DNA of 64,000 nt from Actinacidiphila yanglinensis (GTDB taxonomy: Bacteria; Actinomycetota; Actinomycetes; Streptomycetales; Streptomycetaceae): positions 434,001 to 498,000 of the forward strand of contig NZ_FNVU01000001.1 in the NCBI RefSeq assembly GCF_900107965.1, in the 5' to 3' direction. Made by a program: the position numbers and the translations under genes. The notes under the pieces are model-generated. The model saw nothing but the letters and a program-made list of their open reading frames with translations, did not search any database and was not told where the DNA came from. The first letter of the stretch is position 1. Every line of letters begins with the position of its first letter. Below, piece by piece: positions 1 to 64,000 of this stretch.

Positions 1-1
1 T

Positions 2-91
2 CCTCGGGTCCATCCACGGGTTGATGCAGTACGTCACGCGGTAGTGCGCCGGTGGGCACATCAGGTACCGGCGGGGTGAAGCAGTGCGCAA
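2..91 (-). CDS. Dimethylargininase / amidinotransferase-family hydrolase, N-terminal fragment
   Basis: Only the first 30 codons are present; the gene runs leftwards off the window edge. The frame reads YLMCPPAHYRV followed by INPWMDP, which is the conserved N-terminus of actinobacterial N(G),N(G)-dimethylarginine dimethylaminohydrolase, a guanidine-modifying hydrolase that makes citrulline and dimethylamine. The start is a TTG preceded by GAGGAG six bases upstream; no in-frame ATG or GTG fits as well. The catalytic Cys, His and Glu lie outside the window, so related arginine deiminase-fold enzymes cannot be excluded. The gene lies downstream of a strong leader hairpin (135-173). Confidence 0.72.
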   Translation of the reverse strand, partial: MRTASPRRYLMCPPAHYRVTYCINPWMDPR

Positions 92-134
92 TGGGGGCTC
101 CTCGAAGGGTGGTTGAGTGCCTGACCGGAACGCA

Positions 135-173
135 GCGTCCTCCCGCCGGACGGTCGGTCCGGGGGGAGGACGC
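135..173. promoter_or_regulatory. 17-bp inverted repeat in the leader of the dimethylargininase gene
   Basis: Arms 135-151 and 157-173 match at 16 of 17 positions around a 5-nt loop (GGTCG). It lies 44 nt upstream of the TTG start at 91, so on the minus strand it would sit in the leader or promoter. No U-tract follows on either strand, so a leader structure or operator is as likely as a terminator. Confidence 0.45.
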
Positions 174-227
174 GGGGTCTTCCACCAGAATTGTGCGCTT
201 CGCTTCGCGGGATGTCCCTGACCCGTT

Positions 228-533
228 CGGGTGGCTTGTTCTTGTCTGTTGAGGGACCACCTGCCGGTGGGGGTGCCCCGGGGGTGGTGCGTTCTGTGGG
301 GTGCGGGACCACCTGCCGGTGGTGGGTTGCTCGCGCAGTTCCCCCCGCCCCTGGTTTGTGCGGGTCCCCCCGCGAAAGGAGGGTCACAAACCAGGGGCGC
401 GTGGGGGCACTCCCCCTGGCTTCGCCGGGGGCACCCCCACCCAGCCGCCAGGCTGGGGGAGAACTGCGCGGCCGACCACAGCCGGACCGCAAGGTCCCGG
501 AACCCACAGGACGGGGCAGCCCGCGGGGTCAGG
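228..533. repeat. Intergenic hairpin repeat, copy A (with nested insertion)
   Basis: This is the first of five related intergenic copies. The inner stem pairs 347-360 with 385-398 (14 bp perfect) and the outer stem pairs CGCGCAGTTC (332-341) with GAACTGCGCG (461-470). The right arm is interrupted at about 401-460 by a G/C-rich insert with its own hairpin, related to the inserts in copies B and C. Accessory motifs shared with other copies are the CCACC-TGCC-GGTGG mini-hairpin (seen twice here) and GGACC-GCAA-GGTCC near 483-496. It lies just downstream of the heme oxygenase stop, where it could end transcription. Confidence 0.8.
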
Positions 534-1182
534 GGCGGCCGAGCTCGGCGAAGAGCGTGGTGTTGAGCTGGAAAGCGCGACCGCACTCGCGGAGGACCCT
601 CTCGCGTTCGCTGCTGTTGAGGGGCATCGCGTCGAGGAGGGCGCGGTAGCCCCGCTTGAAGGCGGCGGGATTGCCGATGGCGTCGAAGACGTAGAAGCGG
701 ACGCCGTCCCCCTTGTGGGCGAAGCCCCACCTCTTCTCCGCCGTGTCACGGATCACCTGCCCGCCCGAGAGGTCGCCGAGGTAGCGGGTGTAGTGATGTG
801 CGACATAGCCCGCCGGCCAGGTCCCCGCGACCTCGCGGATCCGCGCGGCGTACGCGGCGGTGGCGGGCAGGGGAACGGCGTCCCGCCATGCCCCGGGGCC
901 CCGCAGATGATCGAGGTCGCGCTCCAGCGCGGGCACCCGCAGGAGCGCGGGGTGGAGGAAGGGCCCGGCCACCGGATCACCCGCGAGGGTGGCGGCGCCG
1001 TCCTCCAACGCGCGGTACACGAACCACAGTTGCTCGGTGTAGCGGGTGTACGCCTCGACATCGAGGCGGCCGCCGAAGAGGTCGCTCATGAAGGGCGAGT
1101 TCTCCGCCTCGGTGTGCTGGTCCTGGCTCGCGGAGCGGATCACGGCGGAGAAGGGGGCGGCGACGGAGGGTGGCGTGGACAC
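529..1182 (-). CDS. Biliverdin-producing heme oxygenase
   Basis: The 217-residue product opens the heme ring to biliverdin, CO and Fe(II), in iron recovery or heme detoxification. The proximal-ligand segment QHTEAEN carries His23, and the distal-helix motif GDLSGGQ is at about residues 136-142; both are hallmarks of HmuO/HO-1-type enzymes, and the length fits the family. The GTG start at 1182 is chosen because AGGAG lies six bases upstream and family proteins begin close to the proximal helix; the longer reading frame upstream has no such support. The gene stands alone and ends in repeat copy A. I see no DtxR-type iron box upstream; instead there is a large inverted repeat (1235-1275). Confidence 0.93.
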   Translation of the reverse strand: MSTPPSVAAPFSAVIRSASQDQHTEAENSPFMSDLFGGRLDVEAYTRYTEQLWFVYRALEDGAATLAGDPVAGPFLHPALLRVPALERDLDHLRGPGAWRDAVPLPATAAYAARIREVAGTWPAGYVAHHYTRYLGDLSGGQVIRDTAEKRWGFAHKGDGVRFYVFDAIGNPAAFKRGYRALLDAMPLNSSERERVLRECGRAFQLNTTLFAELGRP

Positions 1183-1220
1183 GGTGAACTCCTGGGGCGT
1201 CGTGGATGTCCCTGAGCTGG

Positions 1221-1275
1221 CGTGCCGCGCGGCACGCGCATCCTTTGCCGACAGCCCGTCGGTAAAGGATGCGCG
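1221..1275. promoter_or_regulatory. Palindrome plus 18-bp inverted repeat between divergent heme oxygenase and primase-polymerase genes
   Basis: A perfect 16-bp palindrome, CGTGCCGCGCGGCACG, occupies 1221-1236. It runs into an inverted repeat with arms 1235-1252 and 1258-1275 (17 of 18 matching, 5-nt loop AGCCC). In a plus-strand RNA the single mismatch becomes a G-U pair, so the stem would be fully paired. It lies 39 bp upstream of the heme oxygenase start and 116 bp upstream of the primase-polymerase start. It could be a shared operator or an RNA leader structure; no run of U follows. Confidence 0.5.
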
Positions 1276-1391
1276 GGAAGACTTCCACCCCGAGTGGGCG
1301 TTCAATCCTGGCAAGAGGCAGGATTGCCTCCACCGCCCGCGTACCGTGTCGAGTACCGCGCGGCGGGCCCGGGGGAGAGGGAAGGAGCTCG

Positions 1392-2159
1392 ATGGCAGGC
1401 AGGAAAAGGTTGTCCGGTTGGCTGCGCCGCGGCGCGGACAGCGCATCGTCCTCCTACGCCGCTCCCCGCCCCGCCAGGGCCTCGCGCACCTCCCGCGGTT
1501 CGCGCCCGCGCCCGTCCGTGCACGACCCCCGCCGCGACGACCTGGTCCGGGCCGCCGCGCAGGCCGGTTTCCGGCTGGTCCCCGCCGCCCACCCCGACGG
1601 TTTCGGCTGTTCGTGCGAGCGGATCGGCTGTCCCATCCCGGGCCTCCACCCCGTCTCGCTCGCCTGGCAGACCCAGGCGTCCACCGAGCCGCAGCGCGTC
1701 GAGGACTGGCTGCGCGCCCATCCGCTGGCCAACTTCGTCACCGCGACCGGCATCGACCACGATGTGCTCGACGTGCCCGCGGAGGCGGGCCGGCTCGCCC
1801 TGGAGCGGCTGATCGTCGACGGGGCGACTCTCGGACCCGTCGCCGCGCTGGGCGAGGACCGGCTGCTGTTCTTCACGGCCACCCGGGGCACGCCCGCCGA
1901 CGAGGACGAGTGGTGGCCGTGCGTGCTGGACTCCCACCCGGAGACGGCCGACGAGCACCCCGGTATCCGCTGGCACTGCCGCGGCAGCTACGTCCTCCTG
2001 CCCCCCGCGCGACTGCCCTCCGGGCACTCCGTCGAATGGCTCGACGGCCACGGCCCCGATCTGCCTCTTCCCGACCCGCTCCCGGTCCTCGCCGTCCTCA
2101 CCGACGCGTGCGCGCAGTTCGGCTACGAGCCCGAGGCGCCACTCGCGTGGGGGCGTTGA
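1392..2159 (+). CDS. Stand-alone primase-polymerase (Prim-Pol) domain protein
   Basis: The 255-residue protein resembles the N-terminal archaeo-eukaryotic primase/polymerase domain that actinobacterial genomes annotate as bifunctional DNA primase/polymerase. Visible signatures are GFRLVPAAHPDG, a Cys-rich CSCERIGCPIPG segment, the helix HPVSLAWQTQAS and an acidic motif-I-like GIDHDVLDVP. A basic, Ser-rich tail of about 45 residues precedes the domain. There is no helicase or D5 domain, and no replication or plasmid gene nearby, so the cellular role is unknown. The ATG at 1392 has GGGAAGGAG just upstream. It converges on the lipoprotein gene through repeat copy B. Confidence 0.78.
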   Translation: MAGRKRLSGWLRRGADSASSSYAAPRPARASRTSRGSRPRPSVHDPRRDDLVRAAAQAGFRLVPAAHPDGFGCSCERIGCPIPGLHPVSLAWQTQASTEPQRVEDWLRAHPLANFVTATGIDHDVLDVPAEAGRLALERLIVDGATLGPVAALGEDRLLFFTATRGTPADEDEWWPCVLDSHPETADEHPGIRWHCRGSYVLLPPARLPSGHSVEWLDGHGPDLPLPDPLPVLAVLTDACAQFGYEPEAPLAWGR

Positions 2160-2169
2160 CGGACCCACC

Positions 2170-2404
2170 CGCCTGCCCCGTTCCGCCGGTCGAGGGACCA
2201 CCTGCCGGTGGGAGGTTGCTCGCGCAGTTCTCCCCCAGCCTGGCGGCTGGGAGGTGCCCCCACGCGCCCCTGGGTAGGTGCGGCTCCTTCCGCGAAAAGA
2301 GGGTCACAAACCGGGGGGCGCCGGGAACTGCGCGATCAACCGCCGCGGACCGCAAGGTCCCGTAGCAACGAGACGGGGCACCCCGGAGGGTCAGGGGCAC
2401 CCGG
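2170..2404. repeat. Intergenic hairpin repeat, copy B (insert in the left arm)
   Basis: The outer arms are CGCGCAGTTC (2221-2230) continuing as CGCGCCCC (2263-2270), facing a right arm at about 2313-2334. The left arm is split by a 32-nt insert (2231-2262) that contains a CCCAGCC-TGGC-GGCTGGG hairpin. The GGACC-GCAA-GGTCC mini-hairpin follows at 2347-2360. It lies exactly between two convergent genes, so it is a likely bidirectional terminator. Confidence 0.8.
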
Positions 2405-2405
2405 G

Positions 2406-3377
2406 CTACGACCCCTTCGCTGAGACCAGCCCGGTCAGATTGCTCAGAAAGCCCACCTTCGCCGTGGACGTCTTCCGAGGAACGGTCACCATGTTCTGGG
2501 AGACGCGGGCGAGGGTGATCGACGTCCTGGGGGTGCCCGAGGTCAGCGCTTGAGTGTCCTTGTCGAGGCTGAGGTGGTAGCTCGCGCGGAAGGTCGCGCG
2601 GGACTGGTGGCGGGAGCCGAAGAAGACCACGGCGCCGCCGTCGGTGGTGCGCAGCGCGATCGGGCTGAAGTCCCCCGAGGAGTCGGGCTGATCGGCGTAC
2701 TGGGTGACCGTGTTCGCGGTGCGCGCGGCACTCGCGCGGTTCGTCCTGAGCCCGGAGGTGGCCGGCCCGTCGGCGAACACCTGCGGCGCGTCCTTCCCGC
2801 CGTCCAGGTAGTCGGCGTACTGGGCGCTCAACTGCCCTGGCTGGACCAGCAGATCGGTGCCCGCCAGCGGCACCGACTCCGCGTGGCCGTGCTTGTCGAC
2901 CGCGAAGTCCGGCAGCGAGCCGGGCACCGCCACCCCGAGGTAGTCCGCCTTCCACGGATCGGTGGGGGCGCCGCGGCGGAAGGCGAGCAGCCACCGCTCG
3001 TTCGTGCTGCGGTTGGTGAGGGCCTCGGCGACGAAGAACTTCGGCCAGCCGCGCTGCTCGGGGATGAAGTACTTCTGGTCGGAGAACTTCAGCGCCGAGT
3101 ACTTCGGGTTCCCCTGGGGGTTGTTGGCGTGCTTGGCCCGCACCCCGGCCTCGTCGATCGCACCGAGCGGGCCCGCCTCGATCGACGTGATCGCCTGCTG
3201 GTCGTACGACTTGGTCGCCTTGTTGTTCTGCGTGGCGAAGTTCGCCAGCACCTTGGCCGCCTCGGCGGGCCGTATCGACGGGATGAGTGCGCGCTCGCCG
3301 TGCACCGTCACGCAACCGGCCAGCGGCACGGTCAGCGCGATGGCGGCGGCCCCGAGGCACAACCTGCGGCGGATCAT
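2406..3377 (-). CDS. Putative secreted lipoprotein of unknown function
   Basis: The 323-residue product starts with a short basic n-region and a hydrophobic core ending in the lipobox PLAGC, so Cys22 should be lipidated and the protein anchored outside the membrane. The rest is soluble, without repeats or a catalytic motif I recognise; segments such as GGAVVFFGSRHQ and LTNRSTNERWLLAFR suggest a conserved actinobacterial sensor- or binding-like lipoprotein rather than a transporter binding protein. The ATG at 3377 is followed directly by the signal peptide. It is codirectional with methionine aminopeptidase, which starts upstream at 4295 and ends 60 bp before it. Function is unassigned. Confidence 0.85.
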   Translation of the reverse strand: MIRRRLCLGAAAIALTVPLAGCVTVHGERALIPSIRPAEAAKVLANFATQNNKATKSYDQQAITSIEAGPLGAIDEAGVRAKHANNPQGNPKYSALKFSDQKYFIPEQRGWPKFFVAEALTNRSTNERWLLAFRRGAPTDPWKADYLGVAVPGSLPDFAVDKHGHAESVPLAGTDLLVQPGQLSAQYADYLDGGKDAPQVFADGPATSGLRTNRASAARTANTVTQYADQPDSSGDFSPIALRTTDGGAVVFFGSRHQSRATFRASYHLSLDKDTQALTSGTPRTSITLARVSQNMVTVPRKTSTAKVGFLSNLTGLVSAKGS

Positions 3378-3437
3378 GGCGCGTCGGCTCTCCTTCGTAC
3401 CCGGTGGGATCGCGCAAACACTACCGGGCGCCGCCCC

Positions 3438-4295
3438 TCAGGGGAGCGTGAGGACCTCTGCTCCGTCGGTGGTGACGACCAGCGTGTGCTCGAACTGGGC
3501 CGTGCGCTTGCGGTCCTTGGTGACGACCGTCCAGCCGTCCTCCCACAGGTCGTACGCGTGGGTGCCCAGCGTCAGCATCGGTTCGATGGTGAACGTCATC
3601 CCCGGCCGCATCATCGTGGTGGCCCGCGGGTCGTCGTAGTGCGGGATCACCAGGCCCGAGTGGAAGGAGGTGTTGATGCCGTGGCCGGTGAAGTCGCGCA
3701 CCACGCCGTACCCGAAGCGCTTCGCGTACGACTCGATCACCCGGCCGATCACGTTGATCCGGCGCCCCGGCCGGACCGCCTTGATCGCGCGGTCCAGGGA
3801 CTCGCGGGTGCGCTCCACCAGCAGCCGCGACTCCTCGTCGACGTCCCCGACGAAGTACGTCGCGTTGCAGTCGCCGTGCACGCCGTGGATGTACGCGGTC
3901 ACGTCCAGGTTGACGATGTCGCCGTCCCGCAGCACGGTCGAGTCGGGGATGCCGTGGCAGATCACCTCGTTCACCGAGGTGCACAGGGACTTCGGGAAGC
4001 CGCGGTAGCCCAGGTCCGACGGGTACGCCTTGTGGTCGACCATGTAGGTGTGGGCGATCCGGTCCAGCTCGTCCGTGGTCACCCCGGGGGCCACCGCCTT
4101 CGCGGCCTCCTCCATCGCCCGCGCGGCGATCCGCGAGGCGATCCGCATCCGCTCGATCGTCTCCTCGTCCTGCACTTCGGGGCCTGTGTACGGGGCCGGA
4201 CCCGGCTTGCCCACGTACTCCGGGCGCGGGATCGACCCGGGCACCTGGCGGGTGGGGGAGAGGGTGCCGGGCACGAGCAGCGACTGACCAGACAT
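3438..4295 (-). CDS. map: Methionine aminopeptidase, type I
   Basis: This 285-residue cytoplasmic metalloenzyme removes the initiator Met from nascent proteins. The five metal ligands are visible: Asp131 in VNLDVTAY, Asp142 in HGDCNATY, His205 in GHGINTSFH, Glu238 in FTIEPML and Glu269 in FEHTLVV. The N-terminal extension of about 40 residues ([11 protein letters not shown]) matches the longer actinobacterial type I form with its SH3-binding-like tail. The ATG at 4295 begins [10 protein letters not shown]. Streptomyces carry more than one map; this one is away from the ribosomal-protein operon, so it is probably the second isozyme. Confidence 0.95.
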
Positions 4296-4409
4296 GCCGA
4301 CGAGTGTATCCGCGGGAGATCGGGCACGATGGGATGGGCTGCGCCCGGCGACGGGACGGGGTCGGCCGGGCGGGGGGCCCGGAGCCGGGGACGAGCGAGG
4401 GAGAGTGCG

Positions 4410-4604
4410 ATGGCCTTTCACAAGGCGAACAAGCCCGCGGGGAAGCCGGGGGAGTGGTTCTACTGCCTCAAGCACAAGAAGGTGGAGGAGGGGCCGGAGT
4501 GTCCGGCGAAGGACCGCTTCGGGCCGTACTCGTCCCGGGAGGAGGCGGCGCACGCGATGGAGAGGGTGGCGGAGCGCAACGAGGAGTGGGATTCGCGTCC
4601 TTGA
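4410..4604 (+). CDS. Small conserved protein (64 aa), unknown function
   Basis: The frame codes for a 64-residue, Lys/Glu-rich, soluble protein with the core [21 protein letters not shown] (broken here as [15 protein letters not shown] and PECPAK) and an Ala/Glu-rich C-terminal helix. Two Cys and one His could bind a metal or be coincidental. It is divergent from map, with starts 114 bp apart. GGGAGAGTGCG precedes the ATG. Codon usage matches its neighbours, and similar small proteins occur beside map in streptomycetes as I recall them, but no function is known to me. Confidence 0.72.
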
Positions 4605-4605
4605 C

Positions 4606-4880
4606 CCTCCGGGGTGCCCCTGTTCGCCGGTTGAGGGACCACCTGCCGGTGGTGGGCTTGTCGCGCAGTTCCCCGCGCCCCTGGGTATGTGCGGGTCCCT
4701 CCGCGAAAAGAGGCTCACCCCCAAGGGGCGCGTGGGGGCCCCTCCCAGCCGCCAGGCTGGGGGAGAACTGCGCGAACAACCACAGCCGGACCGCAAGGTC
4801 CCGTAGCGCACAGGGCGGGGCAGCCCGGGGGCACCCCCCACCGGGAGGTGGTCCCTCGACCGGCGAGGACGGGGCAGCCG
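4606..4880. repeat. Intergenic hairpin repeat, copy C (insert in the right arm)
   Basis: The left arm is intact at 4662-4682. The right arm runs from 4724, is broken by a 32-nt insert (4733-4764) and resumes with GAACTGCGCG (4765-4774). The insert is the reverse complement of the copy B insert with one difference. The GACC-GCAA-GGTC mini-hairpin lies at 4790-4801, and a second copy of the dispersed GGGACCACCT motif appears inverted near 4848-4857. It separates two codirectional genes. Confidence 0.8.
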
Positions 4881-4904
4881 GGGGGTGGGTGCGAAGATAT
4901 ACGC

Positions 4905-5603
4905 ATGACTGATGCGACGAAGCCCGCTGCGAAGGACCCTTGGGCGCTGCCGGACGTGTCCGGGATGACCGTGGGAGTGCTGGGCGGGACGGGGGACCAG
5001 GGGCGGGGGCTGGCCTACCGTCTGGGCCGGGCCGGCCAGTCCGTGGTGATCGGCTCGCGGGACGCCGCCCGAGCGGAGGCCGCCGCGGCGGAACTCGGCG
5101 GAGCCACCATCAGCGGCGCGGCGAACGACGAGTGCGCCCGCCGCAGCGACATCGTGATCGTGGCGGTGCCGTGGGAGGGCCACGCGAAGACCCTGGAATC
5201 GCTGCGCGAACCCCTCGCGGGCAAGCTCGTGGTGGACTGCGTCAACCCCCTCGGCTTCGACAAGCAGGGCGCCTACGCACTGGTCCCCGACGAGGGCAGC
5301 GCCGCCCAGCAGGCCGCCGCGCTGCTGCCGGACTCGCGGGTGACCGCCGCCTTCCACCACCTGTCCGCCGTCCTCCTCCAGAACCCCGAGGTCGAGACGA
5401 TCGACACCGACGTCATGGTGCTCGGTGAGTCCCGCGCGGACACCGACCTGGTGCAGGCGCTGGCCTCCCGCATCCCCGGCATGCGCGGCGTCTTCGCGGG
5501 CCGGCTGCGCAACGCGCACCAGGTCGAGTCCCTGGTCGCCAACCTGATCTCCGTGAACCGCCGTTACAAGGCCCACGCCGGCCTGCGCGTCACCGACGTC
5601 TGA
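4905..5603 (+). CDS. npdG: NADPH-dependent F420 reductase
   Basis: This 232-residue cytoplasmic oxidoreductase transfers hydride between NADPH and coenzyme F420. The N-terminal Rossmann fold has [17 protein letters not shown] (residues about 24-40), and the following [12 protein letters not shown] carries the Arg expected to bind the NADP 2'-phosphate. The [10 protein letters not shown] segment and the C-terminal helix [16 protein letters not shown] fit the Fno/NpdG family, and the length is typical. A 20-residue N-terminal tail precedes the fold. I see no convincing Shine-Dalgarno before the ATG. The gene supplies reduced F420 for F420-dependent enzymes; none lies in this window. Confidence 0.9.
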
Positions 5604-5655
5604 TCGTTCCGCGGCACCGCCTGATCATCCCCACCAGCACAGGAGCCCCACCCCG

Positions 5656-5844
5656 ATGCCCCGCCTCGCCCTCTACGCCCTCATCGTGTGCCTGCTGGCC
5701 GTGGCAGCCGCGGTGGTCTCCTTCGTCAACGGCAGCTGGATCGGCGTGGTCTGGATCCTGCTGGCCGGGGTCACCAGCAACATGTGCTGGTACTACTACC
5801 GCAAGGCCAAGCAGGACGCCGCCGCGCAGCGGCCCGCCGCCTGA
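5656..5844 (+). CDS. Small two-helix membrane protein (62 aa)
   Basis: The product has two predicted transmembrane helices (about residues 4-24 and 29-47) joined by a short NGSW turn and ends in a basic tail, YYYRKAKQDAAAQ. AGGAG lies 10 bp before the ATG. It follows npdG by 52 bp on the same strand, so the two may be cotranscribed. No function is recognised. Confidence 0.75.
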   Translation: MPRLALYALIVCLLAVAAAVVSFVNGSWIGVVWILLAGVTSNMCWYYYRKAKQDAAAQRPAA

Positions 5845-5889
5845 CCCGGTCCGGGCCCGGACCGGCTCGACCGGCGGGCCCGGGCCGGC

Positions 5890-6675
5890 TCAGTGCTTCC
5901 AGAACTGGAAAAGGAAGTAGCCGTACCCCGACAGCCAGTCGGGCACGTTGAACCACGTCATCACCGTGTACATCGCGCTGAAGAACTTGACGTTCACCGA
6001 GTGGATGTAGAGCACCCCGAAGACGGCGAGCAGGCCGAACGGCGCGAACGGCTGGACCTGGCGGCGCACCTCGTACGACAGCCAGGGCTCGATCACGCCG
6101 TAGCCGTCCAGCCCGGGGATGGGCAGGAAGTTCAGGATGGCCGCGGTTACCTGGAGCAGCGCGAGGAACCCGAAGGCGGCCCGGAACTCCTGCGGCCAGG
6201 AGTCGGTCACGCCGAAGGCGAAGGGCAGCATCAGGGCGACGGCGAAGAGCACGTTGGTGAGCGGGCCCGCCGCGGAGATCAGGCTGTGCCGGACCCGGCC
6301 GGGGATGCGGTGCCGCTCGATGAGGACGGCGCCGCCGGGCAGGCCGATACCGCCCATGATCACGAAGATCACCGGAAGCACTATCGACAGCGCCGCGTTG
6401 GCGTACTTCAGCGGGTTCAGGGTGAGGTAGCCCTTGGCCTCGACGCTGGTGTCGCCGCTGTGCCAGGCGGTGCGCGCGTGCGCGTACTCGTGCAGGCACA
6501 GCGAGAACAGCCAGCCGGAGACGACGAAGAGGAACACCGCGAAGCCGCCGTCGGACGCGTAACCGGTCCACACGGCCCAGCCGGAGACCAGCATCACCGC
6601 GGTGATCCCGAGGAACACCGGGCTGATCCGGCGGTTCTCGCCTCGTCGGGTCATGCGCAGCGGGGTGACGGTCAT
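5890..6675 (-). CDS. Site-2-protease-family (M50) integral membrane metalloprotease
   Basis: The 261-residue polytopic protein has the zinc-binding HEYAH (residues 62-66) inside a membrane helix and the third-ligand motif NFLPIPGLDG (about 182-191), the two signatures of M50 intramembrane proteases. GPLTN at 138-141 is the conserved segment between them. There is no PDZ domain, so it belongs to the compact group III type often annotated as site-2 protease family protein. AAGGAG precedes the ATG at 6675. It probably cleaves a membrane-spanning substrate such as an anti-sigma factor; the anti-sigma factor at 12.6-13.4 kb is a candidate only by proximity. Confidence 0.87.
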   Translation of the reverse strand: MTVTPLRMTRRGENRRISPVFLGITAVMLVSGWAVWTGYASDGGFAVFLFVVSGWLFSLCLHEYAHARTAWHSGDTSVEAKGYLTLNPLKYANAALSIVLPVIFVIMGGIGLPGGAVLIERHRIPGRVRHSLISAAGPLTNVLFAVALMLPFAFGVTDSWPQEFRAAFGFLALLQVTAAILNFLPIPGLDGYGVIEPWLSYEVRRQVQPFAPFGLLAVFGVLYIHSVNVKFFSAMYTVMTWFNVPDWLSGYGYFLFQFWKH

Positions 6676-6939
6676 GAACGGGCTCCTTGCGGGGCGGGTG
6701 TGCTGTGGTGCCGCCCGATCATGCCATCCCGGGACCCGGTCCGGACACGCTCCACCACCGCAAAACGGACGGAGCACGCCATCGGTTCCGGCACGCCGGG
6801 CCGGAAACCGGCGGACGTGCCCCGTTCGTACACCTGTCGCACGGAAAGCACCGGCCGGCTCCCCCGGAGAACCCGCGGCGTCCCGGCCGTCACCAGGCGG
6901 CACACCGGCATCGGCCCCGGCGGGCGGTCCGCGCACGTC

Positions 6940-6970
6940 GTGACACCGGCCACGCCGACTCCGTAAGAAT
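6940..6970 (+). promoter_or_regulatory. Possible promoter of the SARP regulator, near-leaderless
   Basis: GTGACA (6940-6945) and TAAGAA (6964-6969) are 18 bp apart, and the GTG start at 6977 follows within 7 bp, so the transcript would begin at or next to the start codon. The match is imperfect. The rest of the 6676-6976 gap holds only G/C-rich short inverted repeats and no gene. Confidence 0.3.
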
Positions 6971-6976
6971 GGGGCC

Positions 6977-9900
6977 GTGCGATACACGATCCTCGGCCCC
7001 ACCCAGGCCCTGCGGGACGACGGCGGGGCCGTCGCCCTGGCCGGCGGACGCCTGCGCGCGCTGCTGACCTCGCTGGCGCTGCGGCCCGGCCGGGTGGTCG
7101 GCACGGACGTCCTCATCGACGAGGTGTGGGACGGCGCACCGCCCGCGGGGGCCGTCGGGGCGCTCCAGGCGCTGGTCGGGCGGCTGCGGCGGGCGCTGGG
7201 GCACGACGCGGTCGGCTCCTTCGAGGGCGGCTACCGGCTGGAGGCCGCCCGCGACGACGTGGATCTCTACCGCTTCGAACGGCTGGCCGAGGAGGGTGCC
7301 CGGGCGCTGGCCGACGGCGACGCGGTGAAGGCGGTGGGCCTGCTCGGCGACGCGCTCGCGCTGTGGCGCGGCCCCGCCCTGTCCGACCTGCCGGACCGGG
7401 GAACCGCCGCGGTACGCAGCGAGGCCCTGCGGCTGGACGCCCGCCGGCAGCGGCTCACCGCGGAACTCGCCCTCGGCCGGGCCGCGCAGGTGCTGCCCGA
7501 ACTCGCCGAACTGGCCGCCGCCCACCCGCTGGACGAGCCGCTTCGCGCCCTGCACATCCGGGCCCTGCGCGCCGCCGGACGCACCGCCGAGGCACTCACC
7601 GCGTACGAAGCGGTCCGCCGCGACCTCGCCGACCGGCTCGGCACCGATCCCGGTGGCGAGCTGCGCCGGCTGCACGCCGAACTGCTCCGCCCGGCGCCAC
7701 CGGAGCCCGCGCCCCCCGTCTCGAACGGCGGGGACGGCCGCCTCGTGCAGCCGGCCGGCGACGGCGCCCCGGCCGGGTGGAGGTACGACCGCGCGCTGCC
7801 CGTTCCGGCGGACGGCCCCGGCCGGACCGGCCGCGAGCCGCCCCGGGCCGCCGCGCCCGCCCGCGGCGCCGGCAACGCCCGGGCCCGGCTGACGAGTTTC
7901 GTCGGGCGCGAGAGGGACCTCGCGGCGGTACGGCAGGACCTGGCGCAGGGGCGGCTGGTGACGATCACCGGCCCGGGCGGCACCGGGAAGACCCGGCTCT
8001 CCCAGGAGGCCGGGGACCTGGTGGGCGGCCGCTGGGCGGACGGCGTCTGGTATGCCGAGCTGGCCCCGGTGAGCGACCCGCGCACCCTCCCCGAGGCGGT
8101 GATCAGCTCGCTCGGGCTGCGCGAGACGCTGCTGCACTCCGGCAGCGCGGCCGAGGCGGCGATCGCGGCGGAGACCGGCCCGCGCGACGCCACGCGGCAG
8201 CTCACCGACTACTGCGTCGGCCGCGAACTGCTGCTCGTCCTGGACAACTGCGAGCACGTCATCGACGCCGCGGCGACCCTCGCGGAGTCGCTGCTGGCGA
8301 ACTGCCCCGGCCTGTCGGTGCTGGCCACCAGCCGCGAACCGCTCGGCGTACCGGGGGAGTTGGTGCGGCCGCTGGACCCGCTGCCGGACCCGACCGCGCT
8401 GCGCCTGCTCGCCGACCGGGGCGCCGCGGCCCGCCCCGGCTTCTCCGTGGACGACGACCCGGTGGCGTGCGCCGAGCTGTGCCGGCGGCTGGACGGCCTG
8501 CCGCTGGCGATCGAGCTCGCCGCGGCCCGCCTGCGCAGCCTGTCGCCCCGGCAGCTCGCCGACCGCCTCGACGACCGCTTCCGCCTGCTCACCGGGGGCA
8601 GCCGCACCCTGCTGCCCCGGCAGCAGACCCTGCGCGCCGTGGTCGACTGGTCCTGGGACCTGCTCGACCCCGCGGAGCGCGTCCTGCTGCGCCGGCTTGC
8701 CGTCTTCCGCGGCGGCTGGACCCTCGACGCGGTCGAGGCGGTCTGCGCGGACCCGGAGGAGCCAGGGGACCCGGAGGACACCGAGAATGCGGGGGACGCC
8801 GAGGACTCAGCGCCTTCCGCGGACCCCGAGGAGCCCGCGGCCCCCGGCGCCCCGGACGGCGCCCCCTCCGCGGAGCGGATAACGTCACCGGACGCCGCCG
8901 CCCTCCTCGCCTCCCTTGTCGACAAGTCGCTCGTCCTGGCCGACCGGGACGAGGACGGCTCCCGCTACCGGATGCTGGAGACCATCTCCGAGTACGCCGC
9001 CGAGCGCCTCGACGCGTCCGGCGAGCGCGCCCGGGTCGAGCGCCGCCACGTCGGCTACTTCCGCGAGTACGTCCGCACCGCCGACCCGAAGCTGCGCGGG
9101 CGCGGCCAACTGGTGTGGTTCGAGCGGCTGGAGCGCGAGCACGACAACCTGCGGGCGGCGCTGCGAAGGGCGGTGGACGCCGGTGACGAGCAGGAGGGGC
9201 TGATGCTCGTGATCGGCTGCGCCTGGTTCTGGGAGGTGCGCGACTACGCCTCGGAGCGCCGCCACTGGCCGGCCGCGGTGGCCGCGCTCGGCCCGGACCC
9301 GTTCGAGGCGCCGCCGAGCCTGGAGCCGCTGGAGCGCGGCCCGCTGGACGACCCGCCGCCGCTGACGGGCGAGCGGCTGCTCGAGGCGCGCCGGCACCTC
9401 CGGGTGATCGAAATGGCCTCCCACGAAGGCGAGTCCGACTGGTGGAACGACCCCGACGTGGCCCGGATCGGCGCCGCCCTGATCGCGACCTACCCCGGGA
9501 ACCTGCCGCAGTCCGCCCGGCAGCCGGGCATCTCCCGCCCCTTCGGTGCCTTCTTCTCCGGTGACTTCGAGCGGCTGCCCGTCCTCGTGGACGAGACCAT
9601 CGAGTGCTGCCGCACCTTCGGCCGTACCTGGGAACTCGCCTACGTCCTGCAACTGCGCGCGAAGATCAACAACGACGTCAGCGAGCGGATCGACCAGTCG
9701 ATGGCGGACATCGTGGAGAGCCGCCGGCTGTTCGAGCAGCTCGGCGACGAGTGGGGCACCGCCGAGACGATGTCGGCCGAGGCGGAGGCCGCGGGCAACG
9801 CGGGCGACTGGGAACGGGCCATCCGCTGCTGCCGGGAGGGCATCGCGCTGGCCCGCAAGATGGGCGCGCACCAGCACGTGCCGGTGCTGACCGTCCGGCT

Positions 9901-10540
9901 CGGCGAGGCGATGGCCGACACCGGCCGGCTGGAGGAGGGCGAGCAGGTGCTGCGCGAGGGCATCGCGGACGCCGAGCGGTTCGGCTCGTCCGGCGACGGC
10001 GCCGCCTTCTATGGCAAGGTGCTGCTCGCGGGGCTGATCAGCCGCCTGGACCGGGTGCCCGAGGCGATCCGGCTGATCGAGGACACCATCGCCGCGAGTT
10101 CCGGCGTCCCCGGGTTCGTGGTCGGGATGCTCAACGGGATGCGGGGCTACCTGATCGGCCGCCTGGGAGACCCGGCCGGCGGCCTCGCCCTGCTGGCCGA
10201 CGGCATGGCCGAGCTGGGCCGCCACCCGCTGGCCAACGTGATCACCCCCCGGATCGCGATCGTGATGGTGCCCGGCGCGGTGGAGCTGCTGGTGATGCTC
10301 GCCGAGGCCGAGGCCGAGCCCGGCGCCAAGCCGGAGCGGCTGACCCGCGCCGCGGTACTGCTCTCCGCCCATGACCGGCTCCGCCCGCTGGCGATCGCGC
10401 CGCTGGAGGCCCGCGACATCGCGGGCGTCCGCGACCGGCTGCGCGCGCTGCTCGGCGAGGACGGGTACACCGCCGCGTACGCGAAGGGCGACGGCCTCGG
10501 GGTGCCCGAGACCGTCGCCCTGATGCGCGACGTGGACTGA
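6977..10540 (+). CDS. AfsR/SARP-family transcriptional regulator with NTPase and TPR-like regions
   Basis: The 1187-residue protein has an OmpR-like winged helix (about 1-90) with the SARP start LGPTQALRDDG, a bacterial transcriptional activation domain (about 95-240, ending GTDPGGELRRLHAELL), an NB-ARC/STAND NTPase with P-loop GPGGTGKT (332-339) and Walker B LLLVLDNCEH (418-427), and a long helical C-terminal half with TPR-like character. Such proteins activate secondary-metabolism or transport genes by binding heptamer direct repeats. A Glu/Pro/Asp-rich stretch (591-636) interrupts the winged-helix segment after the NTPase. The GTG start has no Shine-Dalgarno. It converges on the ABC exporter operon, whose upstream region holds an 11-bp-phased repeat array. 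Confidence 0.93.
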   Translation: MRYTILGPTQALRDDGGAVALAGGRLRALLTSLALRPGRVVGTDVLIDEVWDGAPPAGAVGALQALVGRLRRALGHDAVGSFEGGYRLEAARDDVDLYRFERLAEEGARALADGDAVKAVGLLGDALALWRGPALSDLPDRGTAAVRSEALRLDARRQRLTAELALGRAAQVLPELAELAAAHPLDEPLRALHIRALRAAGRTAEALTAYEAVRRDLADRLGTDPGGELRRLHAELLRPAPPEPAPPVSNGGDGRLVQPAGDGAPAGWRYDRALPVPADGPGRTGREPPRAAAPARGAGNARARLTSFVGRERDLAAVRQDLAQGRLVTITGPGGTGKTRLSQEAGDLVGGRWADGVWYAELAPVSDPRTLPEAVISSLGLRETLLHSGSAAEAAIAAETGPRDATRQLTDYCVGRELLLVLDNCEHVIDAAATLAESLLANCPGLSVLATSREPLGVPGELVRPLDPLPDPTALRLLADRGAAARPGFSVDDDPVACAELCRRLDGLPLAIELAAARLRSLSPRQLADRLDDRFRLLTGGSRTLLPRQQTLRAVVDWSWDLLDPAERVLLRRLAVFRGGWTLDAVEAVCADPEEPGDPEDTENAGDAEDSAPSADPEEPAAPGAPDGAPSAERITSPDAAALLASLVDKSLVLADRDEDGSRYRMLETISEYAAERLDASGERARVERRHVGYFREYVRTADPKLRGRGQLVWFERLEREHDNLRAALRRAVDAGDEQEGLMLVIGCAWFWEVRDYASERRHWPAAVAALGPDPFEAPPSLEPLERGPLDDPPPLTGERLLEARRHLRVIEMASHEGESDWWNDPDVARIGAALIATYPGNLPQSARQPGISRPFGAFFSGDFERLPVLVDETIECCRTFGRTWELAYVLQLRAKINNDVSERIDQSMADIVESRRLFEQLGDEWGTAETMSAEAEAAGNAGDWERAIRCCREGIALARKMGAHQHVPVLTVRLGEAMADTGRLEEGEQVLREGIADAERFGSSGDGAAFYGKVLLAGLISRLDRVPEAIRLIEDTIAASSGVPGFVVGMLNGMRGYLIGRLGDPAGGLALLADGMAELGRHPLANVITPRIAIVMVPGAVELLVMLAEAEAEPGAKPERLTRAAVLLSAHDRLRPLAIAPLEARDIAGVRDRLRALLGEDGYTAAYAKGDGLGVPETVALMRDVD

Positions 10541-10558
10541 CGCGGCGGGGAGGGCCGG

Positions 10559-11392
10559 TCAGGTCCTCTTGCGGAACCGGGCGACCGCCAGCGGCGCCGT
10601 GACCACGGTGATGCCGACCGACCAGGCCACCACCATCCACACCGAGTGCGCCACCGCGCCGCCGTTGATCAGCGCCCTGGAGGCGTCGGCGAGGTTGGAC
10701 AGCGGGTTGAACTTGGTGAAGCTCTCCAGCCAGCCCGGCATCGTGGTCGGCTTGGCGAAGATCGAGCTGCCGAACTGCAGCGGCATGAGCACGAGCATGG
10801 CCACCCCCTGGACCGCCTGGGCCGTCTTCATCGTCAGGCCCAACAGAATGAAGATCCACATCAGTGAGGCACCGAAGAACAGCGACAGCACGATCGCCAT
10901 CAGCAGGTGCGGTACGTCCGTGCCGATGTTCATGCCGAGCGCGAAGCCCATGCCGAGCAGGATCCCGATGGCGATCACCATCCGGCCGACCTCGACCAGG
11001 ATCTTCGCGATCAGCACCGAGGACCGGGCGATCGGCATCGTCCGGAACCGGTCCATGACCCCCTTCTGGAAGTCGTCGTTGATCCCGGTGCCGACCGCCA
11101 TGGAGATGTTCATGCCCATCATCGCCATCAGCCCGGGCACCACGTAGTCCACGTAATCGTGCTGGTGCCCCTTGCCGGAGACCGCGCCGCCGAAGACGTA
11201 GACGAACAGCAGGGTGAAGATCACCGGCATCAGCAGGACGTCGAACATCGACTCCGGGTCCTGCTTGATCTGCAGCATGTTGCGGCGCGCCAGTGCGCCG
11301 ATGTGCCGCATGTTGGCCCGCAGGCCGATCCTGCCCTCGCTCCCGGCGGCCTTCGCCGGCGCGCCGGTCAGTGTGGCCGTAGCCGCGCTCAT
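10559..11392 (-). CDS. ABC-2 type exporter permease (DrrB-like)
   Basis: The 277-residue membrane protein has six predicted helices and the ABC-2 pattern: an N-terminal amphipathic RNMLQIKQDPESMFDVLL, then hydrophobic segments including VFGGAVSGKG and LLMAIVLSLFFGASLMW, and the conserved FNPLSNLADASRAL before the last helix. It should pair with the ATPase upstream to export a hydrophobic compound, as in daunorubicin-resistance transporters. Its ATG overlaps the ATPase stop by four bases (ATGA), so the two are translationally coupled. The gene ends 18 bp from the SARP stop, tail to tail. The substrate is unknown. Confidence 0.92.
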   Translation of the reverse strand: MSAATATLTGAPAKAAGSEGRIGLRANMRHIGALARRNMLQIKQDPESMFDVLLMPVIFTLLFVYVFGGAVSGKGHQHDYVDYVVPGLMAMMGMNISMAVGTGINDDFQKGVMDRFRTMPIARSSVLIAKILVEVGRMVIAIGILLGMGFALGMNIGTDVPHLLMAIVLSLFFGASLMWIFILLGLTMKTAQAVQGVAMLVLMPLQFGSSIFAKPTTMPGWLESFTKFNPLSNLADASRALINGGAVAHSVWMVVAWSVGITVVTAPLAVARFRKRT

Positions 11393-12456
11393 ACCGAGAC
11401 CTCCACCTTCTGGTCGGTGCCCGCCGCGCCGTCCGCCGCGTGGCCGCTGCTGCCGGGGTCCTGCGCGTCCTGCGCGTCCTGGGGTGCCGACGCCTTCTCG
11501 CCGGTCACGGCCAGGAACACCTCGTCCAGGCTGGGCAGGTGCGTTTCGATGTGGGCGATGCCGAAGCCCCGCCCGCCGAGCATGCCGACCACGGCGGTGA
11601 GCTGGTCGTCGCTGAGGATCGGCACGCTGACCAGGCCGCTGTCGTCGGCACGCGCGCCGGCGACCCCGTCGAGACCGGCCTCGGCGATCGCCGCGACCAT
11701 CGCCGGGGCGGCCGAGGACCGGCTCGGCCGGATCAGCAGGGTCCGCCCGCCGACCTTCGCCTTGAGCTCGGCGACCTTGCCACCGGCGATGATCCGGCCG
11801 CGGTCGATGATCGTCAGCTCGTGGGCGAGCTGCTCGGCCTCCTCCATGTACTGGGTGGTGAGCAGCACGGTCGCGCCGTCGGCGACCATCCGCTGCACCT
11901 CCTCCCACACCTCGTTGCGGGTGCGCGGGTCGAGGCCGGTGGTCGGCTCGTCGAGGTAGAGCACCGCGGGGTGGCCGATCATGCTGGCCGCCAGGTCGAG
12001 GCGGCGGCGCATCCCGCCGGAGTACTGCATCGCGGGCCGCTTGGCCGCCTCGGTGAGCGAGAACCGCTCCAGCAGCTCGTCGGCGCGCGCCCTGGCCGCC
12101 TTGGCCGGGAGGTCGAGCAGCCGCCCGATCATGTAGAGGTTCTCCCGGCCGGACAGCTTCTCGTCGACCGAGGCGTACTGCCCGGTCAGGCCGATCACCC
12201 GGCGCAGCTGCCGGGGCTGCTTGAGTACGTCGAACCCCGCCACGCGGGCGGTGCCGGCGTCCGGCTGCACCAGCGTGGACAGCACCCGCACCAGCGTGGT
12301 CTTGCCGGCCCCGTTCGGGCCGAGCACACCGAGAACCGTGCCCCGGCGCACGTCCAGATCCACCCCGTCGAGCGCTTTGGTCGGGCCGTAGTGCTTGACC
12401 AGACCGCGCACCTCGACGGCGGTGGTCCCACCGTCTTCTGTCAGTCGCGTCGTCAT
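11389..12456 (-). CDS. ABC-2 type exporter ATP-binding protein (DrrA-like)
   Basis: The protein (355 residues) powers the adjacent permease. It shows Walker A GPNGAGKTT, the Q-loop in GLTGQYASVDE, the signature YSGGMRRRLD, Walker B VLYLDEPTTGLDP and the H-loop region TTQYMEEAEQ, followed by a DrrA-like C-terminal domain and a charged tail. The GLTGQYASVDEKLSGREN wording is typical of the daunorubicin-resistance subfamily. The ATG at 12456 is preferred over a GTG at 12486; neither has a strong Shine-Dalgarno, and the ATG may belong to a short-leader transcript. An octamer array lies directly upstream (12478-12535). Confidence 0.92.
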   Translation of the reverse strand: MTTRLTEDGGTTAVEVRGLVKHYGPTKALDGVDLDVRRGTVLGVLGPNGAGKTTLVRVLSTLVQPDAGTARVAGFDVLKQPRQLRRVIGLTGQYASVDEKLSGRENLYMIGRLLDLPAKAARARADELLERFSLTEAAKRPAMQYSGGMRRRLDLAASMIGHPAVLYLDEPTTGLDPRTRNEVWEEVQRMVADGATVLLTTQYMEEAEQLAHELTIIDRGRIIAGGKVAELKAKVGGRTLLIRPSRSSAAPAMVAAIAEAGLDGVAGARADDSGLVSVPILSDDQLTAVVGMLGGRGFGIAHIETHLPSLDEVFLAVTGEKASAPQDAQDAQDPGSSGHAADGAAGTDQKVEVSV

Positions 12457-12477
12457 GTCCACCACACTGCACGACCT

Positions 12478-12535
12478 CACCGACACGCCACCGATATCCC
12501 ACCGACAGCGAGGTGTCGGCGGCGTATCGGCGGTC
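12478..12535. promoter_or_regulatory. Phased array of five octamers, candidate operator of the ABC exporter
   Basis: CACCGAyA starts at 12478, 12489 and 12500, and TRTCGGCG starts at 12514 and 12525. Every step within each set is exactly 11 bp. The two sets are inverted about 12510, giving arms 12489-12507 and 12514-12532 with 15 of 19 matching. In the exporter's direction the repeats read TGTCGGTG, TATCGGTG, TGTCGGTG, ending 22 bp before the ATG; a weak -10 (CAGTGT) follows 7 bp after the last TCGGTGA. An 11-bp pitch is what SARP regulators use, but a TetR-type operator is also possible. Confidence 0.55.
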
Positions 12536-12640
12536 CGCGCCGCAGGTCAGGACCGTGCCGCGGGTCGTTTGCGCGCCGCGCCGCAGGGTCGGTCCGGCAC
12601 CGCGGGCCCGGTGCCGCCGCGCGTCGGGTGGTGGCGCGGG

Positions 12641-13369
12641 TCAGCTGGTGGCGCCGCGCGGCCGGTCGGTGGGCTGGGTGCCCGACTGCGGGACGCTCAC
12701 CAGCAGCGCGCCGTCGTCGGTGCGCACCTCGAAGCGGCTGATCGAGTTCTTCGGCATGCTGGTCGCGCCGTGCACGGTGAGCGGCTTCGGCTGCTCGCCG
12801 GTGCCGTACCCGGCCGCCGGCACCGACCAGTTGGCGACGGTCTCCCGGGTGCTGCCGGGGCCGACGGCGTCCAGGTGGCAGTGCAGCGGGCCGCGCACCC
12901 CGCTGAGCCGCAGGTCGACGGCGGTGCCCCAGGTCCTGTCGGTGACCCCGACGACCGCGGACACTCCCGTCGCCGGGTTGCTCGCCGAGTGCCGCTCGGA
13001 CGGGAAGGCGCTCGCCGACGTGGACGAGCCGCCGCCGTCCTGGGTGGCGATCACCGCGATGGTGGGCCCGCCGACGACCAGCACGGCGGCCGCGGCCACC
13101 GCCAGCAGCCGGCGCCGGCGGCGGGTCCGGCGCTCGGCCGCGACCTGCCGCAGCAGCCGGTCCAGCAGGGCGTCCCCGGGCGGTTCGGGGATGCCGATCC
13201 CGTCCTCGCGCAGCTCCGCGAGGACCGGCACCACGCCGCTCAGCTCGTCCAGCTCCTGCCCGCAGGCCTCGCACTCGGCCAGGTGGGCCTCGAACGCGGT
13301 CATCTCCGCGTCGTCCAGGGCCCCGAGCAGGTAGGCGCCCACGTCGACATGAGGTGTCATCGGTGTCAT
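12641..13369 (-). CDS. Zinc-binding anti-sigma factor, membrane-anchored
   Basis: The 242-residue protein has an N-terminal ZAS-type zinc finger, HLAECEACGQEL (residues about 31-42), a helical region that would clamp the sigma factor, one transmembrane helix (about 93-115) after an Arg-rich stop-transfer stretch, and an outer domain of about 120 residues. Its ATG overlaps the sigma-factor stop by four bases (ATGA). This is the usual partner arrangement, so it should hold the upstream ECF sigma factor inactive. The outer domain has no recognised fold; its HCHLDAVGPGS and TGEQPKPLTVHG segments look beta-rich and may sense the cell-envelope signal. Confidence 0.9.
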   Translation of the reverse strand: MTPMTPHVDVGAYLLGALDDAEMTAFEAHLAECEACGQELDELSGVVPVLAELREDGIGIPEPPGDALLDRLLRQVAAERRTRRRRRLLAVAAAAVLVVGGPTIAVIATQDGGGSSTSASAFPSERHSASNPATGVSAVVGVTDRTWGTAVDLRLSGVRGPLHCHLDAVGPGSTRETVANWSVPAAGYGTGEQPKPLTVHGATSMPKNSISRFEVRTDDGALLVSVPQSGTQPTDRPRGATS

Positions 13370-14031
13370 GACGTGGTCACCCCTCTCTCCTCCAGCGCGT
13401 TCCGTGCGGCGCGCAGGGCGTAGAACACCCGCGACCGCACCGTCCCGGGCGGCAGTCCCAGCTCCTCGGCCGCCTCGTTGACGGTGCGGCCCTTGAAATA
13501 CGTCTCGACGAGTGCCTCGCGGTGCGCGGCCGACAGGTCCTGCAGCGCGTCGGAGATCGTCATCAGGCGCAGCGTACGGTCCAGCTCGTCGCGCGCGGGC
13601 AGCAGGTCGAGCGCGGCGGGCGAGGTCTCGGGCGGCCGGGCCTGCCGGCTGCGGTGGCCGTCGATCACGATCCGCCGGGCGACGGTGACCAGCCACGGCC
13701 GCAGCGACCTGGCCGCCGGGTCGAGCTGGGACGCGCTCTTCCAGGCCCGCAGCAGCGTCTCCTGGACCACGTCCTCGGCGAGGTAGCGGTCGCCCGCCAC
13801 GAGCTTGAGCACGTAGGCGAACAGCGCGCCGGCGTGCTCCTGGTACAGCGCCCGCATGAGGTCTTCCTCGGGGGCGGCGGCCTCGGTCCGGTCCGCGCGC
13901 GCAGGGCCGCCGGGCCCGGCGTGCCGCGGCGCGCCGGACTGGTCCGGGGTTTCCGGAGAGGGACCGTCCACGCGCGCATCTTGCCGCACCCGCGGCTCCC
14001 GGTCGAGTTCGCGTATCGCCGATCGGGACAT
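13366..14031 (-). CDS. ECF-family RNA polymerase sigma factor
   Basis: The 221-residue protein directs RNA polymerase to stress-type promoters. Region 2 is visible in LYQEHAGALFAYVLKLVAGD and DVVQETLLRAWK, and region 4 in LPPGTVRSRVFYALRAARNAL. An N-terminal acidic/Pro-rich tail of about 55 residues precedes region 2. The ATG at 14031 shares its A with the preceding lipoprotein's TGA (TGATG), and the gene overlaps the anti-sigma factor downstream, so all three genes form one tightly coupled operon. I found no clear self-recognised GGAAC/CGTC-type promoter upstream of the operon. Confidence 0.92.
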   Translation of the reverse strand: MSRSAIRELDREPRVRQDARVDGPSPETPDQSGAPRHAGPGGPARADRTEAAAPEEDLMRALYQEHAGALFAYVLKLVAGDRYLAEDVVQETLLRAWKSASQLDPAARSLRPWLVTVARRIVIDGHRSRQARPPETSPAALDLLPARDELDRTLRLMTISDALQDLSAAHREALVETYFKGRTVNEAAEELGLPPGTVRSRVFYALRAARNALEERGVTTS

Positions 14032-14633
14032 CAGTAGCCGTACGACCCGCCGGACGACGTCCCTGTCGTGGCCGGTGCGGAGGTGGTGGCGGCGCCCGAT
14101 CCGCCGCCCGCCTTGGCCTTCGCGCCGGTCGGGGTCACCGCCCACCAGGTGCCGAGGACGCCCTGGCCGGTGGTGTCGCCGGCCTTGCTGTCCTGGGCGT
14201 AGGTGTACAGCGGCCAGCCGTCGAGGGTGAGTTGCTTCACACCGCCGGAACCGGCCACGCTGCCGAGCAGCTTCGGGTCGATGCCGGTGACGTGCGTGGC
14301 GTCGGTGGCGGGCACGGCGGGCCACAGCGCGGCGCACTGGCCGGTGCAGTTCGACTTCGACGGCTTGCTGGTGTCCATGTCGAAGCGGTAGAGCGTGAAG
14401 CCCTTGCCGTCGACGACGATCGTGCCGAGCGAGGCGTCCCGCACGGTGTGCGTCCCGGCGGCGGAGGCGCCCGCGGCGGCCCCCGCGGAGGAGCCCGCCG
14501 AAGGGGACGAGGCCGAGGAGCCGGACGCGCCGGACGAACCGGAGGAGGACGAGCCGCACGCGGCGAGGGTGAGTGCCAGCGCCGCCACGAGGGCGCCGCC
14601 TGCCGCGTGACGACCGCGCGGGGAAACGGTCAT
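14031..14633 (-). CDS. COG4315-like repeat lipoprotein, first gene of a sigma-factor operon
   Basis: The 200-residue product has a lipobox LTLAAC after an n-region MTVSPRGRHAAGG, then a Ser/Gly/Ala-rich linker and two copies of the secreted-repeat motif typical of PF03640: LYRFDMDTSKPSKSNCTG with CTGQCAALWPAV, and LYTYAQDSKAGDTTGQG with WWAVTPTG. These proteins are cell-surface lipoproteins of unknown function. A Gly/Ser/Thr-rich tail ends in SYGY. The start at 14633 is chosen because the signal peptide begins there; the ATG at 14684 would add an unlikely 17-residue extension. It is translationally coupled to the sigma-factor gene. Confidence 0.88.
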   Translation of the reverse strand: MTVSPRGRHAAGGALVAALALTLAACGSSSSGSSGASGSSASSPSAGSSAGAAAGASAAGTHTVRDASLGTIVVDGKGFTLYRFDMDTSKPSKSNCTGQCAALWPAVPATDATHVTGIDPKLLGSVAGSGGVKQLTLDGWPLYTYAQDSKAGDTTGQGVLGTWWAVTPTGAKAKAGGGSGAATTSAPATTGTSSGGSYGY

Positions 14634-14854
14634 GATGACATCCCGAAGGGTGGAAGTTCGCCGCTCAGCGGCGCTCATCCCCACGTACGCAGCCGCGGCC
14701 GGAATGTCTCAAAGTGCGCGCCACATTCTGCGCAGGGCGGCGGGAACCCGGCGAACCGGGCCCCGCCGCCCCGTGTCCCCGCGGGGGTCCCAGAGGCTGA
14801 TCAGGGCCGGACCGGACCCGGCAGACCGGGCCGGACCGTCCCGTGGACCGGACC

Positions 14855-15718
14855 TCAGTGGAAGGTGTGCTCCTCGGCAGGGAACGCCCCGCCCACCACG
14901 TCCGACGCGTACGCCTTCGCCGCGTCGCCGAGGGTGCGGCGCAGGTCGGCGTACTGCTTGGTGAAGCGCGGCACCTTCCCGCCGGTCATCCCGGCCATGT
15001 CGGTCCACACCAGCACCTGCGCGTCGGTGTCCGGGCCGGCCCCGATGCCGATCACGGGGATGTCCAGCGAGCGGGTGATCTCGGCGGCCACCTCGGCCGG
15101 CACCAGCTCCAGCACCAGCGCGAAGGCGCCCGCGTCCTGGGCCGCCTTGGCGTCCTGGACCAGCCGGTGGGCCGCCTCGTCGCCGCGGCCCTGCACGCGG
15201 TAGCCCAGGGTGTGCACGGACTGCGGGGTCAGGCCCATGTGGGCCATGACCGGGATGCCGGCCTCGACCAGCGTCTCGGTCTGCGCCAGCGAGCGCCTGC
15301 CGCCCTCCAGCTTCACCGCGCCGACCCCGGCCTCCTTCACCAGCCGGGTCGCGCTGCGCAGCGCCTGCACCGGACCCTCCTGGTAGGAGCCGAAGGTCAG
15401 GTCGGCGACGATCAGCGCCCGCCGGGTGCCGCGCACCACGGCGGCGGACAGCATCGTCATGTGGTCGAGGGTGACCGGCACCGTGGAGTCGTAGCCCAGG
15501 TGGCAGTTGCCCATCGAGTCGCCGACGAGCAGCACCGGGATGCCGGCCTCGTCGAACACGGACGCGGTCATCGCGTCGTACGCGGTGAGCATCGGCCACT
15601 TCTCGCCGCGCTCCTTGGCCGCGCCCAGGTCGCGCACGGTGATCCGGCGGGTGCCGCTGCCGCCGTAGAGGGCCTTGGGGTTGTCGGCCGACGTCTGGGC
15701 AGCCGGAAGTTGCGTCAT
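14855..15718 (-). CDS. panB: 3-methyl-2-oxobutanoate hydroxymethyltransferase
   Basis: PanB (287 residues) adds a hydroxymethyl group from methylene-tetrahydrofolate to ketoisovalerate, the first committed step of pantothenate and CoA synthesis. The (beta/alpha)8 signatures are clear: TAYDAMTASVFDEAGIP, VGDSMGNCHLGYDSTVPVT with the Mg-binding Asp, VKLEGG, HMGLTPQSVH, and VIGIGAGPDTDAQVLVWTD near the C-terminus. The length is typical, with an N-terminal extension of about 25 residues as in actinobacteria. GGAGCC precedes the ATG. It is transcribed divergently from the drug exporter and alone; other pan genes are not in this window. Confidence 0.96.
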   Translation of the reverse strand: MTQLPAAQTSADNPKALYGGSGTRRITVRDLGAAKERGEKWPMLTAYDAMTASVFDEAGIPVLLVGDSMGNCHLGYDSTVPVTLDHMTMLSAAVVRGTRRALIVADLTFGSYQEGPVQALRSATRLVKEAGVGAVKLEGGRRSLAQTETLVEAGIPVMAHMGLTPQSVHTLGYRVQGRGDEAAHRLVQDAKAAQDAGAFALVLELVPAEVAAEITRSLDIPVIGIGAGPDTDAQVLVWTDMAGMTGGKVPRFTKQYADLRRTLGDAAKAYASDVVGGAFPAEEHTFH

Positions 15719-15860
15719 GGTGACGGCTCCTTCATGTCATCTCGAGGCGCCCCGACGGCGTCCCCGGACCACTTCCATGCTGACACGCGGGGCGCCGACC
15801 CGAAACCCCTGGGCGGCGCTGCCCCGCCCCGCGCCCGGGCGCCCGCCGGCCCGATCTCCC

Positions 15861-15917
15861 TTGACGTGCGGCCTTTGCCGGGGCTTTACGATACGAGACG
15901 GGGCCGTATCGTAAAGC
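15861..15917. promoter_or_regulatory. TetR-type operator and promoter region of the exporter operon
   Basis: GCTTTACGATACG (15883-15895) and its exact reverse complement (15905-15917) form a perfect 13-bp inverted repeat with a 9-bp spacer, 16 bp before the exporter ATG. A TTGACG (15861-15866) and a TACGAT (15887-15892, inside the left arm) could be -35 and -10, but 20 bp apart is longer than optimal. The site is the natural target of the TetR protein encoded at 17523-18140 and also lies upstream of panB. Confidence 0.75.
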
Positions 15918-15933
15918 GTGTACGCTCATCCGT

Positions 15934-17526
15934 ATGGCCGCTGATGCGATAGTCGCGAAAGTGCCCGAGGCGGTCCACCGCCGCCGCTGGGCGATCCTCA
16001 CCGTGCTGCTGTTCAGCCTGCTCGTCGTCGTGCTGGACAACTCGATCCTCAACGTGGCGATGAAGACCATCGCCCAGCCTGCCCCGACCGGACTCGGCGC
16101 CAGCCAGAGCGAGCTGGAATGGGCGATCAACTCCTACACCCTGGTCTTCGCCGGACTGCTGTTCACCGCGGGCCTGCTCGGTGACCGGCTCGGCCGCAAG
16201 AAGGTGCTGCTCCTCGGCATGTTCGTGTTCGGCGGCGGCTCCGCGCTGTCGGCCTTCGCCGGATCCGCGGGCGAACTCATCGCCTGGCGCGGGGTGATGG
16301 GCCTGGGCGGCGCGCTCATCATGCCCGCCACGCTCGCCATCATCATGAACGTCTTCGAGCGCGAGGAGCAGCCGCGGGCGATCGGCATCTGGGCCGGTGT
16401 GGTCGGCCTGGCCATCGCGGTCGGCCCGATCACCGGCGGCCTGCTGCTCCAGCACTTCTGGTGGGGCTCGGTCTTCCTGGTCAACGTGCCGATCGTGATC
16501 GCCGGCCTGATCGCGATGTTCCTGATCGTGCCCGACTCCAAGGACCCGCGGCCCGGCCGGCTCGACCCGATCGGCGTGCTGCTGTCCATCGCCGGCCTGG
16601 TGCTGCTGATCTACGGCATCATCAAGGGCGGCCAGTACGGCGACTTCACCCGCACCGGGGTGTGGGCCACCGCGGTCGGCGGCCTGGTCATCCTGATCGC
16701 CTTCGTGCTGTACGAGCGGCGCAGCGACCATCCGGCCCTGGACATCAGCTACTTCAAGAAGCGGGAGTTCTCCGCCTCGGTCGCCGCGATCGGCCTGGTC
16801 TTCTTCGCGCTGCTGGGCGTGACCTTCTTCATCATCTTCTACACCCAGTCCGTCCGCGGCTACAGCCCGCTCCAGTCCGGCCTGCTGCTGCTCCCGCTGG
16901 CCGCCGCGCAGATGGTGTTCGCGCCGCGCGCCCGGCTGCTGGTCGACCGGTTCGGCGCCCGGCTGGTGTGCGCCGGCGGCATGATGCTCACCGGGGTGTC
17001 CTTCCTCGGCTTCCTGCTGCTCGGCGAGAGCACCCCGATCTGGGTGCTGGAAGTGCTGTTCTTCCTGATGGGCACGGCGATGGCACACGTCATGCCGCCC
17101 GCCACGGTGATGATCATGTCGTCGCTGCCGCGGGAGAAGGCCGGCTCCGGGTCGGCGGTCAACAACATCTTCCGGCAGGTCGGCGGCGCCCTCGGGGTGG
17201 CCGTGCTCGGCTCGGTGATGTCGACGGTCTACCGCAACGGCATCAACGGCCACCTCGGCAGCCTGCCCGCCGCGCAGCGCGGCTCGGCGGCCGAGTCGAT
17301 CGAGGCCACCCTCGGCTTCGCCCAGAAGCTCGGCCCGCGCGGCCGGGTGCTGGTGCAGCCCGCCGACCACGCCTTCATCCACGCCATGCACATCACGGCC
17401 GCCTCCTCCGCCGGGGTGGCGATCCTCGGTGGCATCATCGCCCTGGTCTTCCTGCCGGCGCAGGCCGGTCCGGCGCCCGCCGCCGGCGGCTCCGAGGAAC
17501 GGGAAATGGTGGGTGCGGAGAAGTGA
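15934..17526 (+). CDS. MFS drug exporter, DHA2 (14-helix, EmrB/QacA) family
   Basis: The 530-residue membrane protein has about 14 hydrophobic helices. Motif A reads [16 protein letters not shown], motif C reads [15 protein letters not shown], and the first helix carries the DHA2 motif [10 protein letters not shown]. Members expel drugs or self-made antibiotics by proton antiport. The C-terminal tail is short and acidic. The ATG has no clear Shine-Dalgarno, and the promoter/operator lies very close upstream. Its stop overlaps the GTG of the TetR gene (GTGA), so exporter and repressor form one autoregulated unit. Confidence 0.94.
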
Positions 17527-18140
17527 CGACCAACGGTCCGGCGACAGCGGCCCCGCGCGGACGCCCGCGCAACGCGGCCGTCGACCGTACGGTCATCGAC
17601 ACCGTGCTGCGGCTGATCGCGGACGGTGCCTCCATCGGTGACCTCACCATGGAGGGCATCGCCCGCGAGGCCGGCGTCGGGAAGGCCACGGTCTACCGCC
17701 GCTGGCCCGGCAAGGACGCGCTGCTGCTCGACGTGCTCACCGCCGTCGACTCGCCGCCGCCGCTGGGCTGCCGCAGCGGCGACCTGCGGCACGACCTGAT
17801 CCTGGCGATCGACTACATCCGCCGGCGCAGCCTCGCCAAGCGCGAGTCCGCGCTCATGCGGAGCATGGTCACCCAGATGGAGAGCAGCCCCGAGCTGTGG
17901 AAGCGCTACCACGACACCGTCGTGGCCGCTCGCCGCCGGATGCTCACCTCGCTGCTGGAGGACGCGGTCACCAGCGGCCAGATCCGGCCCGAGCTCGGCG
18001 CCGACCTCGACCTCCTCACGGACATGGTGGTCGGCCCGGTGCTGGCCCGCGCCACCCTCCGCCCCGACGCCCCGCTCCCGGACGACCTCGCCGAACGCGT
18101 GGTGGACACCCTCCTGGAGGGCATGCGCCCGCGCGACTGA
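17523..18140 (+). CDS. TetR-family transcriptional repressor
   Basis: The 205-residue protein has an N-terminal helix-turn-helix, [20 protein letters not shown], ending in the KDALLLDVL helix typical of TetR regulators, and an alpha-helical ligand domain with a C-terminal TetR_C-like pattern ([16 protein letters not shown]). The GTG start overlaps the exporter stop by four bases. It most likely represses the exporter operon through the 13-bp inverted repeat at 15883-15917 and releases it on binding the exported drug. The ligand is unknown. Confidence 0.92.
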
Positions 18141-18173
18141 CCGGCGGCCCGGCGCGGTGTGGGGAGGACGACA

Positions 18174-18203
18174 GCGACATCGCGTCGGGTTGACGATTAC
18201 ACT
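18174..18203 (+). promoter_or_regulatory. nadE promoter giving a probable leaderless mRNA
   Basis: GCGACA (18174-18179) and TACACT (18198-18203) are 18 bp apart. The GTG start codon at 18210 lies 6 bp after the -10, where transcription should begin, and there is no Shine-Dalgarno. This is the classic streptomycete leaderless layout. Confidence 0.55.
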
Positions 18204-18209
18204 GGTGAC

Positions 18210-19964
18210 GTGCCTCAACTACGCCTCGCACTGAACCAGGTCGACTCCCGCGTCGGCGACATCGCCGGGAACAGCGCGGAGGTGCTGCGCCGCACCCGGT
18301 ACGCGGCCGAGCACGGCGCGCACCTGGTCGCCTTCCCCGAGATGATGCTGACCGGCTACCCGGTGGAGGACCTGGCCCTGCGCTCGTCCTTCCTCCAGGC
18401 GAGCCGGACGGCCCTGGTGGACCTCGCGCGCGACCTGGCCGCGGCGGGGCTCGGCGGCCTGCCGGTCGTGGTCGGCTACCTGGGCCGCAGCGCCGACGCC
18501 CAGCCGAAGTACGGCCAGCCCGCCGGTGCCCCGCAGAACTGCGCCGCGGTGCTGCACGACGGCAAGGTCGCGCTGCGCTTCGCCAAGCACCACCTGCCGA
18601 ACTACGGGGTCTTCGACGAGTTCCGCTACTTCGTGCCGGGCGACACCATGCCGGTGATCCGGGTCGGCGGCGTCGACGTGGCGCTGGCGATCTGCGAGGA
18701 CCTGTGGCAGGACGGCGGCCGCGTGCCCGGCGCCCGGGAGGCCGGCGCGGGCCTGCTGCTGTCGATCAACGCCTCGCCGTACGAACGGGACAAGGACGAC
18801 ACCCGGCTGGAGCTGGTCCGCAAGCGCGCCCGGGAGGCCGGCTGCACGCTGGCCTACCTGGCGATGGTCGGCGGGCAGGACGAGCTGGTCTTCGACGGCG
18901 ACACCATCGTGGTCGGGCCGGAGGGCGACGTGATCGCCCGGGCGCCGCAGTTCGCCGAGGAATGCGTGCTGCTCGACCTGGACCTGCCCGCGGCCGCCGC
19001 CGAGGTGCCCGCCGGGCGGGTCGCCGACGGCCTGGAGCTGCGGCACGTCACGCTGTCCGCCGAGCCGGTCGCCCCTTACCGGCCGGAGTACCCCGGCAGC
19101 GAGGCGGCGCCACTGAGCGACGAGGCGGAGATCTACGGCGCCCTGGTCACCGGCCTGCGCGCGTACGCCGCCAAGAACGGCCTCGGCTCCGCGCTGATCG
19201 GCCTGTCCGGCGGCATCGACTCCGCGCTCGTGGCGGCCGTGGCCTGCGACGCGCTCGGCGCGGAGCACGTGTACGGAGTTTCGATGCCCTCGGGCTACTC
19301 CTCGGAGCACTCCAAGGACGACGCGGCCGAGCTGGCCCGCCGCACCGGGCTCAACTTCCGTACGGTGCCGATCGCCCCGATGTTCGACGCGTACATGGAG
19401 TCCCTGAAGCTCACCGGGCTCGCCGAGGAGAACCTCCAGTCGCGGCTGCGCGGCGTGACGCTGATGGGCATCTCCAACCAGGAGGGCCAGATCGTGCTCG
19501 CCCCGGGCAACAAGAGCGAGCTGGCGGTGGGTTACTCGACGCTGTACGGCGACTCGGTCGGGGCGTACGGCCCGATCAAGGACGTCTACAAGACCACCGT
19601 CTTCCGGCTGGCCCGCTGGCGCAACGCCGATGCCACCGCGCGCGGCGAGGTCCCGCCGATCCCGGAGAACTCGATCTCCAAGCCGCCCAGCGCCGAACTG
19701 CGGCCCGGCCAGGTCGACACGGACTCCCTGCCGGACTACGACGTCCTCGACCGCGTGCTGGAGCTCTACGTGGACCGGGACCAGGGCCGCGAGGAGATCG
19801 TCGCCGCCGGGTTCGACGCGGAGCTGGTCACCCGCGTGCTGAAGTTGACTGACGCGGCGGAGTACAAGCGGCGGCAGTACCCGCCGGGGACCAAGATCTC
19901 GGCGAAGGGGTTCGGCAAGGATCGGCGGCTGCCCATCACCAACCGGTGGCGCGAAGGGGGATGA
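18210..19964 (+). CDS. nadE: Glutamine-dependent NAD+ synthetase
   Basis: The 584-residue enzyme amidates deamido-NAD+ to NAD+ using glutamine. The N-terminal nitrilase-fold glutaminase has Glu in FPEMMLTGYPVED, Lys in KHHLPNYGVFDE and Cys in ALAICEDLWQDGG. The C-terminal synthetase has the ATP pyrophosphatase P-loop LIGLSGGIDSALVA and the downstream GNKSELAVGYSTLYGD motif. The GTG start (VPQLRLALNQVD) matches the family N-terminus; the longer frame upstream does not. It is downstream of, but separately promoted from, the exporter/TetR pair, and converges on the endonuclease-fold gene through repeat copy D. Confidence 0.96.
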   Translation: MPQLRLALNQVDSRVGDIAGNSAEVLRRTRYAAEHGAHLVAFPEMMLTGYPVEDLALRSSFLQASRTALVDLARDLAAAGLGGLPVVVGYLGRSADAQPKYGQPAGAPQNCAAVLHDGKVALRFAKHHLPNYGVFDEFRYFVPGDTMPVIRVGGVDVALAICEDLWQDGGRVPGAREAGAGLLLSINASPYERDKDDTRLELVRKRAREAGCTLAYLAMVGGQDELVFDGDTIVVGPEGDVIARAPQFAEECVLLDLDLPAAAAEVPAGRVADGLELRHVTLSAEPVAPYRPEYPGSEAAPLSDEAEIYGALVTGLRAYAAKNGLGSALIGLSGGIDSALVAAVACDALGAEHVYGVSMPSGYSSEHSKDDAAELARRTGLNFRTVPIAPMFDAYMESLKLTGLAEENLQSRLRGVTLMGISNQEGQIVLAPGNKSELAVGYSTLYGDSVGAYGPIKDVYKTTVFRLARWRNADATARGEVPPIPENSISKPPSAELRPGQVDTDSLPDYDVLDRVLELYVDRDQGREEIVAAGFDAELVTRVLKLTDAAEYKRRQYPPGTKISAKGFGKDRRLPITNRWREGG

Positions 19965-19969
19965 CCCTG

Positions 19970-20210
19970 CCCCTCCCGGGTGCCCCTGACCCCCCGGGGT
20001 GGCCCGTTCTGCCGGTTGAGGGACCACCTGTCGGTGGCCTGCTGAGCGCGCAGTTCCCCGCGCCCCTGGTTTGTGCGGGTCCCTCCGCGAAAAGAGGGCA
20101 ACCACCAAGGGGCGCGGGGAACTGCGCGAACAACCACGGCCGGACCGCAAGGTCCCGCAACTCACAGGACGGGGCACCCTGGGGGGTCAGGGGCACCCCG
20201 GTGATCAGGG
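19970..20210. repeat. Intergenic hairpin repeat, copy D (uninterrupted)
   Basis: Arms 20047-20067 and 20108-20128 are perfect 21-bp inverted copies around a 40-nt loop, with no insert in either arm, so this copy shows the basic form. The GACC-GCAA-GGTC mini-hairpin follows at 20144-20155. It lies between the convergent nadE and endonuclease-fold genes and should act as a two-way terminator. Confidence 0.82.
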
Positions 20211-21251
20211 GAGCTCAAGGCGGGCCGCGACGGGGAGGTGGTCGCTGGTGGTTCTGGGGAGGGTCCAGGAGGACACCGGCTCGATCCCCTTCACCATGAT
20301 CTGGTCGATGCGGGCCATCGGGAAGGACGCGGGCCAGCTGAAGCCCATGCCGTTGCCGGCCGCGCCCTGGGTGGACCGCATCTGCGACGTCACCGAGGCG
20401 AGCGCACGATCATTCATCGTGCCGTTCAGATCGCCGAGCAGCACCACGTCGGGCAGCCGCTCCCCGGCGATCGCCTCGCCGAGCGCGTCGGCGGCCTGGT
20501 CGCGCTGCCCGGCCGTGAACCCGGCGTCGAACTTCACCCGGACGGAGGGCAGATGGGCGACGTACACCGCGACCTGGCCGTGCGGGGTGGAGGCGGTGGC
20601 GCGCATCGCCCGGACCCAGCCGAGGCGGATGTCGACCGGACGCACCGAGCTGAGCGGGTACTTGCTCCACAGCCCCACGGTGCCCTGCACCGAGTGGTAT
20701 GGGTAGGCGGCCGCGAGGTCGTGGCTGTAGCGGGAGACCTGCTCGGAGGGCAGCTCCTCCAGGGCGACGAGGCCGGCGTGCGCGGCGACGAGGTCGCGGG
20801 CGGTGCCGTCGGGATCGGGGTTCTCCGCGTTGACGTTGTGGGTGAGCACCGTCAGGTCGCCGCCGGAGCCGGCCTTGTCGGTGAGCAGCCCGCCGAAGAG
20901 GTTGAGCCACACCGCGGCCGGCAGCACCACCGCGATCAGCGCCGTCACCGAGCGGCGCAGGACCGCCACCACCAGCAGCACCGGCACGGCCAGTCCCAGC
21001 CACGGCAGGAACGTCTCCAGCAGGCTGCCGAGGTTGCCGACCCGGTTCGGCAGGTCCGCGTGGAAGACGAGCAGGAGGGTCAGCAGGACGGCGACCACCG
21101 CCGTCGCGATGCCGCGCCGCCACATCCCCGCCGGCCGCCACCATCGCAGGAACCTGGCGCCCAGCCGGGCTCGGGCCCCGGGTGCGGCTCCCGACCCCAT
21201 CGGGTCCTCGCCGTCCGTGCTCGCGTCCGTGCTGTTCTGCGCCTGGGTCAT
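20205..21251 (-). CDS. Membrane-anchored endonuclease/exonuclease/phosphatase (EEP) family protein
   Basis: The 348-residue protein has a cytoplasmic N-terminal tail, three hydrophobic helices (about residues 48-125) and a C-terminal EEP domain outside the membrane. Motifs of the fold are visible: LTHNVNAENPD, LVALEELPSE with the metal-binding Glu, the catalytic GDLNGTMND pair and the terminal TTSDHLPVAARL with Asp-His. Such proteins are phosphodiesterases or nucleases; the exact substrate is unclear, and secreted DNase or lipid phosphodiesterase are both possible. AAGGAC precedes the ATG at 21251. Confidence 0.88.
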   Translation of the reverse strand: MTQAQNSTDASTDGEDPMGSGAAPGARARLGARFLRWWRPAGMWRRGIATAVVAVLLTLLLVFHADLPNRVGNLGSLLETFLPWLGLAVPVLLVVAVLRRSVTALIAVVLPAAVWLNLFGGLLTDKAGSGGDLTVLTHNVNAENPDPDGTARDLVAAHAGLVALEELPSEQVSRYSHDLAAAYPYHSVQGTVGLWSKYPLSSVRPVDIRLGWVRAMRATASTPHGQVAVYVAHLPSVRVKFDAGFTAGQRDQAADALGEAIAGERLPDVVLLGDLNGTMNDRALASVTSQMRSTQGAAGNGMGFSWPASFPMARIDQIMVKGIEPVSSWTLPRTTSDHLPVAARLELP

Positions 21252-21418
21252 GGAGGTCCTTGCCTGCCGCTTACGGGTGCTTCCGAACCCTAGGCGACCC
21301 TAGGGGATCCGTATGTGAAGCGACGGGCGGGTGGGGGTGGCGGGTTGCACGGCCCGGTACGAATGGGTCGGACTGTGACAAGATCCGCACACACCGGTCC
21401 CCGGCGGACCCCGGGCAT

Positions 21419-21461
21419 ACGTGTGGGGCCGGCCCTGACAAGGCGAGCCGACCCCACACGT
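21419..21461 (-). terminator. Hairpin terminator after GH13 cluster 1
   Basis: Arms 21419-21433 and 21447-21461 match at 14 of 15 positions around a 13-nt loop. It lies about 105 bp after the GH13 stop at 21568 and before the next gene on the same strand. No U-tract follows, as is common in streptomycetes. The rest of the 21252-21567 gap holds no gene. Confidence 0.6.
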
Positions 21462-21567
21462 GCTTGCGGTGCACGAGACCACCGTAACCGTTTCCGGCCA
21501 ACGGGGAACAGGGGTGCGGGCGTCCGGGGCGCCCCTGCGCGGCGCCCCGGTCCCGATCCCACCGCGC

Positions 21568-23229
21568 TCACACCCGCAGCCACACCGCCGTGTCCTGCGG
21601 GACCCCGCTGTCCTCGCCGAGCGGACCCGACGTGAGCAGCAACTCCTGGTGCTCGGGCAGTTCCGCGGCGGTATCCCCGAGGTTCACCAGGCAGACGAAC
21701 CGGTCGGGGCGGCGGAAGGCCAGCACCTCGGGAGCGGTGTCGAGCCACTCCAGCGGGCCGTCGCCGGCCAGCGCCGGCTCCTCGCCGCGCAGCCGGATCG
21801 CCGCCCGGTAGAGCGAGAGCATGGAGGCCGGGTCGGCGGACTGGATCTCCGCGGTGCGCGCCGCCCAGCCGGCCGGCTGCGGCAGCCACGGCTCGGCGGA
21901 CTCCGGCGGGCTGAAGCCGAACGGCGACGCGTCGCCGGACCACGGCAGCGGCACGCGGCAGCCGTCGCGGCCGGGGTTGGTGCCGGGGGAGCGCAGGTAC
22001 ATCGGGTCCTGCAACCGGTCGGTCGGGATGTCCTCGACCTCGGGCAGCCCCAGCTCCTCGCCCTGGTAGAGGTAGACCGACCCGGGCAGCGCCAGCGTCA
22101 GCAGGGCGGCGGCCCGCGCCCGGCGGGTGCCGAGCTCCAGGTCGGTCGGCACCCCGAACGCCTTGGTGGCGAAGTCGAATCCGGTGTCCTCGCGGCCGTA
22201 GCGGGTGACGGTACGCGTCACGTCGTGGTTGCAGAGTACCCAGGTGGCGGGCGCGCTGACGGGGGCGTGCGCGGCCAGCGTGACGTCGATCGAGGTCCGC
22301 AGCCGGGCCGGCTCCCAGGGGCAGGCCAGGAAGTCGAAGTTGAACGCGGTGTGCATCTCGTCCGGGCGCAGGTAGCGGGCGAACCGCTCGGCGTCCGGCA
22401 GCCACACCTCGCCGACCAGGATGCGGGTGCCGGGGTAGGAGTCGGCGATCCGCCGCCAGCCCCGGTAGATGCCGTGCAGGTCGTCCCGGTCGACGTAGGG
22501 GTGGTCCGCCAGGGCCGCGTCGGCGCCCGCGGACGGGTCCGGCAGGTCGGGCAGCGCCGGGTCCTTGGCGACCATGGCCGCCGAGTCGATCCGCACGCCG
22601 CCGGCGCCGCGGTCGAACCAGAAGCGCAGGATGTCCTCGTGCTCGGCCACGACGTCCGGGTGGTTCCAGTTCAGGTCCGGCTGCTCGGAGTCGAAGAGGT
22701 TCAGGAACCAGTCGCCGGGCGTGCCGTCCGGGTTGGTGGTGCGGGTCCAGGCCGGGCCGCCGAACTGCGACGGCCAGTTGTTCGGCGGCAGTTCGCCGTG
22801 CTCGCCGCGGCCGGGGCGGAACCAGAACCGCTCGCGGGCGGGGGAGCCGGGGCTGGCCGCCAGCGCCTCCCTGAACCACGGGTGCGCGGCGGAGATGTGG
22901 TTCGGCACCACGTCGATGATGGTCCGGATCCCCAGCGCGACGGCCTCGGAGATCAGCTTCTCGGCCTCGGCCAGGGAGCCGAACACCGGCTCCACGTCGC
23001 GGTAGTCGGCGACGTCGTAGCCGCCGTCGGCCATCGGTGAGGGGTACCACGGGCTGAACCACAAGGCGTTGACGCCCAGCTCGGCCAGGTACGGCAGCCG
23101 GGACCGCACGCCGGCGAGATCACCGGTCCCGTCTCCGTTGCTGTCGGCGAAGCTCCGCGGGTAGACCTGGTAGATGACCGCGCCGCGCCACCAGTTCTCG
23201 TCGGCCTCGGGCTGAGGGGTGTCTGCCAC
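21568..23229 (-). CDS. GH13 alpha-glucosidase, sugar cluster 1
   Basis: This 553-residue cytoplasmic glycosidase has the GH13 regions: DVVPNHIS (region I), GGVRIDSAAMVAK with the nucleophile Asp (region II), ILVGEVWLP with the acid Glu (region III) and LCNHDVTR with the transition-state Asp (region IV). The QVYPRSFADSNGDGTGDLAG start is typical of oligo-1,6-/alpha-1,4-glucosidases that hydrolyse imported oligosaccharides. The GTG at 23229 has AAAGGAC upstream, and the longer frame lacks support. It is last in the operon after the two permeases. Linkage specificity cannot be told from sequence. Confidence 0.93.
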   Translation of the reverse strand: MADTPQPEADENWWRGAVIYQVYPRSFADSNGDGTGDLAGVRSRLPYLAELGVNALWFSPWYPSPMADGGYDVADYRDVEPVFGSLAEAEKLISEAVALGIRTIIDVVPNHISAAHPWFREALAASPGSPARERFWFRPGRGEHGELPPNNWPSQFGGPAWTRTTNPDGTPGDWFLNLFDSEQPDLNWNHPDVVAEHEDILRFWFDRGAGGVRIDSAAMVAKDPALPDLPDPSAGADAALADHPYVDRDDLHGIYRGWRRIADSYPGTRILVGEVWLPDAERFARYLRPDEMHTAFNFDFLACPWEPARLRTSIDVTLAAHAPVSAPATWVLCNHDVTRTVTRYGREDTGFDFATKAFGVPTDLELGTRRARAAALLTLALPGSVYLYQGEELGLPEVEDIPTDRLQDPMYLRSPGTNPGRDGCRVPLPWSGDASPFGFSPPESAEPWLPQPAGWAARTAEIQSADPASMLSLYRAAIRLRGEEPALAGDGPLEWLDTAPEVLAFRRPDRFVCLVNLGDTAAELPEHQELLLTSGPLGEDSGVPQDTAVWLRV

Positions 23230-23385
23230 GTCAACGTCCTTTCGGGCAGGTGGGACTCCGCCGCCGGCCCCGGAAGGCGGGGATGCTGGCATGAGGACCG
23301 GCGGCGGAGTGCTGATGGGTGGTGCGGGTGTGGTCGTGCGGGGGTGCGGTTGTGCGGCCGGGGACCGGGCGGGCGGTGGCGGGCG

Positions 23386-24282
23386 TCAGCCCTTCAGACC
23401 GCCGGCGGTCAGACCGGACATGATGTTGCGCTGGAAGAGCAGGAAGATCAGCAGGGTGGGGATCGCGGAGATGGCCAGCGCGGCGATGATGACGTTCTCC
23501 GGTACGCCCTGCGACAGCGAGTTGATGCCGAGGTTGATCGGCTGGTTCTTCGGGTCGGGCTCCACCAGCATCGGCCAGAGGAAGTCCTTCCAGACGTTGA
23601 CCACCGCGAAGATCGACACCACGCCGAGGATCGGCCGCGACATCGGCAGGATGATCGACCACAGCGTGCGCAGCGGTCCGGCACCGTCGATCGCGGCGGC
23701 GTGCATCAGGTCGTTCGGGATCGAGTCGAAGAACCGCTTGAGCAGGAAGATGTTGAAGCCGTTGGCCACCGTCGGCAGCCAGATCGCCCACGGCGTGCCG
23801 ATCAGGTTGAAGTGCAGCAGCGGCAGGTCGAGCACGGTGACGTACTGCGGGACGATCAGCACCGCGGACGGGATCATCAGCGTGGCGAGCATGCCGGCCA
23901 GGATGATGTTGCCGAACACCGGCCGCAGTTTGGAGACCGCGTAGGCCGCGGCGACGTCGAAGACCAGCTGGAAGGCGAGCGCGCCGAACGCGTAGTAGAG
24001 CGTGTTGAAGAGCAGCCGGGCGAGCTTCAACTGGGTCCACGCGGTGTGGTAGTTGCCCGGCTTCGGGTGCTTGGGGATGTAGGTCGGCGGGTTGGCGACG
24101 ACCTCGCTGGCGGACTTGAAGCCGCCGGTGACCATCCAGTACAGCGGGCCGAGGAAGACCAGGGTGAAGACGACCACCACCAGGGTCAGCACGATCCGGT
24201 AGGTGATCCGGCCCTTGCGGCGGCTGAGCGTGGCCGTCGAGATCAGGGTGCGGGTCTGCGGAGAGGAGAGTGTGGCTGCCAT
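23386..24282 (-). CDS. CUT1 sugar ABC permease, MalG-like (cluster 1)
   Basis: The 298-residue inner-membrane permease has six predicted helices. The coupling-helix (EAA) motif reads AAAIDGAGPLRTLWSIILP (residues about 196-214), and the C-terminal GLTAGGLKG is a MalG-family ending. It pairs with the MalF-like protein encoded just upstream, with 6 bp between the genes. No dedicated ATPase gene is present; as for other streptomycete CUT1 systems, a shared MsiK-type ATPase encoded elsewhere probably powers it. Confidence 0.94.
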   Translation of the reverse strand: MAATLSSPQTRTLISTATLSRRKGRITYRIVLTLVVVVFTLVFLGPLYWMVTGGFKSASEVVANPPTYIPKHPKPGNYHTAWTQLKLARLLFNTLYYAFGALAFQLVFDVAAAYAVSKLRPVFGNIILAGMLATLMIPSAVLIVPQYVTVLDLPLLHFNLIGTPWAIWLPTVANGFNIFLLKRFFDSIPNDLMHAAAIDGAGPLRTLWSIILPMSRPILGVVSIFAVVNVWKDFLWPMLVEPDPKNQPINLGINSLSQGVPENVIIAALAISAIPTLLIFLLFQRNIMSGLTAGGLKG

Positions 24283-24288
24283 GGTCCG

Positions 24289-25251
24289 TTATCCGTCCTG
24301 GTCGCTGTTCCGGCTCAGCCGCGTGTAGACGCCCGAGAAGGCGATCAGTACCAGCAGCAGGAAGAGACCCAGCGCTGCCGCGCTTCCGAGGTTGTTGTAG
24401 CGGAATCCGTACTGGTAGATCATGTAGACGACCGTCATGGTCGAGTTCTCCGGGCCGTTGCCGCCGGCCAGCACGAAGACGTTGGTGAACTCCTGCATGG
24501 TCGCCACGATCTGCAGCAGCAGCATCAGCGAGAGCACCATGCGGGTCTGCGGGATCGTGACGTGCCAGATCTTGCTCCACAGCCCGGCGCCGTCGAGGTC
24601 GGCGGCCTCGTACAGCTCACCGGGGATGTTCTGCAGGGCGGCCAGGTAGATCAGGGTGGCGCTGCCCATGCTCATCCAGGTGGCCGCGAGCACCACCGAG
24701 ATCATCGCGGTGTGGGACGAGTCGAGCCACTGCGACTGCGGCAGGTGGAGCGTCTTGAGGATGTGGTCGAAGAGCCCGTAGTCCGGGTCGTAGAAGTACT
24801 TGAAGAGCAGGCCGCCGGCCACCGGCGGGAGCATCACCGGCAGGTAGACCAGGATGCGCAGGTACGCCTGGGCGTGCCGCAGCTCGTTGAGGATGATCGC
24901 CACGAAGAACGGCAGCGCGAAACCGATGACCAGCGCGTAACCGGTGTACTCGGCGGTGTTCTTCCACGCGGTCCAGAAGAACGGGTCGTGGTAGACCCGG
25001 TCGAGGTTCTTCATGCCGACCCAGGAGGTCACACCGCGCTTCTTCTCCTGGAAGCTCATGATGAACTCGCGGACCATCGGGTACCACGAGAAGGCCAGGA
25101 AGCAGAGCACCGCGCCCACGAGGAACCCGTAGGCCTGGAGGTTCGCCGCTACCTTCCGGCTCGGTCCGCGTCCGGTGGCGCGCCGGTCCGGGCCGGCCTG
25201 GCGCCCGGCGTGGCGCTTGGTCGTGTTCTCGGGGACGGTCGTCGCCGCCAT
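24289..25251 (-). CDS. CUT1 sugar ABC permease, MalF-like (cluster 1)
   Basis: The 320-residue permease has an N-terminal basic tail, six helices and the EAA motif YEAADLDGAGLWSKIWHVTIP. The segment GLLFKYFYDPDYGLFDHIL is typical of short MalF/UgpA-type subunits. It lies 89 bp downstream of the binding-protein stop and 6 bp upstream of the second permease, all one strand, so it belongs to the operon driven from the promoter at 26856-26884. Confidence 0.94.
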   Translation of the reverse strand: MAATTVPENTTKRHAGRQAGPDRRATGRGPSRKVAANLQAYGFLVGAVLCFLAFSWYPMVREFIMSFQEKKRGVTSWVGMKNLDRVYHDPFFWTAWKNTAEYTGYALVIGFALPFFVAIILNELRHAQAYLRILVYLPVMLPPVAGGLLFKYFYDPDYGLFDHILKTLHLPQSQWLDSSHTAMISVVLAATWMSMGSATLIYLAALQNIPGELYEAADLDGAGLWSKIWHVTIPQTRMVLSLMLLLQIVATMQEFTNVFVLAGGNGPENSTMTVVYMIYQYGFRYNNLGSAAALGLFLLLVLIAFSGVYTRLSRNSDQDG

Positions 25252-25340
25252 GGATGCTCCTCGGCTGAAGGTGGTGCGGTGAGGTCAGGTGCCGCGAAGC
25301 GGGGGCCGGTCGCCGGACCGGCCCCCGCGGGGCAGTGCGG

Positions 25341-26741
25341 TCAGCTGCTGGCGGCCAGCAGCTGGTTCACCTGGTCGGTCGCGGTGCTCAGCAGCTTGTC
25401 GAGGTCGGCGTTCTTGTTGGTCAGCACGCCGGACATGACGGTGTCGAGCACGGTGTAGACCTTCTGCGCGTTCGGCGGCTCGGCCAGCACCGGCACGTCG
25501 ACGCCGCTGTAGGCCTTGAAGTTGTCCACCGGGATGGTCGCGCTGGCGGCCTTGCCCTGGTTGTCCTGGTCCTGCGCGGTGCCGGTGAAGAAGAACGGCT
25601 CGGGCAGACCGACCGGCAGGCCGTCCGCCTTCTTGCGCGGGTAGTTGAACTGGCCCTTGCTCACGGTCAGGAACTCGAAGTTGATCCAGGCGATGCCGGC
25701 CTTGATCTGGTCCGGGCTGTCCGACTTCTTGAACATGTAGTCGTTGCCGCCCATCAGCGCGATCTTGCCGCCGGGGATCGGACCCATGCCCAGGTCGTCG
25801 TAGTTGGCGTGGTACTGCTGGACCTCGGTGGTCACGTCGTCCGGCGCGCCGACGTACATGCCGATCTTGCCGGTGCCCATCGCCTTCTGGACGTCGCCCC
25901 AGACCAGGCCGGGAGTGGCGGGCATGGACTTGTCGGTCCAGCGCATGTCGTGCAGCGTCTGCAGGACCTGCTTGGTGCCCGGGTCGTTGAAGGTGGCCTT
26001 CGTGCCGTCCTCGCTGACCGCGCGGACGCCCACACCGTTCATCTCGGAGACGAGGTGCCAGCCGCCCTGGTTGCCGGCCGAGTTGTCCATGTAGCCGCTG
26101 ATGCCCTTGCTACCGAGCTTGTCGCTGATGACCTTCGCGTCCTGCCGGACCTCGTCCCAGGTGGTCGGCGGGGAGTTCGGGTCGAGCCCGGCCTCCTTGA
26201 AGATCTTGCGGTTGTAGATCAGGCCCATCTTGTAGTTCGAGGTGGGCAGGCCGTAGAGCTTGCCGCCGTCCTTGAGGACGTTGAGCACGCTCGGGTCGAT
26301 GCTCGCCAGGTTCGGCACCGTCTTGGCGTTGACGTAGTCCGAGATGTCGGCGGCCTGACCGGAGTCGAGCACCTGCTGGAGGTCGGTGTAGTACGTGTAG
26401 AACGTGTTGGTCTCGGTGCCGGCCTGGAGCTGCGCGGTGAACTTGGCCGGGTCCTCGCAGGGGTAGGCGTCCTTGCTCTTCACCGTCACGTTCGGGTAGA
26501 GCTTGTGGAACGCGGCGACGTCCGCTATCCACTCGCTGCGCTGCGCCTTCTCCGTGGTCGGCGGCTCGCAGTCGGCGCTGATCGTCACCTTGGTCTTCGG
26601 GTCCAAGGGGGTCCCCGCGCTGGCGGCGCTGGTCTTGCTTCCGGAGTCGTCCTTCTTGCTGTTGGAACACGCGGCGCCGGTCAACCCGATCCCCGTGACC
26701 AGCGCGACTGCCACCAGTCTGCGGTAGCCGATTCTGCTCAT
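25341..26741 (-). CDS. CUT1 sugar-binding lipoprotein (cluster 1)
   Basis: The 466-residue product has a signal peptide ending in the lipobox TGAAC (Cys25) and a two-lobed extracellular solute-binding fold of the MalE/CUT1 type. It is longer than cluster 2's MalE and not closely similar: its N-terminal lobe starts TISADCEPPTTEKAQRSEW and holds an unusual Cys pair (DCEPP and YPCEDP) that may form a disulphide. This suggests a ligand different from plain maltose. It is the first gene of the transport operon, with promoter and operators 115-170 bp upstream. Confidence 0.92.
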   Translation of the reverse strand: MSRIGYRRLVAVALVTGIGLTGAACSNSKKDDSGSKTSAASAGTPLDPKTKVTISADCEPPTTEKAQRSEWIADVAAFHKLYPNVTVKSKDAYPCEDPAKFTAQLQAGTETNTFYTYYTDLQQVLDSGQAADISDYVNAKTVPNLASIDPSVLNVLKDGGKLYGLPTSNYKMGLIYNRKIFKEAGLDPNSPPTTWDEVRQDAKVISDKLGSKGISGYMDNSAGNQGGWHLVSEMNGVGVRAVSEDGTKATFNDPGTKQVLQTLHDMRWTDKSMPATPGLVWGDVQKAMGTGKIGMYVGAPDDVTTEVQQYHANYDDLGMGPIPGGKIALMGGNDYMFKKSDSPDQIKAGIAWINFEFLTVSKGQFNYPRKKADGLPVGLPEPFFFTGTAQDQDNQGKAASATIPVDNFKAYSGVDVPVLAEPPNAQKVYTVLDTVMSGVLTNKNADLDKLLSTATDQVNQLLAASS

Positions 26742-26855
26742 TTTCTACCCTTCCCCTGAACCACTGCGCGTCGTTGGACTGCGATCTGGGACCCCCGTGG
26801 CACATGGTGCACGTGCTGTCCGGCGCGGTACCGCGCCACCGTCCCGGGTTGGCTC

Positions 26856-26907
26856 AACGTACTTAACCCGATAGATGTCCGCAAGATGTCGCGTGAATTT
26901 CGCAAAG
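26856..26907 (-). promoter_or_regulatory. Promoter and LacI-type half-sites of the cluster 1 transport operon
   Basis: On the minus strand TTGCGG (26884-26879) and TACGTT (26861-26856) are 17 bp apart, a strong vegetative promoter. The -35 overlaps a CGCAAG half-site (26880-26885) and a second half-site, CGCAAA, lies 21 bp away (26901-26906). These half-sites match those in front of the cluster 1 LacI gene, so the same regulator probably binds here. The leader would be about 110 nt. Confidence 0.6.
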
Positions 26908-26964
26908 ACACGACTTGATTACGACGCAGGCGGGCGCGGAGCCGGCCGCGCGGAGGGGTTCATG

Positions 26965-27210
26965 ACCGCTGGTCAGGGGCGCCCCTGCGGGTGCCGGGGC
27001 CCGATTCCCGGGCCGGGAGCGCTCTTGCGGGCGGTGGCGGGGTTGCGGCGGGGCCGCAGTCGGGTGGTGGCCGAAAAGGGGCGCGGGGAACTGCGCGACC
27101 AGCCCCGTCGCCGTGGTGCGCCGGGCCCGCAGGCCCGGCTCCGACGGTCAATCGCCGTACCACCGGCGGGTGGTGGGCTGGTCGCGCAGTTCCCCGCGCC
27201 CCTGTGACGC
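26965..27210. repeat. Intergenic hairpin repeat, copy E (29-bp perfect arms)
   Basis: Arms 27077-27105 and 27175-27203 are exact 29-bp inverted copies around a 69-nt loop that contains an ACCACC/GGTGGT mini-stem. This is the longest perfect stem of the five copies and has no insert in either arm. It follows the LacI stop at 27231, ending that gene's transcription before the transport operon promoter. Confidence 0.82.
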
Positions 27211-27230
27211 CCGGCTGTACCGGGCACCGT

Positions 27231-28256
27231 TCACGCGTTGGTGCGCGCCTCCGGGTGGGGGATGCGGGCCGCGTCGCGGACCGGGCCGGTGGAGCCGCGC
27301 ACCACCAACTCGGGCTCGAAGAACAGCTCGTCGTGGTCCACCGAGGCGCCGCTGATCTCCCCGGCCAGCAGGTCCACCGCCGCCCGGCCCATCGCCTCGA
27401 TCGGCTGCCGGACCGTGGTCAGCGGCGGCTCCGTGCAGTTCATCAGGGAGGAGTCGTCGTAACCGATCACCGAGACGTCCTCGGGCACCGACAGCCGGCG
27501 CCGGCGGGCGGCCCTGATGGTGCCCAGCGCCAGCAGGTCGGACGCGCAGATGAAGGCGGTGATGCCGCGGGAGAGCAGCCTGCTCGCGGCGGCCTGCCCG
27601 CCCTCCAGGGTGAACAGCGCGTGCTCGACGGTGACCGAGGGGTCGACCCGGCGGGCGGCGGCGAGTTTGCGCCGGGAGGGCACGTGGTCGGGCGGGCCGA
27701 GTACCAGCGCGATCCGCTGGTGGCCCAGCGAGATGAGGTGGTTCATCGCCTGCTCGACCGCCACCCCGTCGTCGCACGAGACCCGGGGGAAGTCGAGATG
27801 GTCGATGGCCGCGTTCATCAGCACGGTCGGCAGGTTGCGCTCGGCCAGCCGGGCGTAGTGGTCGTGCGGGGACTCGGCCTGGGCGTAGAGCCCGCCGAAG
27901 AAGACCACGCCGGACACGTGCTGCTGGAGCAGCAGTTCGACGTAGTCGGCCTCCGAGACGCCGCCGGCGGTCTGCGTGCACAGCACGGGGGTGAACCCCT
28001 GCTGGGCCAGCGCGCCGCCGACGACCTCCGCGAAGGCGGGGAAGATCGGGTTCTGCAACTCGGGCATGACCATGCCGACCAGCCGGGCGCGTTCCCCGCG
28101 CAGCTGGGTGGGCCGTTCGTAACCGAGCACGTCAAGGGCGGTGAGGACCGCAGCCCGGGTCGCATCGGAGACGCCCGGCTTTCCGTTCAGCACGCGGCTG
28201 ACGGTGGCCTCACTCACCCCGACCTTCTTTGCCACCTCGGCAAGTCGTCGTGTCAT
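27231..28256 (-). CDS. LacI-family regulator of cluster 1 (MalR-like)
   Basis: The 341-residue repressor has a LacI helix-turn-helix near residues 4-25 (LAEVAKKVGVSEATVSRVLN) and a periplasmic-binding-type effector domain with VPEDVSVIGYDDSS and PLTTVRQPIEAMG. It closely resembles the streptomycete maltose regulator MalR in style. The ATG at 28256 is 7 bp from a TAGAAT -10, so the mRNA is probably leaderless. Palindromic CGCAAG/CTTGCG sites cover its promoter, implying autoregulation, and related half-sites precede the transport operon. Confidence 0.92.
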   Translation of the reverse strand: MTRRLAEVAKKVGVSEATVSRVLNGKPGVSDATRAAVLTALDVLGYERPTQLRGERARLVGMVMPELQNPIFPAFAEVVGGALAQQGFTPVLCTQTAGGVSEADYVELLLQQHVSGVVFFGGLYAQAESPHDHYARLAERNLPTVLMNAAIDHLDFPRVSCDDGVAVEQAMNHLISLGHQRIALVLGPPDHVPSRRKLAAARRVDPSVTVEHALFTLEGGQAAASRLLSRGITAFICASDLLALGTIRAARRRRLSVPEDVSVIGYDDSSLMNCTEPPLTTVRQPIEAMGRAAVDLLAGEISGASVDHDELFFEPELVVRGSTGPVRDAARIPHPEARTNA

Positions 28257-28263
28257 GGCGTCG

Positions 28264-28317
28264 ATTCTAGTACAGGTGTCGCAAGTTTCTTGCGGCCTAT
28301 TTGCGGAATCTCTGCAA
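28264..28317 (-). promoter_or_regulatory. LacI gene promoter and paired MalR-type operators
   Basis: A -10 TAGAAT (28269-28264, minus strand) lies 7 bp before the LacI ATG. CGCAAGTTTCTTGCG (28280-28294) is a perfect 6-bp inverted repeat around TTT over the -35 region. A second, imperfect palindrome (28301-28317, TTGCGGA through TCTGCAA) starts exactly 21 bp later, two helical turns away. A further half-site TTGCGAAA lies at 28330-28337. Confidence 0.65.
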
Positions 28318-28350
28318 GCCATCCAATTTTTGCGAAATCCGATCGACATC

Positions 28351-28380
28351 TTGCTGTGCCGTGTTCGTCATCCCTAGGGT
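28351..28380 (+). promoter_or_regulatory. Promoter of the GH87-like gene
   Basis: TTGCTG (28351-28356) and TAGGGT (28375-28380) are 18 bp apart and 46 bp before the ATG. The LacI-type operators lie just upstream (28280-28337), so the repressor could touch this promoter too. Confidence 0.55.
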
Positions 28381-28425
28381 GTGCGTCACACCAGCGACTC
28401 CCGTCAGAAGGGAACCCCCCACCCC

Positions 28426-30711
28426 ATGGACACCAGACGTCGCTCCTCGCTCGTCCTGGCCTCGGCCACCGCGGCAGCCGTGGCCGCAGGCGGCCTGATC
28501 GCCCTCACGCTCACCGCGCAGAGCGCCGACGCCGCCAACTCCGCGGCCGTGGACGGCGCCAGGGCACCGGCGGTCTCACCCTTCGACGTCAGCGGCGGCG
28601 CGTCCGTGCCGTTCACGGAGTACGAGGCCGAAGCGGCAAACACCACCGGGCAGAAGATCGGCCCCGACTACACCCAGGGCACCGTCGCCTCCGAGGCGTC
28701 GGGCCGCCAGGCGGTCACCCTCGACCAGGGCCAGTACGTCGAGTTCACCCTCACCCAGGCGGCGAACGCCGTCGACGTCGCCTACAACCTGCCGCAGGGC
28801 GCCTCGGGCACGATGTCGGTCTACGTCAACGGGACCAAGCTCGACCAGAAGCTCGCGGTCACCTCGCAGTACAGCTACGTCAGCACCGGCAACATCGTCG
28901 GGTCCAGGACGCACCACCTCTTCGACGACTCCCGTATACGACTCGGGCAGAACCTCGCGGCCGGCGCCAAGGTCAAGCTCCAGCTCGACTCCGGTGACAC
29001 CGGTACCGCGACCGTCGACGTGACCGACTTCGAGCAGGTCGCGGCGGCCGCCGCGCAGCCCGCCAACTCCGTGTCGGTGGTCGACGACGGCGCCGACCCG
29101 TCCGGCGCCGGCGACTCCACCCAGGCGTTCCGGCAGGCCATCAGCGACGCCAAGGCGCAGGGCAAGGAGGTGTGGATACCGTCCGGCGACTTCAAGATCA
29201 CCTCGCAACTTCCGGTGGACGACGTCACGTTGCGCGGCGCAGGCAACTGGTGGTCGGTGGTCCACAGTTCGCACTTCATCGACCAGACGAGCGCGACCGG
29301 CAACACGAAGCTGTACGACTTCGCGGTCTTCGGCGACGTCAGCGTCCGCAACGACAACTCGCCCGACAACTTCGTCACCGGCAGCCTCGGCCCGAACTCC
29401 GTCGTCTCCGGGATGTGGATCCAGCGCGAGAAGTGCGGGCTGTGGCTGACGGGTGACAACACCGACCTGACGGTGGAGAACAACCGGATCATCGGCACCA
29501 CCGCCGACGGCCTCAACCTCGACGGCAGCGCCCAGGGCGTCACCGTCAGGAACAACTTCCTGCGCAACCAGGGCGACGACTCGCTCGCCATGTGGTCGCT
29601 GGGCTCGCCGGACACCGGCAACACCTTCACCGGCAACACCATCGTCCAGCCGAACCTCGCCAACGGCATCGCGATCTACGGCGGTTCGAACAACACCGCC
29701 TCGAACAACGTGATCGCCGACACCAACGCGCTCGGCAGCGGGCTGGCCGTCTCCAACCAGGCGTTCCTGCAGCCGTTCAACCCGCTCTCCGGGAAGGTCA
29801 CGGTCTCCGGGAACACCCTCATCCGCACCGGTGCGATGAACCCGAACTGGAGCCACCCGATGGGGGCGTTGCGGGTCGACTCCTACGACTCGGCGATCAC
29901 CACGGTGGACGTCCGGATCAGCGACACCACCTTCGTCGACAGCCCCTACAGCGACTTCGAGTTCGTCTCGGGCGGCGGCCACGGCTACGACGTCAGCGGG
30001 GTGACGGTCAGCGGCGCCACCGCGACGGGGACCGGCACCGTGGTGGTGCAGGCGGAGACGCCCGGTTCGGCGACCTTCTCCGATGTCACGGCCACCGGGA
30101 CCGGCGCGACCGGCGTCTACGACTGCTCGTACCCGGCCGGCACCGCGCCCTTCACCATCAACCAGGGCAGCGGCAACAGCGGGTGGACCGGCACCTGGCC
30201 GGACTGCTCCACCTGGCCGCAGCCCGGCGGCGGTGACGGCAGCGGCGGGACCACCACCGGTGGCAGCACCGGGGGCACCACCCCGCCGGCCGACGGCAAC
30301 CTCGCGAAGGGCCGTCCGGCCACCGACACCGGTCACGCCGACGTCTACACGGCGTCCAACGCGGTCGACGGCGACGCGAACTCCTACTGGGAGAGCACGG
30401 ACAACGCGTTCCCGCAGTCCCTCACGGTGGACCTGGGCTCGGCGCAGGGCGTGGGGCGTCTCGTGCTGAAGCTGCCGCCGGCCTCGGCGTGGGCGACCCG
30501 CACCGAGACCCTCTCCGTCCTCGGCTCCACCGACGGGTCCACCTTCACCACCCTCAAGGCATCCGCCGGCTACACCTTCGATCCGGCCTCCGGCAACACC
30601 GCCACGGTGTCACTGAGTTCGGCCTCCACCCGCTACCTGCGGCTCACCTTCACCGCCAACACCGGCTGGCCCGCGGGCCAGCTCTCCGAACTGGAGGCGT
30701 ACGCCTCCTAG
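28426..30711 (+). CDS. Secreted GH87-like alpha-1,3-glucanase / mycodextranase
   Basis: The 761-residue exported enzyme has a signal peptide (cleavage near AQSADA-A, residue 36), a beta-sandwich carbohydrate-binding module (about 58-210, FTEYEAEAANTTG start), a right-handed beta-helix catalytic domain (about 215-580) and, after a Gly/Thr-rich linker (about 605-630), a C-terminal F5/8 type C (discoidin-like) module. Segments such as NNFLRNQGDDSLAMWS fit GH87 enzymes, which cut alpha-1,3 or alternating alpha-1,3/1,4 glucan such as fungal wall glucan or nigeran. It is divergent from the cluster 1 LacI gene, and a strong stem-loop follows. Family call by eye; other beta-helix glycanases are possible. 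Confidence 0.83.
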   Translation: MDTRRRSSLVLASATAAAVAAGGLIALTLTAQSADAANSAAVDGARAPAVSPFDVSGGASVPFTEYEAEAANTTGQKIGPDYTQGTVASEASGRQAVTLDQGQYVEFTLTQAANAVDVAYNLPQGASGTMSVYVNGTKLDQKLAVTSQYSYVSTGNIVGSRTHHLFDDSRIRLGQNLAAGAKVKLQLDSGDTGTATVDVTDFEQVAAAAAQPANSVSVVDDGADPSGAGDSTQAFRQAISDAKAQGKEVWIPSGDFKITSQLPVDDVTLRGAGNWWSVVHSSHFIDQTSATGNTKLYDFAVFGDVSVRNDNSPDNFVTGSLGPNSVVSGMWIQREKCGLWLTGDNTDLTVENNRIIGTTADGLNLDGSAQGVTVRNNFLRNQGDDSLAMWSLGSPDTGNTFTGNTIVQPNLANGIAIYGGSNNTASNNVIADTNALGSGLAVSNQAFLQPFNPLSGKVTVSGNTLIRTGAMNPNWSHPMGALRVDSYDSAITTVDVRISDTTFVDSPYSDFEFVSGGGHGYDVSGVTVSGATATGTGTVVVQAETPGSATFSDVTATGTGATGVYDCSYPAGTAPFTINQGSGNSGWTGTWPDCSTWPQPGGGDGSGGTTTGGSTGGTTPPADGNLAKGRPATDTGHADVYTASNAVDGDANSYWESTDNAFPQSLTVDLGSAQGVGRLVLKLPPASAWATRTETLSVLGSTDGSTFTTLKASAGYTFDPASGNTATVSLSSASTRYLRLTFTANTGWPAGQLSELEAYAS

Positions 30712-30729
30712 TTCATCGCGCATCCGGCA

Positions 30730-30775
30730 CGCACGGGCGCCCCTGTCCCGGGGAAGGGACAGGGGCGCCCGTGCG
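30730..30775. terminator. Bidirectional hairpin terminator
   Basis: Arms 30730-30749 and 30756-30775 are a perfect 20-bp inverted repeat around GGGGAA. It lies 19 bp after the GH87-like stop and 21 bp from the stop of the convergent methyltransferase gene, so it can serve both. Confidence 0.88.
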
Positions 30776-30796
30776 CTCCCGCGGACGGGTCGGCGG

Positions 30797-31618
30797 TCAC
30801 GCCTTGCGCGCCACCCCGCCGTAGAAACCGGCCTGGGCGTCGGTGAGGTCGGCCAGCGGCTGGTCCGCGTCGGGGCGCCAGCGGTGCGTGACCGCCAGCC
30901 CCGGGTCGAGCATGTCCAACCCCTCGAAGAAGCGGGCGATGTCAGTCCCGGTGCGCAGCTGGATCGGAATGCGCGCCCGCACGTAGACGTCCTGGGTGCA
31001 GGCCATGGCCTCCGGGTCGAAGTCCACGGTGCCGTGGCTGAGGGTGAGGAAGCTGCCGGACGGCAGCGCGCCGACCAGCTCCCGCACGATCTCGTACGCG
31101 CCGTGCTCGTCCGGCACGAAGTGCATCAGGGCGCACAGGCTCAGTGCGATCGGCCGGTCGAAGTCGAGCGTGGACCGGACCTCCTCCGACCCCAGGATGG
31201 CGGCCGGTTCCCGCACGTCCGCCTGCACGTAGGCGACCCGGCCCTCCGGGGTGCCCTGCAGCAGCGCCCGCGCGTGCGCCAGCACGATCGGGTCGTTGTC
31301 GGCGTAGACCACCCGGCATTCCGGGGCCTCCGCCTGCGCGACCTGGTGCAGGTTCGGCTGGGTCGGCACGCCGGTGCCTATGTCGAGGAACTGGCGCACC
31401 CCGTGGTCGCGGGCCAGCGTGCGCACGCTCCGGTGCATGAACTGCCGGTTGGCGTGCGCGAAGTTGCGGGCGTCCGGGGTGTAGTCGAGCACCTGCTCGG
31501 CCGCCTCGGCGTCCACGGTGTAGTGGTCCTTGCCGCCGAGGTAGTAGTCGTACATGCGGGCGGGGTGGGGTTTGCTGGTGTCGATGCGTGCGGGCTCAGG
31601 AGCCGAGTCGGCCAACAA
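30797..31618 (-). CDS. SAM-dependent methyltransferase (PF04672/DUF574 type)
   Basis: This 273-residue cytoplasmic protein has the family start SKPHPARMYDYYLGGKDHY, the SAM-binding motif FLDIGTGVPTQPN, the acidic VVYADNDPIVL, and ALMHFVPD downstream. Streptomycetes carry many such genes, often in secondary-metabolism or developmental regions; substrates are generally unknown. The TTG start at 31618 is chosen because AAGGAG lies six bases upstream and the product then begins like other members; the longer frame to 31813 has no support. A possible ECF-type promoter is at 31706-31731. Confidence 0.9.
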   Translation of the reverse strand: MLADSAPEPARIDTSKPHPARMYDYYLGGKDHYTVDAEAAEQVLDYTPDARNFAHANRQFMHRSVRTLARDHGVRQFLDIGTGVPTQPNLHQVAQAEAPECRVVYADNDPIVLAHARALLQGTPEGRVAYVQADVREPAAILGSEEVRSTLDFDRPIALSLCALMHFVPDEHGAYEIVRELVGALPSGSFLTLSHGTVDFDPEAMACTQDVYVRARIPIQLRTGTDIARFFEGLDMLDPGLAVTHRWRPDADQPLADLTDAQAGFYGGVARKA

Positions 31619-31705
31619 CGTTTTCTCCTTGCAACGTATGACGGGCCTTCGCCCCGTACCCGCGGCGGTTCCTCGCGACAAGGGGGACGTCGCGATGTTC
31701 CGCAG

Positions 31706-31731
31706 GACGACTTCGTAGGCACGGTGGTTCC
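31706..31731 (-). promoter_or_regulatory. Possible ECF-type promoter of the methyltransferase gene
   Basis: On the minus strand GGAACC (31731-31726) is followed after 16 bp by CGTC (31709-31706), the pattern of sigma-E-like promoters, about 85 bp before the TTG start. A second GGAAC lies just downstream, so chance is not excluded. Confidence 0.3.
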
Positions 31732-31754
31732 GTTCGTGCGGACAGTGCCGGCCG

Positions 31755-31871
31755 GGCGTGATCCACCGGCAAGGTACGCAGGAAGGCCACGGTGCCGGCG
31801 GGCGTGAGAGCACTGTCCCTGTGCAGATCGTAGGCCAGCCGCAACGGTTCGACGTCCTCGGGTTCCTCCAC
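31755..31871 (-). pseudogene. Possible decayed gene start or small ORF
   Basis: A GTG-started minus-strand frame gives about 39 codons with strongly G/C-ending third positions (segments MEEPEDVEPLRLAYDLHRD and LTPAGTVAFLRTLP), after which codon bias collapses although the frame stays open to 31596. An in-frame TGA lies three codons before the GTG. It may be the remnant of a lost gene or a short real one. The rest of the 31619-31968 gap shows only the candidate promoter. Confidence 0.28.
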
Positions 31872-31968
31872 GAGGCGTGCTCAACTGCTGTGCGTGCGGG
31901 CCGGGTTGGGGCCCCCGCCGACGCGAAGGAGTCCGAGCACGCACCGCACGCAGGATCGCGCTGCCACG

Positions 31969-33198
31969 CTAGCCCGCGGTGGAGCCGTCCTCCCCGAACT
32001 CGCGGAGGTGAAGGGCGCGTAAGGCAATCTCCGTGGCGAAACGGTCATCCGGGCAGGCCAGTTGATCGCCGAAGGCACGGTCCAGGATGCGCAGGCGATA
32101 CCGCACGGTCTGCGGGTGGACGCCCAACTGCTCGGCGACCTGGGCCGCGGTGCCCCGCGTGGTCAGCCAGATCCGTAACGTGTCGATCAGCCGGGTGCGT
32201 TGCGCCGCGGTCAACCCGACGAGCGGCCCCAGGTACTTCTTCGCCATCTGGTCGACCAGAGCGGGATCACCCATCAGCCACAGCGGCAGCAGATGATCCT
32301 CGCTCGACGTCAGCAACTCCTCCTCGCCGGTGCCGACCACGCCCGAGCCGGCCAGCGCCAGCGTGTGCCGGGCCCAGCGCAGCGAGTCCGCCGCCTCACC
32401 GAGCCCGGTGGTCAGCCCGACCGCGGCACGGCAGCCGCCCAGCGCGGCGGCCAGCGACGCCCGCCGCTCCCGCGTGAACGGCCCCGGTATCAGCAGGTGC
32501 GGCTCGGGATCGGCGAAGTCCTGGAGGATGTCGCGGTCCAGCGCCGCACGGGCCGGCCGGGTGCCGGGGGCGACCGCGACCATCGTGACCTCCTCCGGCA
32601 GCGGCCACGCCGAGTGCTCGGCGAGTTCGGCCAGCGCGCTGCGGGCCACCGCGGTGCCGCCGAGGATCCTGCGCAGCAGCCGCCGGCGCCGGTTGTCCGG
32701 CTCCTCGCCCAGCTCGGCGAGCGCCTGCACGTATCCCTCGCGGGACAGCTCGGCCAGATCGCCCATGTACGCGAACAGCGCGTCGGCGAAGGTCAGCATG
32801 AAGGACGCCGACAGGTTGTAGCGGCGCCCGACCGTCCGGACCCGGCGCAGCGCCACCTGGCAGCCGATCCGGTACGCGGCCTGGAGGTTGTCCAGGCTGC
32901 GGCCCTCGTACGCCTCGAAGCGGCCGAAGCGGCGGCACAGGTCGTCGCGCAGCGAGGTGGTGGCGGTGGGTGCGGCCACCCGGTCCACGAAAGTGGCGAT
33001 GCTCTGCTCGATTCCGATTTTGATCACCCGGCTGTTGGGCCCCTCCAGCAGGTGCCCGTATTCGGGGATCGCGGTGACGATTTCAGCCGCCATCTCTTTT
33101 AATAAGCTGGGCAGTTCCGGGCGCATGATGGCGGCGAACTCCCGCGGGATCGAACCCGATGACTCCACTTGCTCCGGGGTCTGTCGCATTACGGTCAT
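31969..33198 (-). CDS. PucR-type helix-turn-helix regulator
   Basis: The 409-residue protein has an N-terminal helical sensor region (EMAAEIVTAIPEYGHLL and FEAYEGRSLDNLQAAYRIG), a central GGDEF-like degenerate segment, and a C-terminal PucR HTH, VAEQLGVHPQTVRYRLRILD (about residues 363-382), preceded by RIWLTTRGTAA. Streptomycetes have many such orphan regulators. The ATG at 33198 has GGGGGACAGGC upstream. It is divergent from the secreted-protein gene at 33637 and the mce region, 438 bp apart, and could control them; that is only positional evidence. Confidence 0.87.
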   Translation of the reverse strand: MTVMRQTPEQVESSGSIPREFAAIMRPELPSLLKEMAAEIVTAIPEYGHLLEGPNSRVIKIGIEQSIATFVDRVAAPTATTSLRDDLCRRFGRFEAYEGRSLDNLQAAYRIGCQVALRRVRTVGRRYNLSASFMLTFADALFAYMGDLAELSREGYVQALAELGEEPDNRRRRLLRRILGGTAVARSALAELAEHSAWPLPEEVTMVAVAPGTRPARAALDRDILQDFADPEPHLLIPGPFTRERRASLAAALGGCRAAVGLTTGLGEAADSLRWARHTLALAGSGVVGTGEEELLTSSEDHLLPLWLMGDPALVDQMAKKYLGPLVGLTAAQRTRLIDTLRIWLTTRGTAAQVAEQLGVHPQTVRYRLRILDRAFGDQLACPDDRFATEIALRALHLREFGEDGSTAG

Positions 33199-33423
33199 GC
33201 CTGTCCCCCTCCCGTCCGCCCCATCGCGCCGGTGATCCTGCTGCAACATAGACCAAACGCCTACGGAGCGCAGCCCCGTGGACACGGAAACGTTGTCGCC
33301 CCCGGTAGTGCCGGGCCGTTGCGGCCCCGGTCGCGGCGACCGTACCGCGTGGTGGGAGAAGCGGGGGCGCCGATCTGCAAGTGCTCACTCTTTTACAAAG
33401 AGCCGTCCTGCAGTGTTGCCCCG

Positions 33424-33512
33424 GTGACAGAAAATACCGGTCGGTAAGGTCTGGTGGAGATTCTTCCGCCGGATTGTTGCGCCCTTCGGTTACCCGTGCG
33501 TAACGTCCTGCC
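33424..33512 (+). promoter_or_regulatory. Promoter module 1 (upstream of the 33637 gene)
   Basis: TTGCGC (33477-33482) and TAACGT (33501-33506) are 18 bp apart. The -10 overlaps a perfect GTTAC-N6-GTAAC palindrome (33489-33504) followed by GTCCTGCC. An upstream box starting GTGACA (33424-33444) lies 65 bp before the palindrome. The same boxes with the same spacing recur at 34783-34872. The leader would be about 125 nt. The remaining bases of the 33199-33636 gap show nothing else. Confidence 0.6.
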
Positions 33513-33636
33513 CCGCAAGGGCAACCGACCCGAATCGGTACCCACGTTCCAGGTAGTGAGTCGCAACCGAATTGCCGCCCGAGCAGCGCGGACATCGGTT
33601 TTATCAGGCACGTCAACTCCCAGGAAGGAACAGCCC

Positions 33637-34278
33637 GTGCGCAAGATCCCTCTCCTCGCCAAGGGCGGTGTCGTCACCGGCGCCGCGATCGCCGCGGCCC
33701 TCACCCTCGCCATCAGCCCGGCCTCCGCGGCCCCGACGTTCACCGTGTCCGGCAGCACCGGGAGCGGGGGCGCGTTCACCGCCTCCGCCTCGAAGCCGAC
33801 CCTCAAGGACACGACGACCGGCACCACGCTCACCTGTGCGTCGTCGGCTGCCACGGGCACCGCGCCGAACGCCACCAGCGTCTCCGGCACCGGCATCGCG
33901 AAGATCAACACGACCACCTTCGCGACCTGCACGGGCCCCGCCGGCATCACGTTCACCGTCACCGCGCTGAGCCAGCCGTGGCTGCTCAACGCGGTGTCGT
34001 ACGCCAGCGGCGTCACCACCGGCACCCTCACCGGCGTGCGCGCGTCCATCTCGGGTCTGTGCAACGCGACCTTCGCGGACTCCTCGGGCGTCAACAACGG
34101 CGCGACGCTGAACGGCAGCTACAACAACTCGACCCACACGCTGAGCATCAGCGGCGGGACCCTCAAGGCGTACAGCGTCTCGGGTCTGTGCCTCGGCCTC
34201 ATCAACAACGGCGACGCGGCCAACTTCACCGCCGCCTACGTGGTGACGCCGTCGACGCTCAGCATCACCTCGCCGTGA
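33637..34278 (+). CDS. Secreted Ser/Thr-rich protein, unknown function
   Basis: The 213-residue product has a signal peptide (basic start, hydrophobic core, cleavage near SPASA-AP, residue 33) and a mature part rich in Ser, Thr, Gly and Asn with four Cys (TLTCASS, FATCTG, GLCNATF, GLCLGL) that could pair as disulphides. The C-terminal part contains a module of about 60 residues (LNGSYNNSTHTLSISGG, then AYSVSGLCLGLINNGD) that recurs in decayed form downstream. GGAAGGAA lies before the GTG. The family is one I do not recognise; its position before the mce operon and shared promoter module with the 34900 gene suggest an envelope role. Confidence 0.85.
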   Translation: MRKIPLLAKGGVVTGAAIAAALTLAISPASAAPTFTVSGSTGSGGAFTASASKPTLKDTTTGTTLTCASSAATGTAPNATSVSGTGIAKINTTTFATCTGPAGITFTVTALSQPWLLNAVSYASGVTTGTLTGVRASISGLCNATFADSSGVNNGATLNGSYNNSTHTLSISGGTLKAYSVSGLCLGLINNGDAANFTAAYVVTPSTLSITSP

Positions 34279-34308
34279 CCCTCGGCTGACACCGCACCAG
34301 CGCACCAG

Positions 34309-34346
34309 CAGGGACCCCGGCCCGTGGTCTGAGGCCGGGGTCCCTG
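34309..34346 (+). terminator. Hairpin terminator after the 33637 gene
   Basis: Arms 34309-34322 and 34333-34346 are a perfect 14-bp inverted repeat with a 10-nt loop, 31 bp after the stop codon. It separates the intact gene from its decayed copies. Confidence 0.85.
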
Positions 34347-34366
34347 TCCCAGGGAGGGGGCCTGCC

Positions 34367-34710
34367 GCGTTCGGCTACGCCAACGCCCCCCACCAACTCA
34401 GGTCGCACGAGGGCAATCTGACGGCGTACGACGTCTCCGGTCCGATCCTCGGGTTCCTCGACAGCGGCGACCCGGTCGGCTTCGACGCCACCCTGGCGGT
34501 CACCCCGATGCGGACGATCCGCCCGGGGCCGGCAGCGCGGCGACCCTCCGGGCGAGCTTCCGCAACGGCGACCACACGCTGACCGTCACCGGCGGGAGCG
34601 CGGTGTTGTCCGACGTCTCCAGACTCTGCCTGGGGCTGTGGAACTCCGGTGACTCCGATGCGTTCGACGCCGTCCTCACGTGTCCCGGTCCGACGATCAC
34701 CGCGGGATGA
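34367..34710 (+). pseudogene. Two decayed tandem copies of the secreted-protein C-terminal module
   Basis: The first fragment (from 34367) reads GNLTAYDVSGPILGFLDSGD then FDATLAVTP, matching GTLKAYSVSGLCLGLINNGD and FTAAYVVTP of the intact gene. The second (about 34528 to the TGA at 34708-34710) reads ATLRASFRNGDHTLTVTGG then LSDVSRLCLGLWNSGD, matching the same region. The two lie in different reading frames, and there is no start codon, signal peptide or ribosome site, so this is a remnant of duplicated genes. Confidence 0.72.
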
Positions 34711-34782
34711 GCCCGAAGGCGGGACCTGAGCGGCCGTCAGGACTCACTGGAGGACAAAATTCCGGTTCCCCGTTGTCATCGG

Positions 34783-34872
34783 GTGACAAGAAATTCCGGT
34801 CCGGGAAAGCCGTGCAATCTTCGGCTGTTCGATCACTTGTCCGTCCTTATTACCCGCACGTAATGTCCTGCC
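34783..34872 (+). promoter_or_regulatory. Promoter module 2 (upstream of the 34900 gene)
   Basis: TTGTCC (34837-34842) and TAATGT (34861-34866) are 18 bp apart, and the -10 overlaps ATTAC-N6-GTAAT (34849-34864) followed by GTCCTGCC, as in module 1. The upstream GTGACA box (34783-34804) keeps the 66-bp spacing. Here an extra TTGTCA-N5-TGACAA inverted repeat (34773-34789) and a second AAATTCCGGT copy 32-33 bp away (34757-34766 and 34790-34800 region) are seen. The leader is only about 28 nt. Confidence 0.6.
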
Positions 34873-34899
34873 GCCGAGCCTGTTGTGAGGAGTTCGTAG

Positions 34900-36618
34900 A
34901 TGTGGGGTGGCGTGAGAACACGTCGATCGGCGCGGCTGTCCGCCATCGCTGCCGTCGCGCTCCTCGGGGGGTTCCTGCTGCCCGGCTCGTCCTCCTCCGC
35001 GACCGGTGACCAGCCGGCCGGGCCGGCCGCCTACACCTGCGGCTTCGCCAACCAGGCCCAGGACGTCACGGTCCGCTTCGAGCAGGCCTATCCGGACAGC
35101 GGGAAGGTCGGCGCGAACATCCAGCCCGGCGAGCTGACCGCCGTCGTGACCCTCGCGCGGGCCGACGCGGACGCGCTGCTGCCCGCCGCCACCGCCGAGG
35201 TCGGCGCGACCGGCAGCCTCACCACGGAGGTGTCCCGGTCGGGCCAGTCGGTCCAGGCGCACTGGCCGGACCTGAAGGCGCCCGCGGTGGCCGCGGACGG
35301 CAGCGGCGACCTGGTGCTCACCCTCACCGGCAGCGTCCCCGGCCTGTCCGTCACGGCGCCCGGGACCATCGGATTCACCGCGCACGACCTGAAGTTGACC
35401 CTCGACGCGACCCCCGCCACCAGCACGAGCCCGCCCAGCACGCCCAGTTCACCGGGCGCCTCGGACACCGGCGCGGGCGACGAAGGATCGGCCGCGGGTG
35501 CCTCGACGGCCGCGTCCCCCTCGGCCACGGACACCCCGGCCGCCCCCACGGCTCTCGGCGCGACCTGCTCGCCCAAGGCCGAGGGCGGTGTGGAACTCGG
35601 CAGCGTGCCGGTGACCGGCGCCGGTTCCGGCGGCTCGGGCGGCTCCGGCGCGGGTGCCTCGACGCCGCCCGGCGGCGGGACATCCGCCGCCCCCGGCACC
35701 TCGGCCGCGCCCACCGGTTCGGCCTCCGACGGCCAGGCCTCCGGCACCGGCAAGGGCTCCACCATCCGCCTGCAGGCCGCGAAGCCGCCGCAGGCGACCG
35801 CCGACGACTGCACCGACGACGACATGCCCGACGGGGAACTCGACCCGGCGGTGATGGCGGAGGTCGCCAAGGGCCGCCCCGCCTCGGTCACCACCATCCC
35901 GTTCCCGCTCATGCCGCAATGCGCCTACGTCACCGGGTTGTCCAACGTCACGAAACTCGGCGAGGCCGCGCCGATCAATCCGGAGAACGCGAAGGCCGCG
36001 CTCGCCTACGTGAAGATCATCCAGTACGTCGTGAACTTCGACGACTCCACCAAAATCTATTTCGAGGCCGACGAGATCGCCCGGCTCGCCATTCCGCCGA
36101 GCACCTCGAATTTCCTCACCTTCGGTTTCGTGCCGACCACCGCCACGATGACACTCGTGCCGCGCGGGGTCATGACCGTGGTCACCACCGGCGACGCCGA
36201 CTCCGCCCAGGACCCGCCGCAGCTGCTGAAGACCACGATGAACGGCGAGATGGACCTGTCCCTGTCGAACGTGAAGGTCAACGGCGTCCCGCTGGACGTG
36301 GGCAGCTCCTGCCGCGCCTCGGCCCCGCTGAAGATCTCGCTCACCGGCGTGGACCGCAGGTACATCGACCCGAGCCCCGAGGCGCTCGCCTCCGCGTACG
36401 ACGTCGCGACCGGCGGGCCGCTGTCGCAGGACGACCTGTACATCCCCTCGTTCACCGGCTGCGGCAGCCACGGGGAGGACCTGGACCCGCTGCTGACCGC
36501 GTCGATCTCCGGGCACGGCAACTCGCTCAACCTCATGCAGGGGTTGCTGTGCTCGCCCATGTCCGATCCGACGACGTGCGAGCCCACCATCCAGTTCCCG
36601 ACCCCACCGCACCGGTGA
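34900..36618 (+). CDS. Secreted multi-domain protein upstream of the mce operon
   Basis: The 572-residue exported protein has a signal peptide (hydrophobic LSAIAAVALLGGFLLPG, cleavage near residue 34) and a first domain (about 40-165) starting YTCGFANQAQDVTVRFE, which resembles the DUF6801-type beta-sandwich of streptomycete surface proteins. A long Thr/Ser/Pro/Gly linker (about 168-290) follows, then a second domain (about 300-570) with several Cys. It ends 70 bp before the mce ATPase gene on the same strand and may be cotranscribed. GAGGAG precedes the ATG. It could gather or present a lipid substrate for the Mce system; this is inference from position. Confidence 0.83.
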   Translation: MWGGVRTRRSARLSAIAAVALLGGFLLPGSSSSATGDQPAGPAAYTCGFANQAQDVTVRFEQAYPDSGKVGANIQPGELTAVVTLARADADALLPAATAEVGATGSLTTEVSRSGQSVQAHWPDLKAPAVAADGSGDLVLTLTGSVPGLSVTAPGTIGFTAHDLKLTLDATPATSTSPPSTPSSPGASDTGAGDEGSAAGASTAASPSATDTPAAPTALGATCSPKAEGGVELGSVPVTGAGSGGSGGSGAGASTPPGGGTSAAPGTSAAPTGSASDGQASGTGKGSTIRLQAAKPPQATADDCTDDDMPDGELDPAVMAEVAKGRPASVTTIPFPLMPQCAYVTGLSNVTKLGEAAPINPENAKAALAYVKIIQYVVNFDDSTKIYFEADEIARLAIPPSTSNFLTFGFVPTTATMTLVPRGVMTVVTTGDADSAQDPPQLLKTTMNGEMDLSLSNVKVNGVPLDVGSSCRASAPLKISLTGVDRRYIDPSPEALASAYDVATGGPLSQDDLYIPSFTGCGSHGEDLDPLLTASISGHGNSLNLMQGLLCSPMSDPTTCEPTIQFPTPPHR

Positions 36619-36688
36619 GCCCCGCCACCGCGGGCCGCGCCCGCCGCCGTACCGCCTGTCCAACCGCTGTCGCCCTCCGGGAGGTGCA

Positions 36689-37663
36689 ATGGGAATCGAA
36701 GTGATCGTCGAGGGTCTGACGAAGTCCTTTGGCAATCAGACCGTCTGGCAGAACGTGACGCTCACTCTGCCGCCCGGCGAGGTCAGCGTGATGCTCGGCC
36801 CCTCGGGAACCGGCAAGACCGTGTTCCTGAAATCCCTCATCGGACTGCTCAAGCCCGAGGAGGGCCGGGTGATGGTCGACGGCGTCGACATGGTCGGCGG
36901 CCGGGAGCGGGACATCTACGAGACCCGCAAGCTGTTCGGCCTGATGTTCCAGGACGGCGCGCTGTTCGGGTCGATGAACCTCTTCGACAACATCGCCTTC
37001 CCGCTGCGGGAGCACACCCGCAAGAAGGAGTCCGAGATCCGCCGGATCGTCATGGAGCGGATGGAGATGGTCGGCCTGCTCGGCGCCCAGGGCAAGCTGC
37101 CCGGGGAGATCTCCGGCGGCATGCGCAAACGCGCCGGCCTGGCCCGGGCGCTGGTGCTCGACCCGCAGATCATCCTGTGCGACGAGCCCGACTCCGGCCT
37201 CGACCCGGTGCGCACCTCCTACATCTCCCAGCAGCTGATCGACCTCAACGCGCAGATCGACGCCACGATGCTGATCGTCACCCACAACCTCGACATCGCC
37301 GCGACGGTGCCGGACAACATGGGGATGCTCTTCCGCCGCGAGCTGGTCGCCTTCGGCCCGCGCGAGGTCCTGCTCACCAGCGACGAGCCGGTGGTGCGGC
37401 AGTTCCTCGGCGGGCGCAAGGAGGGCCCGATCGGGATGGCCGAGGAGAAGGACGAGGCGACCCTGGCCGCCGAGCAGTTCATCGCCCTGGACGACACCCC
37501 GCCCCGGATCGTCCCGCAGTTGCAGCCCAGCCCCGGCCTGCCGCCCCGCCAGGCCGTGCAGCGCCGCCGGGCCCGGGTGCTGGCCATGTGGGACCAGCTG
37601 CCGGTCGCCGCGCGCACCGCGATCAAGGCCGGGCTCGCCCCCGTCCAGGAGGAGCACGCATGA
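36689..37663 (+). CDS. mceG: Mce-system ABC ATPase (MlaF/MceG-like)
   Basis: The 324-residue protein couples ATP hydrolysis to the YrbE permeases. It has Walker A GPSGTGKTV, the Q-loop LMFQDGALFGSMN (the FGSMN wording is typical of MlaF/Mkl proteins), signature ISGGMRKRAGLA, Walker B ILCDEPDSGLDP and the H-loop VTHNLD. The C-terminal extension of about 75 residues (after RQFLGGRKEGPIGM) is the MceG-type tail. GGGAGGTGC precedes the ATG. Having the ATPase inside the cluster differs from mycobacteria, where mceG is unlinked. Confidence 0.94.
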   Translation: MGIEVIVEGLTKSFGNQTVWQNVTLTLPPGEVSVMLGPSGTGKTVFLKSLIGLLKPEEGRVMVDGVDMVGGRERDIYETRKLFGLMFQDGALFGSMNLFDNIAFPLREHTRKKESEIRRIVMERMEMVGLLGAQGKLPGEISGGMRKRAGLARALVLDPQIILCDEPDSGLDPVRTSYISQQLIDLNAQIDATMLIVTHNLDIAATVPDNMGMLFRRELVAFGPREVLLTSDEPVVRQFLGGRKEGPIGMAEEKDEATLAAEQFIALDDTPPRIVPQLQPSPGLPPRQAVQRRRARVLAMWDQLPVAARTAIKAGLAPVQEEHA

Positions 37664-37692
37664 GCGCGCCCCGCGCGGAGGTGGGCGCATGA
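37660..37692 (+). CDS. Ten-codon mini-ORF bridging the ATPase and YrbE genes
   Basis: An ATG overlapping the ATPase stop (ATGA) opens a frame MSAPRAEVGA whose own stop overlaps the YrbE ATG in the same ATGA way. GGAGGT inside it is the YrbE ribosome site. It may only pass ribosomes on, with no role for the peptide. Confidence 0.35.
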   Translation: MSAPRAEVGA

Positions 37693-38534
37693 CCGCCCCG
37701 CCCGTACCGGAGTCCGCCCCGGAGGCGGCCGCGCCCGCGCCGGGCGGCGCCGCGCGACGCCGCGGCATCCCCGGCACCGGGGCACTGCGCGAGACCGGGC
37801 AGCTGATGACGCTGGCCGCGACCACCGTCAGGGACACCTTCCGGCGGCCGTTCCAGGTCCGCGAACTCATCGAGCAGTTCTGGTTCGTGGCCAGCGTGAC
37901 GATCCTGCCCGCCGCGCTGGTGTCGATCCCGTTCGGCGCGGTGATCGCGCTCCAGGTCGGCTCGCTCGCCCAGCAGCTCGGCGCGCAGTCCTTCACCGGC
38001 GGCGCGAGCGTCCTCGCGGTGATCCAGCAGGCCAGCCCGCTGATCGTGGCGCTGCTGATCGCGGGCGCCGGCGGCAGCGCGATCTGCGCGGACCTCGGCT
38101 CGCGGAAGATCCGCGAGGAGCTGGACGCGATGGAGGTGATGGGCGTCTCCCCGGTGCAGCGGCTGGTCGTGCCGCGGGTGCTGGCCACCATGCTCGTCGC
38201 GGTGCTGCTCAACGGCCTGGTCTCGGTGGTCGGCACCGCGGGCGGCTACTTCTTCAACGTGATCGTGCAGCACGGCACCCCGGGCGCGTACCTGTCCAGC
38301 TTCTCCGCGCTCGCCCAGCTCCCCGACCTGTACATCAGCGAGATCAAGGCACTGATCTTCGGCTTCATCGCCGGCATCGTCGCCGCCTACCGCGGCCTGC
38401 GACCCAAGGGCGGCCCGAAGGGCGTCGGCGACGCCGTCAACCAGTCCGTGGTCATCACCTTCCTGCTGCTGTTCGTGGTCAACGTGGTGCTCACCGCGAT
38501 CTACCTCCAGCTCGTGCCGCAGAAGGGAGCCTGA
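37689..38534 (+). CDS. yrbEA: YrbE/MlaE permease A of the mce system
   Basis: The 281-residue membrane permease has an amphipathic interfacial helix (FRRPFQVRELIEQFWFVASV) and about five transmembrane helices. The MlaE signature is seen in GAGGSAICADLGSRKIREELDAMEVMG (broken here as GAGGSAICADLG and REELDAMEVMG), the cytoplasmic coupling element. It forms a heteromeric pair with permease B, whose start lies 3 bp beyond its stop. A 30-residue Ala/Pro-rich N-terminal tail is unusual but common in streptomycetes. Confidence 0.95.
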   Translation: MTAPPVPESAPEAAAPAPGGAARRRGIPGTGALRETGQLMTLAATTVRDTFRRPFQVRELIEQFWFVASVTILPAALVSIPFGAVIALQVGSLAQQLGAQSFTGGASVLAVIQQASPLIVALLIAGAGGSAICADLGSRKIREELDAMEVMGVSPVQRLVVPRVLATMLVAVLLNGLVSVVGTAGGYFFNVIVQHGTPGAYLSSFSALAQLPDLYISEIKALIFGFIAGIVAAYRGLRPKGGPKGVGDAVNQSVVITFLLLFVVNVVLTAIYLQLVPQKGA

Positions 38535-38537
38535 GCG

Positions 38538-39425
38538 ATGGCCCTGCTGGACAAGGACGCCCCGCGGCCCGAACCGCCCGACCCGCCCGCGTCACCGCGG
38601 CGGCTGCCGCGGCCGCACGCCGACCGCTGGCTGCACTGGCTCGACGAGACCGGCGACCATCTGCTGTTCCACATCAAGGCCGTGCTGTGGGTGCCGCGCA
38701 CGCTGCGCCGCTACCTCAGGGAGGTGCAGCGGCTGCTGGCCGAGGTCGCCTTCGGCAGCGGCGGGCTGAGCGTCATCGGCGGCACCGTCGGCGTGATGAT
38801 CGGCATGACGCTGGCCACCGGCACCGTCGTCGGCCTGCAGGGCTACGCGGCGATGAACGAGCTGGGCACCACCGCCTTCACCGGCTTCATCTCGGCGTAC
38901 TTCAACACCCGCGAGATCGCCCCGCTGGTCGCCGGGCTCGCCCTGTCGGCGACCGTCGGGGCCGGATTCACCGCCCAGCTGGGCGCGATGCGGATCAACG
39001 AGGAGGTCGACGCGCTGGAGGGCATGGGAGTGCGCTCGCTGCCCTACCTCGTCACCACCCGGATCATCGCCGGCGTCGTCGCGATCATCCCGCTGTACGG
39101 CGTCGGCCTGCTCAGCAGCTACGCGGCCTCCCGGCTGGTGACGGTCTGGTTCAACGGCCAGTCCGCCGGCACCTACGACCACTACTTCAACCTGTTCCTC
39201 GCACCGGAGGACGTCCTGCTGTCCACCCTGAAGGTGCTGATCTTCAGCGTCGTGGTGATCCTCGCGCACTGCTACTACGGCTACACCGCCAAGGGCGGCC
39301 CGGCCGGCGTCGGCATCGCGGTCGGGCGCTCGGTCCGCAACGCGATCGTGATCATCTCGCTCACCGACTTCTTCCTGTCGCTGGCGCTGTGGGGCGCCAC
39401 CACCACGGTGCGGGTGACCGGATGA
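38538..39425 (+). CDS. yrbEB: YrbE/MlaE permease B of the mce system
   Basis: The 295-residue permease has the MlaE coupling motif GFTAQLGAMRINEEVDALEG and GMGVRSLPYLVTTR, about five helices, and a C-terminal TDFFLSLALWG segment. It carries a Pro-rich N-terminal tail. It partners permease A to form the channel to which MceA-F attach. Its stop overlaps the MceA start (ATGA). Confidence 0.95.
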   Translation: MALLDKDAPRPEPPDPPASPRRLPRPHADRWLHWLDETGDHLLFHIKAVLWVPRTLRRYLREVQRLLAEVAFGSGGLSVIGGTVGVMIGMTLATGTVVGLQGYAAMNELGTTAFTGFISAYFNTREIAPLVAGLALSATVGAGFTAQLGAMRINEEVDALEGMGVRSLPYLVTTRIIAGVVAIIPLYGVGLLSSYAASRLVTVWFNGQSAGTYDHYFNLFLAPEDVLLSTLKVLIFSVVVILAHCYYGYTAKGGPAGVGIAVGRSVRNAIVIISLTDFFLSLALWGATTTVRVTG

Positions 39426-40699
39426 CCGCCACCGACACCCGCACCCCCGCCCCGCCGCCGGCCGCGCCCCCACCGCGCGCCCGGACCGGCCGGTCCGGCG
39501 CCGCCCGCCGCAGGACCGCGGGCATCATCTTCCTGCTGGTGCCCGCGCTGCTGGCCTGGCTCGCGGTCGCCGTGTACGACAAGTCGTTCAGCAACGACGC
39601 CACCGTCACCGTGGCCACCGGCAGCGTCGGCAACGAGATGAACCAGGGCGCCGACGTGAAGATGCGCGGCGTCGTGGTCGGCCGGGTCACCGCCGTCCAC
39701 GCCAACGGCAGCGGCGCGCGGCTGACCCTGGCGATCGACCCGGACGAGCTGCACCGGATCCCGGCCGGCGTCACCGCGCAGATGCTGCCCACCACGCTGT
39801 TCGGCCAGCGGTTCGTCGCGCTCGTCCCGCCGTCCGGCAGCACCGCCGGCGGCCCGACCCTCACCGCGCACAGCACCATCCCGCAGGACCGCTCCGCCGA
39901 CGCCGTCGAGCTCGAACAGGTCCTGGACAACGTGCTGCCGCTGCTGACCGCGGTCCAGCCGCAGAAGCTCGCCGCCACCCTCGACGCGGTCGCCACCGCC
40001 CTCGACGGCCGCGGCCAGGAACTCGGCACCACCCTGGTCCAGCTCGACCACTACCTCACCGGGCTCAACCCCCAACTTCCGCTGCTCACCGACGACATCA
40101 AGCAACTCGTGACGGTCAGCAACACCTACAACGCGGCCGCGCCCGACATCGTCGACGCCCTCACCGACTTCACCAGGACCAGCGGCACCATCGCCGAGCA
40201 GCAGGCCAACCTCAGCACGCTCTACGGCTCGACGACCTCCACCGCGCAGGACATCACCACCTACCTGCGGCAGAACAAGGACAACCTGATCCACCTCGCC
40301 GCCGACAGCCGCGGCACCCTGCAACTGCTCGCCGAGTACGCCCCGTCCTTCCCGTGCACGCTGCGCACCCTGGCGGACTTCGTGCCGACCATGGACAGGG
40401 TGCTCGGCAAGGGCACCGGCGAGCCCGGCCTGCACGTCGACGTCACCTCGGTCGCCAGCCGCGGCAAGTACGTGGCGGGCAAGGACACCCCGACGTACGA
40501 CGCGAGCGGCGGTCCGCAGTGCTACCCGGTGCCGTACACCGGGCGCGGCACCACCCCGATCGCCAACTCCCCGCAGGAGAACGAGCTGGTCAACGAACTG
40601 CTGGCGCCCAGCATGAAGACCTCGCCGTCGAACCTGCCCGACTGGAGCAGCCTGCTGACCGGGCCCGTCTACCGCGGGGCGGAGGTGACCGTCAAGTGA
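39422..40699 (+). CDS. mceA: MceA-family lipid-transfer protein
   Basis: The 425-residue protein has one N-terminal membrane anchor (about residues 33-53) and an MlaD/Mce domain (about 58-140: GSVGNEMNQGADVKMRGV, then TLFGQRFVALVPP), followed by a long helical region and a C-terminal Cys-containing domain (FPCTLRT, PQCYPVPYTGRG). Mce proteins assemble as a hexamer or heterohexamer that forms a tunnel for hydrophobic molecules across the envelope. Both ends overlap neighbouring genes by four bases. Confidence 0.94.
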   Translation: MTATDTRTPAPPPAAPPPRARTGRSGAARRRTAGIIFLLVPALLAWLAVAVYDKSFSNDATVTVATGSVGNEMNQGADVKMRGVVVGRVTAVHANGSGARLTLAIDPDELHRIPAGVTAQMLPTTLFGQRFVALVPPSGSTAGGPTLTAHSTIPQDRSADAVELEQVLDNVLPLLTAVQPQKLAATLDAVATALDGRGQELGTTLVQLDHYLTGLNPQLPLLTDDIKQLVTVSNTYNAAAPDIVDALTDFTRTSGTIAEQQANLSTLYGSTTSTAQDITTYLRQNKDNLIHLAADSRGTLQLLAEYAPSFPCTLRTLADFVPTMDRVLGKGTGEPGLHVDVTSVASRGKYVAGKDTPTYDASGGPQCYPVPYTGRGTTPIANSPQENELVNELLAPSMKTSPSNLPDWSSLLTGPVYRGAEVTVK

Positions 40700-41727
40700 A
40701 GCGCCGCAGCCTGGCCGGACCTCTCGTCAAGTCGCTGATCTTCATCCTGGTCACCGCGTTCGCCACCACCGTGCTCGCCGTCAGCATCGCCGGCGCCGGC
40801 GTCGGCACCACCTCGGGCTACCACGCCGAGTTCACCGACACCACCGGGCTCAACAAGGGCGACTCGGTCCGGATCGCCGGCGTCAAGGTCGGCCAGGTCG
40901 ACTCGATCAAGGTGGTCAGGCACCGCGTGGCCAGCGTGCGCTTCTCCGTGCAGAAGGGCCGCGCGCTGCCCGGCTCGGCCACCGCGACCATCAAGTACCT
41001 CAACCTGGTCGGCCAGCGCTACATCGACCTGGAGCAGGGCAGCGGCCCGGTCGGCAGCCGGCTGCGCCCCGGTGCCACCATCCCGCTCAGCCGCACCACC
41101 CCCGCGCTCGACCTCACCCAGCTCTTCAACGGCTTCCAGCCGCTGTTCGAGGGCCTGTCCCCGAAGGACGTCAACCAGCTGTCCGGGGAGATCGTGCAGG
41201 TCCTCCAGGGCGAGGGCGGCACCGTCGACAGCCTGGTCACCAACATCGGCTCGCTCACCACCACGCTGGCCGCGAAGGACCAGGTGATCGGCGAGGTGAT
41301 CGACAACCTCAACAAGGTACTGACCACCGTCAACACCCGCGAGACCGGCTTCAACGACCTGGTCACCTCGCTCCAGCAGCTCGTCACCGGCTTCTCCGCC
41401 GACCGCGAGCCGATCGGCCAGTCCATCACCGCCATCTCCCAACTCACCACCAGCACCGCCGGTCTGCTCCAGGACGGCCGCCAGCCGCTGAAGAACTCCA
41501 TCGCCCAGCTCGGCCGGGTCTCCACCAACCTGGGCGACAACACCCCGCAGTTGCAGAAGTTCCTCACCACCACCCCGGAGAAGTTCCAGACCCTCGGCCG
41601 ACTCGCCTCCTACGGCTCCTGGCTCAACCTCTACCTGTGCCAGGCCACGGTGCACGGCGTGACCACCTCCGACGGCAGCGCACCGCCCACCGGGATAGGG
41701 ATCACCGAATCGAGGTGCGGGTCATGA
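40696..41727 (+). CDS. mceB: MceB-family lipid-transfer protein
   Basis: The 343-residue protein has a single N-terminal anchor and an Mce domain starting TSGYHAEFTDTTGLNKGD, with VRIAGVKVGQVDSIKVV and the loop LVGQRYIDLEQG. The long helical stretch after it would build the tunnel barrel. A short C-terminal region ends CQATVHG through ESRCGS with two Cys that could pair. The GTG start overlaps the MceA stop (GTGA). Confidence 0.94.
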   Translation: MKRRSLAGPLVKSLIFILVTAFATTVLAVSIAGAGVGTTSGYHAEFTDTTGLNKGDSVRIAGVKVGQVDSIKVVRHRVASVRFSVQKGRALPGSATATIKYLNLVGQRYIDLEQGSGPVGSRLRPGATIPLSRTTPALDLTQLFNGFQPLFEGLSPKDVNQLSGEIVQVLQGEGGTVDSLVTNIGSLTTTLAAKDQVIGEVIDNLNKVLTTVNTRETGFNDLVTSLQQLVTGFSADREPIGQSITAISQLTTSTAGLLQDGRQPLKNSIAQLGRVSTNLGDNTPQLQKFLTTTPEKFQTLGRLASYGSWLNLYLCQATVHGVTTSDGSAPPTGIGITESRCGS

Positions 41728-42800
41728 GGCTGAGACGGCCCACGTTCCGGCTGCGCAGGCTCGCCGACCGCGGCCGCCCGCTGTTCCGGCCGCTGCGCGA
41801 GCGCAACCAGGTCGCGGTGGGCGTGGTCGGCCTGATGGTGCTCGTCCTGCTCAGCCTGGTCGCGTACAACGCGGACGCGCTGCCGCTGATCGGCGGCGGC
41901 ACCACGTACTCCGCCGACTTCACCGAGGCGGCCGGGCTGAAGAACGGCAACGAGGTGCGGGTGGCCGGCGTGAAGGTCGGCAAGGTCACCCACGTGGGGC
42001 TGGACGGCGACCAGGTGAAGGTGACCTTCCGGGTCCGGCACACCTGGATCGGCAACGCCAGCACCGCCGCCATCGGCATCAAGACGCTGCTCGGCGAGAA
42101 GTACCTCGCGCTGGACCCGCTCGGCGACCGGACGCAGGACCCCGGCGCGACCATCCCGAAGTCCCGCACCACCTCCCCGTACGACGTCACGCAGGCGTTC
42201 AACGGCCTCGGGCAGACCTTCGGCGCGATCGACACCGACCAGCTCGCGGCGAGCTTCCAGGCGATCTCCGACACCTTCAAGGACACCCCGGCCTCCGTAC
42301 GCAGCGCTGCCACCGGCCTGTCCTCGCTGTCCAGGACCATCTCCAGCCGTGACGCGCAGCTCGCCTCGCTGCTGAGCGGCAGCAAGCAGCTCACCAAGAC
42401 CCTCTCCGACCAGAACGGCCGCTTCCAGCAGCTGATCTCCGACGGCAACCTGCTGCTCGGGGAGGTCGAGAAACGGCGGACCGCCATCCACTCCCTGCTC
42501 ACCGGCACCGAGAGCCTGGGCACCCAGCTCAACGGCCTGGTCTCCGACAACGACAAGCAGCTCGGCCCGACCCTGGACGCGCTGGACCGGGTCACGAACC
42601 TGCTGCTCGCCAACCAGAGCAGCCTCGACAAGGTGCTCGCGCTGGCCGGCCCCTACTACCAGGTGATCGGCAACACCCTCGGCAACGGCCGCTGGTTCGA
42701 CAGCTACCTGTGCGGGCTGGTGCCCGCGAACTACCTGCCCAGCGGCAGCCTGCCGAGCACCGGGTGCATGCCGCCCAAGGCGACCGGAGGAGCGTCGTGA
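41724..42800 (+). CDS. mceC: MceC-family lipid-transfer protein
   Basis: The 358-residue protein has a basic N-terminus, one anchor (about 31-51) and an Mce domain (SADFTEAAGLKNGNEVRVAG, then LLGEKYLALDPLG), followed by a long alpha-helical region with heptad-like Leu spacing and a short Cys-containing tail (YLCGLVPANY, STGCMPPK). The ATG overlaps the MceB stop. Confidence 0.94.
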   Translation: MRLRRPTFRLRRLADRGRPLFRPLRERNQVAVGVVGLMVLVLLSLVAYNADALPLIGGGTTYSADFTEAAGLKNGNEVRVAGVKVGKVTHVGLDGDQVKVTFRVRHTWIGNASTAAIGIKTLLGEKYLALDPLGDRTQDPGATIPKSRTTSPYDVTQAFNGLGQTFGAIDTDQLAASFQAISDTFKDTPASVRSAATGLSSLSRTISSRDAQLASLLSGSKQLTKTLSDQNGRFQQLISDGNLLLGEVEKRRTAIHSLLTGTESLGTQLNGLVSDNDKQLGPTLDALDRVTNLLLANQSSLDKVLALAGPYYQVIGNTLGNGRWFDSYLCGLVPANYLPSGSLPSTGCMPPKATGGAS

Positions 42801-44095
42801 CCGCCTCCCCGCGGCGACCGCGCCGCAACCGGCTCACCCTGCCCCCTCTCCCGCGTGAGGACGGTGCATCCGTTGCGACCGGCGCGCACCGGGCGGGCCG
42901 GCTGGGCCGGGCGCTGCGCCCGCGCCGGGTGCCGCTGCTGTCGCGGGTGCCGCGCCGGGTGCTGTCCGTCGTGGTGGTGCTCGCGATCGTGGCGGCCGGG
43001 CTGGTCGCCGCCGGCTTCGCCGCGTTCGGCGGGCCCTCCGGCCGGCACGTCACCGCGTACTTCGACCGGACGGTGGGCGTGTACGCCGGGTCCGACCTGC
43101 GCATCCTCGGGGTGAAGGTCGGCACGGTGGAGTCGGTGACGCCGCAGGGCAAGCAGGTCAAGGTGGGGCTGCGGCTGGACCACGGCATCAAGGTGCCCGC
43201 CAAGGCCGGCGCCGTGGTGGTCGCGCCCAGCGTGGTCGCCGACCGCTACATCCAGCTCACCCCCGCCTACACCGGCGGCGCCCAACTGCCCGACCACGGC
43301 GTCATCCCGGCCGCCCGGACCGCGACCCCGGTCGAGATCGACCAGCTCTACGACTCCGTCACCCAGCTCAGCAAGGCGCTCGGCCCGAACGGCGCCAACA
43401 CCACCGGGGCGCTGTCGAACCTGCTCGACACCGGAGCGCAGAACCTCAAGGGCAACGGCAAGGACATCGGCCAGAGCATCGACCAGCTCGGCCAGGCCAC
43501 CAAGACCCTCAACGGCCACAGCGACGACCTGTTCGCCACCCTGTCCTACCTCCAGTCCTTCACCACCCTGCTCAAGAACAACGACGGCAAGGTGAAGGCC
43601 GCCACCGACCAGCTCTCCACCGTCAGCGGGTTCCTCGCCGCCGACAAGGAGGACCTCGGCGGCGCGCTCCAGCAACTGTCCACCGCGCTCGGCTCGGTGA
43701 AGACGTTCATCCAGGACAACCGGGCCCGGCTCAAGACCAGCATCACCAAGCTCACCCCGATCACCCAGAGCCTCGTCGACCAGCGCGCGTCCCTCGCCGA
43801 ACTCCTCGACGACGCCCCGCTCGCCGCCGACAACATCCTCAACGCCTACAACCCGAAGTCGCAGACCCTCGACGGCCGTACCGACATCAACGAGCTGAGC
43901 ATGGGCGGCGGCGTCGACCCGGCGTCCACGGCCGCCACCACCCGGTCGACGGCGGGCGGCACGAACGTCCCGTCGGCGGACGGCAGTTCGGCCCCGCCGC
44001 TGCCGCTGCCACCGGTCGGCACGGTCTACGGAGGCAGCGGCACCACCGGGACCAGTGGCACCAGCGCGACCAGCGGCAAGGGGGCGGCCAAGTGA
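42797..44095 (+). CDS. mceD: MceD-family lipid-transfer protein
   Basis: The 432-residue protein has a long Arg-rich cytoplasmic tail (about 55 residues), one anchor (about 57-78), an Mce domain (TAYFDRTVGVYAGSDLRILG, then VVADRYIQLTPAYTGG) and a helical tunnel region, ending in a Gly/Ser/Thr-rich tail of about 60 residues with no Cys pair. The GTG start overlaps the MceC stop and its own stop overlaps the MceE start. Confidence 0.94.
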   Translation: MTASPRRPRRNRLTLPPLPREDGASVATGAHRAGRLGRALRPRRVPLLSRVPRRVLSVVVVLAIVAAGLVAAGFAAFGGPSGRHVTAYFDRTVGVYAGSDLRILGVKVGTVESVTPQGKQVKVGLRLDHGIKVPAKAGAVVVAPSVVADRYIQLTPAYTGGAQLPDHGVIPAARTATPVEIDQLYDSVTQLSKALGPNGANTTGALSNLLDTGAQNLKGNGKDIGQSIDQLGQATKTLNGHSDDLFATLSYLQSFTTLLKNNDGKVKAATDQLSTVSGFLAADKEDLGGALQQLSTALGSVKTFIQDNRARLKTSITKLTPITQSLVDQRASLAELLDDAPLAADNILNAYNPKSQTLDGRTDINELSMGGGVDPASTAATTRSTAGGTNVPSADGSSAPPLPLPPVGTVYGGSGTTGTSGTSATSGKGAAK

Positions 44096-45267
44096 ACGCT
44101 CGCCACACCCGGCGGCTCGCGGCCGCGGCCGTCCTGACCGCCGCCGCGCTGACCCTCACCGGCTGCTCCTTCACCAACGTGCAGGACATGCCGCTGCCCG
44201 GCGGGGCGAACCTCGGCGGCCACCCCTACACCGTCAAGGCGCAGTTCGCCGACGTCCTCGACCTGGTGCCGCAGGCGTCCGTCCGGGTCAACGACGTCGC
44301 CGTCGGCCGCGTCACCAAGATCGCCCTCGCCCGCAGCGGCTGGTCGGCGGTGGTCACCATGAAGCTCAACGGCAACGTGAAGCTCCCCGCGAACGCCTAC
44401 GCGCACCTGGAGCAGTCCAGCCTGCTCGGCGAGAAGTACATCCAGCTCGCCGACCCGCCGAGCACCGAACCCGCCACCGGACGGCTGGCCGGCGGCGACA
44501 CCATCCCCGCCTCCCACACCAACCGCAACCCCGAGGTCGAGGAGGTCTTCGGGGCGCTGTCCCTGGTGCTCAACGGCGGCGGCATCCAGCAGATCCACAC
44601 CATCAGCACCCAGCTGAACAAGGCGCTCAGCGGCAACGAGCCCGCGGTCCGCGACATGCTCACGCAGGTCAACACCCTCGTCTCCGACCTGAACGACCAC
44701 AAGCAGGACATCACCGACGCCCTCGACGGCGTCAACAAGCTCTCGGCGACCCTCGCCACCCGCGACCAGAAGATCGGCACGGTGCTCACCGGTCTCAGCC
44801 CCGGCCTGAAGGTGCTGGAGCAGCAGCGCGGCTCGCTGGTCACCATGCTCCGCTCCCTCGACACCCTCTCCGGCGTCGCGACCGACACCGTCAACCAGAG
44901 CAAGGACGACATCGTCGCCGACCTGAAGTCCCTCGCTCCCACGCTGCAGCGGCTCGCCGACGCCGGGGACGACCTGCCCGACTCCCTCCAGGTGCTGCTC
45001 ACCTACCCGTTCACCGACGAGGTGCTCACCGGCGTGAAGGGCGACTACCTCAACGTGTACCTCGACCTCACCGCCGCCCCCGGCACCCAGGTCATTCCGG
45101 AACTCCTGTCCGGGGACAACAGCTACCCGCAGCCGACGAGTTCGCCCGAGGTGAAGTCCGGGAAGTCCCGGGCCGGCCTGCCGCTTCCGCTGCCCTCGGT
45201 CACCACGCCCTCGACGACCACCTCCTCCTCGGCCACGCCCTCGGCCACCACCACAGGGGGCCACTGA
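44092..45267 (+). CDS. mceE: MceE-family lipoprotein (LprK/LprN-like)
   Basis: This 391-residue subunit replaces the membrane anchor by a lipobox, LTLTGC (Cys24), as MceE proteins do. The Mce domain follows (YTVKAQFADVLDLVPQ, then SSLLGEKYIQLADPP), then the helical tunnel region with LLTYPFTDEVLTGVKGDYLN and a Ser/Thr-rich tail. The GTG overlaps the MceD stop; the stop and the MceF ATG share one base (TGATG). Confidence 0.94.
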   Translation: MNARHTRRLAAAAVLTAAALTLTGCSFTNVQDMPLPGGANLGGHPYTVKAQFADVLDLVPQASVRVNDVAVGRVTKIALARSGWSAVVTMKLNGNVKLPANAYAHLEQSSLLGEKYIQLADPPSTEPATGRLAGGDTIPASHTNRNPEVEEVFGALSLVLNGGGIQQIHTISTQLNKALSGNEPAVRDMLTQVNTLVSDLNDHKQDITDALDGVNKLSATLATRDQKIGTVLTGLSPGLKVLEQQRGSLVTMLRSLDTLSGVATDTVNQSKDDIVADLKSLAPTLQRLADAGDDLPDSLQVLLTYPFTDEVLTGVKGDYLNVYLDLTAAPGTQVIPELLSGDNSYPQPTSSPEVKSGKSRAGLPLPLPSVTTPSTTTSSSATPSATTTGGH

Positions 45268-46574
45268 TGCTGACCCGCGCCACCGTCGTCAAGAACCTCG
45301 CCTTCCTGGTCGTCGCGGTCCTCGTGCTCGGCTTCATCGGCGTCCGCTACGCCGACCTCGGCCGCTACGTGGGGCTGCGCGGCTACTACACCGTTGACGT
45401 CCAACTACCGGAGACCGGCGGCCTGTTCGAGCACGCCGACGTCACCTACCGGGGCGTCTCGGTCGGCCGGGTCGGCCCCATCCGGCTCACCGCCGACGGC
45501 GTCCAGGCGCAGCTGCGGATCAACAACTCCGCCCCCCGCATCCCCGACCACCTCACCGCGGTCGTCGCGAGCCTGTCCGCGGTCGGCGAGCAGTACATCG
45601 ACCTCCAGCCCAGCACCTCCGACGGGCCCTACCTGCACGGCGGTTCGACCATCGTGCAGGCCAGCACGAAGGTGCCCGCACCCGTCACGAACCTGCTCAC
45701 CAGCGTCAACGACCTCGCGCAGTCGGTGCCGTTGGACTCCCTGCGCACCGATGTGGACGAGCTGGGCAAGGCGTTCAGCGGCCAGGGCGACAACCTCCAG
45801 TCGCTGCTGGACACCAGCAGCGAGTTCCTCACCGCCGCGGACGCGAACCTCCCCGGCAACATCCAGCTCATCCAGGACGGGCAGACGGTGCTGCGCACCC
45901 AGGCGGGCGAGTCCGACGCCATCAAGAACTTCGCCACCAGCGCCCACCAGCTCGCCGCCCAGCTCGACGACTCCGACACCGACCTGCGCCGCCTGATCGC
46001 CGCCGCTCCCGGCGCCGCCACCCAGGTCAGCGCGCTGCTGCGGGACGTGGGCCCCAACCTCAGCGTGGTGCTGGCGAACCTGCTCACCACCTCCGACATC
46101 GCGGTCACCCGGCAGAGCGGCATCCAGGAGTTCCTGGTGAAGATGCCCGCGGTGGCCGCCGCGGGCTCCTCGGCGGTGAAGGACGGCAAGCTCAACTTCG
46201 GCCTGGCCGTCACCTTCTTCTCCCCGCTGCCCTGCACCTCCGGGTACGGCGGCACGACCTACCGCAACGGCCTCGACACCAGCCCGCCCACCACCGCGTT
46301 CAACACCGCGGCCCGCTGCACCTCGCCCGCCTCCTCCGGCATCGACGTACGCGGCTCCGCACACGCCCCCGGAAGCGGCGCGGTGCCGACGCCCGCGCAA
46401 CCCGGTTCCGTCCTGCCGACGGACGCGCAGCCGCCCGCCGCGGCCACGCCGCCGGTCTCCACCGCCGGGCGTGCCGCCGGACCGGCCCTGCCCGGCGCCC
46501 TCGGCCTGCCCGCGCTGCCCGCCGCCGGACCCACCACCATGGCGGGCCTGCTCGGCCTGGAGGACCCACGATGA
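45267..46574 (+). CDS. mceF: MceF-family lipid-transfer protein
   Basis: The 435-residue protein has an N-terminal anchor (about 9-25), an Mce domain (TVDVQLPETGGLFEHADVTY, then VGEQYIDLQPSTSDG), a helical region and the family's C-terminal segment PLPCTSGYGG, followed by an Ala/Pro-rich tail of about 90 residues. It completes the MceA-F set, so all six subunits are present and none is visibly broken. Confidence 0.94.
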   Translation: MLTRATVVKNLAFLVVAVLVLGFIGVRYADLGRYVGLRGYYTVDVQLPETGGLFEHADVTYRGVSVGRVGPIRLTADGVQAQLRINNSAPRIPDHLTAVVASLSAVGEQYIDLQPSTSDGPYLHGGSTIVQASTKVPAPVTNLLTSVNDLAQSVPLDSLRTDVDELGKAFSGQGDNLQSLLDTSSEFLTAADANLPGNIQLIQDGQTVLRTQAGESDAIKNFATSAHQLAAQLDDSDTDLRRLIAAAPGAATQVSALLRDVGPNLSVVLANLLTTSDIAVTRQSGIQEFLVKMPAVAAAGSSAVKDGKLNFGLAVTFFSPLPCTSGYGGTTYRNGLDTSPPTTAFNTAARCTSPASSGIDVRGSAHAPGSGAVPTPAQPGSVLPTDAQPPAAATPPVSTAGRAAGPALPGALGLPALPAAGPTTMAGLLGLEDPR

Positions 46575-47239
46575 GCGGTACGACGGACATGACGACGAGC
46601 GCTTCCGCGGCCGGGCCGCCGGAGCCCGCGGCGGCCGGCACGGACGCGGCCGAGGGCCCCGACAAGGCGGCCATCACCGACCGCGCGCGCCCGCGCCGGG
46701 CCGCCGGCGTCCTCCGCGCGTTGCGGGTGCTGCGGGAGCGACGCGGCGCGCTCGCGTGGGCCGCGGTCCTGACCGCCGCCCTGCTGCTGTGCGGGCTGTC
46801 CGCGTGGTCCTACGCCGACACCCGCGGCGACGGCGCGCTGTCCTACGGCAAGGCCCGTGACGCGGCACTCGACGCCGGCACGCGGGGGGTGGCCCGGCTC
46901 AACACCGTGGACTCCGCACACGTCGACCGCGACCTGACCGCCTGGCTGGGCGTGACCACGGGCCCGCTGCACGCGCAGCTCACCCGTACCCACACGTCCG
47001 ACACGGCGACGATGAAGGCGGCCGGCACGTCCACCCGCGGCACCGTCACCGACGCCGCCGTCACCGAGCTCGACACCCGCGCGGGCACCGCGAAGGTCAT
47101 CGCCACCGTGCAGGTACGTCTCGCCCCCAGGTCCGGTACGGCGACCACCGACCGCAAGCGCTTCGAGGCCGACCTGTCCCGTACCGCCGGTACCTGGAGA
47201 CTCACCGCCCTCACCGCGGTCCCGATCGGCGCGAGCTGA
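46571..47239 (+). CDS. Mce-associated membrane protein 1
   Basis: The 222-residue protein has a disordered acidic/basic N-terminal tail (about 58 residues), one transmembrane helix (about 60-80) and an outer SnoaL/NTF2-like domain ending TAGTWRLTALTAVP, the pattern of mycobacterial Mas proteins. These are thought to stabilise Mce assemblies at the envelope. The ATG overlaps the MceF stop by four bases. Confidence 0.88.
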   Translation: MSGTTDMTTSASAAGPPEPAAAGTDAAEGPDKAAITDRARPRRAAGVLRALRVLRERRGALAWAAVLTAALLLCGLSAWSYADTRGDGALSYGKARDAALDAGTRGVARLNTVDSAHVDRDLTAWLGVTTGPLHAQLTRTHTSDTATMKAAGTSTRGTVTDAAVTELDTRAGTAKVIATVQVRLAPRSGTATTDRKRFEADLSRTAGTWRLTALTAVPIGAS

Positions 47240-47250
47240 GGGGTGATGAC

Positions 47251-47913
47251 ATGACGACGACGGAGAAGGCCCAGGACGTGCCCTCGACGGCCGACGAGGT
47301 CGAGCCGGCCGAACAGGGCGAACAGGGCGAAGGGGCCGAAGGGGCGGAGCCCGCACGCGCGTTGGAAGCCGGCCGGTGGCGGCGGTGGCTGCGGCGCGTG
47401 CGGGCCGCCCGGCCGCGCGAGTGGCGGCGGATCGGCGGGATCGCGGCGGTGGCCGTGCTGGTCCTGGGCTCCGGCGGGCTGCTGTACGCCACCCAGGACC
47501 TCAAGGACCCGGCCGCCACCGGCAACCACGCGCTGACCGACAGCGCGGCCACCGATGCCGTGATCGGCGACGTGAGCAGCGGCCTGAGCCAGATCTTCGC
47601 GTACACGCCCGACGACACCGCCGCCACCGAGCAGGCCGCCCGCACCGTGCTCGCGGGCAAGGCGGCCACCCAGTACCAGGCGCTGTTCGCGCGGATCAAG
47701 CAGAACGTCGTCGCCCAGCAACTCACCCTCACCACACGGGTCGTGCGGGCCGGCGTGGTCAGCCTCACCGCCGACCACGCCCGCGTGCTCGTCTTCCTCG
47801 ACCAGACCGCGCAGCGCGCGGGCTCCACCGCCACCACCGCCGCCGCCCAGCTCTCGGTCACCGCCGAGCGGAAGAGCGGCCACTGGCGGATCACCACACT
47901 CAAGGCCCGCTAG
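47251..47913 (+). CDS. Mce-associated membrane protein 2
   Basis: The 220-residue protein has a Glu-rich N-terminal tail, a basic RRWLRRVRAARPREWRR segment, one helix (about 62-80) and an outer domain (DPAATGNHALTDSAATDAV, ending KSGHWRITTLKAR). The ATGNxALTD start is shared with Mas protein 4, so proteins 2 and 4 are one subtype and 1 and 3 another. A GAGGGGTGATGAC context precedes the start, 11 bp from the previous stop. Confidence 0.88.
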   Translation: MTTTEKAQDVPSTADEVEPAEQGEQGEGAEGAEPARALEAGRWRRWLRRVRAARPREWRRIGGIAAVAVLVLGSGGLLYATQDLKDPAATGNHALTDSAATDAVIGDVSSGLSQIFAYTPDDTAATEQAARTVLAGKAATQYQALFARIKQNVVAQQLTLTTRVVRAGVVSLTADHARVLVFLDQTAQRAGSTATTAAAQLSVTAERKSGHWRITTLKAR

Positions 47914-47924
47914 GGGAGAGGCAG

Positions 47925-48866
47925 ATGCCACGTATGCGTTCCGGCGCACGCCCGCCGCACCAGGACGGTCCCGAGGGGGTCGACGACCCGGAGGAGCGCG
48001 CGGCCGTCGACGAGGCGACCGATGCGACCGGTGCCCCGCAGGACCCGGACACCGCGGACGAGCCGAACACGGCGGAGGACCTGAGCACCCCGGAGGAGGC
48101 GGATGCCGCGGAGAGCGGCGCCACCGCCGAGGAGGTCGCCGCCGAGGTTCCTGCGGAGGCCGCCGACGAGGCTTCCCCGGATGCCGATGACCCGGCGCCC
48201 CGCAAAGCCCCCCGGACCCGGGCCGAGGCCGCGAAGGGCACCCGGCTCGCGAAGGACACCGGGCCCACCCGGGTGCGCCCGGTCCCCGCGGGACGGCGAC
48301 CCGTGCTGGCCGCGGCCGTCGCGCTCCTCGTGGCGGCCGCCGTCGCAGCGGTGTGGACCGGCGTGTCGTGGTACTCCGCCGCGCACGACGACAACGCGGC
48401 GTTCGCCCGCACCCGGGACACCGTGCTGGCCGCGGGCGAGCAGGCGGTGCAGAACATGAACACCCTCGACCACGCCCATCTCGCGCAGGGCCTCGACGTG
48501 TGGGAGCAGAGCACCACGGGCGACCTGCACACCCAACTCGTCCAGGGCCGCGCCGACTTCGAGAAGCAGGTGCAGCAGGCGCAGACCGTCAGCACCGCGA
48601 AGGTGCTGTCCGCCGCGGTGACCGACCTCGACGACCGGACCGGCAAGGCCGACGTGATGGTCGCGCTCCAGATCACCGTGCAGGCGCCCAAGGCGAAGCC
48701 GGCGGTGAAGGAGAGCCGGCTGCTGGGCGAGATGACCCGTACCTCGGCCGGGTGGAAACTCAGCGCGCTCGGCCAGGCACCGATGGGTGACAGCGCTTCC
48801 GCGACGGACCCCGGCACCACGGCCGCCCCCGCGACGACCGCGCCCACGACCGCCGCCGGCCACTGA
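47925..48866 (+). CDS. Mce-associated membrane protein 3
   Basis: The 313-residue protein has a very long acidic N-terminal tail (about 100 residues rich in Glu, Asp, Ala and Pro), a basic stretch, one helix (about 127-147) and an outer domain like that of Mas protein 1 (AGEQAVQNMNTLDHAHLAQG, ending RTSAGWKLSALGQAP). GGGGAGAGGC precedes the ATG. The tail is probably disordered and cytoplasmic. Confidence 0.88.
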   Translation: MPRMRSGARPPHQDGPEGVDDPEERAAVDEATDATGAPQDPDTADEPNTAEDLSTPEEADAAESGATAEEVAAEVPAEAADEASPDADDPAPRKAPRTRAEAAKGTRLAKDTGPTRVRPVPAGRRPVLAAAVALLVAAAVAAVWTGVSWYSAAHDDNAAFARTRDTVLAAGEQAVQNMNTLDHAHLAQGLDVWEQSTTGDLHTQLVQGRADFEKQVQQAQTVSTAKVLSAAVTDLDDRTGKADVMVALQITVQAPKAKPAVKESRLLGEMTRTSAGWKLSALGQAPMGDSASATDPGTTAAPATTAPTTAAGH

Positions 48867-48921
48867 CGCCGCCCGCCGCATGCCGCCCGCCGCACGCCGT
48901 ACGTGAGAGGACCGCAGCCCC

Positions 48922-49707
48922 ATGTCGACCACCCGCCACCTCATCAACCGGCAGCGCAGGCTCGCCGCGGCCTCCGCGGCGGCGGGCGAGCGCACCGTAC
49001 GGCCCGTCCGCGACCGTGCCGGCGACTCCGAGCGCGCGCCGGCCGCCACCGGCCGGACGGCCACCGCGGTCAAGGCACCCCGGACACGCCGTCCCGTCGC
49101 CCCTCGCCAGGCAGCCGCCGAGCGCGCCACGGCGCCCGCGGAGGTCAAGGAAGCCGCCCCGCGCCGGGCGAGGACGCTGCGGCTGCCCGCGCGCTTCCCC
49201 CTCACCGTCGCCGTGCTCGCCCTGCTCACCGTGCTGCTCGGCGGGTTCGCGGCATGGGCGGCGGGGAAGGCGTCCGCGCTGCACGACGACTCGGCCACCG
49301 GCAACACCGCGCTCACCGACAACGCCCGCACCGCCGAGGTCAAGGGGCAGATCGCGCAGGACGTCAACTCCATCTTCTCCTACGACTACACCGACACCGC
49401 CCGTACCGACGACGCCGCCAAGCGGGTGGTCACCGGCAAGGCCGTCCAGCAGTACGCCGCCATGATCGCCCAGGTGAAGGCGGCCGCCCCCAAGCAGAAG
49501 CTGGTGCTGACCACGACGGTGACCGACACCGGCGTGGAGATGATCGACGGCGACCGGGCCCGGGTCCTGGTCTTCGCCGACCAGGGCAACACCAGCACCG
49601 CCAAGGGCGCCGACGCCGGCAGCGCCTACTCCGCGGCGATGTTCGCGGTCGACGCGGTGCGCCAGGCGGGCACCTGGAAGATCTCCTCGATCGACACCTT
49701 CGGCTGA
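48922..49707 (+). CDS. Mce-associated membrane protein 4
   Basis: The 261-residue protein has a basic, Arg/Ala-rich N-terminal tail, one helix (about 95-115) and an outer domain (DSATGNTALTDNARTAEV, then FSYDYTDTARTDDAAKRVV, ending AGTWKISSIDTFG) of the same subtype as Mas protein 2. It is the last gene of the mce run; the downstream glnA2-type gene starts 141 bp later with its own Shine-Dalgarno. Confidence 0.88.
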   Translation: MSTTRHLINRQRRLAAASAAAGERTVRPVRDRAGDSERAPAATGRTATAVKAPRTRRPVAPRQAAAERATAPAEVKEAAPRRARTLRLPARFPLTVAVLALLTVLLGGFAAWAAGKASALHDDSATGNTALTDNARTAEVKGQIAQDVNSIFSYDYTDTARTDDAAKRVVTGKAVQQYAAMIAQVKAAAPKQKLVLTTTVTDTGVEMIDGDRARVLVFADQGNTSTAKGADAGSAYSAAMFAVDAVRQAGTWKISSIDTFG

Positions 49708-49848
49708 CCTCTTCGGCTGACGGTGCACGCCAGGCACTATGGAGGTGCGGTACCCGCAACCCGTTCGAAACGGTGTGGTGCAATGCTCCTGATCCCCCGG
49801 GTTGCCGACAGCGGGGGAGCGGTGCCTGACCGGCGAGGATGGATGGAT

Positions 49849-51210
49849 ATGGACAAGCAGCAGGAGTTCGTTCTGCGCACCCTGGAGGAGCGGGACATCC
49901 GCTTCGTACGGCTCTGGTTCACCGACGTGCTCGGCTACCTGAAGTCGGTCGCGGTCGCCCCCGCCGAGCTGGAGCAGGCCTTCGACGAGGGCATGGGCTT
50001 CGACGGGTCCGCGATCGAGGGCTTCGCCCGGGTGTACGAGTCCGACATGATCGCCAAGCCCGACCCGAGCACCTTCCAGGTCCTGCCCTGGCGTGCGGAG
50101 GCACCCGGCACCGCCCGGATGTTCTGCGACATCCTGATGCCCGACGGCTCCCCATCCTACGCCGACCCGCGCTACGTCCTCAAGCGCGCGCTGGCCAAGA
50201 CCTCCGATCTCGGCTTCACCTTCTACACGCACCCCGAGATCGAGTTCTTCCTGCTCAAGGACCGTCCGCTGGACGGCTCCCGGCCGACCCCCGCGGACAA
50301 CTCCGGCTACTTCGACCACACCCCGCAGAACGTCGGCATGGACTTCCGCCGCCAGGCGATCACCATGCTGGAGTCCATGGGCATCTCGGTCGAGTTCTCC
50401 CACCACGAAGGCGCCCCGGGCCAGCAGGAGATCGACCTGCGCTACGCCGACGCGCTGTCCACCGCCGACAACGTGATGACGTTCCGGCTGGTGATGAAGC
50501 AGGTCGCGCTGGAGCAGGGCGTGCAGGCCACGTTCATGCCCAAGCCGTTCTCGGAGTACCCGGGTTCGGGCATGCACACCCACCTGTCGCTCTTCGAGGG
50601 CGACCGCAACGCGTTCTACGAGTCCGGCGCGGAGTTCCAGCTCTCCAAGGTCGGCCGGTCCTTCATCGCGGGCCTGCTGCGGCACGCCGGCGAGACCGCC
50701 GCGGTCACCAACCAGTGGGTCAACTCCTACAAGCGGATCTGGGGCGGTTCCCAGCGCACCGCGGGCGCCGGCGGCGAGGCCCCGTCGTACATCTGCTGGG
50801 GCCACAACAACCGTTCGGCGCTCATCCGGGTGCCGATGTACAAGCCCGGCAAGACCGGCTCCACCCGCGTCGAGGTCCGCTCCCTCGACGCCGGCGCCAA
50901 CCCGTACCTCTCCTACGCGGTGCTGCTCGCCGCCGGCATGAAGGGCATCCAGGAGGGCTACGAACTCCCCGCCGGCGCCGACGACGACGTGTGGGCGCTC
51001 AGCGACTCCGAGCGCCGCGCCCTGGGCATCGAGCCCCTCCCGCAGAACCTCGGCGAGGCGATCTCCCTCATGGAGCGCAGCGAGCTCGTCGCCGAGACCC
51101 TCGGCGAGCACGTCTTCGACTTCTTCCTGCGGAACAAGAAGCAGGAGTGGGAGGAGTACCGCTCCCAGGTCACCCCGTTCGAGCTGATCAAGAACCTGCC
51201 GGTGCTGTAG
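49849..51210 (+). CDS. glnA2: Glutamine synthetase-like enzyme, GlnA2 type
   Basis: The 453-residue protein is a full-length GS-I fold enzyme with the beta-Grasp start RLWFTDVLGYLKSVAV, metal/substrate motifs HPEIEFFL, HHEGAPGQQEIDLRY and MHTHLSLFEG, and the NNRSALIRVPMYKPG loop. It is nearly identical in wording to Streptomyces GlnA2, reported as a gamma-glutamylpolyamine synthetase that starts polyamine catabolism rather than making glutamine. That substrate is inferred from the resemblance. Two in-frame ATGs (49843, 49849) are possible; GAGG lies upstream of both. It sits near glnE and a YGSN-motif protein. Confidence 0.93.
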   Translation: MDKQQEFVLRTLEERDIRFVRLWFTDVLGYLKSVAVAPAELEQAFDEGMGFDGSAIEGFARVYESDMIAKPDPSTFQVLPWRAEAPGTARMFCDILMPDGSPSYADPRYVLKRALAKTSDLGFTFYTHPEIEFFLLKDRPLDGSRPTPADNSGYFDHTPQNVGMDFRRQAITMLESMGISVEFSHHEGAPGQQEIDLRYADALSTADNVMTFRLVMKQVALEQGVQATFMPKPFSEYPGSGMHTHLSLFEGDRNAFYESGAEFQLSKVGRSFIAGLLRHAGETAAVTNQWVNSYKRIWGGSQRTAGAGGEAPSYICWGHNNRSALIRVPMYKPGKTGSTRVEVRSLDAGANPYLSYAVLLAAGMKGIQEGYELPAGADDDVWALSDSERRALGIEPLPQNLGEAISLMERSELVAETLGEHVFDFFLRNKKQEWEEYRSQVTPFELIKNLPVL

Positions 51211-51279
51211 CCGCGCGGCGGTCCGGGTGCCCGGCGGGTGCGGGCATCCGGACCGGTGGGGCGGGGGCGCCCGCCGCGC

Positions 51280-51714
51280 TCAGCGCACGCGGCCCTCGTC
51301 CTCGTCGGTGTCCGACTCGTCGCCGGGGACGTGCACGTCGCGGATGTTGACGTTGATCTCGACGACCTCCAGGCCGGTCATCAGCTCCACCGCGCTGGTG
51401 ACGCTGCCCCGGATGTCCGAGGCGGCCTCGGCGATGTGCGTGCCGTACAGGACGACCACGTCGAGGTCGATCGCCGCCTGCTCCTGGCCCACCTCGACCT
51501 TGACCCCGCGGGTGTGGTCGTCGGAGCGGGAGACGCGGTCGCGCACCGCCCCCATGGCCCGGGTGGCACCGCCGCCCATCGCATGGACCCCGTCGACCTC
51601 GCGGGTGGCGATACCGGCGATCGTGGCCACCACCGTGTCGGCGATCGTGGTCTTCCCGGCGATGTCCTTGTGCCGGCCGGGTCCGGTCTTGACAGAGTTC
51701 TCCGCGGTTGCCAT
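51280..51714 (-). CDS. Asp23/Gls24 family envelope stress protein
   Basis: The 144-residue soluble protein has the Asp23/Gls24 core: IADTVVATIAGIATREVDGV, VKVEVGQEQAAIDLDVVV and VTSAVELMTGLEVVEINVNI, with an acidic C-terminal tail. In other Gram-positives this family sits at the membrane and responds to envelope or alkaline stress; streptomycetes carry several copies. The start at 51714 (MATAENS) has AAGGGG upstream; the longer frame to 51828 is not coding-like. It is divergent from the YGSN-motif gene (121 bp apart). Confidence 0.9.
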   Translation of the reverse strand: MATAENSVKTGPGRHKDIAGKTTIADTVVATIAGIATREVDGVHAMGGGATRAMGAVRDRVSRSDDHTRGVKVEVGQEQAAIDLDVVVLYGTHIAEAASDIRGSVTSAVELMTGLEVVEINVNIRDVHVPGDESDTDEDEGRVR

Positions 51715-51835
51715 GGGGCAAGCCCCTTCCCATCGACTGCTCGCTGACGTAATGCGGGCTCTTCTCACTGTGACCCCGCACCGGGACCGCTGCCACTCGT
51801 ATGCAGCAACGCCGCGGCCGGGCCACACTGGGCGG

Positions 51836-52495
51836 ATGGGCGAGCGCGCGGTCTGGTACGTCTCCTACGGCTCGAACACGCACCTGGCCCGGCTGGCCCG
51901 CTACCTGGCCGGAGGGCGCCCGGCGGGCGGCGCGCGGGACTACCCGGGCTGCCGGGACGCCACCCCGCCCGCCCGGTCCGTGCCGTGGGAACTGCCCGGC
52001 ACCGTGTACTTCGCGACGCACTCCCCGGTGTGGGGCGGCGGCCGTGCCTTCTACGACCCGGACGCGCCCGGCACCGCGCTGGCCCGCGCCCACCTGGTCA
52101 CCGCCGGGCAGTTCTCCGACATCGCTGCGCAGGAGATGTACGCCGAGCCCGGCCGCGACCTCGACCTCGGCGAGGTGCTGGCGACCGGCCGCAGCCGGCT
52201 GGGTCCGGGCCGTTACCAGACGCTCGTGCGGGCCGGCGCGCTGGACGGGGTGCCGCTGCTGACCTTCACCGCGCCCTGGGCGATGGCCGACGTGCCGTGG
52301 ACGGTGCCGTCGGCGGCCTACCTGGACCACCTCGCGGCGGGGCTGCGCGAGGCCGGCGGCTGGGACGACGCGCACGTCGCGCGCTACCTCGCCGGACGTC
52401 CCGGCGCGGCCGGGCACTGGACCGCGCGCGACGGGGTACTGGTACCGGAGAAGCCGCAGGACCCGCGCAGCGCCGCGGAACCGCGGGACGGTTAG
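51836..52495 (+). CDS. Gamma-glutamylcyclotransferase-like (YGSN-motif) protein
   Basis: The 219-residue cytoplasmic protein begins WYVSYGSNTHLARLARYL; the YGSN tetrad near the N-terminus is the substrate-binding signature of the GGCT/BtrG fold. Other conserved-looking parts are ELPGTVYFATHSPVWGGG, HLVTAGQFSDIAAQEM and LLTFTAPWAMADV. This streptomycete family is often annotated as histone deacetylase, but no deacetylase zinc motif is visible. Lying between a GlnA2-type enzyme and glnE, it may act on a gamma-glutamyl-amine; this is inference. The ATG at 51836 has only a weak GGGCGG upstream. Confidence 0.72.
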   Translation: MGERAVWYVSYGSNTHLARLARYLAGGRPAGGARDYPGCRDATPPARSVPWELPGTVYFATHSPVWGGGRAFYDPDAPGTALARAHLVTAGQFSDIAAQEMYAEPGRDLDLGEVLATGRSRLGPGRYQTLVRAGALDGVPLLTFTAPWAMADVPWTVPSAAYLDHLAAGLREAGGWDDAHVARYLAGRPGAAGHWTARDGVLVPEKPQDPRSAAEPRDG

Positions 52496-52557
52496 GCTCG
52501 GGGCACGGCTGGAGCGGGTGCGGCCGTTCGTCGTGTGATGACCCGCCGGGAGGGCCG

Positions 52558-55500
52558 ATGCAGGGACGACGCAGCAGTACGTTCTCCCGGCTGCTGCGGC
52601 ACGGCTTCACGGATCCCGTGACCGCCGAGCGACTGCTGGCCGACGACGTGCTCGCGGGCGTGCGCGGCGACCCGGTGCTGCTGGACGCGCTGGGCGGCAC
52701 CGCCGACCCCGACCAGGCGCTGCTCGGCCTGGTCCGCCTCGCGGAGGCTCTGGAACCTGGCGAGCGCCACACCCTGCTGGACACCCTGACCGGCGCGAAG
52801 CCGCTGCGGGACCGGCTGCTGGGCGTGATGGGCGCCTCCGAGGCGCTCGGCGACCACCTGGCCCGGCACCCCGAGGACTGGCACGCCCTGCTCACCTACG
52901 AGGCGCGCGACCTGCACCCGGGCGTCGCGGAGTTCGAGGAGGGGCTCGCCGCCGCCCGCACCCCGGACACGCTGCGCGCGGCGTACCGGCGCTGCCTGCT
53001 CGGCATAGCGGCCAGGGACGTGTGCGGGACCAGCGACCTGGTGCGGACCGCCGCCGAACTCGCCGACCTCGCGACGGCCACCCTGCGCGCGGCGCTGGCG
53101 ATCGCCGCGGTCGAGCTGCCGCAGGACGCGGCGGCCTGCCGGCTCGCGGTGATCGGGATGGGCAAGTGCGGCGGCCACGAGCTGAACTACGTCTCCGACG
53201 TGGACGTCATCTTCGTCGCCGAACCGGCCGAGGGCGCGGACGGTGACGACGACACCGTCGCGCTGCGGGCCGCGACCCGGCTGGCCATGCGGATGATGGG
53301 GATCTGCTCCGACACCACCGCCGAGGGCACGATCTGGCCGGTCGACCCCAACCTGCGCCCCGAGGGCAAGAACGGCCCGCTGGTGCGCACGCTCAGCAGC
53401 CATGTCGCGTACTACAAGCGGTGGGCGAAGACCTGGGAGTTCCAGGCCCTGCTCAAGGCGCGGCCGGTCGCCGGGGATGCCGCGCTCGGCCTGGACTACG
53501 TCGCCGCGATCCGCCCGATGGTGTGGCAGGCCGCCGAGCGGGACCACTTCGTCACCGACGTGCAGGAGATGCGCCGGCGGGTGGTCGACACCATCCCGGC
53601 CGCGCAGGTGGAACGCGAGCTGAAGCTCGGCCCCGGCGGCCTGCGCGACGTGGAGTTCGCGGTGCAGCTCCTCCAGCTCGTGCACGGCCGCAGCGACGCG
53701 ACCCTGCGCAGCGCCACCACCCTGACCGCGCTGGCCGAACTCGCCAAGGGCGGGTACGTCGGCCGGGCCGACGCCGCCGCGCTGGACGCGGCGTACCGCT
53801 TCCTGCGGCTGATGGAACACCGCATCCAGCTGCAGAAGATGCGCCGCACCCACCTGGTGCCCGACGACGAGGCGGGGCTGCGCCGGCTCGGCCGCGGCCT
53901 GGGCTTCCGCGCCGAACCCGTGCAGGGCCTCACCCGGGAGTGGAAGCGACACGCCCGCGAGGTGCGCCGGCTGCACGAGAAGCTGTTCTACCGCCCGCTG
54001 CTGGACGCCGTCGCCCAGCTCGACGGCGACGAGACCCGGCTCAGCCCCGACGCGGCCAGGGTGCGGCTGCAGGCCCTCGGCTACGGCGACCCGGTCACCG
54101 CGATCCGCCACCTGGAGGCGCTGGCCAGCGGGGTCAGCCGCAAGGCCGCCATCCAGCGCACCCTGCTGCCGGTGCTGCTCGGCTGGTTCGCGGACTCCGC
54201 CGACCCCGACGCCGGACTGCTCGGCTTCCGCAAGGTCTCCGACGCGCTGGGCATGACCCCGTGGTACCTGCGGCTGCTGCGCGACGAGGGCGCCACCGCC
54301 CAGCGGCTGGCCCGGGTGCTCTCCTCCGGCCGGCTCGCCCCGGACCTGCTGATGCGCGCCCCCGAGGCCGTCGCCATGCTCGGCTCCCGGGACGGCCTGA
54401 CCCCCCGCGACCACCATGCGCTGGAGCAGGAGGTGCTGGCCGCCGTCGGCCGCGCCGACACCCCGGAGCAGGCCATCACGGCCGTGCGCGGGGTGCGCCG
54501 CCGCGAGCTGTTCCGCACCGCGGCCGGCGACCTCATCGACACCTACGGCGACGACGAGGAGTCCGACGGCCCGATGGACCCGGCCGTGCTGGTCGACCGG
54601 GTCGGCATGGCCGTGTACGGGCTGACCTCGGCGACCGTCGCCGGCGCGCTGCGGGCCGCGGTGAACGCGGTCACCGGCGGCGACGCCCACCCGCTGCCCT
54701 CCCGGCTCGCGGTGATCGGCATGGGCCGGTTCGGCGGCCGCGAACTCGGCTACGGCTCCGACGCGGACGTGCTGTTCGTGCACGAGCCGTGCGAGGGCGT
54801 CGACGCCAACGACGCCGGCCGCGCCGCGCTCGCCGTTGCCAACGAGCTGCGCCGGCTGCTCCAGATCCCCACCGCGGACCCGCCGCTGCTCATCGACGCC
54901 GACCTGCGCCCGGAGGGCAAGAGCGGGCCGCTGGTGCGCAGCCTGGCGTCGTACCAGGCGTACTACCGCCGCTGGTCGCTGACCTGGGAGAGCCAGGCGC
55001 TGCTGCGGGCCCGCCCGGTGGCCGGCGACGCGGAACTCGGCGAGCGGTTCATCGCGATGATCGACCCGCTGCGCTACCCCGAGGGCGGGCTCGAGGACGA
55101 GGCGGTCCGCGAGATCCGCCGGCTCAAGGCGCGGATGGAGGGGGAGCGGATCCCGCGCGGCGCCGATCGCACCACCCACGCGAAGCTCGGCCGCGGCGGG
55201 CTGTCCGACGTGGAGTGGACGGTGCAGCTCCTCCAGCTCGGGCACGCGGCCCGGCTGCCCTCGCTGCGGACGACCGGCACCCGCGAGGCGCTGTCCGCCG
55301 CGCACGCGGAGGGCCTGATCGACGCGGCGGACCTCCAGGTCCTGGACGAGGCGTGGGTGCTGGCCACCCGGGTGCGCAACGCGGTGATGCTGGTCCGCGG
55401 CCGCCCCGGCGACACCTTCCCCGGCGATGGCCGCGAGCTCGCCGCGGTCGGCCGCTACCTCGGCTATCCGACGGGCCACGTCGGCGACATGCTCGAGGAG

Positions 55501-55560
55501 TACCGCCGCCGGACGCGGCGGGCGCGGGCGGTGGTGGAGCGAATCTTTTACGAGGGGTGA
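52558..55560 (+). CDS. glnE: Bifunctional glutamine synthetase adenylyltransferase/deadenylase
   Basis: The 1000-residue enzyme adds and removes AMP on glutamine synthetase I to set nitrogen assimilation. It has two nucleotidyltransferase domains: the deadenylylase motif VIGMGKCGGHELNYVSDVD (from residue 197) and the adenylylase motif VIGMGRFGGRELGYGSDAD (from residue 718), each followed by a GlnD-like helical region (LRDVEFAVQLLQLVHG; LSDVEWTVQLLQLGH). The length matches actinobacterial GlnE. The ATG has GGGAGGGCCG upstream. Its last codons, TACGAGGGGTGA, are copied in the tandem repeat downstream. Confidence 0.96.
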   Translation: MQGRRSSTFSRLLRHGFTDPVTAERLLADDVLAGVRGDPVLLDALGGTADPDQALLGLVRLAEALEPGERHTLLDTLTGAKPLRDRLLGVMGASEALGDHLARHPEDWHALLTYEARDLHPGVAEFEEGLAAARTPDTLRAAYRRCLLGIAARDVCGTSDLVRTAAELADLATATLRAALAIAAVELPQDAAACRLAVIGMGKCGGHELNYVSDVDVIFVAEPAEGADGDDDTVALRAATRLAMRMMGICSDTTAEGTIWPVDPNLRPEGKNGPLVRTLSSHVAYYKRWAKTWEFQALLKARPVAGDAALGLDYVAAIRPMVWQAAERDHFVTDVQEMRRRVVDTIPAAQVERELKLGPGGLRDVEFAVQLLQLVHGRSDATLRSATTLTALAELAKGGYVGRADAAALDAAYRFLRLMEHRIQLQKMRRTHLVPDDEAGLRRLGRGLGFRAEPVQGLTREWKRHAREVRRLHEKLFYRPLLDAVAQLDGDETRLSPDAARVRLQALGYGDPVTAIRHLEALASGVSRKAAIQRTLLPVLLGWFADSADPDAGLLGFRKVSDALGMTPWYLRLLRDEGATAQRLARVLSSGRLAPDLLMRAPEAVAMLGSRDGLTPRDHHALEQEVLAAVGRADTPEQAITAVRGVRRRELFRTAAGDLIDTYGDDEESDGPMDPAVLVDRVGMAVYGLTSATVAGALRAAVNAVTGGDAHPLPSRLAVIGMGRFGGRELGYGSDADVLFVHEPCEGVDANDAGRAALAVANELRRLLQIPTADPPLLIDADLRPEGKSGPLVRSLASYQAYYRRWSLTWESQALLRARPVAGDAELGERFIAMIDPLRYPEGGLEDEAVREIRRLKARMEGERIPRGADRTTHAKLGRGGLSDVEWTVQLLQLGHAARLPSLRTTGTREALSAAHAEGLIDAADLQVLDEAWVLATRVRNAVMLVRGRPGDTFPGDGRELAAVGRYLGYPTGHVGDMLEEYRRRTRRARAVVERIFYEG

Positions 55561-55562
55561 GC

Positions 55563-55750
55563 TACGAGGGGTGATGAGCGAGCAGCCGGAGTGGGGGTCC
55601 GAGGGACGAGGGGTCCCGCGGAGGGTGTGAGGAGGAAGCCCGGCAGAAGTTACGAGGGGTGATGAGCGAGCAGCCGGAGTGGGGGTCCGAGGGACGAGGG
55701 GTCCCGCGGAGGGTGTGAGGAGGAAGTCCGGCAGAAACTACGAGGGCTGA
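55563..55750. repeat. 88-bp tandem repeat with a duplicated 18-codon ORF
   Basis: Unit 1 (55563-55650) and unit 2 (55651-55738) are exactly 88 bp and differ at only a few bases; a third partial unit starts at 55739 with TACGAGGGCTGA. Each full unit has GAGGGGTG then ATG opening a frame MSEQPEWGSEGRGVPRRV with a TGA stop, and a GGGAC-GAGGG-GTCCC hairpin. The unit starts with the same 12 bases that end glnE (55549-55560), and the partial third unit supplies the last codons of the convergent PAP2 gene. Confidence 0.88.
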
Positions 55751-56655
55751 GGCTGGGCCTTTGTCTTCTGGGCCTTGGTCTTCGGGAGGTGGTACGCCCA
55801 CCGTCCGTACAGGAGGTAGACCAGGCCATAGCCGGCCGCCAGGCAGATCACGCCGCCGACCGCGTCCAGCCAGAAGTGGTTGCCGGTGGCCAGGATGACC
55901 GTGAGGGTGAACACCGGGTAGAGCAGGCCCAGCAGCCGCACCCACAGCGGTCTGGCCAGGTTGAAGATGGTGATCCCGCACCACAGCGACCACCCGATGT
56001 GCATCGAGGGCATCGCGGCGTACTGGTTCGACACGTGCGCCAGGGAGCCCTGCGACAGCGATCCCCAGGTGTGGTGCACCGCGACCGTGTCGATGAAGCC
56101 GCCGCCGGGCATCAGGCGCGGCGGCGCCAGGGGGTAGGCCCAGAATCCGATCAATGCCAGCCAGGTGGTGGCGAACAGCACCAGCCTGGGCGCGGCGTAG
56201 CGGTGCGGGTGGGCCACGTAGAGCCACACCAGCACACCGATGGTGATCACGAAGTGCAGGGAGGCGTAGTAGTAGTTCATCCCCACGATCAGCCATGTCA
56301 CCGAGTTCAGCGCATGGTTGATGCTGTGCTCGACCCCCAGCCCGAGGTCCCGCTCCAGGCTCCACACGTCGGCGGCGTGCCGCAGCGCGACGCCGCGCTC
56401 CGCGGGCACCGCGTTGCGGATCTGGGAGTAGAGCCAGTAGCTGAACCCGATCAGCAGCAGCTCGAACCACAACCGGGGGGTGCGGGGAGTGCGCAGCCGG
56501 GCGAGCATCAGGCGGGGCGACCGGAGCGATTCGGCAACCGAGGGTGCGGCCGAGGGCTCGGCGGCCGCCCGGGAGGCGCCGTTGACGGTGCCGTCCGGAG
56601 GGTCCGCGCGGTGATCCTTCAGCGACTTGGCGGTCTTCGCGGTCGGTTCCCCCAT
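55738..56655 (-). CDS. PAP2-family membrane phosphatase / inositolphosphotransferase-like
   Basis: The 305-residue protein has a disordered N-terminal tail (about 60 residues) and six predicted helices. PAP2 (PF14378-like) motifs are visible: FWAYPLAPPRLMPG, the catalytic-His segment AAMPSMHIGWSLW and the second catalytic-His segment GNHFWLDAVGG. Members dephosphorylate lipid pyrophosphates or move head groups in the membrane. The C-terminal KTKAQKTKAQPQPS is basic and ends inside the 88-bp repeat. It is convergent with glnE, and 28 bp separate its start from the LacI stop of the codirectional sugar cluster 2. Confidence 0.88.
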   Translation of the reverse strand: MGEPTAKTAKSLKDHRADPPDGTVNGASRAAAEPSAAPSVAESLRSPRLMLARLRTPRTPRLWFELLLIGFSYWLYSQIRNAVPAERGVALRHAADVWSLERDLGLGVEHSINHALNSVTWLIVGMNYYYASLHFVITIGVLVWLYVAHPHRYAAPRLVLFATTWLALIGFWAYPLAPPRLMPGGGFIDTVAVHHTWGSLSQGSLAHVSNQYAAMPSMHIGWSLWCGITIFNLARPLWVRLLGLLYPVFTLTVILATGNHFWLDAVGGVICLAAGYGLVYLLYGRWAYHLPKTKAQKTKAQPQPS

Positions 56656-56683
56656 GGGAGACCAGTCTGCCAGATCCGCCGGG

Positions 56684-57814
56684 TCAAACGGGTCGCATAT
56701 CCGTGGAACCGGACATCCCGCGTGTCGTGTCCTGGCCTGTCGCCGGCCGGGGCGGCGCCCCGCGATCGGCCGGCCCGGCGGCGGTCGAGCCGCGGACGAC
56801 CAGCTCCGGCATGAAGGTGAACTCGCTGTGCGGGGGCGGGGTGTCGCCGATCTCCTCCAGCAGTGCGTTCACCGCGGCCTGGCACATGGCGGGAACCGGC
56901 TGCCGGATGGTGGTCAGCGGCGGGTCGGTGAAGGCGATCAGCGGGGAGTCGTCGAAGCCGACCACCGAGACGTCGCCCGGCACGGTGCGGCCCAGCTGGC
57001 GGGCGGCCCGGATCGCGCCGAGCGCCATCATGTCCGAGGCGCAGACGATCGCGGTGCAGCCGGCGGCTATCAGCGCGCCTGCGGCGGCCTGCCCGCCCTC
57101 CAGCGTGTACAGCGAGTGCTGGACGAGTGCCTCGGCGTCATCCGCGGGCAGGCCCAGCACGTCGCCCATCGCCGCGACGAAGCCCTCGATCTTGCGCTGC
57201 ACCGGGACGAACCGCCGCTGGCCCACGGCCAGGCCGATCCCGCGGTGCCCGAGGGCGGCCAGGTGCGTGACGGCCAGCCGGACCGCGGCCCGGTCGTCGA
57301 CCGACACCGACGGCGCGTCGATCTTGTCGGAGTAGCCGTTGATCAGCACGAACGGCACGCCCTGCCCCTGGAGGCGGGCGTAGCGCCCGGTGTCGGCGGT
57401 GGAGTCGGCGTGCAGGCCCGAGGCGAAGATGATGCCGGCCACGCCGCGCTCGACCAGCATCTCCACCAGCTCGTCCTCGGTGGAGCCGCCGGGGGTCTGG
57501 GTGGCCAGCACCGGGGTGTAGCCCTGCCGGGTCAGCGCCTGGCCGATCACCTGCGCCATGGCGGGGAAGATCGGGTTGCCGAGTTCGGGGGTGATCAGTC
57601 CGACCAGGCCGGCGCTGCGCTGCCGCAGCCGGACCGGGCGTTCGTACCCGAGCAGGTCGAGTGCGGCCAGCACGGATTCGCGGGTGGCCGCGGAAACCCC
57701 CGGCTTGCCGTTGAGCACCCGGCTGACCGTCGCCTCACTGACCCCCGCCTGGGCTGCGATGTCTGCGAGCCGCGCGGTCACAGCACCGGATGCTACGGGG
57801 CGGAACGCCGCCAT
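56684..57814 (-). CDS. LacI-family regulator of sugar cluster 2
   Basis: The 376-residue repressor has a LacI helix-turn-helix (LADIAAQAGVSEATVSRVLN) and an effector domain with VPGDVSVVGFDDSPLI and PLTTIRQPVPAM. It parallels the cluster 1 regulator along its whole length. The ATG at 57814 lies one base after the GH13 stop (TGACATG), so the two are coupled; a GTG at 57781 (VTARLADI) would give the more usual LacI start and is a real alternative. Probable targets are the CTTGCAG sites before malE at 63160-63180. Confidence 0.9.
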   Translation of the reverse strand: MAAFRPVASGAVTARLADIAAQAGVSEATVSRVLNGKPGVSAATRESVLAALDLLGYERPVRLRQRSAGLVGLITPELGNPIFPAMAQVIGQALTRQGYTPVLATQTPGGSTEDELVEMLVERGVAGIIFASGLHADSTADTGRYARLQGQGVPFVLINGYSDKIDAPSVSVDDRAAVRLAVTHLAALGHRGIGLAVGQRRFVPVQRKIEGFVAAMGDVLGLPADDAEALVQHSLYTLEGGQAAAGALIAAGCTAIVCASDMMALGAIRAARQLGRTVPGDVSVVGFDDSPLIAFTDPPLTTIRQPVPAMCQAAVNALLEEIGDTPPPHSEFTFMPELVVRGSTAAGPADRGAPPRPATGQDTTRGMSGSTDMRPV

Positions 57815-57815
57815 G

Positions 57816-59657
57816 TCAGATCGCCCACCAAATTGCCGTGTCGGCGGCGATCGTGACGAAACCGCCGGAAGCGCTGGTAACGGGCTCACCGCCGGGCCGC
57901 GCGGTCGCCGACCGGTCGCCGTCCGTGCCGTCCGCCGCGAGCGCCGGGACCGCCGCGGTTCCCTCGCCCGAGGCCCCCGCGAGGGGCGCGGGTCCCTCGC
58001 TGGAGAGCAGCAGGCGGCCGGGGCGGGGCATCCGGACCGGCGCGGAGGTGGGGTTGACCGTGCAGACCAAGCCGCCCTCGCGGGCGTCGCGGCGGAAGGC
58101 CAGCACCCCCTCGGGCGTGTCGAGCCAGGTCACGGCGGTGCCGGCGCCGAGTGCCGGGTGGTCGCGGCGGACCGCCAGCGCGCTGCGGTACAGCTCCAGG
58201 GTGGAGCCGGGGTCGCCGGTCTGCGCCTCGACGCTCAACGCGGCCCATCCCTGCGGCTGCGGCAGCCAGCTGGGGCCGCCCTCGACCGGGCCGAAGCCGT
58301 ACGGCGCCTCGCCGCCCGACCAGGGGATCGGCACCCGGCAGCCGTCGCGGAAGCCGTCCTGCCCGGCGGCGCGGAAGAACGACGGGTCCTGGCGCACCTC
58401 GTCCGGCAGGTCGGTGACGTCGGGCAGCCCCAGTTCCTCGCCCTGGTAGAGGTAGGCCGAGCCGGGCAGCGCCAGCATCAGCAGGGTGGCCGCGCGGGCC
58501 CGGCGCAGTCCCAGCGCGCGGTCGCCCGGGGTGCGCAGCTGGGTGGGCGGCGCCTCGGCCTCCCGGCCGGCGGTGCCGGGCGGGAGGTTGCCGAGCCGGG
58601 TGGTGTGCCGGGTCACGTCGTGGTTGGACAGCACCCAGGTCGCGGGCGCACCGACGGCGCCCATCGCGTCCAGCGAGCGGTCGATCACGGTGCGCAGCGC
58701 GCCGGCGCTCCATCCGGCGGTCAGGTACTCGAAGTTGAACGCCTGGTGCAGCTCGTCGGGCCGCAGGTAGCGTGCGGCCCGCTCGATGGTCGGGGTCCAC
58801 GCCTCGGCGACGGCGATCCGCTCGCCCGGGTACTCGTCGAGGATGCGTCGCCAGCCGCGGTAGATCTCGTGCACGCCGTCCTGGTCGAAGTACGGCATCG
58901 GGGCCGTGCCCAGCAGCGCGACCTGCCCGGAGTGCCCGATGTCGGGCAGCCCCTCGGCCTTGACCAGGCCGTGCGCGACGTCGATCCGGAAGCCGTCGAT
59001 GCCCAGGTCCAGCCAGAACCGCAGCACCGAGCGGAACTCGTCGTGCACCGCGGGGTGGTCCCAGTTGAAGTCGGGCTGCTCGGGCGCGAACAGGTGCAGG
59101 TACCACTCGCCGGGCGTGCCGTCCGGCTCGGAGGCGCGGGTCCAGGCCGGGCCGCCGAAGATGGACTCCCAGTCGTTGGGCGGCAGTTCGCCGTGCTCGC
59201 CCTTGCCGGGGCGGAAGTGGAAGCGGTCCCGCGCGGCGGAGCCGGCACCCTCGCGCAGCGCCTGCTTGAACCACTCGTGCTGGTCCGAGCAGTGGTTCGG
59301 CACCAGGTCCACGATGACCCGCAGGCCCAGCGCGTGCGCGGCCCGGACCAGGTCGTCGGCGTCGGTGAGGGTGCCGAACATCGGGTCCACCGCGCGGTAG
59401 TCGGCCACGTCGTAGCCGGCGTCGGCCTGCGGGGAGGCGTAGAACGGCGACAGCCAGACCGCGTCGACGCCGAGGTCCCGCAGGTGGGGCAGCCGGGCGG
59501 TGACCCCGGGCAGGTCGCCCATGCCGTCGCCGTTGCCGTCGGCGAAGCTGCGCGGATAGACCTGGTAGATCACCGCGTCGCGCCACCAGTCTCTGCGCCC
59601 GGCGTCTGCGTCGGTCGTGGCGGTGGTGCTCGGCGCGTCGGTGAGGTGCTGGCTCAT
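57816..59657 (-). CDS. GH13 alpha-glucosidase, sugar cluster 2
   Basis: This 613-residue cytoplasmic enzyme has region I DLVPNHCS, region II DGFRIDVAHGLVK with the nucleophile, region III IAVAEAWTP with the acid and region IV LSNHDVTRH. It resembles the cluster 1 GH13 (same QVYPRSFADGNGDGMGDLPG start) but is about 60 residues longer, with an N-terminal Thr/Ala/Asp tail and a Gly/Thr/Ala-rich insertion near the C-terminus. It probably splits imported maltodextrins. AAAGGGAATC precedes the ATG. It lies between malG and the LacI gene. Confidence 0.93.
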   Translation of the reverse strand: MSQHLTDAPSTTATTDADAGRRDWWRDAVIYQVYPRSFADGNGDGMGDLPGVTARLPHLRDLGVDAVWLSPFYASPQADAGYDVADYRAVDPMFGTLTDADDLVRAAHALGLRVIVDLVPNHCSDQHEWFKQALREGAGSAARDRFHFRPGKGEHGELPPNDWESIFGGPAWTRASEPDGTPGEWYLHLFAPEQPDFNWDHPAVHDEFRSVLRFWLDLGIDGFRIDVAHGLVKAEGLPDIGHSGQVALLGTAPMPYFDQDGVHEIYRGWRRILDEYPGERIAVAEAWTPTIERAARYLRPDELHQAFNFEYLTAGWSAGALRTVIDRSLDAMGAVGAPATWVLSNHDVTRHTTRLGNLPPGTAGREAEAPPTQLRTPGDRALGLRRARAATLLMLALPGSAYLYQGEELGLPDVTDLPDEVRQDPSFFRAAGQDGFRDGCRVPIPWSGGEAPYGFGPVEGGPSWLPQPQGWAALSVEAQTGDPGSTLELYRSALAVRRDHPALGAGTAVTWLDTPEGVLAFRRDAREGGLVCTVNPTSAPVRMPRPGRLLLSSEGPAPLAGASGEGTAAVPALAADGTDGDRSATARPGGEPVTSASGGFVTIAADTAIWWAI

Positions 59658-59712
59658 TGATTCCCTTTGGGCTCGGGGGAACGACGGGGTGGCGTACGGG
59701 TGGGGCGGGGCG

Positions 59713-60603
59713 TCAGCCCTTGGTGCCGCCGGCGGTCAGGCCGGTGACCAGGTGGCGCTGGACGAGCAGGAAGACGACGGCCGCGGGTATCGCGATCAGC
59801 ACCGAACCGGCCGTCATCGCACCCCAGTTGGCGCGGATGCTGGACGCGTAGGTGGGCAGCCCGGCGGCCAGCGTGTAGTGCGTCTTCATGAACTGGCTGG
59901 AGTAGGCGACCTCGCCCCACGCGGTGAGGAAGCTGTAGAACGCGGTGACCGCCAGGCCCGGCCGGGCCAGCGGCAGGATCAGCCGCCAGAACGTGCCGAA
60001 CGGGGTGAGCCCGTCCACCCGGCCCGCCTCGTCGATCTCGCGCGGGATGGTGTCGAAGTAGCCCTTGAGCATCCACGCGCAGAACGGCACCGCGATCGTG
60101 CAGTACACCAGGACCAGCCCGAGATAGCTGTCCAGCAGGTCCAGGCGGGCCATCAGGTTGTAGAGCGGGACGATCAGCACCGCGACGGGGAACATCTGGG
60201 TGACCAGGAAGACCCACATCAGCTGCCGGTGGCCGGGGAACCTCATCCGGGAGATCGCGTAGCCGGCGCTGGCCGCGATGAACACGCCGACCAGCATGGT
60301 GGCCCCGGCCACGATCACCGAGTTGAGCATCCAGGACGGGAAGCTGCTGTGCAGCAGCACGAACCGGTAGTTGTCCAGGCCCAGGTGATGGACCACCTGG
60401 CCGGGCTGCTGCCAGGCGCTGTCGGGGCCGAAGGAGATGAAGACGATCCACAGCACCGGGAAGACCGCGACGGCGCTGGCGGCGATCAGGGTGGCGTGCA
60501 GGGCGAGCGAGGCGCCGGTGCTGCGCTGCCCGCGCCCGCGCGTCCCCCGGCCGGCCGAAGCGGTGCCGGTCCGGGCGGTGCCCCGCTGGATGGTGGCGCT
60601 CAT
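59713..60603 (-). CDS. malG: Maltose-type ABC permease MalG
   Basis: The 296-residue permease has an Arg-rich N-terminal tail, six helices and the EAA motif IDEAGRVDGLTPFGTFWRL with ILPLARPG, plus the typical ending VTGLTAGGTKG. It follows malF by 13 bp and precedes the GH13 gene by 55 bp. Wording such as YSSQFMKTHYTLAAGLP is MalG-like, so maltose or maltodextrin is the likely substrate. Confidence 0.93.
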   Translation of the reverse strand: MSATIQRGTARTGTASAGRGTRGRGQRSTGASLALHATLIAASAVAVFPVLWIVFISFGPDSAWQQPGQVVHHLGLDNYRFVLLHSSFPSWMLNSVIVAGATMLVGVFIAASAGYAISRMRFPGHRQLMWVFLVTQMFPVAVLIVPLYNLMARLDLLDSYLGLVLVYCTIAVPFCAWMLKGYFDTIPREIDEAGRVDGLTPFGTFWRLILPLARPGLAVTAFYSFLTAWGEVAYSSQFMKTHYTLAAGLPTYASSIRANWGAMTAGSVLIAIPAAVVFLLVQRHLVTGLTAGGTKG

Positions 60604-60616
60604 GGGTGACGGCTCC

Positions 60617-61615
60617 TCAGCTCTGCTCGGTCTTGATCCGGCTGCGGTAGAAGGTGGAGAAGGCCACCAGGATCAGCAGGATGACGATGCCGTACGACGC
60701 GGCGCCCGCGTAGTCGGAGATGCCGACGAACGCCTTCTCGTAGGCGAACGTCACCAGGATGTCGGTGTCCCCGCTGGTGTTGCTGCCCAGCAGCAGGTAG
60801 ATGATCGGGAACATGTTGAACGTCCACACGGTGCTCAGCAGGATCACCGTGCTGGTCACCGGCCGCAGCCCGGGCACCGTCACATGGGTGAAGCGCTGCA
60901 GCGGCGACGCGCCGTCCATCTCCGCGGCCTCGTAGAGCTCGGTGGGGACCGCCTGGAGGCCGCCGAGGATCGCCACCATCATGAACGGCACGCCGCACCA
61001 GACGTTGACGATGATGACCGCGACCTTCTGCGCGAAGGGCGTGCCCAGCCAGTCCTGGGACGGCAGCCCGACGACGTTGATGAGGTCGTTGAAGACGCCG
61101 TACTGCGCGTTGAACATCAGCCGCCAGGCGAACACGCCGACGAAGGCCGGCACCGCCCACGGCAGGATCAGCGCGAGCCGGTACAGCAGCCGGAACCGCA
61201 TCGGGCGGTTGAGCAGCATCGCCATCGCCAGGCCGAGGGAGTAGGTGATCGCGACGCAGGCGACGGTCCAGATCACCGTCCACTCCAGCCTCGGGTAGAA
61301 GTCGCCGTCCTTGCCGGAGACGATCTGCCAGTAGTTGTGCAGGCCGACGAAGTGGTAGCTGGCCGGGATGTGCACGGGGCCGATGTTCGTGGCCACGTTC
61401 TGCGCGGTGGCGTTGGTGAAGGACAGGTAGACGCCGTAGCCCAGCGGGTACAGCACCAGGACGCCGATGACGATCACCACGGGGGCGACCATCGCCCAGG
61501 CGTACCAGTGCCGGTCCCATGCGCGCGCGATCGTCGTCAGCAGTCCCCGCCGGGGCTCCTTGGACCGCGCGGGGCGGCCGGGGCGCTCGGCCCGTTCTAC
61601 GGTGGCGGTGGTCAT
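60617..61615 (-). CDS. malF: Maltose-type ABC permease MalF
   Basis: The 332-residue permease has an N-terminal basic tail, six helices, an outer loop (LSFTNATAQNVATNIGPVHI) and the EAA motif YEAAEMDGASPLQRFTHVTV. The VAPVVIVIGVLVLYPLGYGV first helix is like Streptomyces MalF. GAGGAGAG lies directly before the ATG at 61615; the much longer overlapping frame upstream is not coding. It forms the channel with MalG. Confidence 0.93.
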   Translation of the reverse strand: MTTATVERAERPGRPARSKEPRRGLLTTIARAWDRHWYAWAMVAPVVIVIGVLVLYPLGYGVYLSFTNATAQNVATNIGPVHIPASYHFVGLHNYWQIVSGKDGDFYPRLEWTVIWTVACVAITYSLGLAMAMLLNRPMRFRLLYRLALILPWAVPAFVGVFAWRLMFNAQYGVFNDLINVVGLPSQDWLGTPFAQKVAVIIVNVWCGVPFMMVAILGGLQAVPTELYEAAEMDGASPLQRFTHVTVPGLRPVTSTVILLSTVWTFNMFPIIYLLLGSNTSGDTDILVTFAYEKAFVGISDYAGAASYGIVILLILVAFSTFYRSRIKTEQS

Positions 61616-61737
61616 CTCTCCTCGGCTCTGTCGTGGCCTGCGGCGGGTGGACCGGACCGGCCGGCCGGGCGCGTGGGCCCGGCGCCGCGTGGTGCGGCGG
61701 GCGGGACCCCGGCCGGCCGGTCCGGAGCCGGTGGGAG

Positions 61738-63033
61738 CTACTGCACGGCGTAGTCCGGCAGCAGCTTGCCGAACTGCTTGGCCGCGTCGTCCAGTCCGCC
61801 CTGGACGGTGGCCTTGCCCTGGAGGATCTTGATGTAGTCCTGCTGGAGCGGCGTGAACAGGCTGCCGACCTGCGGGAGCGCGACCCGCGGCCGGGCGGTG
61901 TCCAGGATCGGCTTGAACCCGGCGATCTGCGGGCTCTTCAGCACGGCCGCGGAGTACGCGGAGGTGCGGGTGGGCAGCGTGCCGTTCTTCACCGCGATCT
62001 GCTCCTGGCTGGCGGTCGACGTCATGAACTGCGTGAACAGGTAGGCCGCGGAGAGGTTCTTCGAGCCCTGGTACACCGCCAGGTCCTGCCCGCCGGTCGG
62101 GGCGAGCGGCTTGCCGGTGGAGCCGGCCGGCACCGGCGCGTACCCGAGGTTGCCGCTGTTCGCGCCCTTGAACGCCGAACCGGTCAGGTCGTCGCCCACC
62201 GACCACGGACCCTGGATCAGCATGGCGACCTTGCCGGTCTTGAACGAGGTCTGCATGTTGTCGTACGCGTTGGCGAAGTCGATCTTCAGCGAGGAGGTGT
62301 CGTAGATCTTCTTCGCCTCGGTGACGGCCTTCACCGCCTCCGGCGAGTTGACGGTGACCTTCTTCGCGGCCGGGTCGGCCAGGTCGGCGCCCTCACCGAA
62401 GAGGAAGGGCAGCAGGAAGTACGAGTCGGGGTTCATGTAGGTGCCGGTGACCCCGGTCTTCGCCTTGATCTTCGCCGCGTCCGCGACCATCTCGTCCCAG
62501 CTGGTCGGCGCGGCGGTGATGCCCGCCTGGGCGAAGATCTTCTTGTTGTAGAGCAGCCCGAGCGTGTCCGTCACCGACGGCACGGCGTACGACTTGCCGT
62601 CGTACTTGGTGGTGTTGAGCGGCCCGGCGACGAAGTCGCTCGTGTCGGTGAGCGCCGCGGTGCCGTCCAGCGGCGCGATGTAGTGCAGCGAGGCGTACTC
62701 GGGGATGAGCCCGACGTCGGTCCTGATCACGTCGGGCGCGCCCTTGCCGCTCTGCGCCGCGGTCTTGAACTTCGTCTCCACGGTGGTGAAGTCCACGTTC
62801 TGGTAGTTCACCTTGATCTTGGGGTACTTCGCCTCGAAGGCGGCGATCAGCGCCTTGTACGCGGGTGCCTCGACCTTCGCGTCGGAGGTGTCCCAGTACG
62901 TGACCGTGCCCGACACCTGGGCGGGGTCCTTCGCCTTGCCGCTGTCCTGCGTGCCGCCACTGCCGCCGCCGCAGGCGGTGGCACCGAGGACGATGGCCGC
63001 GGCCATCGCCACGACGGATATGCCGCGTCGCAT
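61738..63033 (-). CDS. malE: Maltose-binding lipoprotein MalE
   Basis: The 431-residue protein has a signal peptide with lipobox GATAC (Cys21) and an extracellular binding fold: TVTYWDTSDAKVEAPAYKAL start, then APDVIRTDVGLIPEYA and TLGLLYNKKIFAQAGI. The TYWDTS start and DVIRTDVG wording match Streptomyces MalE, unlike the cluster 1 protein. It is the first gene of the cluster 2 operon, and the promoter with CTTGCAG operators is about 95-150 bp upstream. Confidence 0.93.
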   Translation of the reverse strand: MRRGISVVAMAAAIVLGATACGGGSGGTQDSGKAKDPAQVSGTVTYWDTSDAKVEAPAYKALIAAFEAKYPKIKVNYQNVDFTTVETKFKTAAQSGKGAPDVIRTDVGLIPEYASLHYIAPLDGTAALTDTSDFVAGPLNTTKYDGKSYAVPSVTDTLGLLYNKKIFAQAGITAAPTSWDEMVADAAKIKAKTGVTGTYMNPDSYFLLPFLFGEGADLADPAAKKVTVNSPEAVKAVTEAKKIYDTSSLKIDFANAYDNMQTSFKTGKVAMLIQGPWSVGDDLTGSAFKGANSGNLGYAPVPAGSTGKPLAPTGGQDLAVYQGSKNLSAAYLFTQFMTSTASQEQIAVKNGTLPTRTSAYSAAVLKSPQIAGFKPILDTARPRVALPQVGSLFTPLQQDYIKILQGKATVQGGLDDAAKQFGKLLPDYAVQ

Positions 63034-63125
63034 ACCTGACTCCTTGATGAGGGACGTGCCCGTTCACACCGATCCGGCGCCCGCCGGCCGCACCCGCGAG
63101 CCGGCGTCCGCTCGGGCTGGGCAGG

Positions 63126-63180
63126 ACCGTAACAGCGGTGCAACACTTTGCGAAAGAGGCTGCAAGAAACTTTCTGCAAG
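63126..63180 (-). promoter_or_regulatory. malE promoter with MalR-type CTTGCAG repeats
   Basis: On the minus strand TTCGCA (63154-63149) and TACGGT (63131-63126) are 17 bp apart. Just upstream, CTTGCAG occurs twice 14 bp apart (63180-63174 and 63166-63160, CTTGCAG-N7-CTTGCAG) and encloses a GCAGAAAGTTTCTTGC near-palindrome. A third heptamer is at 63279-63273. CTTGCAG heptamers are known at Streptomyces mal and amylase promoters. The rest of the 63034-63471 gap shows nothing else I can name. Confidence 0.65.
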
Positions 63181-63471
63181 CCCCCGAACGGCCGCCCCGG
63201 CGTGGACCAGCGGCGCGGCGCCTCCCGGAGTGCCGGCGCCGCCGGCTGTCCGAAAACGCTTACGGGTCGTTGCTGCAAGCCGGTCGCCGGAGCGGGCGCG
63301 GCGTGCCCGGTTCGGACCGGTCTCGGATGAAACGATCCGTCAGTTCTCACAACTTCCGCACAGGTCCCCCACGTTGGATCCACCACCTGCACGGAACGCG
63401 CGCGAAGTGAGCCGCGTCACCCATGCCCCGAGAGGGGGAACCTTTGGGGCATCTTGCGCGTCCATGTACCC

Positions 63472-64000
63472 ATGAGCACCCCGCACCCCGAGATCCGTCA
63501 CGCCTCGATCGAGGATCTGGACGACATCTGTGGAGTTCACGCCCGGGCCCGCGCCACGTACTACGCCGGCCACCTGCCGAGCGAGGAGTACAGCGGGCCG
63601 GCCGAGCTGGAGCGGCAGCGGGCGGGGACCGCGGAGGCGATCATCTCCCGCGAGCGCACCGTGCTGTGCGCGACACGGCAGGACCACATCGTCGGGTTCG
63701 CTGTGCTGGGTGCCCGGTTCGACGGCGACGAGCTCTTCCACTTCCACATCGACCCCGAGGTGTGGCGCACCGGCACCGGCACCGCGCTGCACGAGGCGTG
63801 CGTCGCCACCTGGCAGTCCGCCAAGATCGGCCTCGTCCGGCTGGAGGTGTTCGCCCCCAACGCCCGCGCCCGTGCCTTCTACGCCGGCAAGGGCTGGGAG
63901 GAGGACGGGCGCGAGGGCGACCACGTGCTGATGAAGCTGCTGGTGCCGCAGCACCCGGTCGTGAAGGCGGCCTGGAGCCAGCCAGCCGACGTCGCGCACC
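63472..64000 (+). CDS. GNAT-family N-acetyltransferase, truncated by the window end
   Basis: The frame is open from the ATG at 63472 to the last base, giving 176 codons without a stop. It reads PEIRHASIEDLDDICGVHAR at the start, HIVGFAVLGARFDGDELFHF in the middle, and RTGTGTALHEAC where the acetyl-CoA-binding R/Q-x-x-G-x-G/A motif is expected, then VRLEVFAPNARARAFYAGKG, a classic GNAT ending. It transfers an acetyl group to an unknown amine. No clear Shine-Dalgarno precedes the ATG. It is divergent from malE, 438 bp apart. The gene may be nearly complete, but its end is not in the window. Confidence 0.85.
   Translation, partial: MSTPHPEIRHASIEDLDDICGVHARARATYYAGHLPSEEYSGPAELERQRAGTAEAIISRERTVLCATRQDHIVGFAVLGARFDGDELFHFHIDPEVWRTGTGTALHEACVATWQSAKIGLVRLEVFAPNARARAFYAGKGWEEDGREGDHVLMKLLVPQHPVVKAAWSQPADVAH

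Follow-up and report, generated by a model that had tools for sequence, protein, structure and literature searches.

The stretch of DNA analysed here, referred to as the window, comprises 64,000 nucleotides from Actinacidiphila yanglinensis and contains a regulator gene facing a two-gene exporter unit. On the minus strand, positions 11389 to 12456 encode a 355-residue DrrA/OtrC-like ABC exporter ATPase, identified by Pfam and by the DrrA subfamily model TIGR01188 (370.6 bits, above the curated cut-off of 312.45); its best-scoring model is that of OtrC, NF000106, at 446.3 bits, yet this is below the cut-off of 750. The stop codon of this gene overlaps the start (ATGA) of a DrrB-like ABC-2 exporter permease gene (10559 to 11392, minus strand), assigned with Pfam (ABC2_membrane, 3.3e-29); the permease scores 63.6 bits against the DrrB subfamily model TIGR01247, below the cut-off of 223.05. 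On the plus strand, positions 6977 to 10540 encode a large SARP of 1187 residues, in which an N-terminal winged helix of the OmpR type (Trans_reg_C, 3.9e-07) is followed by BTAD (1.5e-40), the order that defines a SARP, an AAA/NOD-type ATPase and a weak TPR match. The SARP and exporter genes are convergent, as the first-pass annotation of this DNA had described, with 18 bp between the stop codons. Among solved structures, AfsR is the best match of the SARP (chains 8hvr, E = 7e-31, and 8k60, E = 4e-30), and the match to chain 8hvr_I covers SARP residues 1-241 (6.9e-31). Against the AfsR equivalog model NF053617 it scores 156.8 bits versus a cut-off of 1430, with the best stretch confined to residues 1-247; judged by this model, the SARP is no orthologue of AfsR. 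Positions 12641 to 14684, which directly precede the exporter, hold, in the direction of the exporter gene, genes for an ECF sigma factor, a zinc-finger anti-sigma factor and a secreted-repeat lipoprotein.

In front of the exporter lies an array of five octamers. On the forward strand these are CACCGACA at 12478, CACCGATA at 12489 and CACCGACA at 12500, followed by TGTCGGCG at 12514 and TATCGGCG at 12525, with a step of exactly 11 bp within each set; octamers and steps are all as first annotated. On the minus strand, which is the sense of the exporter gene, the layout reads CCGCCGATAcgcCGCCGACAcctcgc-TGTCGGTGgga-TATCGGTGgcg-TGTCGGTG-aggtcgtg-CAGTGT-ggtggac-ATG. It consists of three direct repeats, namely TGTCGGTG (12500 to 12507, distal), TATCGGTG (12489 to 12496) and TGTCGGTG (12478 to 12485, proximal), then 8 bp, a -10-like element CAGTGT (12464 to 12469), 7 nt and the exporter ATG, whose A is at 12456. 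The interval from array to ATG comes to 21 nt, not the 22 bp counted earlier. The inverted octamers, both on the plus strand, stand upstream, 6 bp from the first direct repeat: TGTCGGCG (12514 to 12521), which is helically phased with the direct repeats, and, 11 bp from it, TATCGGCG (12525 to 12532). The earlier description of two sets inverted about one centre holds for two of the three direct octamers, which face the inverted pair about position 12510.5 (arms of 20 nt, 80% complementary and 6 nt apart); it fails for the third, at 12478, which has no inverted partner.

The array is not a chance product. A degenerate 3×11 pattern with up to 3 mismatches finds two matches in the window, namely the direct set and, on the other strand with 2 mismatches, the inverted set (12503 to 12532), and none across 100 dinucleotide shuffles. 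Allowing up to 3 mismatches, a pattern with 27 fixed bases, drawn from the three direct repeats, has a single match in the 9.59-Mb genome, in which its reversed control has none.

As given in PMC10936776 and PMC4393881, SARP-controlled promoters carry direct repeats 11 or 22 bp apart, the 3′ repeat being 8 bp from the -10 element. The window array has this geometry, with 11-bp direct repeats and 8 bp to CAGTGT. It resembles the afs box of afsS in S. coelicolor, which is bound by AfsR, another large SARP with winged helix, BTAD, NOD and TPR (PMC10936776). The solved AfsR structure shows the contacts of a protomer restricted to the first 8 bp of its 11-bp repeat, with the last 3 bp left untouched (PMC10936776), and the octamer-plus-3 pattern of the array matches these contacts. 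The -10 element is weak in both cases (CACTGT in afsS, compared with CAGTGT here; PMC10936776). The downstream afs-box repeat spans -29 to -19 (PMC10936776), and if +1 is taken as the A of the ATG, the proximal octamer occupies -29 to -22, the start of that repeat; the two would thus be equally far from +1 provided that the mRNA is leaderless, as the exporter mRNA probably is. The window differs from AfsR/afsS in its three repeats versus two, in a different octamer, in having an exporter as target and in the extra phased inverted octamers.

We examined the exporter promoter in three sets of loci, namely: a genus set of 35 loci, consisting of the window and one close orthologue (75-87% identity) from each of 34 same-genus genomes; 54 further SARP-exporter pairs, made up of 37 named loci with an exporter match (duplicates removed) and 17 order-level or paralogous loci; and, as controls, 25 exporter paralogues in whose regions no SARP was found. 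Three loci (L072, L074 and L075) on the same contigs as G011, G004 and G027 were dropped before counting. Also left out were 40 of the 80 named SARP loci, in whose regions no neighbour scored above 200 bits as DrrA-like, some of the loci being on short contigs; these SARP relatives look like other SARPs. The layout tested was a repeat that has a similar copy 11 or 22 bp before it and is followed, after exactly 8 bp, by xAnnnT. Searched with a pattern written after the sequences had been seen, it is present in 35/35 genus loci, in 43 of the 54 other pairs and in none of the 25 SARP-less paralogues, 20 of which are second matches with 51-53% identity that look like one paralogous group and so amount to fewer independent controls. 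At other gaps (3-7 and 9-14) it occurs in 0/35 genus loci, in at most 3 of the 54 other pairs per gap and in one of the 25 controls (gap 7), and in shuffled sequences it was found in 0.00, 0.00 and 0.10 loci on average. The first-pass annotation had proposed that a SARP reads the array, to be checked by its conservation wherever the SARP is adjacent. These counts bear out the conservation and, with the published rule including its 8-bp step, lend support to the SARP reading.

A convergent SARP gene lies within the fetched regions (7-15 kb) in 34 of the 35 genus loci, mostly about 1.9 kb from the exporter start and 5-7 kb from it in four; in the remaining locus (L062) it is about 14 kb away in unchanged orientation. 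Three contiguous repeats are present in 33/35 genus loci. Within the genus, the commonest base reaches a frequency of 0.8-1.0 at most octamer positions and about 0.5 at position 7 (T or C), and conservation falls to 0.3-0.6 directly upstream of the repeats. The genus -10 element is CATCGT, CATGGT or CACTGT in 22/35 loci and is separated from the start codon by 6 or 7 nt. The letters of the repeat vary by clade; the pitch is constant. Of the 11 pairs without the strict layout, inspection by eye shows it in L106, L119, L142 and L143, whose letters or copies have diverged beyond what the rule accepts. In L092, L094 and L117 the repeats persist and xAnnnT at 8 bp is missing; L127, L129 and L139 are shifted or have another -10 element; and L099 is ambiguous.

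A weight matrix built from 32 genus sites was scanned over 556,599 bases (the window and 34 regions), keeping the best three matches per strand and region. The exporter promoter scores 42.9-60.2 in 35/35 regions, compared with at most -1.5 away from the promoter region, and the other matches above -1.5 all come from these promoter regions, where they reflect a shifted register or additional or inverted copies of the repeat. The matrix is circular for its training sites and not for the absence of sites elsewhere. The scan speaks for one target near the SARP, and beyond the fetched regions this was covered by the 27-base pattern search only. A weaker test, which asked for periodicity alone (6/8 or better triple identity at lag 11), was positive in 29/34 genus loci, in 34/54 other pairs and in 2 of the 26 loci first called SARP-less, namely L062, later found with a SARP, and L153. 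An excess at lag 10 was seen in 8/54 of the other pairs.

Several related loci deserve separate mention. In same-family L066 (G036), an exporter relative has TGTCAGCG copies upstream of position 6241 and no SARP match in the 15-kb region; this genome has two SARP relatives (about 50% identity), both on other contigs, and the locus may represent a decayed or remotely controlled SARP promoter. Three same-genus genomes carry second, more distant SARP-DrrAB pairs (L071, L184 and L185; SARP about 42% identity), whose arrays are of the TGTCAGCG type with unchanged spacing. In the order-level loci L069, L070, L172-L175, L177, L179 and L180, like repeats stand 22 bp apart and enclose a degenerate copy; the -10 element keeps its 8-bp distance, and by eye the start codon is farther downstream. 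L064 and L065 (G013 and G001) show an exporter ATPase match with one internal TGA.

The recognition helix of the SARP bears on which protein reads the array. In an alignment of 82 out of 88 SARPs (six SARP-linked loci without an alignable DNA-binding part were left out), the thymine-contacting Arg92 of AfsR corresponds to R69 of the SARP in the window and AfsR R94 to R71, both invariant in 82/82. These are the two of six AfsR recognition-helix contacts that are kept; the other four are changed, i.e. R87 to Q64, T88 to A65, S91 to G68 and K95 to R72. Among the 58 loci that passed a stricter 8-bp array test and had an aligned SARP, residue 65 (AfsR T88) goes with the majority base at position 3 of the repeat: Ala is found with T in 53/53 cases, and Thr with A (4) or C (1) in 5/5, the Thr cases being three Kitasatospora, one locus labelled Streptomyces sp. 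CB02056 and one Microbispora, hence few independent events. For residue 68 and base 5, Gly occurs with G (39) or A (4), Ser with A (8/8), Ala with G (4) or A (2) and Lys with A (1). These are plain counts without tree correction, and the loci whose array failed the stricter rule (nine Ala, two Thr, ten Ser and three Arg SARPs) stand outside them. On this comparison, the operator letters and the SARP recognition helix change together. It could be argued that the exporter is driven by another activator with the same spacing rule, e.g. by a SARP encoded elsewhere in the genome, and that the neighbouring SARP is incidental; the genome does carry further SARPs, and other SARP paralogues seem to share the layout with different octamers. 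We consider this very unlikely, since the array tracks the neighbouring SARP and the letters of its repeats sort with the recognition helix of that same protein.

The inverted octamers recur beyond the window. In the 110 bp that precede the first direct repeat, 38 exact inverted octamers are found in 23/35 genus loci, compared with 0.4 expected by shuffling and none in the 25 controls, and 11 inverted pairs are exactly 11 bp apart. Up to 83 bp from the proximal repeat, inverted heptamers stand at distances of 27-28, 37-39, 48-50, 59-61, 70-71 and 83 bp, and 43/43 fall at 4-6 modulo 11, a count in which the 83-bp limit was picked after the list had been seen and related loci share positions; beyond it, 3/12 do, which is the chance level. 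As there are 14 different distances, the phasing does not reflect one inherited arrangement. In 19 of the 37 named loci outside the genus (the other 18 do not fit the search pattern), there are five inverted copies within 83 bp, three of them in the phase class, and phasing is not established there. Such phased inverted octamers go beyond the SARP rule as read here; we read them as probable additional half-sites of the SARP, arranged on a helical lattice.

Two other readings of the inverted octamers were weighed. The first-pass annotation had named a TetR-type operator as a rival; the inverted pair would then be bound by a repressor that controls the exporter. Exporters of the DrrAB kind are often under TetR control, and the arms of the dyad in the window are long and largely complementary. 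Across orthologues, however, the dyad does not keep a fixed spacing: exact inverted octamers are missing in 12/35 genus loci, the gap from the nearest inverted copy to the direct repeats varies (5-6, 15-17, 26-28, 38 and 66), and the elements that are kept are the three direct repeats and the 8-bp step. The inverted octamers do not behave like a TetR dyad, because their distance shifts by whole helical turns between species. Moreover, no TetR match was found in the 16 window proteins scanned with Pfam (a subset of the open reading frames, about 1.3 to 26.7 kb). A TetR operator is therefore highly improbable. The inverted octamers could alternatively form a second SARP promoter that directs a divergent transcript, given their SARP-type letters and frequent 11-bp pitch. 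We give this very little credence: in the window, the closest gene on the upstream side runs in the direction of the exporter, and an opposite-strand xAnnnT 8 bp past the outermost inverted copy occurs in only one of 25 genus loci with copies.

Very probably, then, the array serves the DrrAB-type exporter as both operator and core promoter, and the adjoining large SARP is the protein that reads it. SARP protomers would line up along a single face of the DNA immediately before the -10 element, each occupying one 11-bp repeat, and the bound SARP would recruit RNA polymerase and switch the exporter on, transcription most likely starting at or adjoining the ATG. The NOD-TPR half would be expected to keep the SARP inactive until a signal or its ATP state frees it; AfsR is described as relieved by ATP (PMC10936776). 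The pair would then act as a self-contained sensor-activator-exporter unit. The inverted half-sites may strengthen binding or allow the STAND-type module to oligomerise across the promoter. Autoregulation of the SARP was also considered and rejected: by eye, no such array is present in the 120 bp upstream of ten genus SARP genes, where the best 11-bp triple identity is 6/8 (L035) and at most 4/8 in the other nine.

The pairing of a SARP with an exporter has parallels in known systems. The SARP DnrI reportedly binds a DrrAB exporter gene of the daunorubicin cluster (Prija 2017, cited in PMC10972967), which likewise ties a SARP to a DrrAB-type exporter. DnrI is located in a biosynthetic cluster, whereas in the genus and in Streptomyces the pair described here mostly lies close to panB, and its SARP is of the large NOD-TPR type. 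MalT is, like this SARP, a NOD-type activator, although its DNA-binding domain is not a SARP winged helix. In MalT, a STAND activator, ligand and ATP lead to an oligomer that binds promoter sites cooperatively (PMC10427625), and by analogy the NOD (STAND) part of the SARP might oligomerise over the exporter promoter via the inverted sites. In the oxytetracycline cluster, the gene of the SARP OtcR adjoins the exporter gene otrB, and OtcR-controlled promoters have 11-bp repeats with 8 bp to the -10 element, as here (PMC4393881). Unlike the present case, OtcR is described there as the activator of the oxy genes, and otrB encodes an MFS pump tied by location to OtrR, of the MarR family (PMC4393881).

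A match to panB no more than 5 kb from the exporter was seen in 32/35 genus loci and 26/37 named loci, and in none of the 17 order-level or paralogous pairs or the 25 controls. Given this proximity in the genus and in most Streptomyces, the pair looks like a stable component of the chromosome, with no evident membership of an antibiotic cluster; its surroundings differ in more distant actinomycetes. In view of this setting, the proposal of the first-pass annotation that the unit may handle a metabolite is best kept as a conjecture. Among the open-access matches listed, as titles and abstracts and with subscription journals outside the scope, there was no description of the SARP-exporter pair or of phased inverted SARP half-sites. 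For the S. coelicolor locus numbers SCO2257-2260, no open-access paper was found, and we therefore draw no link to a named S. coelicolor gene. It is conceivable, if rather doubtful, that the pair represents a widespread actinomycete class of self-contained, single-target SARP-exporter switches outside antibiotic clusters, in which a STAND-type SARP would sense a compound and turn on one adjacent pump from a leaderless promoter, phased inverted half-sites letting the NOD module build a MalT-like array of protein over the promoter. SARPs are known as switches of antibiotic clusters, and here a large SARP is tied to one exporter. With an operator that is legible by eye, the pair is a clean system in which to ask to what signal the NOD-TPR half of large SARPs responds, and the loci provide recognition helices with their matching operators, as a natural series, for reading the SARP DNA code. 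They also suggest a simple rule for finding SARP targets: 3 × 11 bp, 8 bp, -10 element, 6-7 nt and ATG.

The same layout, built from different octamers, seems to serve SARP paralogues that have other neighbouring genes. A scan of ten SARP-paralogue loci gave two sites at lag 11 and none at six other lags, while in the 40 named loci without DrrA the scan was at noise level (lag 11: 4, lag 9: 4, lag 12: 5). Repeats of the GGTCAGCG type with 11-bp pitch, followed by 8 bp, a -10 element and 6-7 nt to the exporter ATG, stand before MFS exporters, by eye in L200, L202, L204 and L205 and by scan in L202, L205 and L150; these SARP-MFS loci are at 2732-4276 in L205, 3741-5387 in L202 and 11676-13229 in L150. 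The same type of repeat also precedes the gene of a FAD-binding protein (L149). Repeats of the TGTCGACG type, in the same layout, precede the gene of a siderophore-interacting protein convergent with the SARP (L107, 12163-13107, identified by Pfam; L116, 12042-12995, identified by its like start). Finally, just upstream of the SARP-MFS units in L204 (upstream of 5616) and L205 (upstream of 7588), sequence resembling the 3′ end of a tRNA gene was seen by eye.
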